Of a stretch of DNA of 46,116 nt, positions 1 through 46,116 are shown piece after piece. How positions within the stretch are numbered: position 1 is the first letter of the stretch; every line of letters begins with the position of its first letter. The translations under genes and the position numbers were made by a program. This DNA is from Coriobacteriia bacterium (GTDB lineage: Bacteria; Actinomycetota; Coriobacteriia; Coriobacteriales; Eggerthellaceae): contig JAUNWQ010000007.1 of NCBI GenBank assembly GCA_030540225.1, positions 1 to 46,116 of the forward strand, given 5' to 3'. The notes beneath the pieces were generated by a model that saw only the letters and a program-made list of their open reading frames with translations, made no database searches and was not told the DNA's origin.

Positions 1-26
1 GTTATGCCACTCAATCGAAAAAAGTC

Positions 27-56
27 TTGAAGAAGCGGGGCGTTTAGTGCGATACT
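27..56 (+). promoter_or_regulatory. Promoter of the first DUF3800-associated RNA
   Basis: A TTGAAG -35 hexamer (27-32), an 18-base spacer and a GATACT -10 hexamer (51-56) preceded by the extended -10 TGC (48-50) fit a vegetative sigma-70 promoter. Transcription would begin near 62, just before the hairpin RNA. The same segment can also fold (GTTTAGT at 42-48 with ACTAAGC at 54-60), so part of it could belong to a longer RNA; I favour the promoter reading. Confidence 0.55.
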
Positions 57-61
57 AAGCT

Positions 62-122
62 CACCGAAAAGGCCTTGCGCCTTGCAGGTGTCAGATTGGC
101 GAGGTTCGTACCTCGCCTTTTT
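62..122 (+). ncRNA. Structured small RNA upstream of DUF3800 (copy 1)
   Basis: About 60 nt. CACC (62-65) pairs with GGTG (87-90), enclosing an inner stem AAGGC (69-73) with GCCTT (79-83) around a 5-nt loop. A perfect 7-bp intrinsic terminator follows: GGCGAGG (98-104), CCTCGCC (111-117), then five T (118-122). A promoter sits just upstream and the DUF3800 ribosome-binding site just downstream. Conserved RNAs next to DUF3800 genes are known (the DUF3800 RNA motifs found by comparative genomics); I cannot say which class this belongs to. The layout of promoter, short RNA, terminator and protein gene resembles type III toxin-antitoxin loci, but no antitoxin role is shown here. Confidence 0.65.
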
Positions 123-146
123 CGTATCGACTATCTCGAGGATATT

Positions 147-824
147 TTGGCAAATCGCCTAAATCTGCATATCGACGAATCGGGCAATCAAGACCTTTCG
201 GAGGGTCGGTACATCGTTGCGGTCGTTCTCCACGACCATTCCTCGGATATAGCAACACCTATCAATCGCTACGAAGAGCGCCTGGCCGCTGCTGATCTCC
301 CTGACGTGCCTTTTCACGGAAAGGACCTCTTGCACGGAAATGAAAGGTACAGCATCGTCACCCCTGGCGATAGAAAGCGATTGCTCGCACAATTTGCTCG
401 ATTTGTGCGCGAACTGCCCATTTCTTTCTTTACTTTGCAGTACGACACTTCAAACGTGCACAATAGGAATGAGCTCGAAGCGAGGATAAGACGCGACCTT
501 GCATCTCTTGTCTTCGCGCGCCTAGCTTTCTTTCAAGAATTCGAAATGATTGCAGTGTATTACGACAACGGACAGAGCGCAGTCAGCATCGCGCTTCATG
601 ATGCGCTAGATTATGTACTCGCAAAAAACGTTGCCGATTACCGCGATGCAGACCCGAATGCTCGCAGGCTTCTCCAAGTCGCAGATTACATCTGCACTAT
701 TGCTCGTGTCTCCGATGCCTACGATGCCGGTAAACCAACCAAGACGCATGAACGCTTTTTCGGAAACCGCCGTACCTTCAAGCAGTCGTTCGAGAAACAA
801 CTGGACAGGAAAAAGCTCCTCTAA
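147..824 (+). CDS. DUF3800 domain protein (copy 1)
   Basis: A 225-residue protein of the DUF3800 family, which is predicted to have an RNase H-like fold and is common in defence islands; its biochemical function is not established. The acidic IDESG motif is at residues 9-13, and a second family signature, LQVADYI, is near residues 176-182 (Asp180), so putative metal-binding acids are present. I chose the TTG start at 147 because GAGG (138-141) lies 5 nt upstream and family proteins begin just before the IDESG motif. The frame is open further upstream to 75, but that part lies inside the RNA and terminator. There is no signal peptide or membrane helix. It is identical to the protein at 1310-1987. 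Confidence 0.85.
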   Translation: MANRLNLHIDESGNQDLSEGRYIVAVVLHDHSSDIATPINRYEERLAAADLPDVPFHGKDLLHGNERYSIVTPGDRKRLLAQFARFVRELPISFFTLQYDTSNVHNRNELEARIRRDLASLVFARLAFFQEFEMIAVYYDNGQSAVSIALHDALDYVLAKNVADYRDADPNARRLLQVADYICTIARVSDAYDAGKPTKTHERFFGNRRTFKQSFEKQLDRKKLL

Positions 825-864
825 GAGCGCCGAGTAGTCGTAGGAAGGAAGAGAAAAGCCACCT

Positions 865-1140
865 TTGAAGCCTCTGGTTGCCAGGTGGAACGCTAAAACC
901 AAGCGAGGCATATGGCCGGAAGTGCAGGTCGAGTTCAGGCACCTCCACGTGTTCAACTTCTCCAATTACAACGACCCCGATCCCTTGTGGGGCTGCGCCA
1001 TCGAGAAGACAAACGGAAGCTGCTGGGTTTTCGCCGACGACGACTGCGGCGGCCTCAGCGAGGAGGAGCGCCTGCATCCGGAGCAAATCGTCTCAAACCT
1101 CCTCGTCACCTGCGAAGAGATAAGGTGGAGGGCTGAATAA
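865..1140 (+). CDS. Unknown 91-residue protein (copy 1)
   Basis: A small, probably cytoplasmic protein that I do not recognise. It has a Trp/Asn/Asp-rich middle (around residues 25-55) and an acidic-to-basic end, EEERLHPEQIVSNLL then EEIRWR. It follows the DUF3800 gene by 40 bp on the same strand, and the pair is duplicated together, so the two genes probably act as a unit. The start is uncertain: TTG at 865 has a GGAAGG-type site (843-848) rather far upstream and is the first usable start after the TAG at 841. A tail fragment of a third copy survives at 3704-3799, which supports this reading frame being a real coding sequence. Confidence 0.6.
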   Translation: MKPLVARWNAKTKRGIWPEVQVEFRHLHVFNFSNYNDPDPLWGCAIEKTNGSCWVFADDDCGGLSEEERLHPEQIVSNLLVTCEEIRWRAE

Positions 1141-1189
1141 GGGGCGAAGGAACTCAACCGGGGAACGCGTTGCGTAATCGAAAAAAGTC

Positions 1190-1219
1190 TTGAAGAGACG
1201 GGGCGTTTAGTGCGATACT
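1190..1219 (+). promoter_or_regulatory. Promoter of the second DUF3800-associated RNA
   Basis: TTGAAG (1190-1195), an 18-base spacer and GATACT (1214-1219) with an extended -10 TGC are all kept, although neighbouring bases differ from copy 1. Retention of the hexamers while flanks changed supports a promoter role. The changes (A to G, C to T) also keep the alternative stem through G-U pairs. Confidence 0.55.
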
Positions 1220-1224
1220 GAGTC

Positions 1225-1285
1225 CACCGAAAAGGCCTTGCGCCTTGCAGGTGTCAGATTGGCGAGGTTCGTACCTCGCCTTTTT
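1225..1285 (+). ncRNA. Structured small RNA upstream of DUF3800 (copy 2)
   Basis: Same stems as copy 1: CACC/GGTG (1225-1228 with 1250-1253) enclosing AAGGC/GCCTT, then the 7-bp terminator GGCGAGG/CCTCGCC (1261-1267 with 1274-1280) and five T. The RNA is identical to copy 1, so any partner specificity would be shared between the cassettes. Confidence 0.65.
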
Positions 1286-1309
1286 CGTATCGACTATCTC
1301 GAGGATATT

Positions 1310-1987
1310 TTGGCAAATCGCCTAAATCTGCATATCGACGAATCGGGCAATCAAGACCTTTCGGAGGGTCGGTACATCGTTGCGGTCGTTCTCCACGACC
1401 ATTCCTCGGATATAGCAACACCTATCAATCGCTACGAAGAGCGCCTGGCCGCTGCTGATCTCCCTGACGTGCCTTTTCACGGAAAGGACCTCTTGCACGG
1501 AAATGAAAGGTACAGCATCGTCACCCCTGGCGATAGAAAGCGATTGCTCGCACAATTTGCTCGATTTGTGCGCGAACTGCCCATTTCTTTCTTTACTTTG
1601 CAGTACGACACTTCAAACGTGCACAATAGGAATGAGCTCGAAGCGAGGATAAGACGCGACCTTGCATCTCTTGTCTTCGCGCGCCTAGCTTTCTTTCAAG
1701 AATTCGAAATGATTGCAGTGTATTACGACAACGGACAGAGCGCAGTCAGCATCGCGCTTCATGATGCGCTAGATTATGTACTCGCAAAAAACGTTGCCGA
1801 TTACCGCGATGCAGACCCGAATGCTCGCAGGCTTCTCCAAGTCGCAGATTACATCTGCACTATTGCTCGTGTCTCCGATGCCTACGATGCCGGTAAACCA
1901 ACCAAGACGCATGAACGCTTTTTCGGAAACCGCCGTACCTTCAAGCAGTCGTTCGAGAAACAACTGGACAGGAAAAAGCTCCTCTAA
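1310..1987 (+). CDS. DUF3800 domain protein (copy 2)
   Basis: A 225-residue protein with the same sequence as the copy at 147-824: IDESG at 9-13, the LQVADYI signature near 176-182, and the same TTG start with GAGG 5 nt upstream. It is preceded by its own RNA and terminator (1225-1285) and followed after 40 bp by the second small gene. Two intact, identical copies imply recent conversion or selection for dosage. It is probably a nuclease-like defence protein by family context, with no direct evidence of activity. Confidence 0.85.
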   Translation: MANRLNLHIDESGNQDLSEGRYIVAVVLHDHSSDIATPINRYEERLAAADLPDVPFHGKDLLHGNERYSIVTPGDRKRLLAQFARFVRELPISFFTLQYDTSNVHNRNELEARIRRDLASLVFARLAFFQEFEMIAVYYDNGQSAVSIALHDALDYVLAKNVADYRDADPNARRLLQVADYICTIARVSDAYDAGKPTKTHERFFGNRRTFKQSFEKQLDRKKLL

Positions 1988-2027
1988 GAGCGCCGAGTAG
2001 TCGTAGGAAGGAAGAGAAAAGCCACCT

Positions 2028-2303
2028 TTGAAGCCTCTGGTTGCCAGGTGGAACGCTAAAACCAAGCGAGGCATATGGCCGGAAGTGCAGGTCGAGTTCA
2101 GGCACCTCCACGTGTTCAACTTCTCCAATTACAACGACCCCGATCCCTTGTGGGGCTGCGCCATCGAGAAGACAAACGGAAGCTGCTGGGTTTTCGCCGA
2201 CGACGACTGCGGCGGCCTCAGCGAGGAGGAGCGCCTGCATCCGGAGCGAATCGTCTCGAACCTCCTCGTTACATGCGACGAGATAAGGTGGAGGACCGCC
2301 TAG
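2028..2303 (+). CDS. Unknown 91-residue protein (copy 2)
   Basis: Same protein as 865-1140 except at the C-terminus: Gln to Arg in HPERIV, Glu to Asp in TCDEIRW and a different last two residues (TA instead of AE). Function unknown. It ends 20 bp before the end of the convergent yhcG-like gene. The C-terminal substitutions match the third, fragmentary copy at 3704-3799 more closely than copy 1, so the cassette ends have their own history. Confidence 0.6.
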   Translation: MKPLVARWNAKTKRGIWPEVQVEFRHLHVFNFSNYNDPDPLWGCAIEKTNGSCWVFADDDCGGLSEEERLHPERIVSNLLVTCDEIRWRTA

Positions 2304-2323
2304 GCGAGCCCGCCCGATTGCTA

Positions 2324-3472
2324 TTAATCACCATCACCTTCCAACAGCGCCTTCAAGCCGTCAATGGGTGGAAGCGCGTCGAGCAACTCGCTCGGCATGT
2401 CAGCTGAGGTCCTGTACGTGGCAACGCCCATGGGCTTGTTGTAGTCCTGAATGATGTAATCGACGAACGCCCTGTTCATATCCTTGCAGAGTACCAAGCC
2501 GATGGACGGATTCTCGTGTTCACGGCGCTCATAGTCGTCTAGCACTCGCAAGTATCCGGACAGCTGGCCTAGGTAGGCGGTCTTGAACGGCCCTCGCTTG
2601 AGCTCGACGGGCACCAAGCAGTTGAGATCACGGTTGAAAAACAGCAGGTCAACATATTGGTCCACGCCAAAGGCGTCGAGGTGGTACTGGTTGCCCACGA
2701 ACGAGAAGCCCCTACCGAACGTCATGATGAACTGCTTAATGTTCTGGACTATGCCCTGCTCGAGCACGCGCTCATCAACGTCCTCAGCATCACGAACACC
2801 GAGCTCCTCCACGTTGATGAAGTCGAGCAGGTATTCGTCCTTGAAGGTGTTGATGGCGCGCAGGGCCTGCTGGCTCCTGGGCAGCGTAGCGAGGTAATTG
2901 TTTGGAGCCTTGCCCTGGTGATGAAAATCGTCAGCTTTGATTGAGCGCTTGAGAGCTTCGACGCTCAGATGCTCCGTAGCGCACTTGCGGATATAGAAGA
3001 GGCGCTCGTCGAGGGTCTTTGCGCCCGTCAAAATCAGACAATGATGCGTAAAACCGATTGAAACGAAATCCACACGACTACCATCTTGCAAATTTTGCAA
3101 TTGCGACTGCAAAATTGACAGGTCTGGATCAGCGGAGCTTTTTGCAGTTGCAACTGCAAAACTATGACCACTCACTCCGTCTGGACAAATGCTGCTAGAC
3201 CATTCCTCGTAAAAAGTCTTCATATAGTACAGATTACGCCCAGAGAAACCTCGAAGGCCAGGCATCTCACGTTGCAATTGCTCGCTGATAGCTTTAAGCG
3301 CTCCAGAACCCCAACGACCGCACCGTGTATTGGCAGAGACAAAGCTGCCGATTGCATAGTAGAGGCGAAGTTGTTGCTCGTTAGTGCTCTTAGCCGCAGC
3401 GTACTGCGCTTGCAGAATCGCAGCCTTTATAGCTTCGACCGCTTTACCATACCCATTGATTTCGGACGCCAT
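2324..3472 (-). CDS. yhcG: DUF1016/PDDEXK nuclease domain protein (YhcG-like)
   Basis: A 382-residue protein with the two-part structure of the YhcG/DUF1016 family. The N-terminal helical domain (about 10-90) carries the typical WGSGALKAISEQL and GFSGRNLYYMKTFYEEW motifs. The C-terminal PDDEXK nuclease domain (about 240-360) has Asp275, Glu290 and Lys292 in the D...ExK arrangement. The family is often linked to restriction-modification and defence loci; its substrate is unknown. GGGAGG lies 7 nt upstream of the ATG. The gene converges on the second DUF3800 cassette. The stretch around residues 104-130 is unusual: it is encoded by two related palindromes (3091-3116 and 3140-3161) and lies between the conserved domains, so it may be an inserted or variable linker. 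Confidence 0.9.
   Translation of the reverse strand: MASEINGYGKAVEAIKAAILQAQYAAAKSTNEQQLRLYYAIGSFVSANTRCGRWGSGALKAISEQLQREMPGLRGFSGRNLYYMKTFYEEWSSSICPDGVSGHSFAVATAKSSADPDLSILQSQLQNLQDGSRVDFVSIGFTHHCLILTGAKTLDERLFYIRKCATEHLSVEALKRSIKADDFHHQGKAPNNYLATLPRSQQALRAINTFKDEYLLDFINVEELGVRDAEDVDERVLEQGIVQNIKQFIMTFGRGFSFVGNQYHLDAFGVDQYVDLLFFNRDLNCLVPVELKRGPFKTAYLGQLSGYLRVLDDYERREHENPSIGLVLCKDMNRAFVDYIIQDYNKPMGVATYRTSADMPSELLDALPPIDGLKALLEGDGD
3091..3116. repeat. Imperfect palindrome inside the yhcG-like gene
   Basis: Arms AATTTTGCA (3091-3099) and TGCAAAATT (3108-3116) are perfect reverse complements around an imperfect 8-base centre. It is related in sequence to the perfect palindrome 23 bp away at 3140-3161 and lies in the variable linker of the protein. 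Confidence 0.8.
3140..3161. repeat. Perfect 22-bp palindrome inside the yhcG-like gene
   Basis: The left half is TTTTGCAGTTG (3140-3150) and the right half its exact reverse complement, CAACTGCAAAA (3151-3161). With the related palindrome at 3091-3116 it forms a pair of TTTTGCA...TGCAAAA elements within coding sequence, in frame. Confidence 0.9.
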
Positions 3473-3703
3473 GGCTAAACCTCCCGCTGCCGATTAAGAC
3501 CTTTTCTGGACTACTTTGAACGTGCCCCTTACGTATCCCAAGCGCTAACGCTCCAGTCAATCAAAATGCAATGCAAATATAATTCAAGGCATTATAGCGC
3601 CATATGCAATAGGAAGAGAGTCTGCGCGCGGCGCTGCAGTAATCCAAGACTCGTGCGCTAAGATGCGGCTACTCGCGCAATCCCCTCGCTTGTCCAAAGC
3701 AGG

Positions 3704-3799
3704 TGCGGCGGCCTCAGCGAAGAGGAGCGCCTGCATCCAGAGCGAATCGTCTCGAACGTCCTTGTCACCTGCGAAGAGATAAGGTGGAGAACCGCTTAG
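3704..3799 (+). pseudogene. Tail fragment of a third 91-residue-type gene
   Basis: The reading frame encodes CGGLSEEERLHP followed by ERIVSNVLVTCEEIRWRTA and a TAG. It is nearly the same as the last 31 residues of the genes at 865-1140 and 2028-2303. The 5' two thirds are missing and unrelated sequence joins directly at about 3703. It shows that a third cassette once existed here. Confidence 0.85.
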
Positions 3800-3916
3800 C
3801 CGAATCAGCGCATGAAGCTCCACGCCCCACTCCCCCGCCACAGTCTCGCTTTCCGTTAACGCGAGAGAGGGGCATTCAAGCTCCTTAAGGCATCTGCAAA
3901 CCATATTGTCTTTCAT
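3800..3916 (-). pseudogene. Possible truncated small gene (N-terminal fragment)
   Basis: On the minus strand an ATG at 3916 has a good GAGGGAAG site 5 nt upstream and opens a frame of about 40 codons (MKDNMVCRCLKELECPSL and onward) before it runs into the antisense of the cassette remnant at 3799. I do not recognise the product. It may be the start of a gene cut by the insertion of cassette debris, or chance. Confidence 0.25.
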
Positions 3917-3970
3917 GGCGCTTCCCTCTATTCAACCTCAGTTGAATCATGCAATCCTTTCCCCATTATC

Positions 3971-4014
3971 AGACGCTTATACAACATTTCGTGAACAATG
4001 ATGTTTATACGTCT
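3971..4014. promoter_or_regulatory. Inverted repeat upstream of the abiE remnant, possible AbiEi operator
   Basis: AGACG (3971-3975) with TATA and AACAT following is mirrored by ATGTT, TATA and CGTCT (to 4014); the arms match except for small insertions. AbiEi antitoxins are known to repress their own promoter by binding inverted repeats just upstream, and this lies 16 bp before the abiEi start. It is probably a relic operator. Confidence 0.45.
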
Positions 4015-4029
4015 GCTTGAAGGATAGAT

Positions 4030-4378
4030 ATGGCAAACACGAGGCTGGTGAGATACATCGAAAGCATCGGAGGCGTTGCATCCTCGTCCGAGCTCAAAGC
4101 CTCCGGTTTTTCGGCGGGCGCCATCGCCTACGCGCTCGAGACAGGGCTGGCGGACAGCGACAACGTCCGCGGGGAACACGGTGAGGTGCTACGACGCGGA
4201 GCGCTCTATCGCCGCCCTCCTCAAGCAAAGAAAAACCGAAGGGGCTGACGCTCGGCTCGTACGAGATGCAGTCGCTGGGTACTCCAAGCGCGGCGACAAG
4301 GACCTGCCGAAACTTGCAACGATGTGCGAGAGCTTAGGAGTCAGGGAAGAACTCCGAGTTGATTTGGAGGTGCTGTAG
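4030..4378 (+). pseudogene. abiEi: Decayed type IV antitoxin, AbiEi family
   Basis: The frame from 4030 encodes the N-terminal winged-helix region typical of AbiEi (residues 1-45: MANTRLVRYIESIGGVASSS, then a helix-turn-helix with ALETGL). Near 4180 coding switches to another frame, which carries the family's CYDAERSIAALL motif (CYDRERT type) and a normal C-terminus ending at 4378. The roughly 100-codon middle of a normal 200-residue AbiEi is missing at the junction, so this is an internal deletion plus frameshift. It is followed directly by the abiEii remnant, the normal operon order. In the intact system AbiEi neutralises the AbiEii nucleotidyltransferase toxin and represses the operon. Confidence 0.75.
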
Positions 4379-4545
4379 GTGGCGAAAATCGAAAACGACG
4401 CGAGTCTGCGCGGAAAGATACGTGCCGCGGCCAGCAAGAGCGGGCTGTAAGCTCAAGAGGTCTTGCAGATGTACCTTCGAGCATCTGCTGCTCAGACTAG
4501 AGAGAAGCTCCTACTCGAACATATTCGTCCTGAAGGGCCGAGAGC
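4379..4545 (+). pseudogene. abiEii: Decayed type IV toxin, AbiEii nucleotidyltransferase
   Basis: A GTG at 4379, immediately after the abiEi stop and preceded by GGAGGTG, opens a frame for an AbiEii-like N-terminus (MAKIENDASLRGKIRAAASK). An in-frame TAA at 4448 interrupts it just after SGL; the same frame resumes with AQEVLQMY, then one extra base near 4472 moves coding to the next frame, which reads FEHLLLRLERSSYSNIFVLKG. This matches the family's N-terminal end up to the FVLKGG motif that opens the nucleotidyltransferase fold. Everything beyond about 4545, including the catalytic DxD, is gone. One stop, one frameshift and a 3' truncation make it non-functional. Confidence 0.75.
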
Positions 4546-4623
4546 ATCGCTTTCAATACGGTGATCGAAGCGTCATTGGAACTTGGAAGGCGCATCTTCG
4601 GCAGATAAAACCCGAGCTAAATA

Positions 4624-4674
4624 GGAAACCGCCGTAGCTTCGAGCGGTCGTCCGGGAAACAATTGAAGAGGAAG
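4624..4674 (+). pseudogene. Tail fragment of a DUF3800 gene
   Basis: The frame reads GNRRSFERSSGKQLKRK, which aligns with the end of the intact DUF3800 proteins (GNRRTFKQSFEKQLDRK): 11 of 17 residues match, with clear DNA similarity. It is debris of the third cassette, more diverged than the fragment at 3704-3799. Confidence 0.7.
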
Positions 4675-4699
4675 GGGGGCCAAGAGCCGGCGAAAACTT

Positions 4700-4745
4700 A
4701 TCTGCGGCAGTGCCCATGGGCTTATTGCGACCATGAATGCTTCAG
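4700..4745 (-). pseudogene. Fragment of a DUF1016 (yhcG-like) gene C-terminus
   Basis: On the minus strand the segment encodes NKPMGTA, matching NKPMGVA near the end of the intact YhcG-like protein. The DNA shares the core GCCCATGGGCTT and flanking bases with 2429-2440. With the DUF3800 tail 30 bp away it reproduces the cassette-then-yhcG order in decayed form. Confidence 0.5.
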
Positions 4746-4789
4746 GCATCTGCATCTTCATCAGGGAAAACAGCCTTTCCTCAAAAACT

Positions 4790-4816
4790 TGCGACACTCC
4801 CAACCTGGATGTCGCA
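4790..4816. promoter_or_regulatory. Inverted repeat upstream of the membrane protein/CocE operon
   Basis: TGCGACA (4790-4796) and TGTCGCA (4810-4816) are perfect 7-bp arms 13 bp apart. It is a candidate operator for the TetR-type regulator encoded at the far end of this locus (7490-8134), but no other copy was seen. Confidence 0.3.
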
Positions 4817-4884
4817 CCAGCTTTTCACTAACAGCGCGATACTTTCTCATTAGAAGGGGTGCGCACCCATACATCCCGATTCCG

Positions 4885-4907
4885 CGGCCCCAATGCGCAC
4901 GGGGCCG
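4885..4907 (+). promoter_or_regulatory. Leader hairpin before the CocE operon
   Basis: CGGCCCC (4885-4891) pairs with GGGGCCG (4901-4907) around a 9-nt loop, 32 nt upstream of the first start codon. There is no T-tract, so it is not a simple terminator; it may stabilise the leader or affect translation. Confidence 0.35.
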
Positions 4908-4939
4908 ACGGATCGGAAGTCGAGAGAAAGGTTTCTCCC

Positions 4940-5555
4940 ATGCCTCCCAAATCAGTTCTCATCAAAATCGCGCTCTTCGCCGGCATAGGAACAGGCCTCG
5001 TCTGCCTGGTAGACGGCCTCATGTGGGATTTCGCCCCGTTCAACAAGTACCAGGGAATGTTCTGGCTCACTTTTATGCCGCTCATCCTATTCTTCATGAA
5101 GGAGAAACAAGACCGCAAGTACCTGCTCAACATGTGGCTTTCCTTTATGTGCGGGCTTGTCTGGGGTCTTGTCGCCATCGGCGCCATCGCAGCCCTGTCG
5201 CCCGCAGGCCCGGTTATCCTCGACATCATCATCGACTTTCTCATCTGCGCAGCCATCGTGTTCGTACACAAGGGTCTGCTCGATCGCACGCCATTGAACG
5301 CCGTGGCATGCGTATTTCTAGGATTCGCAGAAACACTCGGCTGCCTTCAGACATCATTCCCCATCGCGGGAGAGCTGCTGCCCCCCTATGAGCTTGAACG
5401 GAATCGACATGCTCGTCATCTTCACCTGGGGCACTCTGGTCACGTTCGCGCTTTCCTGGGTATGCGACGCACTCATCGGAAAATTCGTCATGGGCAAGCA
5501 CCCCTCCCCCGAGGACGCAAGCGCGCGATATTCCTCAACTGAAAGAGGCGAATAA
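4940..5555 (+). pseudogene. Multi-helix membrane protein, frameshifted at a C6 tract
   Basis: From ATG 4940 (GAGAAAGG upstream) the frame encodes about five hydrophobic segments (ALFAGIGTGLVCLV, MFWLTFMPLILFF, MWLSFMCGLVWGLV and others) and then runs into Arg/His-rich nonsense after GELLPP. At the six-C run 5381-5386, dropping one C continues into another frame with a clear last membrane helix (MLVIFTWGTLVTFALSWV) and a natural end at 5555, giving about 204 residues. So the gene is off by one base here. This may be a real inactivation, slipped-strand phase variation at the C run, or a sequencing error. Alternatively a short separate gene could start at ATG 5388. It precedes the CocE hydrolase by 41 bp and probably belongs to the same transport/hydrolysis unit. 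I cannot assign a family. Confidence 0.65.
5381..5386 (+). repeat. C6 homopolymer at the frameshift point
   Basis: Six consecutive C bases. A five-C version would join the N-terminal helices to the C-terminal helix in one frame. Confidence 0.7.
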
Positions 5556-5596
5556 TCCCGCCGCTCATTTCATTAAACGACTCGAAAGGAAGGATC

Positions 5597-7390
5597 ATGT
5601 TATTCGGACGCGAACAATTCACAGTGAAAACCAAGATGGGTGGGGAGGTTATCGAAAAGCTCTACGCCAAGGAGCTCGTTCCCACCCCGATCGGAGAGTT
5701 CGAGAAACTCCCCGAGGACGAGAAAAAGCTCCACAAGCCCTACCCCTTTAACCAGCGCACTTACGAGGCGGCACCCGGGATTATCTGCGACCAGGACGTA
5801 GCGGTCCCCATGCGCGACGGGGTCATCCTGTATGCCGACATCTTCCGCCCCGCCGACTCGACGGCCAAGGTTCCCGTCATCCTCGCCTGGTCGAACTACG
5901 GCAAGCGCCCCAACGAGTACCGCCCCGACGAGCTCAAGGCCTACACCCCGGGCGTCCCCAAAGGGTCCATTTCCGACCTGGCGAAATTCGAAGCTGCCGA
6001 CCCCGAGTTCTGGGTACCCAACGGCTATGCCGTCGCAAACGTGGACATCCGCGGAATCGGCTACTCGGGCGGGTACCATGAGCAATTCGGCAAGCAGGAC
6101 GCCGAAGACGGCTACGACTTCATCGAATGGTGCGCCGAGCAGCCCTGGTGCAACGGGAAGGTGGCCATGGCGGGTTCGTCCGCGCTCGCCATCAGCCAGT
6201 GGCATATCGCAGCCGAGCAGCCGCCGCACCTCGCGTGCATCGCCCCGTGGGAGGGCATGAGCGACATGTACCGCGAATCGCTCTGCGAAGGGGGCATCCC
6301 TGCCGTCCAATTCACCAACTTCGCTACGGCGGGGGCCTGCGGCCTCAAAGGCATCGACGACATGGGCGGCATGGCTGAGCGCTACCCGCTCATGAACGGC
6401 TACTGGGCCGATAAGATCCCCGACTTCTCGAAGGTAGTCGTACCCGCCTACGTGACAGCCGGTTGGAACCATTTCCACCTGCGAGGTTCTGTCAACGGCT
6501 GGCGCAAGATCGCCAGCGAACAGAAGTGGCTGCGCGCGCACCGCGAGTTCGAGTGGCCCGATTTCTACTCCTCCACATACCTGCCCGAGCTCAAGATGTT
6601 CTTCGACCGCTATTGCAAGGGTATCCGCAACGGCTGGGAGTCCACGCCCCGCGTGCGCATCGAGGTACAAGACCGCTTCGACGAGAGCTGGCAGGTCAAC
6701 CGTCCCGAGCGCGAGTTCCCGCTTGCGCGCACGCAGTACAAGAAGCTCTATCTAAATGCCGCGGACGCGTCGATGGGGCTCGAGAACCCCGCCGCCGAGT
6801 CCGAAGCGCGATACGACGCCAACGAGGGCGAAATCGTCTTCGACCACACCTTCAAACGGGACACCGAACTCACGGGCTACATGAAACTGCATGCCTGGGT
6901 TGAGGCGGCGGGCCATGACGACATGGACCTGTTCGTCACCGTGAAGAAGCTTTCGCGCGCCGGCGTGGAACAACCTGTCACCGTCTTTGGCGGCACGGCC
7001 CCGCACCCAGGCGCCTGGGGCAAGATGCGCGTGTCGCACCGAGAGCTCGATCCCGAGCTGTCCACCGATTATCAGCCCGTTCAGTCGCATCTGCGCGATC
7101 AGAAACTCTCACCGGGCGAAATCGTGCCCATCGACATCGAGATAAACCCGACGAGCCGCATCTGGCACGCAGGCGAGACTATCCGCGTACACATCGCCGG
7201 CCGCTACATCCGCGAAGCGCATTGGATCGAGCCGCTTATCTGGGAGACGGACAATGCAGGCGAACACGTGTTTCACACGGGTGGTCGCTTTGAGTCGTAC
7301 CTGCAAATCCCGGTCATCCCGCCGAAGTACAGTGACGACTACGTGTTCGAGGTCGACGAAGCAGCGCATCCCACGCACCCGATTTTCTAG
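5597..7390 (+). CDS. CocE/NonD family hydrolase (X-Pro dipeptidyl-peptidase S15-like)
   Basis: A 597-residue alpha/beta hydrolase of the CocE/NonD family, which cleaves esters, amides or acyl-peptide bonds; cocaine esterase and S15 peptidases are members. The N-terminal strand motif VAVPMRDGVILYADIFRP (about 68-85) is typical. The nucleophile elbow is AGSSALA with Ser195. A GWNHFHLRGS segment and REFEWPDFY, then MFFDRYCKG, follow as in this subfamily. The last 200 residues form the jelly-roll C-terminal domain. There is no signal peptide, so it acts in the cytoplasm. AAGGAAGG lies just upstream of the ATG. It follows the membrane protein and precedes a TetR regulator, suggesting uptake and hydrolysis of one inducible substrate; the substrate is unknown. 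Confidence 0.9.
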   Translation: MLFGREQFTVKTKMGGEVIEKLYAKELVPTPIGEFEKLPEDEKKLHKPYPFNQRTYEAAPGIICDQDVAVPMRDGVILYADIFRPADSTAKVPVILAWSNYGKRPNEYRPDELKAYTPGVPKGSISDLAKFEAADPEFWVPNGYAVANVDIRGIGYSGGYHEQFGKQDAEDGYDFIEWCAEQPWCNGKVAMAGSSALAISQWHIAAEQPPHLACIAPWEGMSDMYRESLCEGGIPAVQFTNFATAGACGLKGIDDMGGMAERYPLMNGYWADKIPDFSKVVVPAYVTAGWNHFHLRGSVNGWRKIASEQKWLRAHREFEWPDFYSSTYLPELKMFFDRYCKGIRNGWESTPRVRIEVQDRFDESWQVNRPEREFPLARTQYKKLYLNAADASMGLENPAAESEARYDANEGEIVFDHTFKRDTELTGYMKLHAWVEAAGHDDMDLFVTVKKLSRAGVEQPVTVFGGTAPHPGAWGKMRVSHRELDPELSTDYQPVQSHLRDQKLSPGEIVPIDIEINPTSRIWHAGETIRVHIAGRYIREAHWIEPLIWETDNAGEHVFHTGGRFESYLQIPVIPPKYSDDYVFEVDEAAHPTHPIF

Positions 7391-7405
7391 CAACCCGAAA
7401 GATAA

Positions 7406-7439
7406 TCGGCGCCGGTTCGCCTTTCCGAACCGGCGCCGA
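7406..7439 (+). terminator. Strong hairpin after the CocE gene
   Basis: A perfect 14-bp stem, TCGGCGCCGGTTCG (7406-7419) with its complement (7426-7439), around a 6-nt loop, 15 bp after the stop. It lacks a T-tract but is positioned to end the operon or protect the 3' end. Confidence 0.7.
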
Positions 7440-7489
7440 CCTCGCCGGATGCGCAATCGCGCTACAATGCGAGATAGGGGGGATGAATC

Positions 7490-8134
7490 ATGGACTTCAA
7501 CGAGGCTTTCAACTTTCAGGAACGCCAGATTATATCGGGTTACCTGTCCCTCATGAGAGAGAAGCCCCATGCCAAAATCACTGTCAAGGAGTTGTCGGAG
7601 CGTTGCGCAATAGCTCGTACCACGTTCTATCGTTTTTTCGAGGACACCTACGACCTGCTGGAACGTCTAGAGCAATACCTCTTAGGGGAACTCGTGCTTT
7701 ATCGCCCCCTGATGAACGGCAGCACCACCGAGCTCCAATCAAGCGGCGTTGCCGGAAAACCCTATGAGAGCATCAGACATTTCTTCGGAATGGGGATCTG
7801 CCTTCACAAACTACTGCAACCAATTATGAGCGACAACGGTGACCCCTACTTCAAGGACAGACTTGCGAGACGACTGCGAGAAGAGCTTGGAGCCATGATG
7901 AGCGACGAGGGGGTTCCGAACGATGAGCTCCGCTCCTATTACGTTGCCGCAATCGCAGCTTCATACATCGGCTTGCTCGCGCATGCCGCTACGACCAATC
8001 GGGGAGACTCTCTTGACATCGACCGAATCGCGTTCATTGCCAACTCGATGAGGGTGGCCTATTTCCGTTCCAGCAATTCCGCCCCCGCCATATCCGACCG
8101 TCGATTGTTCGGCAATTCGAAATCTTCGATTTAG
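7490..8134 (+). CDS. TetR/AcrR family transcriptional regulator
   Basis: A 214-residue regulator. The N-terminal helix-turn-helix (about residues 26-58: ITVKELSERCAIARTTFYRF) is of TetR type, and the C-terminal half is helical with LREELGAMMSDEG and YYVAAIAASYIGLLAH as in the TetR_C_7/DhaS-like group. ATG 7490 has a G-rich AGGGGGG site and a TACAAT -10-like box (7462-7467) upstream. It lies on the same strand 99 bp after the CocE gene, behind the hairpin, so it probably has its own promoter. It is the likely regulator of the membrane protein/CocE operon. Confidence 0.85.
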   Translation: MDFNEAFNFQERQIISGYLSLMREKPHAKITVKELSERCAIARTTFYRFFEDTYDLLERLEQYLLGELVLYRPLMNGSTTELQSSGVAGKPYESIRHFFGMGICLHKLLQPIMSDNGDPYFKDRLARRLREELGAMMSDEGVPNDELRSYYVAAIAASYIGLLAHAATTNRGDSLDIDRIAFIANSMRVAYFRSSNSAPAISDRRLFGNSKSSI

Positions 8135-8280
8135 TTAGAAGATTGAAGTAGTGATTTCAAACAGCTCTTCGTAGAGAATGCTTTTCGACAAATTATCACT
8201 GCCCATCGCAAAGCACGTTCGAGACTGAGACCTCCCGCCTATGCGCTACAATTAGCCATCAGGGTTGGAGGGAAGGAAAA

Positions 8281-9768
8281 GTGCGCAAAACTATCGCTGT
8301 AACAATAGGCCTTATGCTGTATTGGCCGATGCTGCGTGGTCCCTATTTCCAAAACCTATTCTTTATTCCCAGCCCCACTGGACTCGATGGGCGTGAGGCA
8401 TACGCCATAACAAATATTCTTATAGTAGGACTCGCGGCTCTCGCGCTGCGAAAAGCCAGCCAATTCCCGTACTGCGCAATACGATCAGCACGCCCAAGCT
8501 TCTCACTTCTTGCCGGATTCGCTTGCGCGATAGCAGCCGCACTGCTTTTCTCCTCGTCCCAGCTTACATCGACATTCGCCCTTGCCATGCAGCTCACGGG
8601 AATCGTCTCATTTGCCATAGGCTTTTCTGCAATCACCCTCGGATGGTTTTCTCATCTTCTTTCCAGCCACGAAAATTGGAGCTTCATTGCATCAGTCTCT
8701 TTCGCCGCCTCCTTCGCTTCGGCGAGCATTGAATACCTTCCCGACAGCGCGGTCAAAGCATCACTCGTAATGCTTCCACTCGCCTCCTCTGCGCTTCTCG
8801 CACTTGCAAACTGCGTTGCGAAACAGCCAGAAGAAAAGCGCGCCGCCATCCTCCGCCAGCAATATTCCCCTCACGCCAATATAATTGTTCTTGCGGCAAC
8901 GTGCTTCTGCCTCATCGCGAGCACGCCGACTCTTTGCCTGTTCGCACCAACTACTGGGTATATGCCCACACTGGAAACGCCGAAATCATACCTTTTCTCA
9001 TTTCTCATTGCCATCTCGATGGCAGGGATTATGAAGCTGCATAAGCCGTTCCCAATTAAGCAAGGCATCATTTTGATCATCCTAGGAGCGCTCCTCATCC
9101 TGAGCTCGCTCGCCCTCGCTCTAACTGACAACGCGATGCCGTTCGCAGCAACCACCCACACTTGTCTCCAGTTCTCATTGTTCATCTCACTCCTTTCATT
9201 TTGGACCGAGAAGCGAGGGGGAGAACTTGGAGGAGCGGGGACGTTTCTCGCGATTACTTCCTTGACTACAATCGTGTCCCGCTATTTGCTCCCCATCGCG
9301 TTTCCCAGAGAATCGTCGGAACCCATCGCCGCGATTCTCGGCATGCTATCAATCGTCATCCTATCCGCAGCAGGCATATGCCTCGCACTATTCGCCATGA
9401 TGCATTTACCATCGTTTAAGGACCGAATGCCGGTAGCAGATGATGAGAGCTCCCGAAAGAAGTGCAATCTTTCTTCGGTCGTCAATACAGAAGCCCCCGT
9501 CGTACCGTCGAATTCACCGAGTCAATCTGTGACACAGAATAGCGACGACGCGTTGCGTACCTGGCTAGCCAGTGGCTTCTTTCTTTCGCCGCGCGAGACA
9601 GACATCGCACTCCTCGTGGCACGCGGGTACACCGTCAATCGCATCGCCGAGGAACTGTGCTTGGCGAGGGGAACAGTGCAGAGCCATACGAAAAGCATCT
9701 ACCGCAAGCTTAACGTTCATTCAAAACAAGAAGTAATCGACCTTGTTCAATCGCAATCATCTCTTTAA
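8281..9768 (+). CDS. Membrane-bound LuxR-type regulator
   Basis: A 495-residue protein with about 12 hydrophobic segments in the first 390 residues, a polar linker, and a LuxR/GerE helix-turn-helix at residues 435-490 (LSPRETDIALLVARGYTVNR, then TVQSHTKSIYRKLNV). Such membrane-spanning LuxR proteins are numerous in Eggerthellaceae, and members of the group control catechol metabolism genes in Eggerthella lenta. The start is GTG with GGAGGGAAGG just upstream. Base composition is lower in GC than in the neighbours, a sign of transfer. The next gene downstream, 137 bp away on the same strand, is the exported esterase and the most likely target. Confidence 0.88.
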   Translation: MRKTIAVTIGLMLYWPMLRGPYFQNLFFIPSPTGLDGREAYAITNILIVGLAALALRKASQFPYCAIRSARPSFSLLAGFACAIAAALLFSSSQLTSTFALAMQLTGIVSFAIGFSAITLGWFSHLLSSHENWSFIASVSFAASFASASIEYLPDSAVKASLVMLPLASSALLALANCVAKQPEEKRAAILRQQYSPHANIIVLAATCFCLIASTPTLCLFAPTTGYMPTLETPKSYLFSFLIAISMAGIMKLHKPFPIKQGIILIILGALLILSSLALALTDNAMPFAATTHTCLQFSLFISLLSFWTEKRGGELGGAGTFLAITSLTTIVSRYLLPIAFPRESSEPIAAILGMLSIVILSAAGICLALFAMMHLPSFKDRMPVADDESSRKKCNLSSVVNTEAPVVPSNSPSQSVTQNSDDALRTWLASGFFLSPRETDIALLVARGYTVNRIAEELCLARGTVQSHTKSIYRKLNVHSKQEVIDLVQSQSSL

Positions 9769-9905
9769 TCGAGTATCTTAATTCTTTTTTTGACCTGGTG
9801 ATAATCGAAATTACCATATTTTATGGGTAGCACTTTCACCGCCAATTCCATACCTTTCAACCTGTGCGAGGGGATACGCACAAACCAAAATGAAAGGGGA
9901 AACCA

Positions 9906-10982
9906 ATGGACAACTCTATGACTCGGAGAGATTTGCTCAAAGCCGGCGCTTTCATGGGAATGGCAGCTGTTGGAGCCAGCATGGTCGGCTGCTCAACGCA
10001 GACTACCACGGCTGCCGCAGCTGAGCCTTTTAATGACACGAGCAAGGCTGCGTCGGGCACGGCATCCGCATCCCTCACCGAAGCGACAAGCGACAATGTT
10101 CTCAACGTAGAAGTTACTGACCTCACTATCAACGAGATTCAGGGCATCGTCTATAAGACGGTCAATGCGGCGAATGCCACCACCAACCTCAAGCTCGACC
10201 TTCTTCTGCCCTCGGCGGGCGAAGGAGAAACACTTCCGCTCGTTGTTTTCGTAAACGGAGGCGGCTTCACGAGCTCGAACCCCCAGGGCAACATTGTTCA
10301 TCGCATGGCTTTCGCGGAAGCGGGCTATGCCGTTGCCTCGGTGCAGCATCGAGTCGTACCGACCGTCAAATTCCCCGAGCCTCTGCTCGACGTGAAAGCT
10401 GCAGTGCGCTGGCTCAAGGCAAACGCGGACACCTACAAAATCGACAAAAACCGCGTGGCGGCTGTGGGCAACTCCTCAGGTGGGTATTTCGCAACGATGC
10501 TCGGCGTGACAGGCGACATCGTCGACTTTGAGAAAGGCGACAACACTTCCGAGGATTCGAAGGTCAACGCTGTTATTGACTTGTACGGAGTGTCAGACCT
10601 AACGCTTATCGGCGCAGGTCTCCAGGAGGAGATCGAGCAGGGCCACCATTCTCCCGCAACCACTGAGGCCATACTCGTGAACGGAACAGCTTTCGGCAAC
10701 AACAAGGGCGCATCCGTGTTTGACACACCCGATACCGCAGCACCCGCAAGCCCCTTCACCTATATCGACGGGACCGATGCCGCCTTCCTCATCCTGCACG
10801 GCGACAAAGACACACTCGTCTCCCCCGTCGCCAGCATGGAGCTGTACAAACGACTGGTCGATGCCGGAGTCGAAGCCGACCGTTACGTAGTGGCTGGCGC
10901 ATCGCACGGCGGCCCGCTGTTCAATCAGCCGCAGGTGGTCGATATTATGGTTAATTTCCTAAACGAGCATCTAAAGAACTAG
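9906..10982 (+). CDS. Tat-exported lipoprotein esterase (alpha/beta hydrolase, BD-FAE-like)
   Basis: A 358-residue serine hydrolase attached to the outer face of the membrane. The N-terminus has a twin-arginine motif (MTRRDLLKAG, Arg7-Arg8) and a lipobox ending at Cys29 (SMVGC). After a Thr/Ala/Ser-rich spacer comes the hydrolase domain: oxyanion motif NGGG (117-120), nucleophile GNSSG with Ser190, acid in HGDKD (Asp302) and His334 in ASHGG. The order and spacing fit the BD-FAE/esterase-lipase group, which removes acyl groups from small esters or carbohydrates. AAAGGGG lies 6 nt before the ATG. It follows a membrane LuxR regulator that probably senses its substrate or product. Confidence 0.88.
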   Translation: MDNSMTRRDLLKAGAFMGMAAVGASMVGCSTQTTTAAAAEPFNDTSKAASGTASASLTEATSDNVLNVEVTDLTINEIQGIVYKTVNAANATTNLKLDLLLPSAGEGETLPLVVFVNGGGFTSSNPQGNIVHRMAFAEAGYAVASVQHRVVPTVKFPEPLLDVKAAVRWLKANADTYKIDKNRVAAVGNSSGGYFATMLGVTGDIVDFEKGDNTSEDSKVNAVIDLYGVSDLTLIGAGLQEEIEQGHHSPATTEAILVNGTAFGNNKGASVFDTPDTAAPASPFTYIDGTDAAFLILHGDKDTLVSPVASMELYKRLVDAGVEADRYVVAGASHGGPLFNQPQVVDIMVNFLNEHLKN

Positions 10983-11009
10983 CTGCATAATCGCTACACA
11001 GGATTAACA

Positions 11010-11050
11010 GGCCGCTGATTGCGCAGTTCATTGCCATGCAACCAGCGGCC
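11010..11050 (+). terminator. Hairpin after the esterase gene
   Basis: GGCCGCTG (11010-11017) pairs with CAGCGGCC (11043-11050) across a 25-nt loop, 28 bp after the stop. No T-tract follows, so the assignment as terminator is tentative. Confidence 0.45.
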
Positions 11051-11187
11051 CACCTTGATTGGCTGAGTCTTTTTCTTGGCTGATCCAGCCATCCGATGCA
11101 CTTCAAGATTCTCTCAGGACGCTCGTTGGACGCCGCCCACGTCTTTACCAACTCCCATAGGAGCCTTCATGCTCCGCAAGGAAAAAG

Positions 11188-12402
11188 TTACTTGAACTTG
11201 CAAAGCGCAAGCGCAGCGACCCCAGTCATACTTATCACCGAAATCACACTAGCGCAGAACGTCCATTCCCCCATCGCGGGACCAAGCAAAAGCGGCACGA
11301 GAAACGACCCGAGAAACTCCCCCAGGCTCTGCACCAACATGAACAGCCCCACCATTGCCGGCATCAAGGCATTGCTCCCGGCAATCCGCGGTAAAGCGGT
11401 AAGGGCCAAAACGGGAACGCCGTAGCCGACAAATCCCATGAGAAACGCGCCAAACCACAGAAGTGGCCCCGACTGCGTCATCATCAAGAACGTCGCCGGA
11501 ATCGACACCATAAGCGCAATCAGGTAAAACGGCTTCGTCTTCCCCGTCCTGTCGGCAAGCTTGCCGAACAAGGGAGACGAAACAATGGCGAGCAGACCGG
11601 GCAAGGAGCTTGCGAACCCGGAAAGCGATGCGTCCATCCCCGCTTGCTGCAAGAACGTCGGCGTGTAGCTAAGAACGGCAAGGATCTCTATGTTAAATAC
11701 GAGGTAAGCGAAAAGGAAAAGCAACGGACGCACCTTTAAAAGTGAGAGATACCCTTTAAGACCGACTTTCTCATCACCTAACGAAGTTTTTCCTTCACCT
11801 ACGATGGGTTTCATCTTCCGCATATACAGCGCAAGCACGACGGCAGCAGCGACGACGAACGCCGCGTAGAGCAGCCATGTTCCCGTCATACCGAACGCAT
11901 CGAATGCGACAGGCGTTGCCGTCGATCCGATAACTGAGCCGAAGCAGATCCAGAGCGCCCATATCCCGTTTGCGGTGCCTTGATTGTCAAGCGAAACGTA
12001 TTTCTCAATGGCGAGGGGCGCCGCGACGGTGATGAGGACGAAGGCGACCCCCTCGACGAGGCGCGACGCGATAAAGACGAGTGAAGTGCCCGCCGCCGAG
12101 CCGACGACACTGCCGAGAACGATGACTCCGCAGCCAAGCATCAAAACGCCTTTCGGTCCAACCCGCTTCACAAGGGATCCCGCAGGAATGGAAAGGAATA
12201 TCCCAACCGCCGTGAACACGGACATAAGAAGAGACCCTGCCGAAGAAGTCATCCCATAATCGGCCATGAGCGGTCCAAGAATGCTAGGGACCTTGTATTG
12301 AACCGTGGTGACAGCCGTTCCCATGATGAGGAGCAGAACGCTGAAGACCAGATAGTTTCCTGGATGGGAAATGGTCCTGGCTACCCCGTCGTTTTTCTTC
12401 AT
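11188..12402 (-). CDS. MFS transporter
   Basis: A 404-residue, 12-helix major facilitator protein, most like the CynX/NimT-type and related small-solute permeases. The conserved loop GSLVKRVGPKGVLMLG between helices 2 and 3 and the matching GKLADRTGKTKPF in the second half are visible. ATG at 12402 is chosen because GGAGTG lies 4 nt upstream; the frame is open further but lacks a site. It is the last gene of the nitrilase operon (minus strand), 108 bp after the four-helix membrane protein with two hairpins between. It probably imports the nitrile/amide substrate or exports the product. Confidence 0.88.
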   Translation of the reverse strand: MKKNDGVARTISHPGNYLVFSVLLLIMGTAVTTVQYKVPSILGPLMADYGMTSSAGSLLMSVFTAVGIFLSIPAGSLVKRVGPKGVLMLGCGVIVLGSVVGSAAGTSLVFIASRLVEGVAFVLITVAAPLAIEKYVSLDNQGTANGIWALWICFGSVIGSTATPVAFDAFGMTGTWLLYAAFVVAAAVVLALYMRKMKPIVGEGKTSLGDEKVGLKGYLSLLKVRPLLFLFAYLVFNIEILAVLSYTPTFLQQAGMDASLSGFASSLPGLLAIVSSPLFGKLADRTGKTKPFYLIALMVSIPATFLMMTQSGPLLWFGAFLMGFVGYGVPVLALTALPRIAGSNALMPAMVGLFMLVQSLGEFLGSFLVPLLLGPAMGEWTFCASVISVISMTGVAALALCKFK

Positions 12403-12421
12403 TTTCACTCCGTTGATAAGA

Positions 12422-12451
12422 ATGCGCCCGCCGAATGAAAGACGGGCGCAT
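12422..12451 (-). promoter_or_regulatory. Intercistronic hairpin 2 before the MFS gene
   Basis: ATGCGCCCG (12422-12430) and CGGGCGCAT (12443-12451) form a perfect 9-bp stem. With the hairpin at 12469-12501 it lies between the membrane protein and the MFS gene, without a clear T-tract, so partial termination or mRNA processing is possible. Confidence 0.5.
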
Positions 12452-12468
12452 GCCAATTATTCTGCCTG

Positions 12469-12501
12469 GCCAGAATGAGAGACTGAGCCGCTCATTCTGG
12501 C
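12469..12501 (-). promoter_or_regulatory. Intercistronic hairpin 1 after the 169-residue membrane protein
   Basis: GCCAGAATGAG (12469-12479) and CTCATTCTGGC (12491-12501) form a perfect 11-bp stem with an 11-nt loop, 10 bp after the stop of the upstream gene. It probably tunes MFS expression relative to the nitrilase. Confidence 0.55.
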
Positions 12502-12510
12502 GCGGCGACG

Positions 12511-13020
12511 CTACTTTTCAGGCGCAGGCGCCGCCTTTGGGTCGAATCCGCTGATGGCAGCGGCGGCCTTCATAGCAAGCGGAAGGCTGATGAGCTCGAC
12601 GACGTAACCACTTGCGATAAGGAAGGGATACACCATGGTCCAGGAAGCAATCGTTCCCGCCATTCCCGTCGTCTGAACGTTGTTGAGCCAGGTACAGATG
12701 AAGCTGATCGACGTGATCATTACGAAGGCCAAAACGGCAACGCTTACGAAATGGACACCAATCCTGTTCTTGATGCGCAACGCGGCAGCAAGCTTGTTTC
12801 CCCATGCAAGAGCAGGAATGAAGTCGCCGATAAACATACCGACGCAAAAGCTTTCAACAAGGGAGACGAGGAAGCCGAGTGGAGTGAGGATAGGAAGTGC
12901 CTCGTTACCCGGAATGTTTTGCACGGTCCACAGGACGTAAAAACTCAAGATTGCACACATGATGATATTCATAATGCAGTTCACGATGCGGCCGAAGCCA
13001 GCAGGACCTTTGAAGATCAT
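12511..13020 (-). CDS. Four-helix membrane protein of unknown function
   Basis: A 169-residue protein with four hydrophobic segments (around 12-32, 45-68, 88-110 and 128-150) and a charged Pro/Ala-rich C-terminus. I do not recognise the family. AAGGAGC lies 5 nt before the ATG. It sits between the nitrilase (31 bp upstream) and the MFS transporter in one operon, so it probably assists transport or anchors the system at the membrane. Confidence 0.8.
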   Translation of the reverse strand: MIFKGPAGFGRIVNCIMNIIMCAILSFYVLWTVQNIPGNEALPILTPLGFLVSLVESFCVGMFIGDFIPALAWGNKLAAALRIKNRIGVHFVSVAVLAFVMITSISFICTWLNNVQTTGMAGTIASWTMVYPFLIASGYVVELISLPLAMKAAAAISGFDPKAAPAPEK

Positions 13021-13051
13021 GATTGCTCCTTAGGTGGATGCGATTAGGTAT

Positions 13052-13954
13052 CTACTCTTCGAACTGACCGATATCGCCCGACATCGGGTTGTATCGATTG
13101 GGCTTCGCAAGCTCCCCGTACGTTGCAGGCTTGCGATCTTTCAGCAGGTCAGACCCACCCATCGCGTAAAGGCGCGACTTCAGAATCTCGCCTTCGATAT
13201 CCACGTCGGCAATTGCCATGCCCTCCTCGAACCCCGTCGTCGCGCAAACCTGCATCGGGTTCGGACCGATGATGCGGCTATGCCCCATCTCGAACTCGCC
13301 GCTTACGCACGAGTCAATAAAGAAGCACATGTTCTCGAGAGAGCGGGCGAACGAGAACACATTACCGGCACGGAAGTCGTTGTCGTCCTCCGAGGGCTCG
13401 ATTGAAGGCCATGCCGTCGGGCAAAGGAGGATCTGCGCGCCTTTGAGCGCGAGCGTGCGGGAAACCTCGGGATACGCCTTATCGAAGCAGATCATGAGGC
13501 CGATCTTACCGAAACGAGTATCGAACACCGGATAGTCTCCCGTTCCCGAATAGAACATGATGCGCTCGGTCAGCGGCTGATGCACTTTGCGATACTTCCC
13601 CACAAACCCTTCGGGCCCTACGATAACGAGCGTGTTGTAGAGAACGTCGAAACGCTCGTGGCTCTGTTCGGCCATGCCCCAACCGATGTAAATATCATGC
13701 TTCTTCGCCATATTGATGAAATGCTGGGTGCTGTCGCCCTCGGGAACGAGTTCCGCAACGTCATGCTGATACTTGGCATCATCTGGATTGAAAACGAACA
13801 TCGGGTTTATTGGCAACCCGCCAAGTGCAAGCTCAGGGAAGAGAATGAAATCAGCATGTTGCGCCGCCGCTTTCTCGATGAAGCCATCCATCTTCGCGCG
13901 GTTTGCACCCTTGTCGTTAATAAGGTCCATCGCAACGCTTGCAAGAACAGCCAT
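13052..13954 (-). CDS. Nitrilase/carbon-nitrogen hydrolase
   Basis: A 300-residue member of the nitrilase superfamily, which hydrolyses nitriles, amides or N-carbamyl compounds through a Glu-Lys-Cys triad. All three are present: Glu41 (FPELAL), Lys123 (YRKVH) and Cys156 (ICFDKAYPE). The length is normal. It is cytoplasmic with no signal. A perfect AAGGAGGG site precedes the ATG. It is the first gene of an operon with a membrane protein and an MFS permease, divergent from a TetR regulator with an inverted repeat between them. This suggests import and deamination of one specific compound, perhaps as a nitrogen source; the substrate cannot be read from sequence. Confidence 0.9.
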   Translation of the reverse strand: MAVLASVAMDLINDKGANRAKMDGFIEKAAAQHADFILFPELALGGLPINPMFVFNPDDAKYQHDVAELVPEGDSTQHFINMAKKHDIYIGWGMAEQSHERFDVLYNTLVIVGPEGFVGKYRKVHQPLTERIMFYSGTGDYPVFDTRFGKIGLMICFDKAYPEVSRTLALKGAQILLCPTAWPSIEPSEDDNDFRAGNVFSFARSLENMCFFIDSCVSGEFEMGHSRIIGPNPMQVCATTGFEEGMAIADVDIEGEILKSRLYAMGGSDLLKDRKPATYGELAKPNRYNPMSGDIGQFEE

Positions 13955-13999
13955 TTTGCCCTCCTTATGATTATATCCCCTATAAATGTGTAAAGAATC

Positions 14000-14039
14000 A
14001 AATATGAGTGCGCACTAATTCGATAAGCGCACTATATTT
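14000..14039. promoter_or_regulatory. Inverted repeat between nitrilase operon and TetR gene, probable TetR operator
   Basis: AAATAT-G-AGTGCGC (14000-14013) is mirrored by GCGCACT-ATATTT (14027-14039): 13 paired bases with one extra G and a 13-bp centre. It lies in the divergent promoter region 45 bp from the nitrilase start, the usual place for a local TetR repressor site. The inner AGTGCGCACT (14007-14016) is itself palindromic. Confidence 0.6.
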
Positions 14040-14121
14040 CGTTATAATAAGAGAGACAAGTAAAAATAGCAGCTCCTCAAAATCTGAGCGACTGGCCCGT
14101 CTCGAACAGAAAGCCTGGTTG

Positions 14122-14817
14122 ATGGTTCGTTTAAGTGCAGGAGAGAAGAAGAAACGCCTCATCGTGAGCGTCTGCAAAAAGCTGTTCTATCGCAACGGTT
14201 ATGTCGGCACGACGTATGATGATATCTGCCAAGAAGCCGATATTCCGCCAGGAACGATTACCTATCACTTCGGCGGGAAAGCCGGAATCGCCACCGCAAT
14301 CGAAGTGGAATACGAGGCGCAGAACAAGCAGTACATCGAGAAGATGTGTGGCGACTTGTTCACGAAAACGCAGCTCGCGGTAGTCGAGAATTTCCATATG
14401 TGGAAGCGCATCTACGAAGATGATAATATCCGACGCTTCCTTTGCGAGATTACGAGCGAACGCATCCCTTCGAAATCTGTGCACGACGTCGTCGAATACT
14501 ACTACCGTTGCGTGATGGACGATCAAGAAGTTTCGAGAATCGGACAAAACGAACTCGACCTCATCGTCGCCGCCCAGCTCGGCCTTTCCGATGCGCTCGT
14601 CAGCCGAGTTTCAATCGAGCAGGAAAAGTTCAGTTACGAGGAGGTCGCGCATTTTGCAACGCGGTTCTTCCTGCGCCAAATCGGCATGAGCGACGAGAAG
14701 ATCGAGGCCTGTATAGCTGATGGCAAAGCTATTTTCGACCGCTTGCCCATCGACAATCGCTACTACGTCGACTTCCAATACGACGAGCGGTACGTGACGA
14801 AGGTGTCGGGGGTGTAA
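14122..14817 (+). CDS. TetR family transcriptional regulator
   Basis: A 231-residue regulator. The helix-turn-helix spans about residues 10-55 (KKLFYRNGYVGTTYDDICQE, then IPPGTITYHFGGK), followed by a helical ligand domain. The frame is open upstream to GTG 14008, but that start would lie inside the operator; ATG 14122 gives a normal TetR N-terminus, though its ribosome-binding site is weak. It is divergent from the nitrilase operon with a strong inverted repeat between, so it is the probable repressor of that operon. It is lower in GC than flanking genes. Confidence 0.82.
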   Translation: MVRLSAGEKKKRLIVSVCKKLFYRNGYVGTTYDDICQEADIPPGTITYHFGGKAGIATAIEVEYEAQNKQYIEKMCGDLFTKTQLAVVENFHMWKRIYEDDNIRRFLCEITSERIPSKSVHDVVEYYYRCVMDDQEVSRIGQNELDLIVAAQLGLSDALVSRVSIEQEKFSYEEVAHFATRFFLRQIGMSDEKIEACIADGKAIFDRLPIDNRYYVDFQYDERYVTKVSGV

Positions 14818-14856
14818 GGAGGGCCTGTGCCGCGAACGCCTGGCTATCTCACTCTG

Positions 14857-15176
14857 ACGGCGGTTCGAGAGATGCCACCGCCAGAGCCCACTTGGCTGAA
14901 TCAACTGCAACTGAATCGCTATCGCAGCGCTCACCGACAGCATATCGATTGCCAGATAATGGGTGAACGAGGAGATACTGCTAACCGCACCGAGGGCAAC
15001 GAGCTGCGCAGCCTCTTTGAGAGACATGGTCGGCCTATATTTCAATACGACCAAAACGCCCAAAATAACAAAAGCGAAGATTACTGCCCGAAGCAAATCC
15101 GCATGACGGAAAACCCAGCTGCAGTGGCGATTAGGCTGATTACCCCCTCCCTTCCTTCGGATGCATGGCATACGCC
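14857..15176 (-). pseudogene. Decayed EamA/DMT-type transporter fragment
   Basis: Three minus-strand frames in order hold pieces of an EamA-type permease: GVISLIATAAGFSVMRICFG (first helix), then LLRAVIFAFVILGVLVVLKY with SLKEAAQLVALGAVSSISSF and LSVSAAIAIQLQ (helices 2-4), then SAKWALAVASLEPP. The two frame changes and the lack of the second half (a normal protein has about 290 residues and 10 helices) make this a pseudogene. It fills most of the space between the TetR gene and the DUF853 gene. Confidence 0.6.
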
Positions 15177-15367
15177 TAAGCCTACGGTACAAGCGAGCGG
15201 GATCGATTCGTTGCACAACATTGAGCGAGCGCACGCACGGAGCGCGCAGAATGTCGAGAACCGGGGCGGACGGCGGGCGAGACGCAGCTAGCTGAGCGAG
15301 GGTTACCAGCATGCGCGGCTGCCGCGGGCGACGCACGGCGGGCGGCAGACGCGGGCGGTACGAGCAG

Positions 15368-17002
15368 CTAGCGGCGCGTGCCGAAGAGGCCGCGGACGAT
15401 CTGGTTGGCAGCGGTGCGGCCGGCGGATCCCAAGATGCTCGTGGCGACGCGAGCTACGGCGTCCTTCTGCTTCTGGCGCTCCCGCTCGGAGGCCTTCGCC
15501 TGGCGCTCGGCCTCGCGCGCTGCCGCCCTCGCCTGGCGCTCCGCTTCCCGCTCAGCCGCTCTCGCCTGGCGTTCCGCTTCCTTTTCCGCGGCCTTTTGCT
15601 GACGCTCGGCTTCCTTCTCGGCCGCCTTCTGCGCCTCTTCCTGCTGCTTGGCAAACTCCGCCTTCTGCGCCTCGAGCTCGGCCCGCTCCCTTGCAAGCTC
15701 CTCGGCGGCGGCGTTCTGCTCGCGCTCGTCCTGGATCATCTCGTAGGCGCTCTCGCGGTCGATCGCGTCGCCGTACTTTGCCATGAGCGATGCCTGACCT
15801 TGGATTACAGCGGATTTCGCCTCGTCGGACGCGGCGGCCATAAGGCACTGCGGCGGCAGGATCTTCGCGTTCTCAACGATCGAGGGCCTGCCGTCCGCAT
15901 CGAGGAAGCTCACGAGCGCCTCGCCCGTGCCGAGCTCCATGATGGCGTCCTCGCTCTTGAAGTTCGGGTTTGCACGGAACGCCTCGGCCGCCGCCTTCAC
16001 CGCCTTCTGTTCGGCGGGAGTGTAGGCGCGCAGGCCGTGCTGCACGCGGTTGGAAAGCTGCGCCAAAACCTCGCCGGGGATGTCGCTCGGCGACTGGGTG
16101 ATGAAGTACACGCCCACGCCTTTGGAGCGGATGAGCTTGACGACCTGGATGATCTTGCTGAGCAGCTCGGTCGGCATGTCCTTGAACAGCAGGTGCGCCT
16201 CGTCGAAGAAGAAGACGAACTTGGGCTTGTCGAGGTCGCCTACTTCGGGAAGCTTCTCGAAGAGGTCGGAGAGCATCCACAGGAGGAACATCGAGTAAAT
16301 CTGCGGCTGCTGGATGATGCGCGCGGCGTTCAAGATGTTGACGTAGCCTTGGCCGCTCGGGTCGCAGGCGAACCAATCGGCCAGCTCAAGCGCGGGTTCG
16401 CCGAAGAACACGTCGCCGCCCTGGTCTTCAACGGCGATGAGCGCACGCAGGATGGCACCCACGGACTGCGACGAGACGTTGCCGTAGGTCGTCGTGTACT
16501 CCTTGGCGTGCTCGCTCACGTAGTTGAGCATCGAACGGAGGTCCTTCATGTCGATGAGCAGCATCTGCCTGTCGTCGGCAATGCGGAAGACGATGTTGAG
16601 CACCCCTTCCTGAACCTTGGTGAGGCCGAGCAAGCGCGAGAGCAGGACCGGGCCCATGTCGGAGACGGTCACGCGAACGGGGATGCCGTTCTCGCCGTCC
16701 ATGTCCCAAAAACGGGCGGGGCAGCCCTGGTAGGTGAACCCTTCGAGGCCGAACTTGGCGATGCGCTTCTGCATGTTCTCGGAGTCGACGCCCGCCTGGC
16801 ACATGCCGGTGACGTCGCCTTTGACGTCGGCCATGAAGACGGGCACGCCCGCCTGCGAGAAGCCTTCCGCCATTACCTTGAGCGTGACCGTCTTGCCCGT
16901 GCCCGAAGCGCCAGCGATAAGGCCGTGGCGATTTGCCTGGTTGAGGAGCAGATAGCAGGGGTTTTCGCCCTGCGCCATCCAAATCTTGTCGTTTTGAAGC
17001 AC
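15368..17002 (-). CDS. DUF853/HerA-like ATPase
   Basis: A 544-residue P-loop ATPase of the HerA/FtsK-like DUF853 family. Walker A is GASGTGKT (about residues 31-38); Walker B is FFFDEAH (about 268-274), and a later FITQSPSDIP segment is a typical sensor region. Residues about 420-520 form a highly charged coiled coil built from AEKEAERQ-type repeats, and a short globular tail follows. The start is GTG with AAGGAGG upstream. The cellular role of the family is not settled; relatives are DNA-translocating or DNA-repair ATPases. It is transcribed on its own, next to polA. Confidence 0.88.
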   Translation of the reverse strand: MLQNDKIWMAQGENPCYLLLNQANRHGLIAGASGTGKTVTLKVMAEGFSQAGVPVFMADVKGDVTGMCQAGVDSENMQKRIAKFGLEGFTYQGCPARFWDMDGENGIPVRVTVSDMGPVLLSRLLGLTKVQEGVLNIVFRIADDRQMLLIDMKDLRSMLNYVSEHAKEYTTTYGNVSSQSVGAILRALIAVEDQGGDVFFGEPALELADWFACDPSGQGYVNILNAARIIQQPQIYSMFLLWMLSDLFEKLPEVGDLDKPKFVFFFDEAHLLFKDMPTELLSKIIQVVKLIRSKGVGVYFITQSPSDIPGEVLAQLSNRVQHGLRAYTPAEQKAVKAAAEAFRANPNFKSEDAIMELGTGEALVSFLDADGRPSIVENAKILPPQCLMAAASDEAKSAVIQGQASLMAKYGDAIDRESAYEMIQDEREQNAAAEELARERAELEAQKAEFAKQQEEAQKAAEKEAERQQKAAEKEAERQARAAEREAERQARAAAREAERQAKASERERQKQKDAVARVATSILGSAGRTAANQIVRGLFGTRR

Positions 17003-17105
17003 GGGTCCTCCTTGCGGTCGGCTGAGATTGGCCCATTATACCGCGGATCCGCAATCGGCCGAGAGGCGCGAAGAACGCGACGAGCGCACGCCCTCCCCTG
17101 GCTCG

Positions 17106-19733
17106 CTAGTGCGCTTCCGCCCAGGTGGGGGCGCTCGAAACGTCAGCGATGAGGGGAACCTTAAGCTCGACGACGCCTTCCATCACCTCGCGCACCATGG
17201 CCGAGAGCGCCTCGACCTCGCTTCGGGGCACGCTGAAGTCCAGCTCGTCGTGCACCTGGATGAGCAGCTTCGCGGCGAAGCCCTCTTCCCGCAACCTGCG
17301 CGACACCTCGATCATCGCGAGCTTGATGATGTCAGCGGCCGAGCCCTGCATGGGATGGTTCATCGCCGTGCGCTCGCCGAACCCGCGCATGTTCGCGTTG
17401 CCCGCGTGGAGCTCGGGAATGTGACGCTTGCGGCCGAACATGGTCTCTGCGTACCCGCGCTCGCGCGCCTGCTCGACCGTAGCGTCCAGGTACGCGCGCA
17501 CGCCGGGATAGGCCTCGAAGTAGCGGTCGATCATGTCCTTGGCCTCGCCAAATGGTACACCAAGGCTCTGCGAGAGGCCGAATGCCTGCTGCCCGTAAAC
17601 GATGCCGAAGTTCACCGCCTTCGCGCGGGAGCGAAGCTCGGGCGTCACTTCCTCGACGGGGATGCCAAACACGCGGCTCGCCGTCGATGCGTGGAAATCG
17701 GCGCCGCTGTTGAAAGCCGCGACCAGGTGCTCGTCACCCGACAGGTGCGCGAGCAGGCGAAGTTCGATCTGCGAGTAGTCAGCCGAGAGGAACAGCGAGT
17801 CCTCGTCGAGCGGCACGAAGCACTCGCGAATGTGGCGACCGAACTCGGTGCGCACGGGGATGTTCTGCAAATTCGGGTCTGACGAGGACAAACGACCCGT
17901 CGTCGTCACCGTCTCGTTGAACGAGGAATGGACGCGCCCGTCGGTTGCGCGCATGCGGGGCAGCGCATCGATGTAAGTCGACTTGATCTTGGCGAGCTCG
18001 CGGTAGCGCAGGACGAGCGCGGGCAGCTCGTGAACCTCGGCGAGCTCCTTGAGCACCTTCGCGTCGGTGGAATATCCGCGCTGCGTCTTCTTCTTCGGTG
18101 GCAGGCCCAAAACTTCGAACAGGATATGGCCGAGCTGTTTGGGCGAGTCGACGTTGAACTCCTCGCCGGCGAGCTCGATGATTCGCGCGCGTAAGGCATC
18201 GACGTCGCCCTGCGTGCGCTCGCCGATCTCGTCGAGGTGCGCGACGTCGATCGCGGCGCCCGTGCGCTCCATCGCGGTGAGCACGGGAACAAGCGGCAGG
18301 TCGATCTCGGCGTAGGTGCGCATCGACCCGTCGTCTTCGAGCGCGCGGGAAAGAGGCTCCTCAAGAGCGCGCGCCGCCGCGGCGAGCACGCAAGCGCGCT
18401 CCTCGTCGGTCTTCACCTCGGGAAGGGCCCCGCCTAAGTACTCGTCGGCGAGCGATTCGAGCGTGTAGTCGGAAACGGACGAGTTCATCACGTAGCCCGC
18501 AAGCCCCACGTCGAAGATTTCAGCCGCAAACAGCTCCTCGTCGGTGATGAGCGCCTCCTGCGCCGTGTCCGCGGGATACACCCGGTGCAGCATCTCCTTC
18601 GCGTCGAGCGCGGCGAAGCGCCCCTGCGCCACGACCTGGGCAAGTACCGAAAGCGCCTCGTCGCCTTCGAAGGAAGCAGCGCCCTTCGAGGTGGAAAACG
18701 CCGCGAACGCGCCCGCGTCGAACAGCGACGCCTGCTCGGGCTCGACGAACGCGATGCCCACGCGCTCCCCTTCCGCGATCGCGCCCTTAACGGCAGCGAG
18801 CGCGTCGGCCCCGTGCAGGACGGGCTCCCACGAAAGCGCGGCGCGCTCGGCAGGAGCCTTCTCCCCCACGAGGTTCAGCACGTGGGTCAGATGCGCGTTG
18901 AAGCGGACGTTCTTGAAGGCGGCCGTCACGCGCGCGACGTCGAACGAGGGGAACGCCGCGTCCTCCAAGTCGAGCTCGAAGTCGACATCGCGCGAGATGG
19001 TCGCCACCTTCCGGCTCGCGAACGCCTGGTCGCGGTTGGTCTCGATCTTCTCCTTCTGCTTGCCTTTGAGCTCGCCGGTGTGCTCGTAGATGCCCTCGAG
19101 GTTGCCGTAGGCGGAAAGCAGCTTCGCGGCCGTCTTGTCGCCCACGCCGGGCACGCCGGGGATGTTGTCAGACGCGTCGCCCTTAAGCCCGAGGAAATCG
19201 GGGAACTGGGCGGGTGTGACGCCATAGCGCTCGAAGACCTCGTCGGGGCCGTAGATCGCGACGTCGGTGATGCCCTTCTTGGTCGTGACGACGTGGGTGA
19301 GCTCGCTCACGAGCTGATAGACGTCCTTATCACCGGACACGAGCAGCGTGCGGTACCCGAGCGCCTCGTCGCGCGCGGACACGGTGCCCAGGATGTCATC
19401 GCCTTCCCAGCCAGCCACGCGCACGACCGGGATGTTCATCGCTTCGAGCAGCCCTTCCATCAGGGGAAACTGCACTTTAAGCGCGTCGTCCATCGGAGGG
19501 CGCTGCGCCTTGTACTGCTCGATCGCCTCCATGCGCCACTTCGGGCGCCCCGCATCGAAGGCGCACACGATGGCGTCCGGATGCGCCATCTCCACGAACT
19601 TCAGCAGCATGGCGACGAAACCGAAGCACGCGTTGGTCGGCGTGCCATCAGGCGCGTTCATCGTGGGCGGAACGGCGTGGTAGGCGCGGTGCATAAGCGA
19701 ATTGCCGTCGATGACGGCCACGGTTTTAGACAT
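17106..19733 (-). CDS. polA: DNA polymerase I
   Basis: An 875-residue family A polymerase for Okazaki-fragment maturation and repair synthesis. The N-terminal 5'-3' nuclease domain (1-300) is intact (IDGNSLMHRAYHA; DASDNIPGVPGVG). The middle 3'-5' exonuclease-like domain (about 310-480) lacks the first catalytic acids (the DxE position reads IAFVE), so proofreading is probably absent, as in many relatives. The polymerase domain has motif A DYSQIELR (from Asp652), motif B around RSRAKAVNFGIVYG (about 701-714) and motif C QVHDE (about 826-830). GGGAGG lies 7 nt before the ATG. It appears monocistronic. Confidence 0.97.
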   Translation of the reverse strand: MSKTVAVIDGNSLMHRAYHAVPPTMNAPDGTPTNACFGFVAMLLKFVEMAHPDAIVCAFDAGRPKWRMEAIEQYKAQRPPMDDALKVQFPLMEGLLEAMNIPVVRVAGWEGDDILGTVSARDEALGYRTLLVSGDKDVYQLVSELTHVVTTKKGITDVAIYGPDEVFERYGVTPAQFPDFLGLKGDASDNIPGVPGVGDKTAAKLLSAYGNLEGIYEHTGELKGKQKEKIETNRDQAFASRKVATISRDVDFELDLEDAAFPSFDVARVTAAFKNVRFNAHLTHVLNLVGEKAPAERAALSWEPVLHGADALAAVKGAIAEGERVGIAFVEPEQASLFDAGAFAAFSTSKGAASFEGDEALSVLAQVVAQGRFAALDAKEMLHRVYPADTAQEALITDEELFAAEIFDVGLAGYVMNSSVSDYTLESLADEYLGGALPEVKTDEERACVLAAAARALEEPLSRALEDDGSMRTYAEIDLPLVPVLTAMERTGAAIDVAHLDEIGERTQGDVDALRARIIELAGEEFNVDSPKQLGHILFEVLGLPPKKKTQRGYSTDAKVLKELAEVHELPALVLRYRELAKIKSTYIDALPRMRATDGRVHSSFNETVTTTGRLSSSDPNLQNIPVRTEFGRHIRECFVPLDEDSLFLSADYSQIELRLLAHLSGDEHLVAAFNSGADFHASTASRVFGIPVEEVTPELRSRAKAVNFGIVYGQQAFGLSQSLGVPFGEAKDMIDRYFEAYPGVRAYLDATVEQARERGYAETMFGRKRHIPELHAGNANMRGFGERTAMNHPMQGSAADIIKLAMIEVSRRLREEGFAAKLLIQVHDELDFSVPRSEVEALSAMVREVMEGVVELKVPLIADVSSAPTWAEAH

Positions 19734-19804
19734 GGAAGACCCTCCCGAGTCGCGGTGTTCTCGGCGAATCAGTGTAGCACGGAATCGGCCGGGGCCGCGT
19801 CTTC

Positions 19805-19925
19805 TCCAACGCCTCTGCGCGTCTCGCGGGCGTCGCGCGCCTCGCGGGCCCCACGTGCGTTGCGGGTGTCGCCCGCCCCACAAGCCTCTCAGGCGTCGCG
19901 GGTGTCGCGGGTGTCGCGCTCCTCT
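19805..19925. repeat. GC-rich short tandem repeats at the 3' end of a LuxR gene
   Basis: Imperfect repeats of GCGGGTGTC and GCGGGCGTC types run through the gap between polA and the LuxR gene and into its last codons, where they encode RDTRDT. They may extend and shrink by slippage. Confidence 0.6.
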
Positions 19926-21589
19926 CGGGCAGGCGGCTGTTCCTCCCGGTCGACCAGGTCGATCAGGCGCTGCTGGGAGTTGATCCCCATCTTCCGGTAG
20001 ATATGCGTGATATGCGTTTTCGCGGTGTTCGAGCTGATGAACAGCTTCTGTTGGATGTACTCGGCGTTCCTTCCCTTCGCAAGGCACGTGAACACCTCCG
20101 CCTCGCGCGGCGACAGGTCGTACTGCTCGGCGATGGCGCGGCAGCGGTCGCGGAAGGGCGACGCGTTCTTCGGCGGGTCGATCGAGGGCGGGCATTCGGC
20201 GCTCGCCGTCATGAGGGACAGCAGGGCGTCCTCGGTTTCGGAATCGTCGGCGCCGTAGAGCGAAAAAGCCGCAACGACGATAATCGCGATCACGCAGGAC
20301 AGCTCGCCGAGCCCTTCGATCGCCACGTCGCCCGCGCGGAACGCGAAGAACGCGACGACGACGCCGAGCGCGAAGCCGGTCCACTGCGCAAGGCGCCCCA
20401 TCGCGTAGCGCTTCACCGGGTAGAGCTGGAACTCGGCGTTCGACACCACAAGATCGGTCCATTCCATAAGCGTCGCGTAGGCGAACGCTCCCACGGCGAC
20501 GGCGCCGCACACAATGCGCCCAGTATGCCCGAAATAGGGAATGAACAGGATGGATGCGGCGACGATCGGAACGGTGAGGCGTTGCATGCCGCTCATATCC
20601 CAACGAGACTTCGTCCGCTTCGTCGCCCAGAAGATCGCAACGCCCGAGCCTACGATGCCCGCCGCCGAGGCAATGAGCACCGCCCCGACGCCCGAAAGCG
20701 CAAGCATCACGACAACGAACCCATACGCCATCCCGTTCGCGGCAATCGATGCCGCAGCCTTGAGCGTGATGGAGGGGTCGCGCTGGTAGCCTTCCATCGC
20801 CTTCAAGGTGTCGGGGTCGACGCGGGAGACGAGAATGGAGGCGAGCACCATGCACGAGATCACGATGAACGCCAGGCCGAACAGGCCCATGAGTGGGCTT
20901 CCCGCGCCTGCAACCAGGAGAAAGAGCGGGGTGGCCAGCGCGCCGCCGACCGCAATCGACATTGCCGTCCACTTCGGGGCCATCATGCTGAAGAGCACCG
21001 TCCACACAAGCGAGAGCGAAAGCTCCCCCGCGCCAAGCAGCACCCAGACCGCGATCGCGCAGGGCATGCGCCACGCTTCGGGAACAAGGCCCGCCCAGCT
21101 CGCACCCGCCAGAATAAATGCCGGGGCGAACAGAAGCAGCGAGCCAGGCAGCACCAAGAGCCGCATTCTCCTGAACACGAAGTCGGGGAACTTCGAACAG
21201 AAAGCGAGGCACGCGTCCATCACCACGCGCGAGACGATAAGGCACAGGATGGCGATTTCCAGCGGCTCGAAGGACAGAAGCGGAAGAGCAGGCGAGAACA
21301 CGATATAGGTGCCCCAGACTGTGAGGCACGCGAAGCCGATCGTGGCGAGCACGCACGCGGCGGACGTTTGCATCACCGGCTTTCTCCCGCCCTTGCCATC
21401 CGTTGAATCGAGAAACGAGAGCGCGCCAGATGCGACGAGCTTGCCGCCAGCTGCGGCGCTGGACGCGACGAGCTTGCCGCCAGATGCGGCGCCGACCGCG
21501 CCGCTCCCGCTTTTCGACACGGTGCCGGACGCAGCGTTGGGTGTACCAAATTCGCCGCTGGACGCGACGCCAGAATTATCCACTCCCAT
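19889..21589 (-). CDS. Membrane-bound LuxR-type regulator, divergent from a molybdoenzyme
   Basis: A 566-residue protein. Residues 1-60 are a low-complexity Gly/Ala/Ser stretch with a GGKLVAS repeat; about 12 hydrophobic segments follow (75-470); the LuxR/GerE helix-turn-helix lies near 490-550 (LSPREAEVFTCLAKGRNAEY, then TAKTHITHIYRKMGI). The C-terminal RDTRDTRDA tail comes from short DNA repeats. GGGGGAT precedes the ATG. It is divergent from the acetylene-hydratase-like enzyme at 21792, with two GAATCAC-type palindromes between. In Eggerthella lenta, regulators of this type activate adjacent catechol dehydroxylase genes, so this one probably controls that enzyme in response to its substrate. 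Confidence 0.88.
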   Translation of the reverse strand: MGVDNSGVASSGEFGTPNAASGTVSKSGSGAVGAASGGKLVASSAAAGGKLVASGALSFLDSTDGKGGRKPVMQTSAACVLATIGFACLTVWGTYIVFSPALPLLSFEPLEIAILCLIVSRVVMDACLAFCSKFPDFVFRRMRLLVLPGSLLLFAPAFILAGASWAGLVPEAWRMPCAIAVWVLLGAGELSLSLVWTVLFSMMAPKWTAMSIAVGGALATPLFLLVAGAGSPLMGLFGLAFIVISCMVLASILVSRVDPDTLKAMEGYQRDPSITLKAAASIAANGMAYGFVVVMLALSGVGAVLIASAAGIVGSGVAIFWATKRTKSRWDMSGMQRLTVPIVAASILFIPYFGHTGRIVCGAVAVGAFAYATLMEWTDLVVSNAEFQLYPVKRYAMGRLAQWTGFALGVVVAFFAFRAGDVAIEGLGELSCVIAIIVVAAFSLYGADDSETEDALLSLMTASAECPPSIDPPKNASPFRDRCRAIAEQYDLSPREAEVFTCLAKGRNAEYIQQKLFISSNTAKTHITHIYRKMGINSQQRLIDLVDREEQPPAREERDTRDTRDA

Positions 21590-21610
21590 GGAATCCCCCG
21601 TTACAAGTAT

Positions 21611-21633
21611 GAATCACTATGCGAAGGTGACGG
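21611..21633. promoter_or_regulatory. Lux-box-like half-conserved palindrome (site 1)
   Basis: GAATCAC (21611-21617), 9-bp spacer, GTGACGG (21627-21633). The left arm equals that of site 2; the right arm keeps the inner GTGA. Its centre is 42 bp from the centre of site 2, about four helical turns, so both lie on the same DNA face. Confidence 0.55.
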
Positions 21634-21652
21634 CATTTCCCCAGTTCAGCGA

Positions 21653-21675
21653 GAATCACCTTCTCAATGTGATTC
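21653..21675. promoter_or_regulatory. Lux-box-like perfect palindrome (site 2)
   Basis: GAATCAC (21653-21659), 9-bp spacer, GTGATTC (21669-21675): perfect 7-bp arms. It ends 12 bp before a TATAAC -10-like box (21688-21693) and so covers the -35 region of the molybdoenzyme promoter, the classic position for a LuxR-type activator. Confidence 0.65.
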
Positions 21676-21791
21676 ATTCTTTTCCCCTATAACCCATCTT
21701 AGCAGTATCGCCGAAGCATCAAGAGGGAATTTCAAGATGCGGCGAAACATCGGTAGCCAAGACGGCGCCGCAAAGTCGAGAGGAGAAAGAC

Positions 21792-24023
21792 ATGGCTGAG
21801 GTCGAGAGGGAAGTCAAGAGAGCATCGTGTTTTCTGTGCCATCTGAATTGCGGAGTTCTCTGCACGAAGGAAAACGGCCGAGTCGTGAAGATCGAGGGAG
21901 ATCCGGACAACCCGCACAACGAGGGATATGTGTGTTCCCGACTCGAGCATGACCGCTGGAAAGATTTCGAATACAACCCCAACCGCTTGAAGAGGCCCCT
22001 CAAGCGCGTCGGCGAGCGCGGAAGCGGCCAGTGGGAGGAAATCACCTGGGATCAGGCCTTCGACGAGATGGCCGAGCGCCTTGCCGACCTTCGCGACAAG
22101 TACGGCGCCGAGACCCTGTGCTTCCTCGAGGGAACATACCGCACGCAGTCCAACCTGCACTACAAGTTCACCAACCTGTTCGGCACGCCGAACACCGGTG
22201 GCAACGGCACCATCTGCTACAGCTCCGACATGTGGCTCGAGCCGTGCACCTACGGCGGCTTCTGCTCCGACAAGTCGGACTGGAAGCGCGCTGACCTCGT
22301 CGTTTTGTGGGGCCGCAACCCCGCAGCTTCCGAGCTTCTGAATTGGCAGTGGACCCTGCGCAACATGCAGGAGCGCGGCGCGAAGCTCATCGTCATCGAC
22401 CCCCGCTTCTGCGAGGTTGCCCAGAAGGCCGACCTCTTCCTGCAGATTCGCCCCGGCACCGACGCGGCGCTCGCCCTCGGCATGATCAACGTGATCATCG
22501 AGGAAGACCTCTACGATCATGAGTTCGTCGAGGAATGGTGCTACGGCTTTGACCAGCTGAAGGAGCGCGCGGCGGAATATCCCGTCGAGAAGGTCGCCGA
22601 AATCACCTGGATCCCCGCCGACAAGATCCGCCAGGCAGCTCGCATGTACGCGACGACCAAGCCCGCCTGCCTGCCTTGGGGCGAGAAGGGCGGCGACGGC
22701 TGCGGCCTCAACGCCTCGAGCGCGATTCAGGGCAAGGCCATCCTGCGCGCCATCACGGGCAACATCGACAAGGTCGGCGGCGACCAGCTGACCATGCCAG
22801 GCGACCGCGGCAACACCGAGGACATGAACTTCTCCCACGACGCCCTCTCCCAAGAGCAACGCGACAAGATGGTCGGCAACGACATGTACCCTGGCCTCAC
22901 CTTCAAGGGCTGGGACATCATCTCGAAGGCCTACCCGCGCTTCTATCCCTACAGCAACGCGCCGACGATGTTCCGCCAGATGATCAGCGGCGACCCCTAC
23001 CCCATCAAGGCATGCATCGTGCAGGCGGACAACCCGATGCTCGCGTTCAGCAACACGAAGCTCGTGCATGAGGCGCTGAAGAGCCTTGATTTGCTCATCG
23101 TGCACGATTACTTCATGACGCCGACGGCGGCGCTGGCCGACTACGTGCTGCCCGCGGCAACGTGGCTCGAGCGCTGCAGCATCGGCTACCCGACCATGGA
23201 CGTCGAGCAGGTGAGCATGGCCGGCAGCATGCCCGTCCTCGAGCGCTTCGAAGGCGGCACCGACATCGACTTCCGCGACGACTACGAGTTCTGGTACGGG
23301 CTTTCCGAGCGCCTTGGCTTCGCCGACAAGTGGTGGGGTCCGAAGTACGAGGACATGATGAACGACCAGGCGGCGCCCTTCGGCATGAAGTTCCGCGACT
23401 TCTGCGAGAAGGTGAAGTACCTGAAGGTTCCCAACGTGCCGGAGAAGTACAAGGAGCCTGGCTTCAAGTTCCTCACCCCGACGGGCAAGGTCGAGCTGTA
23501 CTCGACGGTCATCGAGAAGCTCGCGAAGGAGACGGGCCGCAACTTCGACCCGCTGCCGAGCTTCACGTTCCCGCCGAACTTCCCCGAAGCGGACCCGGAG
23601 TACGCCGAGAAGTACCCGCTCTGCATGATCACGGGCGCCAGGTTCATGCCCTTCTACCACACCGAGCATCGCCAACCCGGCGCGTATCGAGACCTGCATC
23701 CGGACCCGATCTTCGATATCCACCCCGACACCGCCATCTCGCTTGACATTGCACCGGGCGATTGGTGCTGGATCGAGACGCACAAAGGCCGCATCAAGCA
23801 GCGCGCCCGCACCACGACGACAGTCGATCCGCGAGTCATCAGCGTGCAGCATGACTGGTGGTTCCCCGAGGAGCCCGAAGCCGAGCCGTCGCTGTTCGGC
23901 GTGTTCAAGTCGAACGTGAACGTGATTTTGGACGACGACGCGAAGTATCTCGATCCGCTGATGGGATCCTGGCCGCTCACGGGTGCGAGCGCCAAGGTCT
24001 ACAAGTGTGAAGAGCAAGACTGA
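21792..24023 (+). CDS. Acetylene-hydratase-like molybdopterin oxidoreductase
   Basis: A 743-residue DMSO-reductase-family enzyme binding Mo or W with two pyranopterins and one 4Fe-4S cluster (Cys13, Cys16, Cys20, Cys48). Order and motifs follow acetylene hydratase closely: GTDAALALGMINVII, FMTPTAALADYVLP, TPTGKVELYS and the AKVYKC end region. Cys142 (TICYSS) matches the metal-ligand Cys141 of acetylene hydratase. The residue after the second cluster Cys is His17, where acetylene hydratase has catalytic Asp13, so acetylene hydration is unlikely. Gut Eggerthellaceae use this group as catechol dehydroxylases (Dadh, Hcdh, Cldh), and a reductive dehydroxylase is the best guess. There is no Tat signal, so it acts in the cytoplasm. 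GAGAGGAG precedes the ATG. A divergent LuxR regulator lies upstream and a zinc-ribbon protein downstream. Confidence 0.88.
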   Translation: MAEVEREVKRASCFLCHLNCGVLCTKENGRVVKIEGDPDNPHNEGYVCSRLEHDRWKDFEYNPNRLKRPLKRVGERGSGQWEEITWDQAFDEMAERLADLRDKYGAETLCFLEGTYRTQSNLHYKFTNLFGTPNTGGNGTICYSSDMWLEPCTYGGFCSDKSDWKRADLVVLWGRNPAASELLNWQWTLRNMQERGAKLIVIDPRFCEVAQKADLFLQIRPGTDAALALGMINVIIEEDLYDHEFVEEWCYGFDQLKERAAEYPVEKVAEITWIPADKIRQAARMYATTKPACLPWGEKGGDGCGLNASSAIQGKAILRAITGNIDKVGGDQLTMPGDRGNTEDMNFSHDALSQEQRDKMVGNDMYPGLTFKGWDIISKAYPRFYPYSNAPTMFRQMISGDPYPIKACIVQADNPMLAFSNTKLVHEALKSLDLLIVHDYFMTPTAALADYVLPAATWLERCSIGYPTMDVEQVSMAGSMPVLERFEGGTDIDFRDDYEFWYGLSERLGFADKWWGPKYEDMMNDQAAPFGMKFRDFCEKVKYLKVPNVPEKYKEPGFKFLTPTGKVELYSTVIEKLAKETGRNFDPLPSFTFPPNFPEADPEYAEKYPLCMITGARFMPFYHTEHRQPGAYRDLHPDPIFDIHPDTAISLDIAPGDWCWIETHKGRIKQRARTTTTVDPRVISVQHDWWFPEEPEAEPSLFGVFKSNVNVILDDDAKYLDPLMGSWPLTGASAKVYKCEEQD

Positions 24024-24039
24024 TAAGGATTGATGAGCC

Positions 24040-24270
24040 ATGTGTTTCAGACCAGCTTCGACGACGATGGGCGCACGGATTTGCATGAAGTGCCACTATG
24101 TATGCGATGACGTGAGCGCCGAGAAATGCCCGCAGTGCGGGGAGCCCTTCGAGGCTCCCGCAGCCGGGGCGCCGACAGCGGGCGGAGCGCCCGGGGCTCC
24201 TGGTGCGCCGAGTGCTCCCGGGGCGCCGGGTGCGCCCCAAGCGCCGAGCGCGCCTCCGCAAGCGGAGTAG
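24040..24270 (+). CDS. Small zinc-ribbon protein with a Gly-Ala-Pro tail
   Basis: A 76-residue protein with a rubredoxin/zinc-ribbon-like knuckle pair, CMKC (15-18) and CPQC (30-33), and a collagen-like tail of GAP/SAP repeats (about 38-73). It starts 16 bp after the molybdoenzyme stop, in the same operon. It may serve as an electron carrier if it binds iron, or as an assembly factor if it binds zinc; sequence alone cannot decide. The repeat tail is presumably disordered and variable in length. Confidence 0.72.
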   Translation: MCFRPASTTMGARICMKCHYVCDDVSAEKCPQCGEPFEAPAAGAPTAGGAPGAPGAPSAPGAPGAPQAPSAPPQAE

Positions 24271-24311
24271 GGCCGGGGGCGCATAAGCTGCCACAATCCG
24301 ACCGCTTCCAC

Positions 24312-24352
24312 GCGGGCGGGAAGGGCGTCATCCCTTCCCGCCCGCTTTCTTT
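24312..24352 (+). terminator. Intrinsic terminator of the molybdoenzyme operon
   Basis: A perfect 14-bp stem, GCGGGCGGGAAGGG (24312-24325) with its complement (24332-24345), a 6-nt loop and a TTTCTTT tail (24346-24352), 41 bp after the zinc-ribbon stop. Confidence 0.9.
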
Positions 24353-24399
24353 ATGTTCGCGTGCGGCGGCTTAAAGCTCCCCACGAACGTCCAATGCGG

Positions 24400-24490
24400 A
24401 CGCTTCCACGCGCGAGCTCGCGGGCGGCTGCTCCTCCCCGCGCGAGCTTGCGGGCGGGCGCTTCCCCGCGCGAGCTCGCGGCTCCTCTCA
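24400..24490. repeat. GC-rich direct repeats
   Basis: Three imperfect copies of CGCGCGAGCTCGCGG-type sequence (the middle one has GAGCTTG) about 30 bp apart in a gene-free stretch. No protein or RNA gene recognised. Confidence 0.55.
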
Positions 24491-24578
24491 ACTAGCAGCA
24501 GAACCCATCCAAACGCAGCGTTTCCCCGCAAGCGGGCGGCTTCAACCGGCTTCGAATGCTCCGCTCCAACCCCGCGGT

Positions 24579-24752
24579 GTGTACAAAAATGACGATAAGT
24601 TGTGAAGGAACGATGAAGTCGACCCGATAATCGATTTTCCTGTCCCCATAATGTCCCATTCGAAGCGAAATCGAACAGAGTTATTCCCCATTATTATGCG
24701 TTTTGTGGTGTCGTCCACAATTTCTGCACAACTTATCGTCAATTTTGTACAC
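24579..24752. repeat. 174-bp element with 26-bp terminal inverted repeats
   Basis: The left arm (24579-24604) begins GTGTACAAAA and ends ATAAGTTGTG; the right arm (24727-24752) is its reverse complement with one mismatch in 26. The 122-bp interior is AT-richer than the surroundings and contains a further hairpin, TTGTGG/CCACAA (24713-24730 region). No transposase is nearby and I see no clear target-site duplication. It may be a miniature inverted-repeat element or a large structured RNA. Confidence 0.75.
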
Positions 24753-24775
24753 GCCCTTGAACACCCCGACCCGGA

Positions 24776-24961
24776 CCCTCCATCGCGCCGCGGATGGCTT
24801 GCGCACGCCATTTTCGCACACGCTCCGAAACGCCCAGCATCCTCCGTCGCACGCCGCCATATTTAGCCGCCATTTCGCGCGCGCTCCCAAACGCCCGACC
24901 CCTCCATCGCACCGAGACCGACTTGCGTCCGCCATTTTCGCGCGCACCTCAAATGCCTGCC
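24776..24961. repeat. Three imperfect ~61-bp tandem repeats
   Basis: Units starting near 24776, 24839 and 24900 share CCTCCATCGC, CGCCATTTTCGC and a CTCC.AAACGCC block. They lie in the gene-free region just before the NdpA-like gene. All three frames are poor coding sequence, so I read them as non-coding repeats. Confidence 0.6.
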
Positions 24962-25052
24962 CCACCGCACGCAGCCGGCGAGCGTTTGCCCGCGCGCACT
25001 TCATGGGGTAATGTGTGTTCCCGCTATTCGTCACGAGAGGAAGCCCGATTCC

Positions 25053-26153
25053 ATGTTCAAGATTAACCACGCCATTTTGCACGTATTCGATTTCGTCTCA
25101 TGCGTGAACGTGTTTTCACAGGAAGAGCTGGACCTTTCGGACAAGAACGCGAAATCCTACGTGCAGCGCGTCGCGAAGCATGCGCTCGGCAACATCGACA
25201 ACAAGCGCGGCGAGTTCGAGGCCAAAAGCGGTTTCAAAAACGAGCTTTGCGCCTACCTGAACGGGCAAAGCAACTTCACCGACCTCTCGCTCATGATCGC
25301 CGAGTTCCTAGGAAGCGAACTTGGCCGCATGGAGCAGCCAGCCTCGTGCGACCTGCTCGTCGTCGATTTCGAGGACTCGCCGCGCGCCCCGAAGCTCGCC
25401 GCGGATGACCTCGCGGAACTCTCCGAAGAAGAAGCCGCGGCTGCCCAGGCCGAGCTCGATGCGGCGTTCGCCGGAAGAAGCGCCCGCTACTTCGGGCTGC
25501 TGCTTCTTGAAAGCAAACCGGCGTTCATGCACGAAGTGGGCAAAGCCGAAGACGGCGCGTCGGTGAACCGCATCGAGCGCCACCACGCCATCCTGCCGAG
25601 CCCCTCGCAGAAGATTTCCTCGTTTGCCCTGGTGGACGTGCGCACCATGTCGGTGCAGTTCGTCGACAAGGCACGCGAAATCGCTGGCGAGGAGCGCTAC
25701 CTCATCCCGCAGGGCCTGCTTCAGTGCACGATGGAAGCGTCGAGCAAGGAGCTCATCGACACGACGATGCGCCTGGTCGAGGAGGTTGCCAACGAGTACG
25801 GCGCCAACGCGGCGATCGCCACGGCGAAGGCGAAGGCGTACGTCGCCGAGAACGCCGAGGACTCCGACGAGGTGCCCTTTGACGAGTTCGTCGAAGAGGT
25901 GTTCGAAGACGAGGGGCCGCGCCGCAGCTTCGTCGAAGCGGCGCAGAAGGAAAACCTTCCCGAGCACGCGCCCGTCGAGCGCACGGTCGCCAAACGCGTC
26001 ACGCGCAACCACAAGATCCGCACCGACACCGGCATCGAGATTACCTTCCCGGCGGAGTACGCGCAGAATCCTGAGTTCATCGAGTTCACCAGCACGTCAA
26101 ACGGGCTCATCCGCATCGAGCTCAAAAACATCGGAAGCATCGAGAACAAGTAG
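25053..26153 (+). CDS. Nucleoid-associated protein, NdpA family
   Basis: A 366-residue NdpA/37-kDa nucleoid-associated protein. The N-terminal part (INHAILHVFDF) and the C-terminal signature (TGIEITFPAEYAQNPEFIEF, then GLIRIELKNIG) fit the family. A Glu/Ala-rich segment at about 110-150 is an insertion-like loop. ATG 25053 is chosen over the upstream GTG because GAGAGGAAG lies before it and the family begins here. These proteins bind DNA or single-stranded nucleic acid; phage-associated and chromosomal forms are known and the precise role is unclear. The gene stands alone. Confidence 0.82.
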   Translation: MFKINHAILHVFDFVSCVNVFSQEELDLSDKNAKSYVQRVAKHALGNIDNKRGEFEAKSGFKNELCAYLNGQSNFTDLSLMIAEFLGSELGRMEQPASCDLLVVDFEDSPRAPKLAADDLAELSEEEAAAAQAELDAAFAGRSARYFGLLLLESKPAFMHEVGKAEDGASVNRIERHHAILPSPSQKISSFALVDVRTMSVQFVDKAREIAGEERYLIPQGLLQCTMEASSKELIDTTMRLVEEVANEYGANAAIATAKAKAYVAENAEDSDEVPFDEFVEEVFEDEGPRRSFVEAAQKENLPEHAPVERTVAKRVTRNHKIRTDTGIEITFPAEYAQNPEFIEFTSTSNGLIRIELKNIGSIENK

Positions 26154-26544
26154 CGACGCGCGAAGGAGGCAAACAGGGGGAAGCGCACGAGGACTGACTC
26201 GCATTCGCTCAATCTCGCGCCCAGTCGGTCAACCTGCGAATTCCAATCTTAACCCCTCAGCTGAACGTCCGCCCCGCCTGCCCCTTCCGTCGCGGTTCCC
26301 CCTTCCAGCAGGCCTTTCCGCCTCAAAGATTCCTCACCTGGGAAGGATGAACCACGAATAATTCAGCCAGATGGTAGGATGCAAACTATTGAATCATGAT
26401 GGAACCATGGTCGTTTCGTGCACCGCATACGCGTTAAATGTCACTCGTGGCATCTATAATTCCGCTGGCGGGCGCACCATTCAAATCGCGTTCCCCGCAC
26501 GTTATCTTGGATACAACGAGAAGATTAGAGAAGGAACGTGATAG
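26154..26544. other. Intergenic stretch with a possible promoter
   Basis: No convincing gene. A TATAAT box at 26455-26460 with a weak -35 (GTTAAA type) about 16 bp upstream could drive the NifX-like gene, leaving a leader of about 80 nt. A 56-codon open frame from 26371 overlaps this promoter and looks like chance. Confidence 0.45.
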
Positions 26545-26958
26545 ATGATTATTATCGTAGCATGCGAGGGTTTAGGCGTGTCGCCTCATGCCGTGCATTG
26601 CGCGAGCTTCATGTGCTACACCGTCGAGCGAGGGATCATCGCCGACTGCCGCAACCTGCCAAACCCTGGGCTTTCCGCCGAGGACACCGCGCAGATGTTC
26701 ATTGACCTGGGCGTCAGCACCATTATCACCGGCGGGATTGACTACGACTTCGCAAACATGCTCTGCCACGCCGGCATCGAAGTCGTCGCCGGTGTCGAAG
26801 GTTCGGCGCGTGAAGTGCTCGAAGCTTACATCAACCACACGCTCATCGGCGCCGACGAGCTGTGCCACACCCTTGCCTTCAACAACGACGAGGAAGAAGC
26901 GGAAGTCGACGATGCGTTCGCGAAGCTGGAAGCGAATTTCTTCACGGCGAACGCGTAA
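26545..26958 (+). CDS. NifX/NifB-type iron-molybdenum cofactor domain protein
   Basis: A 137-residue protein of the dinitrogenase FeMo-cofactor biosynthesis domain family (NifX/NafY/C-terminal NifB fold). The RNase H-like core is recognisable: MIIIVACEGLGVS, then IITGGIDYDFANML and GIEVVAGVEGSAREVLEAY. The last 30 residues are acidic. AAGGAACG precedes the ATG. No nif genes are visible here; in non-fixing anaerobes such proteins are thought to carry metal clusters or molybdate intermediates. In a region full of molybdoenzymes a role in metal handling is plausible but inferred. Confidence 0.8.
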   Translation: MIIIVACEGLGVSPHAVHCASFMCYTVERGIIADCRNLPNPGLSAEDTAQMFIDLGVSTIITGGIDYDFANMLCHAGIEVVAGVEGSAREVLEAYINHTLIGADELCHTLAFNNDEEEAEVDDAFAKLEANFFTANA

Positions 26959-26983
26959 AGAAGCACAAAACGAACCACTTGAG

Positions 26984-27015
26984 AAGCTCGCCGTTTGGCG
27001 AGCTTTTTCTTTTTT
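26984..27015 (+). terminator. Intrinsic terminator after the NifX-like gene
   Basis: AAGCTCGCC (26984-26992) with GGCGAGCTT (26997-27005), a 4-nt loop and a long T-rich tail. Confidence 0.92.
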
Positions 27016-27107
27016 GGGCGATGGGAAGAAGGCGAGGCCTTGCGGGACGGCGGCGGGGCCAGGACCCCGCGAAGCGAGTTCGCCCTTCTCGATTACTCGA
27101 CTTCGGG

Positions 27108-28964
27108 CTAGTCGAGGTGCACGAAGTCCATGAACTCCTGCTGGGAATGCACGCCGCACTTCGAGTAGATGTTGCGCGCGTGCGCATGCACGGTGTTGAG
27201 CGAGATGACGAGCTCATCGCGGATGAACGGGCGGCTGCGCCCCGACAAGAGCAGCGCGGCGATCTGCGTCTCGCGCTCGGTAAGCCCATAGCGCGACCGA
27301 AGCTCTTCCGCCGTCTTCTCGAAGATGGAGGCGAGCTCCTCCCCCGCGGAAAGCGGCACGGCGGCACCCGGCCCAGAAGCAGCGCCAGCGGCAAAGCCAG
27401 AAGCGGAGCCAGGTGCAGAGCTAGAGGCGAAGCCAAAAGGCGCGCCATCTGAAGCCGCAACGCCGTATTCCATCCCTGAACCCGCAGCATTCGCACCGGC
27501 CGCAACGCCACCGGAGGCGTTCGCACCAGCGCCAGAAGCGTTCGCTCCGATAGCAACGCCACCCATCGCGCTCGGACCGCCAACAGCAAGTACCCCGTCC
27601 GCAATAGCATTCACGGAAGCCGTAGGAGCGTCGGCCCCAGAAGCACCTCCGCCAGCCACGCCGCGAGCCAAGCCATTCCCTGCAGCGCCCGCATCAGAGC
27701 ACGGGCTCACGCACGCCGAGCATGTTGAACGCGGAATCGACATGGCGAACTCCGCGTCGGTGAAGCGACGCACGGCATCGCTCAAGAACAGCCAGCGCGG
27801 GTTGAAGCCGGCGAGCATAGCGACGAGCGCAACCGCCCCCGTCGCGATAAGCGTCAAGTTCGCAAGCGCGGGCGCGCCGGCATCGAAAAGCGGCAGCGAA
27901 AGGGTGAGCGCCAGGGAAATTCCCAGGCCTTCCGCAGCAAACAAGCCACCGAACAGGAGAAACGATGACACGCCGATACGCCTCACATACTTCGGCGAAA
28001 CAACCCACACGCACATCTGGACGCCGAACATGGCAATGAAGTTGACCGCGTACGCAACGCTATGCTGCTCGGGAATGCCCAGGTCGATCAGCAGAAAGCC
28101 GCAGCCGATAATCATGAGCGGCACCGACCAGCGATAGAGGAAGGTGAAGTTCAAGAAGCGCGTCTGGCGCATACAGGTAAGAAACGCCACGATGGCGAGC
28201 ACCGCCGCAATGGAGAACGGCACAAGGTAGTGCATGAAGCGCCCGCCATACGTCATAGGCGAAGACGCCACGCGGAACAGCGCAATCTGGAACCAGATAA
28301 GAAAGTACAGCACAAAAAGGGAGCCCAAGTGGGAAAACTGCCTGCGCATCCCGGCATGCGCAGGCGCGCCAATGGCCTCCCCGTCGGTGGAAACGCTCCG
28401 ACCGCACCGCGGGCGGAACACGATCCACGTGGAAACGACGGGCAAAACGGCATCCACCACCATGAACAGCGGGCCTTTCACCGCCAAAAGCACGAAGTAC
28501 ACGACAAACGAGATCACGAACGACAGCGGAACGGTCGATTCGATGTGCTCCTCGTCGCAGTAGCTGAAGCGAGACCCCCACAAAATGCCAAGCAGCGCAA
28601 GCCCCGCGCCGCAGCACAGACCGCCCACCACGGTGAGCGCGGCGTACCACGAAAGATCGAGATGGCTCACCCAGATGAGAACGGACCCGATGCACGCGCA
28701 ACCGGCGCCGAGCACACCGATCATGCGCTGCACCACATCTCCGCGCCCCTTCTCGCGCAACAGGGCGTATACAATGATGACGGCGATCGCGGCAACGGCC
28801 TCGCCGATCCCGGAATACACCCACGAACGCTCGATGCTGCACAGCCGAATGACCACGGGGACGAGCCCGCACGAGAACAGCGAGCAATATACCCAAGCGA
28901 GATAGCACCCCAACCCGACGCTTCGTCGGAGCTGAAGCGGCAGCGCCTTAAGCGAGAACGCCAT
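27108..28964 (-). CDS. Membrane-bound LuxR-type regulator, divergent from the selenoenzyme operon
   Basis: A 618-residue protein with about 12 hydrophobic segments (1-400), then an unusual linker of about 130 residues rich in Ala, Gly and Ser (GANASG-type repeats), then a LuxR/GerE helix-turn-helix near 555-610 (LTERETQIAALLLSGRSRPF, then TVHAHARNIYSKCGV). ATG 28964 is chosen because GGAGGAG lies just upstream; a second in-frame ATG eight codons earlier lacks a site. It is divergent from the respiratory operon starting at 29223 and probably its activator. Confidence 0.87.
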   Translation of the reverse strand: MAFSLKALPLQLRRSVGLGCYLAWVYCSLFSCGLVPVVIRLCSIERSWVYSGIGEAVAAIAVIIVYALLREKGRGDVVQRMIGVLGAGCACIGSVLIWVSHLDLSWYAALTVVGGLCCGAGLALLGILWGSRFSYCDEEHIESTVPLSFVISFVVYFVLLAVKGPLFMVVDAVLPVVSTWIVFRPRCGRSVSTDGEAIGAPAHAGMRRQFSHLGSLFVLYFLIWFQIALFRVASSPMTYGGRFMHYLVPFSIAAVLAIVAFLTCMRQTRFLNFTFLYRWSVPLMIIGCGFLLIDLGIPEQHSVAYAVNFIAMFGVQMCVWVVSPKYVRRIGVSSFLLFGGLFAAEGLGISLALTLSLPLFDAGAPALANLTLIATGAVALVAMLAGFNPRWLFLSDAVRRFTDAEFAMSIPRSTCSACVSPCSDAGAAGNGLARGVAGGGASGADAPTASVNAIADGVLAVGGPSAMGGVAIGANASGAGANASGGVAAGANAAGSGMEYGVAASDGAPFGFASSSAPGSASGFAAGAASGPGAAVPLSAGEELASIFEKTAEELRSRYGLTERETQIAALLLSGRSRPFIRDELVISLNTVHAHARNIYSKCGVHSQQEFMDFVHLD

Positions 28965-29039
28965 GCCAATCTCCTCCTGCCCTTTCATCCCCCTGCAGGA
29001 AAAGTGTAGCGCACCTTTTGCCCTTCATGCCGATAAACC

Positions 29040-29096
29040 TGTGACTAGATTAATAACCAACCCTGTTTTCCTGGGGAAACGCGAAATATAGTCACA
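29040..29096. promoter_or_regulatory. Inverted repeat between LuxR gene and selenoenzyme operon
   Basis: TGTGACTA (29040-29047) and TAGTCACA (29089-29096) are perfect complements 41 bp apart. The inner GTGA/TCAC resembles the arms found at 21611-21675. It could be a pair of half-sites for the adjacent LuxR regulator. A TGGAAA-N17-TATACC promoter-like pair lies just downstream (29111-29139). Confidence 0.4.
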
Positions 29097-29222
29097 ATGT
29101 GGTTAGACCTGGAAATGGGGCATTAGGGTCGATATACCCATCCTCTTACGATGACGGCGCGCCCTCTTTCTTGCGAGACTAGGCCTCAAGGTTCCACGAT
29201 TTTTTCGAGAAGGAGGGGAATT

Positions 29223-32200
29223 ATGGAATCGACCAAAATGAGTCGAAGGATCTTCCTTGCCGCCATGGGGGCCGCGGGCGCTTTGAGCGTCGCGGGCGTC
29301 GGCATCTCCGGGCAAAGCCACAAGGCGCTTGCCGCAGACGCTGACTTCGCAGCGCCGGCGACGGGCCACGGCCAGCCGCTGGAAGCCTCGGTCGACCCGA
29401 AAACCGGAGACGTCAACATAAACGAAGACGTCATCGTCCGCTACAGCGCTTGCTTGGGATGCTACAGCTCATGCGGCAACCGACTGAAGCTTTCCCGCGA
29501 CGGCGGCACGCTTTACTCGGTCGGCGGAAACCCGTACAACCCGAGCTGCGCAAACCCGTACCTGCCGTTCGAGGCACCGCTTGAGGACGCGTATCGCTCC
29601 ATGAGCTACGCGAACGGCTACGGCAACTCCACGCGTGGCACGTCGTGCGGGCGCGGCCAGGCGACGCAGGACGGCTACGGACAGCCCGATCGCATCACCA
29701 TGCCGCTCAAGCGCGCGGGCGCTCGAGGCGAGGGCAAGTGGAAGCCCATCAGCTGGGATCAGCTCATCAAGGAAGTCACGGAAGGCGGCAAGCTGTTCGC
29801 CGACATCGGGGAAGACCAGGAAATCGAAGGCTTCCTCTCCATCCATGACACCGAGACGCCGCTCAATCCCGACGAGCCGACGCTCGGACCGAAATCCAAC
29901 CAATTCGTCCTTCTGGGCGGACGCGGTGACGGCCGCACCACCTTCGGCGGACGCTTCGCGAACTGCTTTGGGTCGGTCAACCAATTTGGCCACGCCTCCA
30001 CTTGAGGCGGCTCCGCAAGTGCGAGTTCGTACTTTCACACTGGGTCCCGTTCCCTTCGCCCCGACGCATTAGACGCCGAATATATTCTGTGGCTGGGCAC
30101 CGCACCTGGAACTAACGGCAAGAGCTTCCAGGAAATCGCGCGTGACGTTCTGATCAACCTGCAAGAGCATGGCGCGAAGATGGACGTCTTCGACCCCGTG
30201 CTCGGCAATGGCTGCTGCACGCCGGGCGCCAAGGGCATCACCTGGCACCCCATCAAGACTGCCACGAACGGCCAGTTGGCCCTCGGCATGACCCGCTGGA
30301 TCATCGAGAACAAGGCCTACAACGCCGATTATCTGGGATTCACCAACTACAAGGCTGCTGTCGCCGGCGGTTTCGCCTCCTACACGGGCGCAACCTTCCT
30401 CGTCATCGACGACGAGTCCTCCGCGAACAACGGCAAGCTCATGACCGCCGCGGACGCAGGGCTCACCGAGCCTGAGGCCGATCCCGCAGCAAAGACCAAG
30501 CCGACCTACTACGTCGTTATGGACGCCGAGAAGAACGAGGCGGCCTTAAACACCGACGCCGAGCGAGGCCTCATCGACTTCGAAGGCGAAGTGAACGGCA
30601 TCAAGGTCCGCTCCGCGTTCCTCTACCTCAAGGACAGCGCTTTCTCGAACACCATGGACGAGTACGCCGAGATTTGCGGCGTGCCGCGCGAGACGATTGA
30701 AGACGTTGCGCGCGAGTTCACCTCCCACGGCGTGAAGGCCGCAACGACGGGCCTCGGCTCGACCGCTGCCTCCAACGGTGTGAGCTCCATGGCCGCCTAC
30801 ACCTTCTTAAACGCGCTTATCGGTTCGAACCAGATGCTCGGCGGCATGGTTGCCCGCCGCATCGGAGCCGCCACCACCGCCGACGGCAAGCGCTACAAGC
30901 TTTCCACCATCGCTGGCAAGCCGGCACTCACTGACGCAAAGAACTGCCAGAACATCGGCCGCACGAAGCGCATCTGGAAGAAGACCGACGAGTACAAAAA
31001 CCGCGTCGCCGCAGGCGAAACCGACCCGAAGCCACTGCTTCCCTGGTTCAGCCACACCGGCGTCTCGGACAACCAGGCGCTCATCTCGGCGCTGTGCAAG
31101 TACCCCTACCAGGCGAAGATCGTCATGTCCTGGATGACCAACACCCTCCAGGCGACCTCCGGCCTTTTGCGCGACTCCGTGCTCGAGCGCATGAAGGACA
31201 CCTCTATCATCCCGCTGCACATCGCTTGCGACGTCGTCATCGGCGAGCACGCGCAGTACGCCGACTACATCGTGCCCGACACGAACCCCTTCGAGAGCTT
31301 CGGCGTGGTCACCAACGAGGGCTTCTTCAAGAGCAAGGGCAACTCCGTTCGCTGGCCTGCGAAGACTCCTGAGACCATCGAGATCTCGGGCGGTCGCCAT
31401 GCAAGCTTCGAGGCGTTCTGCTGCGACGTTGCCAAGGTGTGCGACATGCCCGGCTTCGGCGACAATGCCGTGACCGACGTCGACGGCAAGACCTGGCCGC
31501 TCAACGACGCGTGCGACTTCTTCCTGAAGGCTGTTGCCAACCTCGCCTACGACGCTGAGCCTGTCGTCGATGTCGCCTCCGAGGACTTGAAGCTGCAGGC
31601 GCTCGACAACCTTCCCGAGGCATGGAAGAACGCCGTCAGCGAAGAGGAATGGCCGAAGGTTTTGAACGTGCTCTCGCGCGGCGGCCGCTTCTGGCCCATG
31701 GAGGACTGCATCGGCAAGAACGGCGCCATCAAGTACGCCACCGATAACCTGACGCACTTCTACAGCAACCGCAAGGCGACCGACGCGAACCCCTACACCG
31801 GGGAAAAGCTCTCGGGCACGCTTACCAACGACCCCGAGCGCTTCGCCGACAACTCCACGCTCGAGGACCATTACTCGCGCGAGGAATACCCGTTCCGCTC
31901 GACGAACTACAAGCCGCGCTTCCGTTCGATCTCCTTCTTGGCTAACAGCCCGATCATGCGCGACTTGTGCGACCACAACTACCTCGAGCTCAACCGCGAC
32001 GACGCGAAGGCGCTCGGCATCAAGGACGGCGACACCATCAAGATCACGAACCCCTCGGGTGACGTGATGGAAGGCGAGGCCATGGTTCGCGGCGGCATTG
32101 CCGAAGGCACCTTCGGCGTGGCATATGGCTACGGGCATCGCGCCTACGGTGCGCAGGACGTCGCCATCGAAGGCGAGGAAACCCGCAAGGGCGACCCGGC

Positions 32201-32327
32201 AATCGGCTCGGGCATCCACCTGCAGACGATGCTCGACCCGACGATCAGCGAGATCTATCCCCTGGCAGACCCCGAGGGAACCTCTCCTGGACGCTCGGGC
32301 GGCATGTACAAGATCGAGAAAGCCTAA
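29223..32327 (+). CDS. Tat-exported molybdopterin oxidoreductase, probable selenoprotein (TtrA/PhsA-like)
   Basis: One 1034-residue catalytic subunit if the TGA at 30003-30005 is read as selenocysteine (Sec261). Twin-arginine signal MSRRIFLAAMG (Arg8-Arg9). Cluster cysteines 77, 80, 84 and 142, with the GNPYNPS insertion between them typical of TtrA. The segment FGSVNQFGHAST precedes the TGA and GGSASASSYFH follows; polysulfide, thiosulfate and tetrathionate reductases have Cys, the molybdenum ligand, at this spot (F.G.PN...H..TC). The frame stays open for 774 codons after the TGA with all later family motifs, for example EYILWLGTAPG, and a hairpin suited to a SECIS starts 12 nt on. AAGGAGGGG precedes the ATG. 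FeS, NrfD and TorD genes follow. It probably reduces a sulfur or other terminal acceptor outside the membrane; the substrate is unknown. The alternative is a pseudogene with one nonsense mutation. Confidence 0.82.
30003..30005 (+). other. In-frame TGA, proposed selenocysteine codon
   Basis: Codon 261 of the catalytic subunit. It replaces the expected Cys codon (TGC or TGT) by a change in the third base only and sits at the metal-ligand column of the family. It is the only in-frame stop between 29223 and 32325. Confidence 0.78.
30017..30034 (+). promoter_or_regulatory. Candidate bacterial SECIS hairpin
   Basis: AAGTGCG (30017-30023) pairs with CGTACTT (30028-30034), seven pairs including one G-U, around the loop AGTT. 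Counting the T of TGA as 1, the loop G and U are 23 and 24, the same as the essential G23-U24 in E. coli fdhF, and the upper stem also begins at 15. A weaker lower stem (GGCTCC at 30009-30014 with GGGTCC) can extend it. The bulged U17 of fdhF is not evident; position 18 is a U in the stem. The loop distance fits the published bacterial SECIS consensus. Confidence 0.7.
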
Positions 32328-32341
32328 AGGAGGGATAAACG

Positions 32342-32959
32342 ATGAGTGAGAAAAAACTTGGTATGCTGATCGATCTGTCCCTCTGCGTGGGATGCAACGC
32401 CTGCGCTGTGGCGTGCAAGCAGGAAAACGAGGTGCCGACCGGCTGCTTCAACACCTGGATCGAGAGCTTCGACGTCGAAGCCGACGGGCAGATCAAGCGC
32501 GCGAACATCCCGAAGCTGTGCAACCACTGCGAGGATGCCCCCTGCGTGAAGGTGTGCCCGACTCAGGCAAGCCATCGCACCGAGGACGGCACGATCGTCG
32601 TCGACCCCGAGCGCTGCATCGGGTGCAAGTACTGCATAGCCGCGTGCCCCTACCAGGTGCGCTACCAGCTGCCTTCGGGCGAGGTGGAGAAGTGCACCTT
32701 CTGTGAGCACCGCACCAGCAAGGGAATGCTCCCCGCCTGCGTGGGAACGTGCATCACGCACGCTCGCATGTTCGGCGACCTGAACGACCCCGAGAGCGAC
32801 ATCTCGAAGAAGCTTGCCGCGAGCAAGACCGAGACGCTCTATCCCGACCTGGGACTTTCACCCCGTGTCTACTACATTGGGCTCGACGATACGCTCGCAA
32901 TGCCCGTTGCCTCCGCAGTTCACAAGGGCGGCAACGTCTTGCGGCACTACGAGGGGTGA
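32342..32959 (+). CDS. 4Fe-4S electron-transfer subunit (TtrB/PhsB/DmsB-like)
   Basis: A 205-residue ferredoxin-type subunit with 16 cysteines in four groups that bind four 4Fe-4S clusters: CVGCNACAVAC, CNHCEDAPCVKVC, CIGCKYCIAAC and CTFC...CVGTC. It carries electrons from the membrane subunit to the molybdenum site. There is no signal peptide of its own; such subunits are exported with the Tat-bearing catalytic subunit. AAAGGAGGG precedes the ATG, 14 bp after the catalytic gene. Confidence 0.95.
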   Translation: MSEKKLGMLIDLSLCVGCNACAVACKQENEVPTGCFNTWIESFDVEADGQIKRANIPKLCNHCEDAPCVKVCPTQASHRTEDGTIVVDPERCIGCKYCIAACPYQVRYQLPSGEVEKCTFCEHRTSKGMLPACVGTCITHARMFGDLNDPESDISKKLAASKTETLYPDLGLSPRVYYIGLDDTLAMPVASAVHKGGNVLRHYEG

Positions 32960-32965
32960 TACGTC

Positions 32966-33841
32966 ATGGTATGGAATTGGATGATTGCACTGTATCTGTT
33001 CTTGGCAGGTATGGGCGCCGGCGCATTCGTGCTCTCCGGCATCGCGGGCATGGCGAAGAAACCCTGTCCGAAAATCAAGACAATCGGCTTTATCGCAGGC
33101 CCGGTCTGCGTGGCCGTAGGCACCCTGCTTCTGGTCGTCGATGCTCATGCGGGACTGATGAACCCGCTGAGATTCTTCTACCTCGTTAGCAACCTGGGGT
33201 CGGTCATGGCCTGGGGCGTCATCATCTTGACGCTGTTCATCGTGGTAGCGGCGATCGACGCGATCATCATGATTGTGAAGAAATCGACGCCTCGCGTGCT
33301 CGACATCATCGGCATGATCTTGGCCGTGTGCGTCGCCGCCTACACCGGCGTGCTTTTGGGTGACGCGTCCGTCGCGTTCCCCCTGTGGCACCCGATCATC
33401 CTGCCGATTCTGTTCCTGGTATCGGCAGCTTCGACCGGATTCGCGCTCGTCATGGTCATCGCGCATGGGAAGGCTCATGACGAAATCGCAAACATCGGCT
33501 TTACCGTGAAGTCCGGCATGGTTCTTCCCGTGTTGGAGGCGCTCCTCGTGATCGCGCTTCTCGGCACGGTGGCCATCACGGGCGGCTCGGCTGCGGCAGC
33601 GGCGAAAGCCTCGGTCGCGAACCTGCTCACCGGCGGCTACGCGCTGGCATTCTGGGTCCTGTTCGTCATCGTCGGACTTGCGTTCCCGTTCGCGCAGGCG
33701 CTCCACAAGTCGATGCAAGAGAAGAAATCACTCATGCAGCAGCCTGGGCTCACGATCGCAGGCGAGGTCGGGGTCCTGATCGGCGGCTTCATGTTGCGCT
33801 ACCTGATCGTCATGGCGGCAATCCCCGTAGCCCTGGGATAG
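32966..33841 (+). CDS. NrfD/PsrC-type membrane anchor and quinol oxidase subunit
   Basis: A 291-residue protein with about eight transmembrane helices (first MIALYLFLAGMGAGAFVLSG, last MLRYLIVMAAIPVALG). The family oxidises menaquinol and passes electrons to the FeS subunit. It starts 6 bp after the FeS gene, so it is translationally linked. Together with the two upstream subunits it forms a complete PsrABC/TtrABC-type membrane reductase facing outward. Confidence 0.92.
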   Translation: MVWNWMIALYLFLAGMGAGAFVLSGIAGMAKKPCPKIKTIGFIAGPVCVAVGTLLLVVDAHAGLMNPLRFFYLVSNLGSVMAWGVIILTLFIVVAAIDAIIMIVKKSTPRVLDIIGMILAVCVAAYTGVLLGDASVAFPLWHPIILPILFLVSAASTGFALVMVIAHGKAHDEIANIGFTVKSGMVLPVLEALLVIALLGTVAITGGSAAAAAKASVANLLTGGYALAFWVLFVIVGLAFPFAQALHKSMQEKKSLMQQPGLTIAGEVGVLIGGFMLRYLIVMAAIPVALG

Positions 33842-33856
33842 TTCGCCCACCCTCCG

Positions 33857-33883
33857 CCGCGGGGGCCGTCTGGCCCCCCGCGG
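33857..33883 (+). promoter_or_regulatory. Hairpin between the NrfD and TorD genes
   Basis: CCGCGGGGGCC (33857-33867) pairs with GGCCCCCCGCGG (33872-33883) apart from one bulged C, with a 4-nt loop. No T-tract follows, so it may lower but not end transcription into the chaperone gene. Confidence 0.6.
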
Positions 33884-33916
33884 CTCGGTATAAGTGTTCA
33901 GCAGAAAGGTTGCATC

Positions 33917-34591
33917 ATGAGCATCGATTCCCAGGCCCTCGCGACCGCAGGCCAAGCATCCCGCGGCATGAGCACCGTCTACGAAGCAGTTGCAGAAGCG
34001 CTGCTCAATATCCCCAGCTCCACCGTCATCGCCGACCTCGATCGCGTCGCCTCCGCCATGGGAGACGACCGGTTCGCAAGCATCGGGGCATCGCCTGATT
34101 TGGAGCAACGCTTCTACAATCGCTTCTTCGTCTCGTCGAGTGTCTACCATATTGCCTGGTCGGAAAGTAGTGTCTGGAACTCGGGCGTCGTGGATGGGCG
34201 CATCGAGTATGCAAGCCCCGTCCCTTCGCGCAAGGCGCACGTCATCGCCTGCTACGAGGAGGCGGGTTTCGACTACCTCAAGCTCACGGGCTACGAGATC
34301 GCAGTATCGACGCTGCCTCCCGACGCTTTCGCAAGCGAACTGGCGTTCATGTCCTATCTCCACGATGGCGCCGCCCGTGCAGCAGAGGCAGGCGACTCCT
34401 CTTCGGCGCAGGCAAACCTCCATTTGGCGAAACAGTTCCTTGAGCAGCATCTTTCCCGTTGGGCATCGCGCCTCGCAGAGATGACGGCCGTTGCGGGCGA
34501 CGACTTCTACTCGCGCATCGTCGCCTTCGCCGCGGACGTCGTAGCCCTCGACCTTCAGCAGCTTAAGGAGGAGGAAAACACGCTAGGATAG
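33917..34591 (+). CDS. TorD/DmsD-family chaperone
   Basis: A 224-residue all-helical cytoplasmic chaperone dedicated to molybdoenzymes with Tat signals. The recognisable part is near residues 125-195: LPPDAFASELAFMSYL, then LAKQFLEQHLSRWASRL, the HL..W motif of the family. It would hold the catalytic subunit until cofactor insertion and proofread export. AAAGG precedes the ATG. It lies 75 bp after the NrfD gene, behind the hairpin. Its presence argues that the catalytic subunit with the in-frame TGA is still made. Confidence 0.88.
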   Translation: MSIDSQALATAGQASRGMSTVYEAVAEALLNIPSSTVIADLDRVASAMGDDRFASIGASPDLEQRFYNRFFVSSSVYHIAWSESSVWNSGVVDGRIEYASPVPSRKAHVIACYEEAGFDYLKLTGYEIAVSTLPPDAFASELAFMSYLHDGAARAAEAGDSSSAQANLHLAKQFLEQHLSRWASRLAEMTAVAGDDFYSRIVAFAADVVALDLQQLKEEENTLG

Positions 34592-34617
34592 CGGCGTACG
34601 CGCCAGCGATCTCCTTC

Positions 34618-34653
34618 CCCAAAAACAAAGAAGCCGAGGAATTCCTCGGCTTC
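34618..34653 (-). terminator. Intrinsic terminator of the infC-rpmI-rplT operon
   Basis: A 24-bp perfect palindrome (34630-34653) built from GAAGCCGAGGAA and its complement, followed on the minus strand by TTTGTTTTTG. It also faces the TorD gene but has no T-tract on that side. Confidence 0.92.
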
Positions 34654-34685
34654 TCAGTGATTGCGATATGATGCGTAAGCTGGGC

Positions 34686-35039
34686 TTACAGGGCCTTCTT
34701 GGCAACCTCGACCACAGCGGTGAAAGCGGCAGGGTCGTTCACAGCCATGTCGGCGAGCACCTTGCGGTCGAGCTCGACGCCAGCCTTCTTGAGGCCGTTC
34801 ATGAACACGGAGTAGGACAGGCCGTTGATGCGGGCAGCAGCGTTGATGCGGGTAATCCAAAGGCGACGGATGTTGCGCTTCTTGTTGCGACGGTCGCGAT
34901 ACATGTACTGAAGCGAATGCTGGACCTGCTGCTTCGCTGCACGGTAAGAACGAGACTTCGCGCCGTAGTAACCCTTTGCACGGCTGAGAACGGTGCGGCG
35001 CTTTTTGCGGGCGTGGATAGAACGCTTGATGCGTGCCAT
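34686..35039 (-). CDS. rplT: 50S ribosomal protein L20
   Basis: A 117-residue L20, with the normal length and starting [18 protein letters not shown]. It is an early assembly protein that binds 23S rRNA. It is the last gene of infC-rpmI-rplT, 31 bp after rpmI. L20 autoregulates this operon in several bacteria. Confidence 0.98.
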
Positions 35040-35070
35040 AGTATTATCTCCTTAAAGAACTGAAAACGAA

Positions 35071-35268
35071 CTAGCGGATGCCGAGATTGCGGCCGACGAC
35101 CTTGGCGTCTGCCTTAGAGAGCTCGGTCTCGTTGCGGAAGTTGCGCTTGCGCTTCTGGCTCTTCTTGGTGAGGATGTGGCTCTTGAAAGCCTTCGCACGC
35201 ATGATCTTGCCGGAACCGGTGACGCGGAAACGCTTGGCGGTACCGCGGTGGGTTTTCATCTTAGGCAT
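35071..35268 (-). CDS. rpmI: 50S ribosomal protein L35
   Basis: A 65-residue L35, [20 protein letters not shown], with the usual basic composition. Its ATG overlaps the infC stop by one base (shared position 35268), so translation is coupled. Confidence 0.98.
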
Positions 35269-35843
35269 TATTCGTCCTTTCCTTCTGCTTTCTTGTTGGT
35301 CTCTTTTTTCTTCTTCGCCGCACCGGGCAAAGGAGCGATGAGCATGTGCATGTTGCGCCCTTCCATCTTGGGCTGGTTCTCGACGACTGCTACGTCTTTG
35401 AGGTCGTCAGCCAAACGCTCGAGAATGGAAAGACCCTGTTCGGGGTGAGCCATTTCGCGACCGCGGAACATGATGGTGATCTTCACCTTGTTCCCCGCGT
35501 CCAAGAAGCGAAGCACGTGCTTCTTCTTGGTGGTGTAATCGCCCACGTCGATCTTCGGGCGGAACTTCATTTCCTTGGTCTCGATCTTGCTCTGGTTCTT
35601 GCGAGCCTGCTTTGCCTTGATGGCCTGGTCGTACTTGAACTTTCCATAGTCCATGATGCGGCAGACCGGCGGCTCGGCGTTCGGGGCGATCTCGACCAAG
35701 TCGAGATTCTGGTCATCCGCGACGCGCTGAGCTTGCGCCACCGTGTAGATTCCCAGCTGCGCTCCGTCAAAGCCGATCAGACGGCATTCACGTGCAGTGA
35801 TCTCGTCATTGAGCCGTGGCTCCTGAGCAGCTATCGCGCTCAC
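35268..35843 (-). CDS. infC: Translation initiation factor IF-3
   Basis: A 191-residue IF-3 with N-domain ([20 protein letters not shown]), linker and C-domain ([20 protein letters not shown]). It prevents premature subunit joining and checks the initiator tRNA. I place the start at GTG 35843 with GAGG 7 nt upstream, rather than the rare AUU seen in many infC genes; an upstream ATG in the same frame would lie in the terminator hairpin. A Lys-rich tail follows residue 175. Confidence 0.93.
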
Positions 35844-35868
35844 CTTCCTTCCTCTTGCGCTTGCGCGC

Positions 35869-35900
35869 AACAAAAAACCCGCAGGCACGGCCGCGGGTTT
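35869..35900 (-). terminator. infC leader attenuator
   Basis: On the minus strand AAACCCGC, a 10-nt loop and GCGGGTTT (35875-35882 with 35893-35900) are followed by a T-run, a complete intrinsic terminator upstream of the infC start. Premature termination in the leader is the usual control of infC-rpmI-rplT operons; the antiterminating partner fold is not obvious to me. Confidence 0.75.
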
Positions 35901-36007
35901 CGCAATTCAAAGGATGTGCGCAAGGCACGTTATTGAAGCGACCCATCAGCAGCCGAAGCGCCGAAACAGGTGGAGAGCTTTCGCCCTCGCTTGAATACAG
36001 CCGTTAC

Positions 36008-36036
36008 AGTATAGAGCCCTCGCGCGGCAAACGCAA
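36008..36036 (-). promoter_or_regulatory. Promoter of the infC operon
   Basis: On the minus strand TTGCGT (36031-36036), a 17-bp spacer and TATACT (36008-36013), giving a leader of about 155 nt before infC. The same bases can form a stem (GAGCCCT/AGGGCTC), which could act as the end of the upstream minus-strand gene, so the two functions may overlap. Confidence 0.6.
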
Positions 36037-36051
36037 GGGCTCATTTGCTAT

Positions 36052-37356
36052 TTATGCATTGATGTACACATAAATGATGCGGATCGTGTCGGCGAGGTTG
36101 CCCGAGGCGTTCGCCACCGAGTAGTCATAGGAAAGGACCGCCGACCACGTATGGGAGACGCCGTTGATATCGATGTCACCCGAGAACGGGCAATATTCCT
36201 TCACCAACGTGGTTCCGTCCGACGCGTAGGTGGAATACTCCGTCTTGTCGGCCGGAAGCGACACCGTGCCCGCAGGAACGGATATGCCCGCCTCCTGAAG
36301 CGTCTTCTCGATGATCGACTCGTTTTTCACCGCGTCCGAGAACGAGAGCGTGCCGTAGCCGAGCGACGCCGTGCCGGCGGAATAGCCCGCCTGAACGACC
36401 GCCCCATCCTCGTCAAGACCCAGATACAGCGTCGGCGTGCCCGTGCGCGTGTCGGCAGGCTCGTCGGTCAAGGCCACGCGAACTTCGGTCTTGATGGGGT
36501 TGCCCTCCTCGTTGACCTCGTTCGACACGGTAACCTGAGCGCCGCGTCCAACCTTGGCGAGCGCATCATCTTGCGTGCAGCCCAAAAGCTCGGTCAAGTT
36601 CGGCGCGCTCGTCTTCTTCACGGTCGACGTGGCGTCGTTGCCTTCGCTTCCCGCCTGCAGCGAGCTCGTATCCTGGTTCGATTGCTGCTGCTGGGTCTGC
36701 TGGTAGGCGGCCGTCTGCGCGGTTTGGAACAGGCGGACGGCAAAGTACCCGCCGGCTGCAAGCAGAAGCACGAGCAGCACCACAACCACGATGAGGATGC
36801 GGCGCATGCGGCGCGATTTGCGCATGTAGGAGGGGATTTCCTCCTTTGCGGCAGAAGAGTGGCGCCCGCGCGCGGGAGCAGGGTCGGCGGGAACGTCGGG
36901 GTCGAACGTCGAGGGCTCGACCACGGGCTCGAGGCTCTCGAGCGCGTCGGGATATTCGTCCTCGTCGTCGCCTTTGTAGCTGAAGCCGCCCGCATGTGCC
37001 CCCTGGGAAGAGCCGCGCGCTTCGCCTGCGGCATAGGCGTTGCCGGTGCCAAGCGGCGCGCCCGCATCGGAGGAGCCGTCCTGCGCGTCCCGCCCATCGG
37101 CTGCGTAGGGGTCGTTGCCCGGAATCGGGGCGAAGCGGTCCGTCTTCCCCGGCTTATCGTCCGCGAAGGCGTCTTCCTCGAAGGCTATCTCGCCCTCCTC
37201 GCCGGAATAGGCGTGCCGGCCCCCTTCCGACCAGCCGTCATCGCCTATGGGCGCGAACGCCTGGGTCAATCCGATGTCGTTCGAGCGATCGACCTCGCCC
37301 TTGCGCATCGCCTGATCGTCTCTGCCTTCTGTTGCTTTTCCAGTGTGTTTCGGCAT
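36052..37356 (-). CDS. Single-pass membrane protein with long disordered N-terminus
   Basis: A 434-residue protein I cannot name. Residues 1-165 are acidic, low-complexity and probably cytoplasmic; one membrane helix (RRILIVVVVLLVLLLAAGGY) lies near 185-205; then come a Gln/Ser/Asp-rich spacer and an extracellular domain of about 200 residues (APNLTELLGCTQDDALAKVG to the C-terminus) with a PASTA-like start. ATG 37356 is chosen for its AAAGG site. The next upstream gene, 39 bp away, is also a small membrane protein, so the two may form a cell-envelope unit. Confidence 0.8.
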   Translation of the reverse strand: MPKHTGKATEGRDDQAMRKGEVDRSNDIGLTQAFAPIGDDGWSEGGRHAYSGEEGEIAFEEDAFADDKPGKTDRFAPIPGNDPYAADGRDAQDGSSDAGAPLGTGNAYAAGEARGSSQGAHAGGFSYKGDDEDEYPDALESLEPVVEPSTFDPDVPADPAPARGRHSSAAKEEIPSYMRKSRRMRRILIVVVVLLVLLLAAGGYFAVRLFQTAQTAAYQQTQQQQSNQDTSSLQAGSEGNDATSTVKKTSAPNLTELLGCTQDDALAKVGRGAQVTVSNEVNEEGNPIKTEVRVALTDEPADTRTGTPTLYLGLDEDGAVVQAGYSAGTASLGYGTLSFSDAVKNESIIEKTLQEAGISVPAGTVSLPADKTEYSTYASDGTTLVKEYCPFSGDIDINGVSHTWSAVLSYDYSVANASGNLADTIRIIYVYINA

Positions 37357-37395
37357 TGCGATACCTTTCAATCTCTTCGCAGGTCACAGGCCCTT

Positions 37396-37809
37396 CTAGC
37401 CCATAAACGCCACGTAGTACACGATGAATGCGACAATCCCTATGAGGGCCACCGCGATGATGCCCTTCTGCATGCCGGACATCTTGGTGCCCTCGAGGTC
37501 CTCAAGCGTCGTCTCCTCGTAACCCTTGCGAGCAGGCTTGTCAGCCTTCGCGGCACGCTCGGGGGCAGGGGTGGAAGCCCTCTCGGCGGGAGCGACACCT
37601 GTCGAAGCGCGATCGGCGAGGCCTTCCCCGCCGCCAGCCGCGGCCGTCTTGTTCACCGCGCTCGCCGCAGCCTCGTCTCCTGCGGGCTGCGCAACGGGCT
37701 CGCCTTCCCCATAGCTGCGAAAACGGGGAGCGCCCGCTTCGATCACAACATCGTCCTCGTCGTCGGACGCAACGCTGATATGCGAGAATTTTTGGGCGTC
37801 TCCAGTCAC
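37396..37809 (-). CDS. Small tail-anchored membrane protein
   Basis: A 137-residue protein: an acidic, Ala/Gly/Glu-rich disordered region of about 105 residues, then a C-terminal hydrophobic helix (MQKGIIAVALIGIVAFIVYY). GTG start with AAAGGATAAGG upstream. Unknown function; in an operon with the single-pass protein at 36052-37356. Confidence 0.75.
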   Translation of the reverse strand: MTGDAQKFSHISVASDDEDDVVIEAGAPRFRSYGEGEPVAQPAGDEAAASAVNKTAAAGGGEGLADRASTGVAPAERASTPAPERAAKADKPARKGYEETTLEDLEGTKMSGMQKGIIAVALIGIVAFIVYYVAFMG

Positions 37810-37962
37810 GGCCTTATCCTTTCCGTCGTCTTCGCACGATTATAGATGATTGGCCCAAGCCATTGCGTCTTCCCTGCGATATATCCACGTTGCCCCCAGG
37901 CGGCGAGGCGCGTTGTGCAACAATGGGAAGCGAACGAGAAGCCCTTTCGAGAAAGACGCCCT

Positions 37963-40890
37963 ATGGAACTCACCCCCTGTGAAACCGTGCATGGGTTCAC
38001 CGTGCGCACAACCTCCGACCTGCCCGAAATCGACGGGCGAGCCTATGTGCTCGACCACGACGCCTCGGGCGCGCAGCTGCTCTACCTGCAAAACGACGAC
38101 GCGAACAAGGCGTTCTCGATTGCCTTCAAGACACCGCCCGCCAACGACACGGGCGTCTTCCATATCCTTGAACACTCGGTGCTCTGCGGATCGGACAAGT
38201 TCCCCGTGAAAGAGCCTTTCGTGAACCTGCTCAAAAGCTCGATGCAGACGTTCTTGAACGCCATGACCTACCCCGACAAGACGATCTACCCCGTGGCGAG
38301 CACCAACGAGCAGGACCTTTTGAACCTCATGGACGTCTATCTCGACGCCGTGTTACACCCCGCCATCTTCCACAAGCGCGCGATCTTCGAGCAGGAAGGT
38401 TGGCATGTGGAACTCGCCGGCGAGGAGGGCTCGGGCAAGCTCGCTTACAACGGCGTGGTGTACAACGAGATGAAAGGCGCGCTCTCCGACCCTGAGTCGA
38501 TTCTCTACGACGAGCTTTCGGCAGCGCTGTTCCCCGACACGGCGTACCGCTTCGAGTCGGGCGGCAAGCCCTCCGCCATCCCGACGCTTTCCTACGAGGA
38601 GTTCCTCGACACCCACCGCCGCCACTACAACCTGGCCAACGCGAAGATCGTGCTCTACGGGAACATGGACCCCGAGCGCTTCCTCGCTTTCCTCGACGAG
38701 CGCTATCTCGCGCCCGATGCCGCCGAGGCAGGCGCCGATGGTGCGCCGAACCCGCTTGAGCTGCAGGCGCCCGTAACGTCGTTCGGGAACAAGACGCCCA
38801 TGAAGACGGCACCCGAGAACGCCTGCTGCGCGGTCGGCTTCGTGGCGGGAACCGCCGCCGACAGAGAGCGCATGATCGCAATGGACATCCTGCTCGACGC
38901 GATCTTCGGCTCGAACGAGGCTCCTGCGAAGCGCGCGCTGCTCGACGAGAACCTCGCCTGCGACATCGTCGCCTACATGGCCGACGCCATGTTGCAGCCT
39001 TTTGCCGTCGTGCAGGCAAAAGGCCTTGAGGAAGGCGCCGCCGAGCGCCTGCGACCTGCGCTTTCTCGTGTGCTTACAGAGCTTGCGGACGGCGCGCTCG
39101 ACCACGACGTGGTGGCGGCTGCTCTCTCGCATGCCGAGTTCGTGATGCGCGAACAGAACTTCGGGATCGCCGACGGCGTGGCGCTCGCGTGCTCGTGCAT
39201 GGCCGGCTGGCTCTACGACGACGATGCCGCGCTCGATTATCTGCGCTACGAGGATGCGTTCGCGAACTTGCGCAAGAAGCTCGACGAGGGCTACTTCGAG
39301 CAACTGATTCGCGAGGTGTTCCTGGAGAACGACCACGTGGCCGACGCGGAGGTCGTGCCTGTTGACAAGGCCCCCGATGACGACGATGCCGCGGCGGCCC
39401 GCTTGGCCCAGATGGAACGCGAGCTCGACGACGAGCGGATCGCCGCGATCGAAGCCGACGTCGCCGCCCTTCGCCGTGCACAGGAGGAGCCCGACTCGCC
39501 CGAAGCGCTCGCGACCCTTCCCCGCATGCGCGCAAGCGACATCGAGCAAGCGCCCGCAGAGCCCGCTTTCCGCCTCGACGAATCGGGAAAGATTCCCGTA
39601 ATCAGGCACGATGTGGCGACGCGCGGCATCGTGTACGCGTATCGCTACTACGGCCTGGAGCGCCTTGCCTTCGAGGAGCTGCCCTACGCGAAACTTCTCG
39701 CCATGGTGCTCGGCAAGCTTGCGACGAGCAAGCACACCGCGACGGAGATCGACACGCTCACGCAGGCGAAGCTCGGCAACCTCGCCTTCTACACCGAGGT
39801 GCACGAGCGGGAAGACGACCGCAGCGCGCTTTCCCCGAAGCTGACCGTGTCGTGCTCGACGCTCACCGAGAACGCCGAGTGGGCGGCGACGCTGCCGAGC
39901 GAGATCCTCGAAGAGACGCTTTACGACGACTTCGGCAAAATCCGCGACATCCTCGTGCAGAAGCGCGTCGGTATGGAGCAGAATTTCGCGAACGCCGGGC
40001 ACACTGCGGCGATGGCGCACGTCGCGTCCTACTACCTGCCCGCCGCCGTCGTGCGCGAGCAGATCGACGGAGTGGGTTTCTATCGGTTCCTGAAGCGCAC
40101 GCTCGCCACGTTCGACAATGAGAAGGAAACTCTCGCCACGAAGCTTGCCGAAGTGGCGCGCCGCATCTTCACCGACGACAACTGCACGATCGGCTTCACG
40201 GGCAAGGACGACGATTTTAACCGTGTGATGGGCGCGGGAATGGCCACGGGCCGCACCGGGGAGCCAGGCTGCACGGCGCTTCTCGTCGTGCCCGAACCGC
40301 AGGTCCCCGCAACCGGCGAGGCATTCGCCGTGCCGACGGACGTGACCTACACCGCGCTCGGCTTCGATCGCCGCTTGCTCGGAGCCCCCTACTCGGGCGC
40401 CTGGCTCGTGGCGTCGAGGGCGCTATCCTACGACTTCTTGTGGAACGAGGTGCGCGTGAAGGGCGGCGCCTACGGAGCAGGGTTCTCGCCCACCCGCACG
40501 GGCAACCTGCGCTTCTACTCGTATCGCGACCCGCATGTCGACGAGACCCTCGAGCGCTTCCGCGCGGCAGGGGCGTGGCTTTCCGATTTCAGCCCGAGCG
40601 AACCGGAGATGGACGGCTACATCGTCTCGACCGTCGCGGGCCTCGACGCACCATTGAAGCCCCGCGAGCTCGCGCGTCGTCAGGACGGCTACGTTTTCGC
40701 GCACATCGATCCAGCAGAGCGCCTGGTCACGCGTTCGCAGGTAGCAAATGCAACCATCGAGAAGGTGCGGGCGCTCGGAGACGCCGTGAGCCAGGCGGCG
40801 AGCAAGAACATCGCCTGCGTGTTCGGCAACCGCGAGATCATCGAGAGCGCAAAGGCCGACTTCACCGTGGTGGACTTGCTCGGAGAGTAA
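37963..40890 (+). CDS. M16C metallopeptidase (presequence protease/insulinase-like)
   Basis: A 975-residue zinc peptidase of the PreP-type M16C family, which degrades peptides of about 10-65 residues inside a closed chamber. The inverted zinc motif HILEH gives His67, Glu70 and His71, and the third ligand is Glu169 in VVYNEMKG. The C-terminal half carries the Arg/Tyr substrate-binding region (RVKGGAYGAGFSPT). The length is normal. ATG 37963 is chosen by family alignment, with GAGAAAG upstream. It is monocistronic and has no signal peptide, so probably cytoplasmic peptide turnover. Confidence 0.93.
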   Translation: MELTPCETVHGFTVRTTSDLPEIDGRAYVLDHDASGAQLLYLQNDDANKAFSIAFKTPPANDTGVFHILEHSVLCGSDKFPVKEPFVNLLKSSMQTFLNAMTYPDKTIYPVASTNEQDLLNLMDVYLDAVLHPAIFHKRAIFEQEGWHVELAGEEGSGKLAYNGVVYNEMKGALSDPESILYDELSAALFPDTAYRFESGGKPSAIPTLSYEEFLDTHRRHYNLANAKIVLYGNMDPERFLAFLDERYLAPDAAEAGADGAPNPLELQAPVTSFGNKTPMKTAPENACCAVGFVAGTAADRERMIAMDILLDAIFGSNEAPAKRALLDENLACDIVAYMADAMLQPFAVVQAKGLEEGAAERLRPALSRVLTELADGALDHDVVAAALSHAEFVMREQNFGIADGVALACSCMAGWLYDDDAALDYLRYEDAFANLRKKLDEGYFEQLIREVFLENDHVADAEVVPVDKAPDDDDAAAARLAQMERELDDERIAAIEADVAALRRAQEEPDSPEALATLPRMRASDIEQAPAEPAFRLDESGKIPVIRHDVATRGIVYAYRYYGLERLAFEELPYAKLLAMVLGKLATSKHTATEIDTLTQAKLGNLAFYTEVHEREDDRSALSPKLTVSCSTLTENAEWAATLPSEILEETLYDDFGKIRDILVQKRVGMEQNFANAGHTAAMAHVASYYLPAAVVREQIDGVGFYRFLKRTLATFDNEKETLATKLAEVARRIFTDDNCTIGFTGKDDDFNRVMGAGMATGRTGEPGCTALLVVPEPQVPATGEAFAVPTDVTYTALGFDRRLLGAPYSGAWLVASRALSYDFLWNEVRVKGGAYGAGFSPTRTGNLRFYSYRDPHVDETLERFRAAGAWLSDFSPSEPEMDGYIVSTVAGLDAPLKPRELARRQDGYVFAHIDPAERLVTRSQVANATIEKVRALGDAVSQAASKNIACVFGNREIIESAKADFTVVDLLGE

Positions 40891-40982
40891 GACGTTGCTT
40901 GTCGGGTGCGGGCCGAAACCGCCCATGCCCGCCTGCACCTGGGGCGTCCGCGTGACCCGAGCGGCAAGACGCGAACAGCCCA

Positions 40983-41021
40983 CCGCGCGAAGAGCCCGTG
41001 CCGAAAGGGCTCTTCGCGCGG
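40983..41021 (+). terminator. Long hairpin after the M16 protease gene
   Basis: A perfect 15-bp stem (40983-40997 with 41007-41021; arm begins CCGCGCGAAGAG) and a 9-nt loop, about 90 bp after the stop. No T-tract. Confidence 0.65.
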
Positions 41022-41071
41022 GACACCGTGGCTTTTGTGGCGAAATCACCCTGAAAAGCTGCGCTAATCGA

Positions 41072-41094
41072 GAAAAGCCTCCGGAAAAGGAGGC
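41072..41094 (-). terminator. Terminator of the substrate-binding lipoprotein gene
   Basis: On the minus strand GCCTCC (from 41094), a 6-nt loop, GGAGGC (to 41077) and TTTTC form a short intrinsic terminator about 80 bp after the stop at 41173. Confidence 0.7.
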
Positions 41095-41172
41095 GTTTCT
41101 ACTATCGAGCCAGAAGCCCGTCTGTGAATCGTGGATCGGACGATGGCAAACCGCCGCCCGAGGTGTCGCAGC

Positions 41173-42162
41173 TTACGAAGCCTTCACGGCGTTCGAGCCA
41201 GCCGTGGACGCGCCGCCCGCCGTCGTGTCGGTCGAAGTGGCACTCTGCGCGCCCGCATCAGCAGACACTGCGTCGGTCGAGGTCGCGCCGTTCGTCGTCG
41301 AGTCCGATTTCGCCTTCGCGCCCGACGTCGCCCCGGCGGTGAGCTTCACCGACGAGAGGTCCATGCTGCCGCCCAGCCACTTCGACTGGATAACGCTCAT
41401 GACACCGTTGGAGTTCAGAGAGCTCACGGCGTTGGCGATGGCGGTCTTCAAGTCCGAGTTGCTATCGAGTACACCGACGCAATAACCGCTCGGCTGCTGC
41501 ATGAGCGCGATGATGCTCGCGTTGATGTTCGACCCGTTCGCATAGTACTTGCCGATGACCGCATCGGCGGCAACGTATTGCACCTGTCCCGAGCTCAAAG
41601 CCGCGAACGCCTCTTTCGGGCTGGAGGTGGAGGTGAGCGACGTGTCGCCGAACTCGTTCATGACGGCCCAAGCGCTCGTGGAGGAAACCTGCGCAGCGAA
41701 CTTGGCGCCGGTCGTCGCAGTCGGGACGGCGGCGTTCTCCGACATGGCGAACAACGCGATGCCCGTAGGCAGGTAGGAATCGGATTTCCAGAACGAGCCA
41801 TCGGTCGAGGACTTGTCGATGCCGAGCACGATGTCGACCGACCCGTCCTTGAGCGCGCCTTCGGGATCGCTGCCCGTATCGACGATGGAGAGCTTCAGGC
41901 CGAGGCTGTCCGCGATGGCGGCCGCCACGTCGACGTCGATGCCGACGATCTTGTTGCCCGACATGCCGGCGAGCGGGGCGCGGCCCGTGTTTACGCCGAC
42001 GCGCAAAACGCCAGCTTCTTTGATGGTCGGCGATTGAACCTGAGGGGTCTTCGTCTCGGGCTCGTAAGTGGAATCGGTCGAGCAGCCCGTCATTGCGAAC
42101 GCAAGAGCCATGGCGCAACCGATCGCCACGCAAAGGATAGCTTTCCGAAAACGCTTCGTCAC
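41173..42162 (-). CDS. Amino-acid-type ABC substrate-binding lipoprotein (SBP family 3)
   Basis: A 329-residue lipoprotein: basic N-terminus, hydrophobic stretch, lipobox ending AMTGC with Cys27, then a family 3 solute-binding domain (about 50-270: GVLRVGVNTGRAPLAG, IVGIDVDVAAAIADSLGL, DGSVDIVLGIDKS, SYLPTGIALF). The last 55 residues are a Ser/Thr/Ala-rich tail. GTG 42162 is chosen because GGAGG lies 5 nt upstream and the signal peptide starts here; the frame is open about 85 codons further upstream without coding character. No permease or ATPase genes are adjacent, so it is an orphan binding protein or serves a transporter elsewhere. Confidence 0.88.
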   Translation of the reverse strand: MTKRFRKAILCVAIGCAMALAFAMTGCSTDSTYEPETKTPQVQSPTIKEAGVLRVGVNTGRAPLAGMSGNKIVGIDVDVAAAIADSLGLKLSIVDTGSDPEGALKDGSVDIVLGIDKSSTDGSFWKSDSYLPTGIALFAMSENAAVPTATTGAKFAAQVSSTSAWAVMNEFGDTSLTSTSSPKEAFAALSSGQVQYVAADAVIGKYYANGSNINASIIALMQQPSGYCVGVLDSNSDLKTAIANAVSSLNSNGVMSVIQSKWLGGSMDLSSVKLTAGATSGAKAKSDSTTNGATSTDAVSADAGAQSATSTDTTAGGASTAGSNAVKAS

Positions 42163-42582
42163 CGTAACCTCCGTCTGTTCCTTTTCATGCGCTTCTTTCG
42201 GCTGACCTAGTCTTTGCCCCCACACTCGCGCACTGGGTCGTGAGCTTGCACCCGTGGTACCTCTCGCCCGCGGCGGCCTTGTGCCGCACGAAAATGGGAT
42301 CGGGCGGTGCGACTTACCTCTAGGACGCGCCATGCTCGCTGCGCGCAGAACGCGCAACTTACGTGGATCCTTTCGACCGCGTCTGCCTTGGACTGAGAAA
42401 CGCTCGAGGCGTTTCCGCAACTACAGACCCGAAAGAAGCACGTTTCAGTGTAGCAGAACGGCAACAGCGAATAGAAGTACACACATCATTCCACATGGAA
42501 GCGGGAAAAGAAGGCGTTTGGGGTAATATAGGGGCAAACAAATGCATGGCAACGAGAAGGTCGCGCACCGAAAGGGGTCTCC
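42163..42582. other. Intergenic region between divergent genes
   Basis: About 420 bp between the lipoprotein gene and the PucR-type regulator. It holds a GAAACGC/GCGTTTC hairpin (42397-42415) and a TAATATAG box (42525-42532) that could be the -10 of the regulator promoter. I looked for known riboswitch cores (SAM, T-box, lysine, glycine) on the minus strand and saw none. Confidence 0.4.
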
Positions 42583-44265
42583 TTGCTATTCCCGCTCAGC
42601 ATCATCGAGCCCTGCCTCGAGAAGGCGGGCGTTCCCGTCGAGGTCCCTCCCGATTGCGCGGGGCGCACGTTCTCTTTCGCCAGCACCGACACCGCAGGGG
42701 CCGAGGCGGACGACGATCGGCAAGTGCTCCTCGTCGCTCCCTATGATTGCACGCTCGAAATCGCGCGCGACAGCCGAACAAGGCCGCTTCTTGCGGTCTC
42801 CGCGCCCGATGAGAGGCAACAGCGGGAAATCGCCGCTGGTGTGTCGGAGGCGACACGGGTTTCAGAGGCCGACACGCCTGACGCCTCGCATTCGCCGTCC
42901 GCCCCGAGCGTGAGCGACGAGGTGCAAGACACCGCACCTAAAGGCAAGCGAGCGGCATTCCCCGTCGTTGCCACCTCACTTTCCCCCGCCGCCGTCTGCA
43001 GCGCGATCAACCGCTACCTTGTGGGCATCCGGGAATGGGACGCCGAGATGTCGCGGCTTATTCTTTCCAATTGCTCGACCCAGCAACTTATCGAGCTGAG
43101 CGAAGAGCCGTTGGGGAAATACATCGCGCTCTCCGATGCCCTCTACGCCCGCGTCGCCACGACACCGCACTTCCCTCCCCTCGACGACATGAGCCGTGCG
43201 CTCGTCGAGACGGGCACCTACCCGACTTCGATGATCCCGACAATCGAGCGGCTCGCGCAAAACCAGCACTGGCATGCGCAGAGCAAAAGCCACCTCGACC
43301 AAGACGGCAATGCCATCAATCCGCTCCCCAACATGTCGCGGGTGTATCGCCTCGGGGGAAACTACGCCGCACATCTTGTCATGGTGTCGCCAGAACCGAT
43401 CAAACCTTGGCAGCAGTTCCTCTTCGACCTGCTCGCCGACCGAGTCGGCACCTGCCTCGACCGATTCTGGCAAACGACCCTCCCCTCGCGGGACAAGGGA
43501 GCGGCGTTTCTTTCGGCGATCATGAATGACAGTATCCACGATCCCTACGATTTCAAAGAGAAGGCTCGCCTCTTCGACCTGCCGACCGAAGGAGTATTCG
43601 AGATAGCGGTAATCGAAGGCGCCGAAGAGTGCGGCGGCGTCGCGCACATCGCGCATCAGATTCGCACGGGGCTCCAAGCGTGCCGTACCGTGATAACCGA
43701 CCAGCGCATCTACGTACTGATGATTTCGGCAAAGCGAAGCTCGAAAAGAATTGCCACCATGGAAGACGAGCTCTTCGAGATGGTTTCCCGGCTTAGGGCG
43801 AAGATGGGGCTTTCCTCACGATTCGACATACTCGAGTACTGCCACATGGGACGCATGGAAGCGGATGTCGCCTTGGAATACGGCCAGAAGAACTTCTCGA
43901 AGTATCTCGCGTTGCAAGCGAGCGAACCTTATCTCGACTGCGTTTTCCGATTCAATCGCTATTTCCCCTGCTACTTGGTTGACCCCTACGCCGACACCGC
44001 CGAGTTCCTCGCGAAGTACGCCGCGTCGCCGAACCTCGTGAGCAGGCTCCGCCGCGCCGACGCCGAAAATGGAACCAACGATTTCGGCCTTTTGAAAGTC
44101 TACCTTTACTTCGACTGCAGCGTAAAAAAGACAGCCGACCTTTTGAACATGCACCGCAATACCGTGGTATACCGGCTCAACAAGATCAAAACCGACTATC
44201 GAATCGATCTAGACAACTGCGACACGCGCCTATTCCTGCACTACCTGTTCGGAGTCCTGGATTAA
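42583..44265 (+). CDS. PucR/CdaR-type transcriptional regulator
   Basis: A 560-residue regulator with a C-terminal PucR-type helix-turn-helix at about 503-550 (LLKVYLYFDCSVKKTADLLN, then MHRNTVVYRLNKIK), a GGDEF-like/middle sensory region, and an N-terminal part split by a Ser/Ala/Asp-rich linker (about 75-120). TTG start with AAAGGGG upstream. It converges on the Cys-rich protein, ferredoxin and molybdoenzyme genes at 44321-46116 and may control them, although regulators of this family control varied purine, amino acid and aromatic pathways. Confidence 0.82.
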   Translation: MLFPLSIIEPCLEKAGVPVEVPPDCAGRTFSFASTDTAGAEADDDRQVLLVAPYDCTLEIARDSRTRPLLAVSAPDERQQREIAAGVSEATRVSEADTPDASHSPSAPSVSDEVQDTAPKGKRAAFPVVATSLSPAAVCSAINRYLVGIREWDAEMSRLILSNCSTQQLIELSEEPLGKYIALSDALYARVATTPHFPPLDDMSRALVETGTYPTSMIPTIERLAQNQHWHAQSKSHLDQDGNAINPLPNMSRVYRLGGNYAAHLVMVSPEPIKPWQQFLFDLLADRVGTCLDRFWQTTLPSRDKGAAFLSAIMNDSIHDPYDFKEKARLFDLPTEGVFEIAVIEGAEECGGVAHIAHQIRTGLQACRTVITDQRIYVLMISAKRSSKRIATMEDELFEMVSRLRAKMGLSSRFDILEYCHMGRMEADVALEYGQKNFSKYLALQASEPYLDCVFRFNRYFPCYLVDPYADTAEFLAKYAASPNLVSRLRRADAENGTNDFGLLKVYLYFDCSVKKTADLLNMHRNTVVYRLNKIKTDYRIDLDNCDTRLFLHYLFGVLD

Positions 44266-44320
44266 CGAGCCCTTGATTAGTTTGATCCAGATTGCAAGGT
44301 TCCGAGCGAACGAGCCCCAG

Positions 44321-44599
44321 TCAGCCTTTGTAGAGATGGCTGCCATCCGGCCATCGGCAGGGATGAAGCTCGCCCGTCGGGTTCTCGCGCACATTGTACA
44401 TGCAAGGGATATCGCACAGAAGGCCCGTCCAGTTGCAACAGAGCCGCTCGCGGGGAGGCAGTGCCGCACCGCAACGGGGGCATGCCCACTCATCATAACG
44501 GCCGCGCATGACGAGCTTGCCACACGCCGCGCATACGACTGGTTTTGGATGGGGCGGGCGGCATTTCCCGCAGAAGGGGTTACAGGTCATGCAGCCCAT
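44321..44599 (-). CDS. Small Cys-rich double zinc-ribbon protein
   Basis: A 92-residue protein with cysteines in CxxC groups: CMTC (3-6), CGKC (10-13), CAAC (23-26), CPRC (40-43), then a further pair CC and C...C toward the end. It probably binds two or more metal ions. GAAAGGAAG precedes the ATG. It is the last gene behind the ferredoxin subunit, across a terminator-like hairpin, so it belongs to or follows the molybdoenzyme operon, as the zinc-ribbon gene does at 24040-24270. It may be an assembly factor or electron carrier; unproven. Confidence 0.72.
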   Translation of the reverse strand: MGCMTCNPFCGKCRPPHPKPVVCAACGKLVMRGRYDEWACPRCGAALPPRERLCCNWTGLLCDIPCMYNVRENPTGELHPCRWPDGSHLYKG

Positions 44600-44622
44600 G
44601 GCCGGCTTCCTTTCTCGCGGCG

Positions 44623-44655
44623 AAAGCCGGCCCGCGAGAGGCGAGGCCGGCTTTT
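44623..44655. terminator. Bidirectional hairpin between ferredoxin and Cys-rich genes
   Basis: AAAGCCGGCC (44623-44632) and GGCCGGCTTT (44645-44654) form a perfect 10-bp stem. T-runs occur on either side, so partial termination of the minus-strand operon before the Cys-rich gene is likely. Confidence 0.65.
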
Positions 44656-44686
44656 CCAAGAAGAATTACTATAGCTTCGAGAATAT

Positions 44687-45019
44687 CTAGAGCGAGTAGA
44701 TCATCGACTTGGGGTACTTCTCGGCGTACTTTACGAGCTCTTCGAGCGGCCCGTACTCCATAACACCCGCCTGACAATGGTGTACGCAGGTGGGAAGGCG
44801 CCCCTCCGACGTGCGCTCGGCGCACAGGTCGCACTGATGTGAGGGATACGGGATGTAGGTGAACTCCCACTTGCCGTCAAGCATCTGCCGCGGGCCATCT
44901 TGCAGCACATGCATGCCGAACTGGCCCTCGGGGAGCTTGTGCTCCTTCTTGCACGCCACCTCGCAGCTGTGGCAGCCAGTGCAGAACTCGTAGTTTATGA
45001 AAAGACCGTTTGCGCTCAT
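44687..45019 (-). CDS. 4Fe-4S dicluster electron-transfer subunit
   Basis: A 110-residue, shortened DmsB-like ferredoxin. Cysteines: CTGCHSCEVAC (13-23) and CDLCAERTSEGRLPTCVHHC (63-82), enough for two 4Fe-4S clusters. AGGAGG precedes the ATG. It lies 12 bp after the molybdoenzyme gene, so it is the electron donor subunit. Small FeS partners are also found with acetylene-hydratase-like dehydroxylases of Eggerthellaceae. Confidence 0.9.
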   Translation of the reverse strand: MSANGLFINYEFCTGCHSCEVACKKEHKLPEGQFGMHVLQDGPRQMLDGKWEFTYIPYPSHQCDLCAERTSEGRLPTCVHHCQAGVMEYGPLEELVKYAEKYPKSMIYSL

Positions 45020-45031
45020 TTCCTGCTCCTC

Positions 45032-46116
45032 CTATTCCGAATCCGCAATCATCTGGGCGACGACCTGGGTGGGGGTTACCTTGCTGTTCTCCTCGGTCAC
45101 CGGGTAAATCTTGCACAGCAGGCAGCGGTAAGGCGCGCCGTAGCCGGTTTCGCCAACCACGCACTGGGTGGTCAGGTTGTTGATGTTGACGTCCCAGATG
45201 CCCTGCAGGTTCGGCGCCGCCTCCTCGGTCTCGGGGAACGACCAGCCATGGTCGGCGCAGATGCAGCCTTCCTTCATCGTCGGAACCAGGTGGGCAATCT
45301 GACGGCAGCGGCCGCGCTGGTTCTCGATCCACACCCATTGTCCGTCTTCGATGCCGTACTTCTCGGCGTCTGCCGGGTTGACGTCGAAGGTCGGCTCGGG
45401 GCGGAATTCGCGCATCGTGGGCATGTTGCGGTGCTCGGAGTGGAAGAACTCCCAGTGACGCTTGCCGGTGGTCAGCACGAGCGGGTACTCCTTATAGAGC
45501 TCAGGCGCCGAAACGGGGCTCTCGGGCGGCTCCTCGAAATACGGCAGATCGTGGTAGCCGAGCGCGCCCAAAAGGCAGCTTTGCAGTTCCAACTTGCCGG
45601 TCATCGTGTTGAAGCCGGGCTGTCCGTCGGGACGCAGTTTTCCCGATTCGTAACGGCGGTAGCCCTGGAAGTTGTACTCATACATCATGTCCTTGAGCTC
45701 GGTCCAGGTGCGCGGTGCGTTATCCTTCGCCAGCACCCAATTGAGCAGGGACTCCACGTCATGCCACGGCACATTATCGCCGTTCAGGCGCAGGGATAAG
45801 TCGACGAGAATCTCCTCGTCGGACTTTGCTTCCTCGTACTGCGTGATCTTGGTGATCGCGCGGCTCGGAGTCCACCACTCGCGGAACGAATCGCGCTCGC
45901 AGCTCATGGCGACGGGCAGGACCAAATCGGCGCAGGCGGTCGCGGTCGGCGTCATCCACATATCGGCGACCACGATGAACGGGCAGTTGAGCATTGCCTT
46001 GTACACGCGCGGGGCCTCGGCAGCCATGTTCACGATGGGGTTCGTGCCCGCAATGTACATAACCTTGATCAGATAGGGCTGCTCAGTCTCGAGCTGAACC
46101 AGAATCTCGTCACCGA
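45032..46116 (-). CDS. Molybdopterin oxidoreductase, C-terminal part (acetylene-hydratase/dehydroxylase-like)
   Basis: About 360 residues, open at the window edge, so the cluster cysteines and the metal ligand are outside. Visible family motifs: YIAGTNPIVN, MWMTPTATACADLVLPVA, TMTGKLELQS, PLVLTTGKRHWEFFHSEHRN and WVWIENQRGR of the C-terminal dinucleotide-binding domain. It ends with a CLLCKIYPV segment. It resembles the same group as the enzyme at 21792 but is clearly different in sequence. A 110-residue FeS subunit follows. A likely role is reductive dehydroxylation of an aromatic substrate, inferred from family membership only. Confidence 0.87.
   Translation of the reverse strand, partial: GDEILVQLETEQPYLIKVMYIAGTNPIVNMAAEAPRVYKAMLNCPFIVVADMWMTPTATACADLVLPVAMSCERDSFREWWTPSRAITKITQYEEAKSDEEILVDLSLRLNGDNVPWHDVESLLNWVLAKDNAPRTWTELKDMMYEYNFQGYRRYESGKLRPDGQPGFNTMTGKLELQSCLLGALGYHDLPYFEEPPESPVSAPELYKEYPLVLTTGKRHWEFFHSEHRNMPTMREFRPEPTFDVNPADAEKYGIEDGQWVWIENQRGRCRQIAHLVPTMKEGCICADHGWSFPETEEAAPNLQGIWDVNINNLTTQCVVGETGYGAPYRCLLCKIYPVTEENSKVTPTQVVAQMIADSE

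Follow-up and report, generated by a model that had tools for sequence, protein, structure and literature searches.

How is a reductase gene translated when a single in-frame TGA stands at the codon of its expected metal ligand, and what kind of enzyme results? This question is raised by a locus in a stretch of 46,116 nucleotides (the window, meaning the whole DNA that was analysed), which comes from a gut-type bacterium of the Eggerthella/Gordonibacter group. The original prediction described one TGA (30003) at the column of the molybdenum-binding Cys, in a frame that reads through, without frameshift, into one enzyme of normal length, with a cluster motif before the TGA and about 770 codons after it. 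The features of the gene are as follows.

29223-32327, forward strand: catalytic subunit of a TtrA-branch Mo/W-bisPGD reductase, 1034 residues in a single frame read through one UGA
29223-29339, forward strand: Tat-type signal SRRIFL, with R8, R9 and F11 invariant; export is predicted from it
29451-29648, forward strand: N-terminal [4Fe-4S] cysteines C77, C80, C84 and C142, invariant in 17 diverse homologues
30003-30005, forward strand: UGA probably read as selenocysteine (Sec), residue 261, at the Mo/W ligand position; of the family loci, 21 have TGA in this column and the others have Cys
30017-30034, forward strand: SECIS-type hairpin AAGUGCG-AGUU-CGUACUU, found by covariation, RNAalifold, fold z and a covariance model

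In translation, the sole internal stop of the frame is the TGA at codon 261, in the context GHAST-TGA-GGSA, and the terminal stop is TAA. A strong ribosome-binding site, AAGGAGG, precedes the start at 29223. No frameshift is present, and the 773 codons counted 3' of the TGA align with homologues to the very end, as had been predicted. The cluster motif was likewise found upstream of the TGA, in the form of the four invariant cysteines, which we take from family knowledge to be the cluster ligands. In a profile alignment, codon 261 falls on the C of the HSSVC motif of ArrA in the structure 6cz7; this Cys is the Mo ligand.

Homologues of the gene are present in 26 of the 138 Eggerthellaceae genomes that were compared. 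TGA occupies the codon-261 column in 21 full-length loci (window included) from 16 genomes and eight genus groups, each locus having exactly one TGA and neither a second stop nor a frameshift, and all other full-length family homologues carry Cys at the ligand column. The alignment that the original prediction had proposed as a check therefore returned Cys or TGA and no third residue, and full-length close homologues (46-65% identical) contain one TGA or none. A chance TGA is excluded because so many loci and genomes share a single TGA at the exact column where the others have Cys. Among the genomes with TGA are those of Gordonibacter sp. Marseille-P2775, 28C and An230, G. pamelaeae 7-10-1-b, Eggerthella sinensis, Adlercreutzia faecimuris, Rubneribacter badeniensis, Enterorhabdus sp. 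P55 and Candidatus Aphodovivens. Some Gordonibacter isolates, such as Gordonibacter sp. Marseille-P2775 or G. pamelaeae, have two Sec copies. Cys forms are found in Slackia equolifaciens, Berryella and Enteroscipio, and Gordonibacter and Eggerthella have them as paralogues. That TGC or TGT was misread in one MAG, through faulty sequencing or assembly, is conceivable for a window genome that is itself a 160-contig MAG. This reading is vanishingly improbable and was rejected, since independent isolates and MAGs share the TGA, and Gordonibacter, Eggerthella, Adlercreutzia and Rubneribacter all have isolate genomes with the same codon and a matching hairpin.

In a class-wide sample of 298 genomes, no matches were obtained outside the same family. 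Further afield, a homologue in another phylum, encoded by the Geobacter sp. UBA6802 MAG (L118, 419-3496), is 39% identical, has TGA at the ligand column and carries its own perfect 8-pair hairpin 3' of the TGA; SelB is also present in this MAG. Among 141 genomes of its order, no further Sec member was found, and the other homologues have no internal stop. A distant TtrA-like homologue (34%; L074, G062:C1:2447330-2450290) has an internal TAG instead of TGA, and is possibly a pseudogene.

Selection on the two parts of the gene was compared in pairs of close homologues with TGA in both members; on either side of this codon, dN/dS is about 0.1-0.25. Given the low ratio after the TGA, translation evidently continues in frame through the 773 codons that follow. 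A pseudogene formed by nonsense mutation, as the splitting of the ORF by an internal stop might suggest, was rejected by this selection analysis and has practically no chance of being correct, all the more as none of the 21 loci has acquired a second stop or a frameshift.

The region 3' of the UGA was examined in a gapless alignment of 45 bases, counted from the UGA, of 17 distinct sequences. These share a hairpin at one fixed offset, with six pairs in the stem and four bases in the loop. Standard pairs fill 93.1% of the pair cells, as compared to 75.2% in shuffles, and 0 of 500 shuffles reach 93.1%. Changes on both sides occur in five of the six pairs, slid controls collapse, and the RNAalifold consensus independently returns the same hairpin. 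The hairpin alone has a fold z of -3.3; the whole 45-base stretch folds no better than shuffles (z 0.62), and the evidence comes from the short hairpin and from the covariation between sequences. The loop GU, at 30025-30026 in the window, is invariant in all 17 distinct sequences at bases 22-23 (zero being the U of UGA), which is the offset found in E. coli fdhF, a sequence verified across 5368 E. coli genomes. The loop codon can be AGT, CGT or GGT, thus three different residues with GT common to all, and third-position T makes up just 2-14% in the genes carrying the hairpin. As GT is kept across three residues despite this low frequency, the constraint acts at the level of the RNA and not of the protein.

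A covariance model built for this hairpin scores the window site at 41.8 bits. In the window genome this site is the sole convincing match, the next having an E-value of 0.2, so the model is specific to the family and is not a general SECIS finder; it also missed the hairpin of the Geobacter sp. UBA6802 MAG. When the model was applied to the ligand sites of Cys homologues, only one of them scored (24.2 bits, E 0.02), and the match falls precisely on its Cys codon. This homologue, from Eggerthella sinensis (L084, 9786-9828, minus strand), has kept a SECIS-type hairpin, CAGCGAGTTCGCTG, shortly 3' of its TGC, which judging from the sequence is probably a fossil of a Sec-to-Cys conversion.

All four components of the Sec machinery that the original prediction had listed for checking (selA, selB, selD and tRNA-Sec) are encoded in the window genome. 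The selB gene (374 bits) adjoins selA (542 bits) on contig 130, tRNA-Sec (68 bits) has the anticodon tca, and selD (L176, 345 bits) itself contains an in-frame TGA in SKGG*AAKWGPGD. The genome also encodes a formate dehydrogenase-N of the FdnG type (L200, G000:C139:532-3774), with TGA at V*HSP and a score of 1065 bits, above the curated cut-off of 814. Across the family, full-score SelB is present in 14 of the 16 genomes with TGA vs 59 of the 122 others (Fisher p 0.0026, to be read as a guide only, as the genomes are related). Of the two TGA genomes that lack full-score SelB, one is an assembly of 82% completeness in which SelB is partial, and the other is a MAG of 56% completeness.

An open frame under a given code does not prove Sec, and the UGA could in principle be read as another amino acid, through general recoding or near-cognate read-through. 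General recoding was rejected because neighbouring genes terminate in TGA, and any non-Sec reading is very unlikely given that each gene has a single TGA, always at an otherwise-Cys position, and that the hairpin and the Sec machinery are present. The marks of a bacterial selenoprotein are thus found together: UGA where homologues have Cys, a 3' SECIS hairpin, and SelA, SelB, SelD and tRNA-Sec. Selenocysteine at codon 261, as originally proposed, is strongly supported by the sequence data, with the hairpin, the putative fossil hairpin and purifying selection as further support.

The second part of the question concerns the enzyme. The Pfam Molybdopterin and Molydop_binding domains lie 3' of the TGA, and both domains, the cluster cysteines and the ligand position place the product in the DMSO reductase (MopB) superfamily. 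Its best NCBIfam match is TtrA, over residues 5-1006; the score of 612 bits lies below the cut-off of 1750 (NF011567), a threshold that a Photobacterium homologue (1343 bits) also does not reach. The PhsA/PsrA family (NF012032) matches with 138 bits against a cut-off of 694, and therefore the TtrA half of the earlier label TtrA/PhsA-like stands and the PhsA half does not. Formate dehydrogenase alpha models score far below their cut-offs (TIGR01553, 46 vs 814 bits; TIGR01591, 72 vs 666 bits), and the motif at the ligand is U-G-G-S, so it is not the U/C-H-x-P of formate dehydrogenases. ArrA (6cz7) is the best PDB match in both the profile and the fold comparison. The AlphaFold model is weakest at the active-site loop (pLDDT < 50 at 258-266), so the model alone gives no proof of ligation. 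Sec is not essential to the enzyme fold, since several lineages use Cys.

The catalytic gene is accompanied by the following genes.

27108-28988, reverse strand: divergent membrane-type LuxR regulator (Pfam GerE, residues 569-621)
32342-32959, forward strand: four-cluster ferredoxin-type subunit, TtrB-like (NCBIfam TtrB E 1.2e-63, below cut-off; Pfam Fer4_11)
32966-33841, forward strand: NrfD/PsrC-type membrane anchor, predicted to be quinol-oxidising (Pfam NrfD E 8e-32)
33917-34591, forward strand: TorD/NarJ-type chaperone (Pfam Nitrate_red_del E 7e-9; NCBIfam DMSO_red_II_cha E 4e-7)

The order LuxR (divergent), catalytic, FeS, NrfD and TorD-like is kept in most Sec and Cys members, with the LuxR gene present and divergent beside most homologues. 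The intact operon with its own LuxR regulator that had been described is thereby confirmed by domain matches and by conservation.

As a further alternative, the enzyme could be a true tetrathionate reductase with Sec simply standing in for Cys. TtrA is indeed the best family match over nearly the full length and the FeS subunit is TtrB-like, but the score lies far below the cut-off, identity to Vibrionaceae TtrA-like proteins is only 32-34%, and the NrfD subunit matches TtrC weakly. This explanation is therefore considered unlikely, and because the NCBI TtrA cut-off is not reached, the substrate should not be named tetrathionate. The tested Vibrionaceae relatives have Cys at the ligand, where a TGA codon stands here.

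A selenoprotein made by SelB- and hairpin-dependent decoding of UGA, with Sec261 as probable Mo/W ligand in an exported quinol-linked reductase, is the best overall explanation, and we hold it with very high confidence. SelB, bound to the hairpin just 3' of the UGA, would bring Sec-tRNA(Sec), and translation through the UGA would give the full catalytic subunit of 1034 residues. Sec261 may coordinate the Mo (or W) of the bis-pyranopterin cofactor, as Cys does in relatives. The folded subunit would leave via Tat and join its two partners, the NrfD anchor and the FeS subunit with its four clusters; electrons from menaquinol would then reduce an extracytoplasmic acceptor, with expression likely under the control of the own LuxR regulator. 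From established knowledge of the Ttr, Psr and Arr systems, we take this to be a quinol-linked, exported terminal reductase. The acceptor is most likely either an oxyanion of sulfur, selenium or arsenic or a small organic compound.

Comparison with known systems shows where this enzyme stands. With TtrABC (the TtrA/SrdA/archaeal arsenate reductase clade) it shares a size of about 1000 residues, a full-length profile match, a Tat-type signal, a TtrB-like FeS subunit and an NrfD-family anchor; unlike TtrA, which has Cys (PMC10100899, Table 1), it has predicted Sec and a score far below the cut-off. The Sec formate dehydrogenases FdhF, FdnG and FdhA have Sec at the same Mo/W position and an equal offset of the loop GU. 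However, they belong to another branch and have U-H-x-P, whereas the TtrA-branch family has U-G-G, U-G-A or U-A-V as well as an NrfD anchor and a reductase-type operon. Formylmethanofuran dehydrogenase (FwdB/FmdB) is also a MopB protein with a Sec or Cys ligand, but by general knowledge and PMC10100899 it is an archaeal, cytoplasmic CO2 enzyme without Tat signal and remote in sequence. ArrA, although the closest structure, has a Cys ligand and 17% identity, and a shared function is not implied.

A careful tree of 45 rows requires at least six Sec/Cys changes, five of them within the Eggerthellaceae group, and places the window in an all-Sec set of seven with support 95/95. In a quick tree, the sister of the window is a Cys pair that includes the homologue with the fossil hairpin; this is not so in the careful tree, and because the two disagree no weight is given to the sister placement. 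The placement of the Geobacter MAG row is unsure owing to long branches. Because the outgroups carry Cys, the data suggest that Sec was gained within the TtrA branch and then lost repeatedly, the tree alone not giving the direction. It is probable, though with less assurance than for the selenoprotein itself, that these enzymes form a family of quinol-linked terminal-reductase selenoproteins outside the formate/CO2 enzymes, in which Sec is secondary to Cys ancestors in the TtrA branch and was lost several times, that they support selenium-dependent anaerobic respiration in Eggerthellaceae, and that the Geobacter-assigned MAG holds a separate deep Sec member.

In the literature, the ligand of TtrA is given as Cys and Sec is described only in Fwd/Fmd and formate dehydrogenases (PMC7331816, PMC10100899), and Cys is given for TtrA/PsrA/PhsA/Arr in the literature searched. 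It has been argued that Sec is the ancestral ligand of the superfamily (PMC7331816). In the part consulted of a 2026 inventory of prokaryotic selenoproteins (PMC13188914), formate and formylmethanofuran dehydrogenases are the only molybdopterin families; a term search of its full text returned 'molybdopterin' once (MoeB) and 'tetrathionate reductase' once (octaheme cytochrome). A PF00384 branch of unassigned specificity with similar neighbours was described in Eggerthella and Gordonibacter in a 2014 survey (PMC4257093). Within the open-licence literature, no earlier report of Sec in Ttr, Psr, Phs or Arr, or in Eggerthella/Gordonibacter, was found, which agrees with the original statement that no described case was known in the tetrathionate/thiosulfate branch. 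Since Sec is otherwise reported for Fwd/Fmd and formate dehydrogenases only, Sec as a Mo ligand is known in kind and its use in the TtrA reductase branch appears to be new.

Sec in an otherwise-Cys reductase lineage would broaden Sec chemistry at Mo, and natural Sec/Cys paralogue pairs, some adjacent in one genome, allow tests of the role of Se at Mo. In Gordonibacter- and Eggerthella-type genomes, Sec and Cys paralogues (L086, G068:C1:107500-127000; L090; L091) are found, together with their operons, at most about 15 kb apart. Gene finders that take UGA as a stop would split TtrA-branch Sec enzymes, and the reductase repertoire of the drug- and diet-metabolising Eggerthellaceae may therefore be undercounted. 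Selenium supply may also limit some respirations in these bacteria.

Elsewhere in the window, a small Nitro_FeMo-Co (NifX-type) domain protein is encoded near the LuxR gene (26545-26958, forward strand); no nitrogenase gene was noticed within the examined part of the window. A second, different molybdopterin oxidoreductase, weakly formate dehydrogenase/PhsA-like, lies at 21792-24023 on the forward strand. The 2.2 Mb window genome has 25 PF00384 matches vs 60-84 in relatives.
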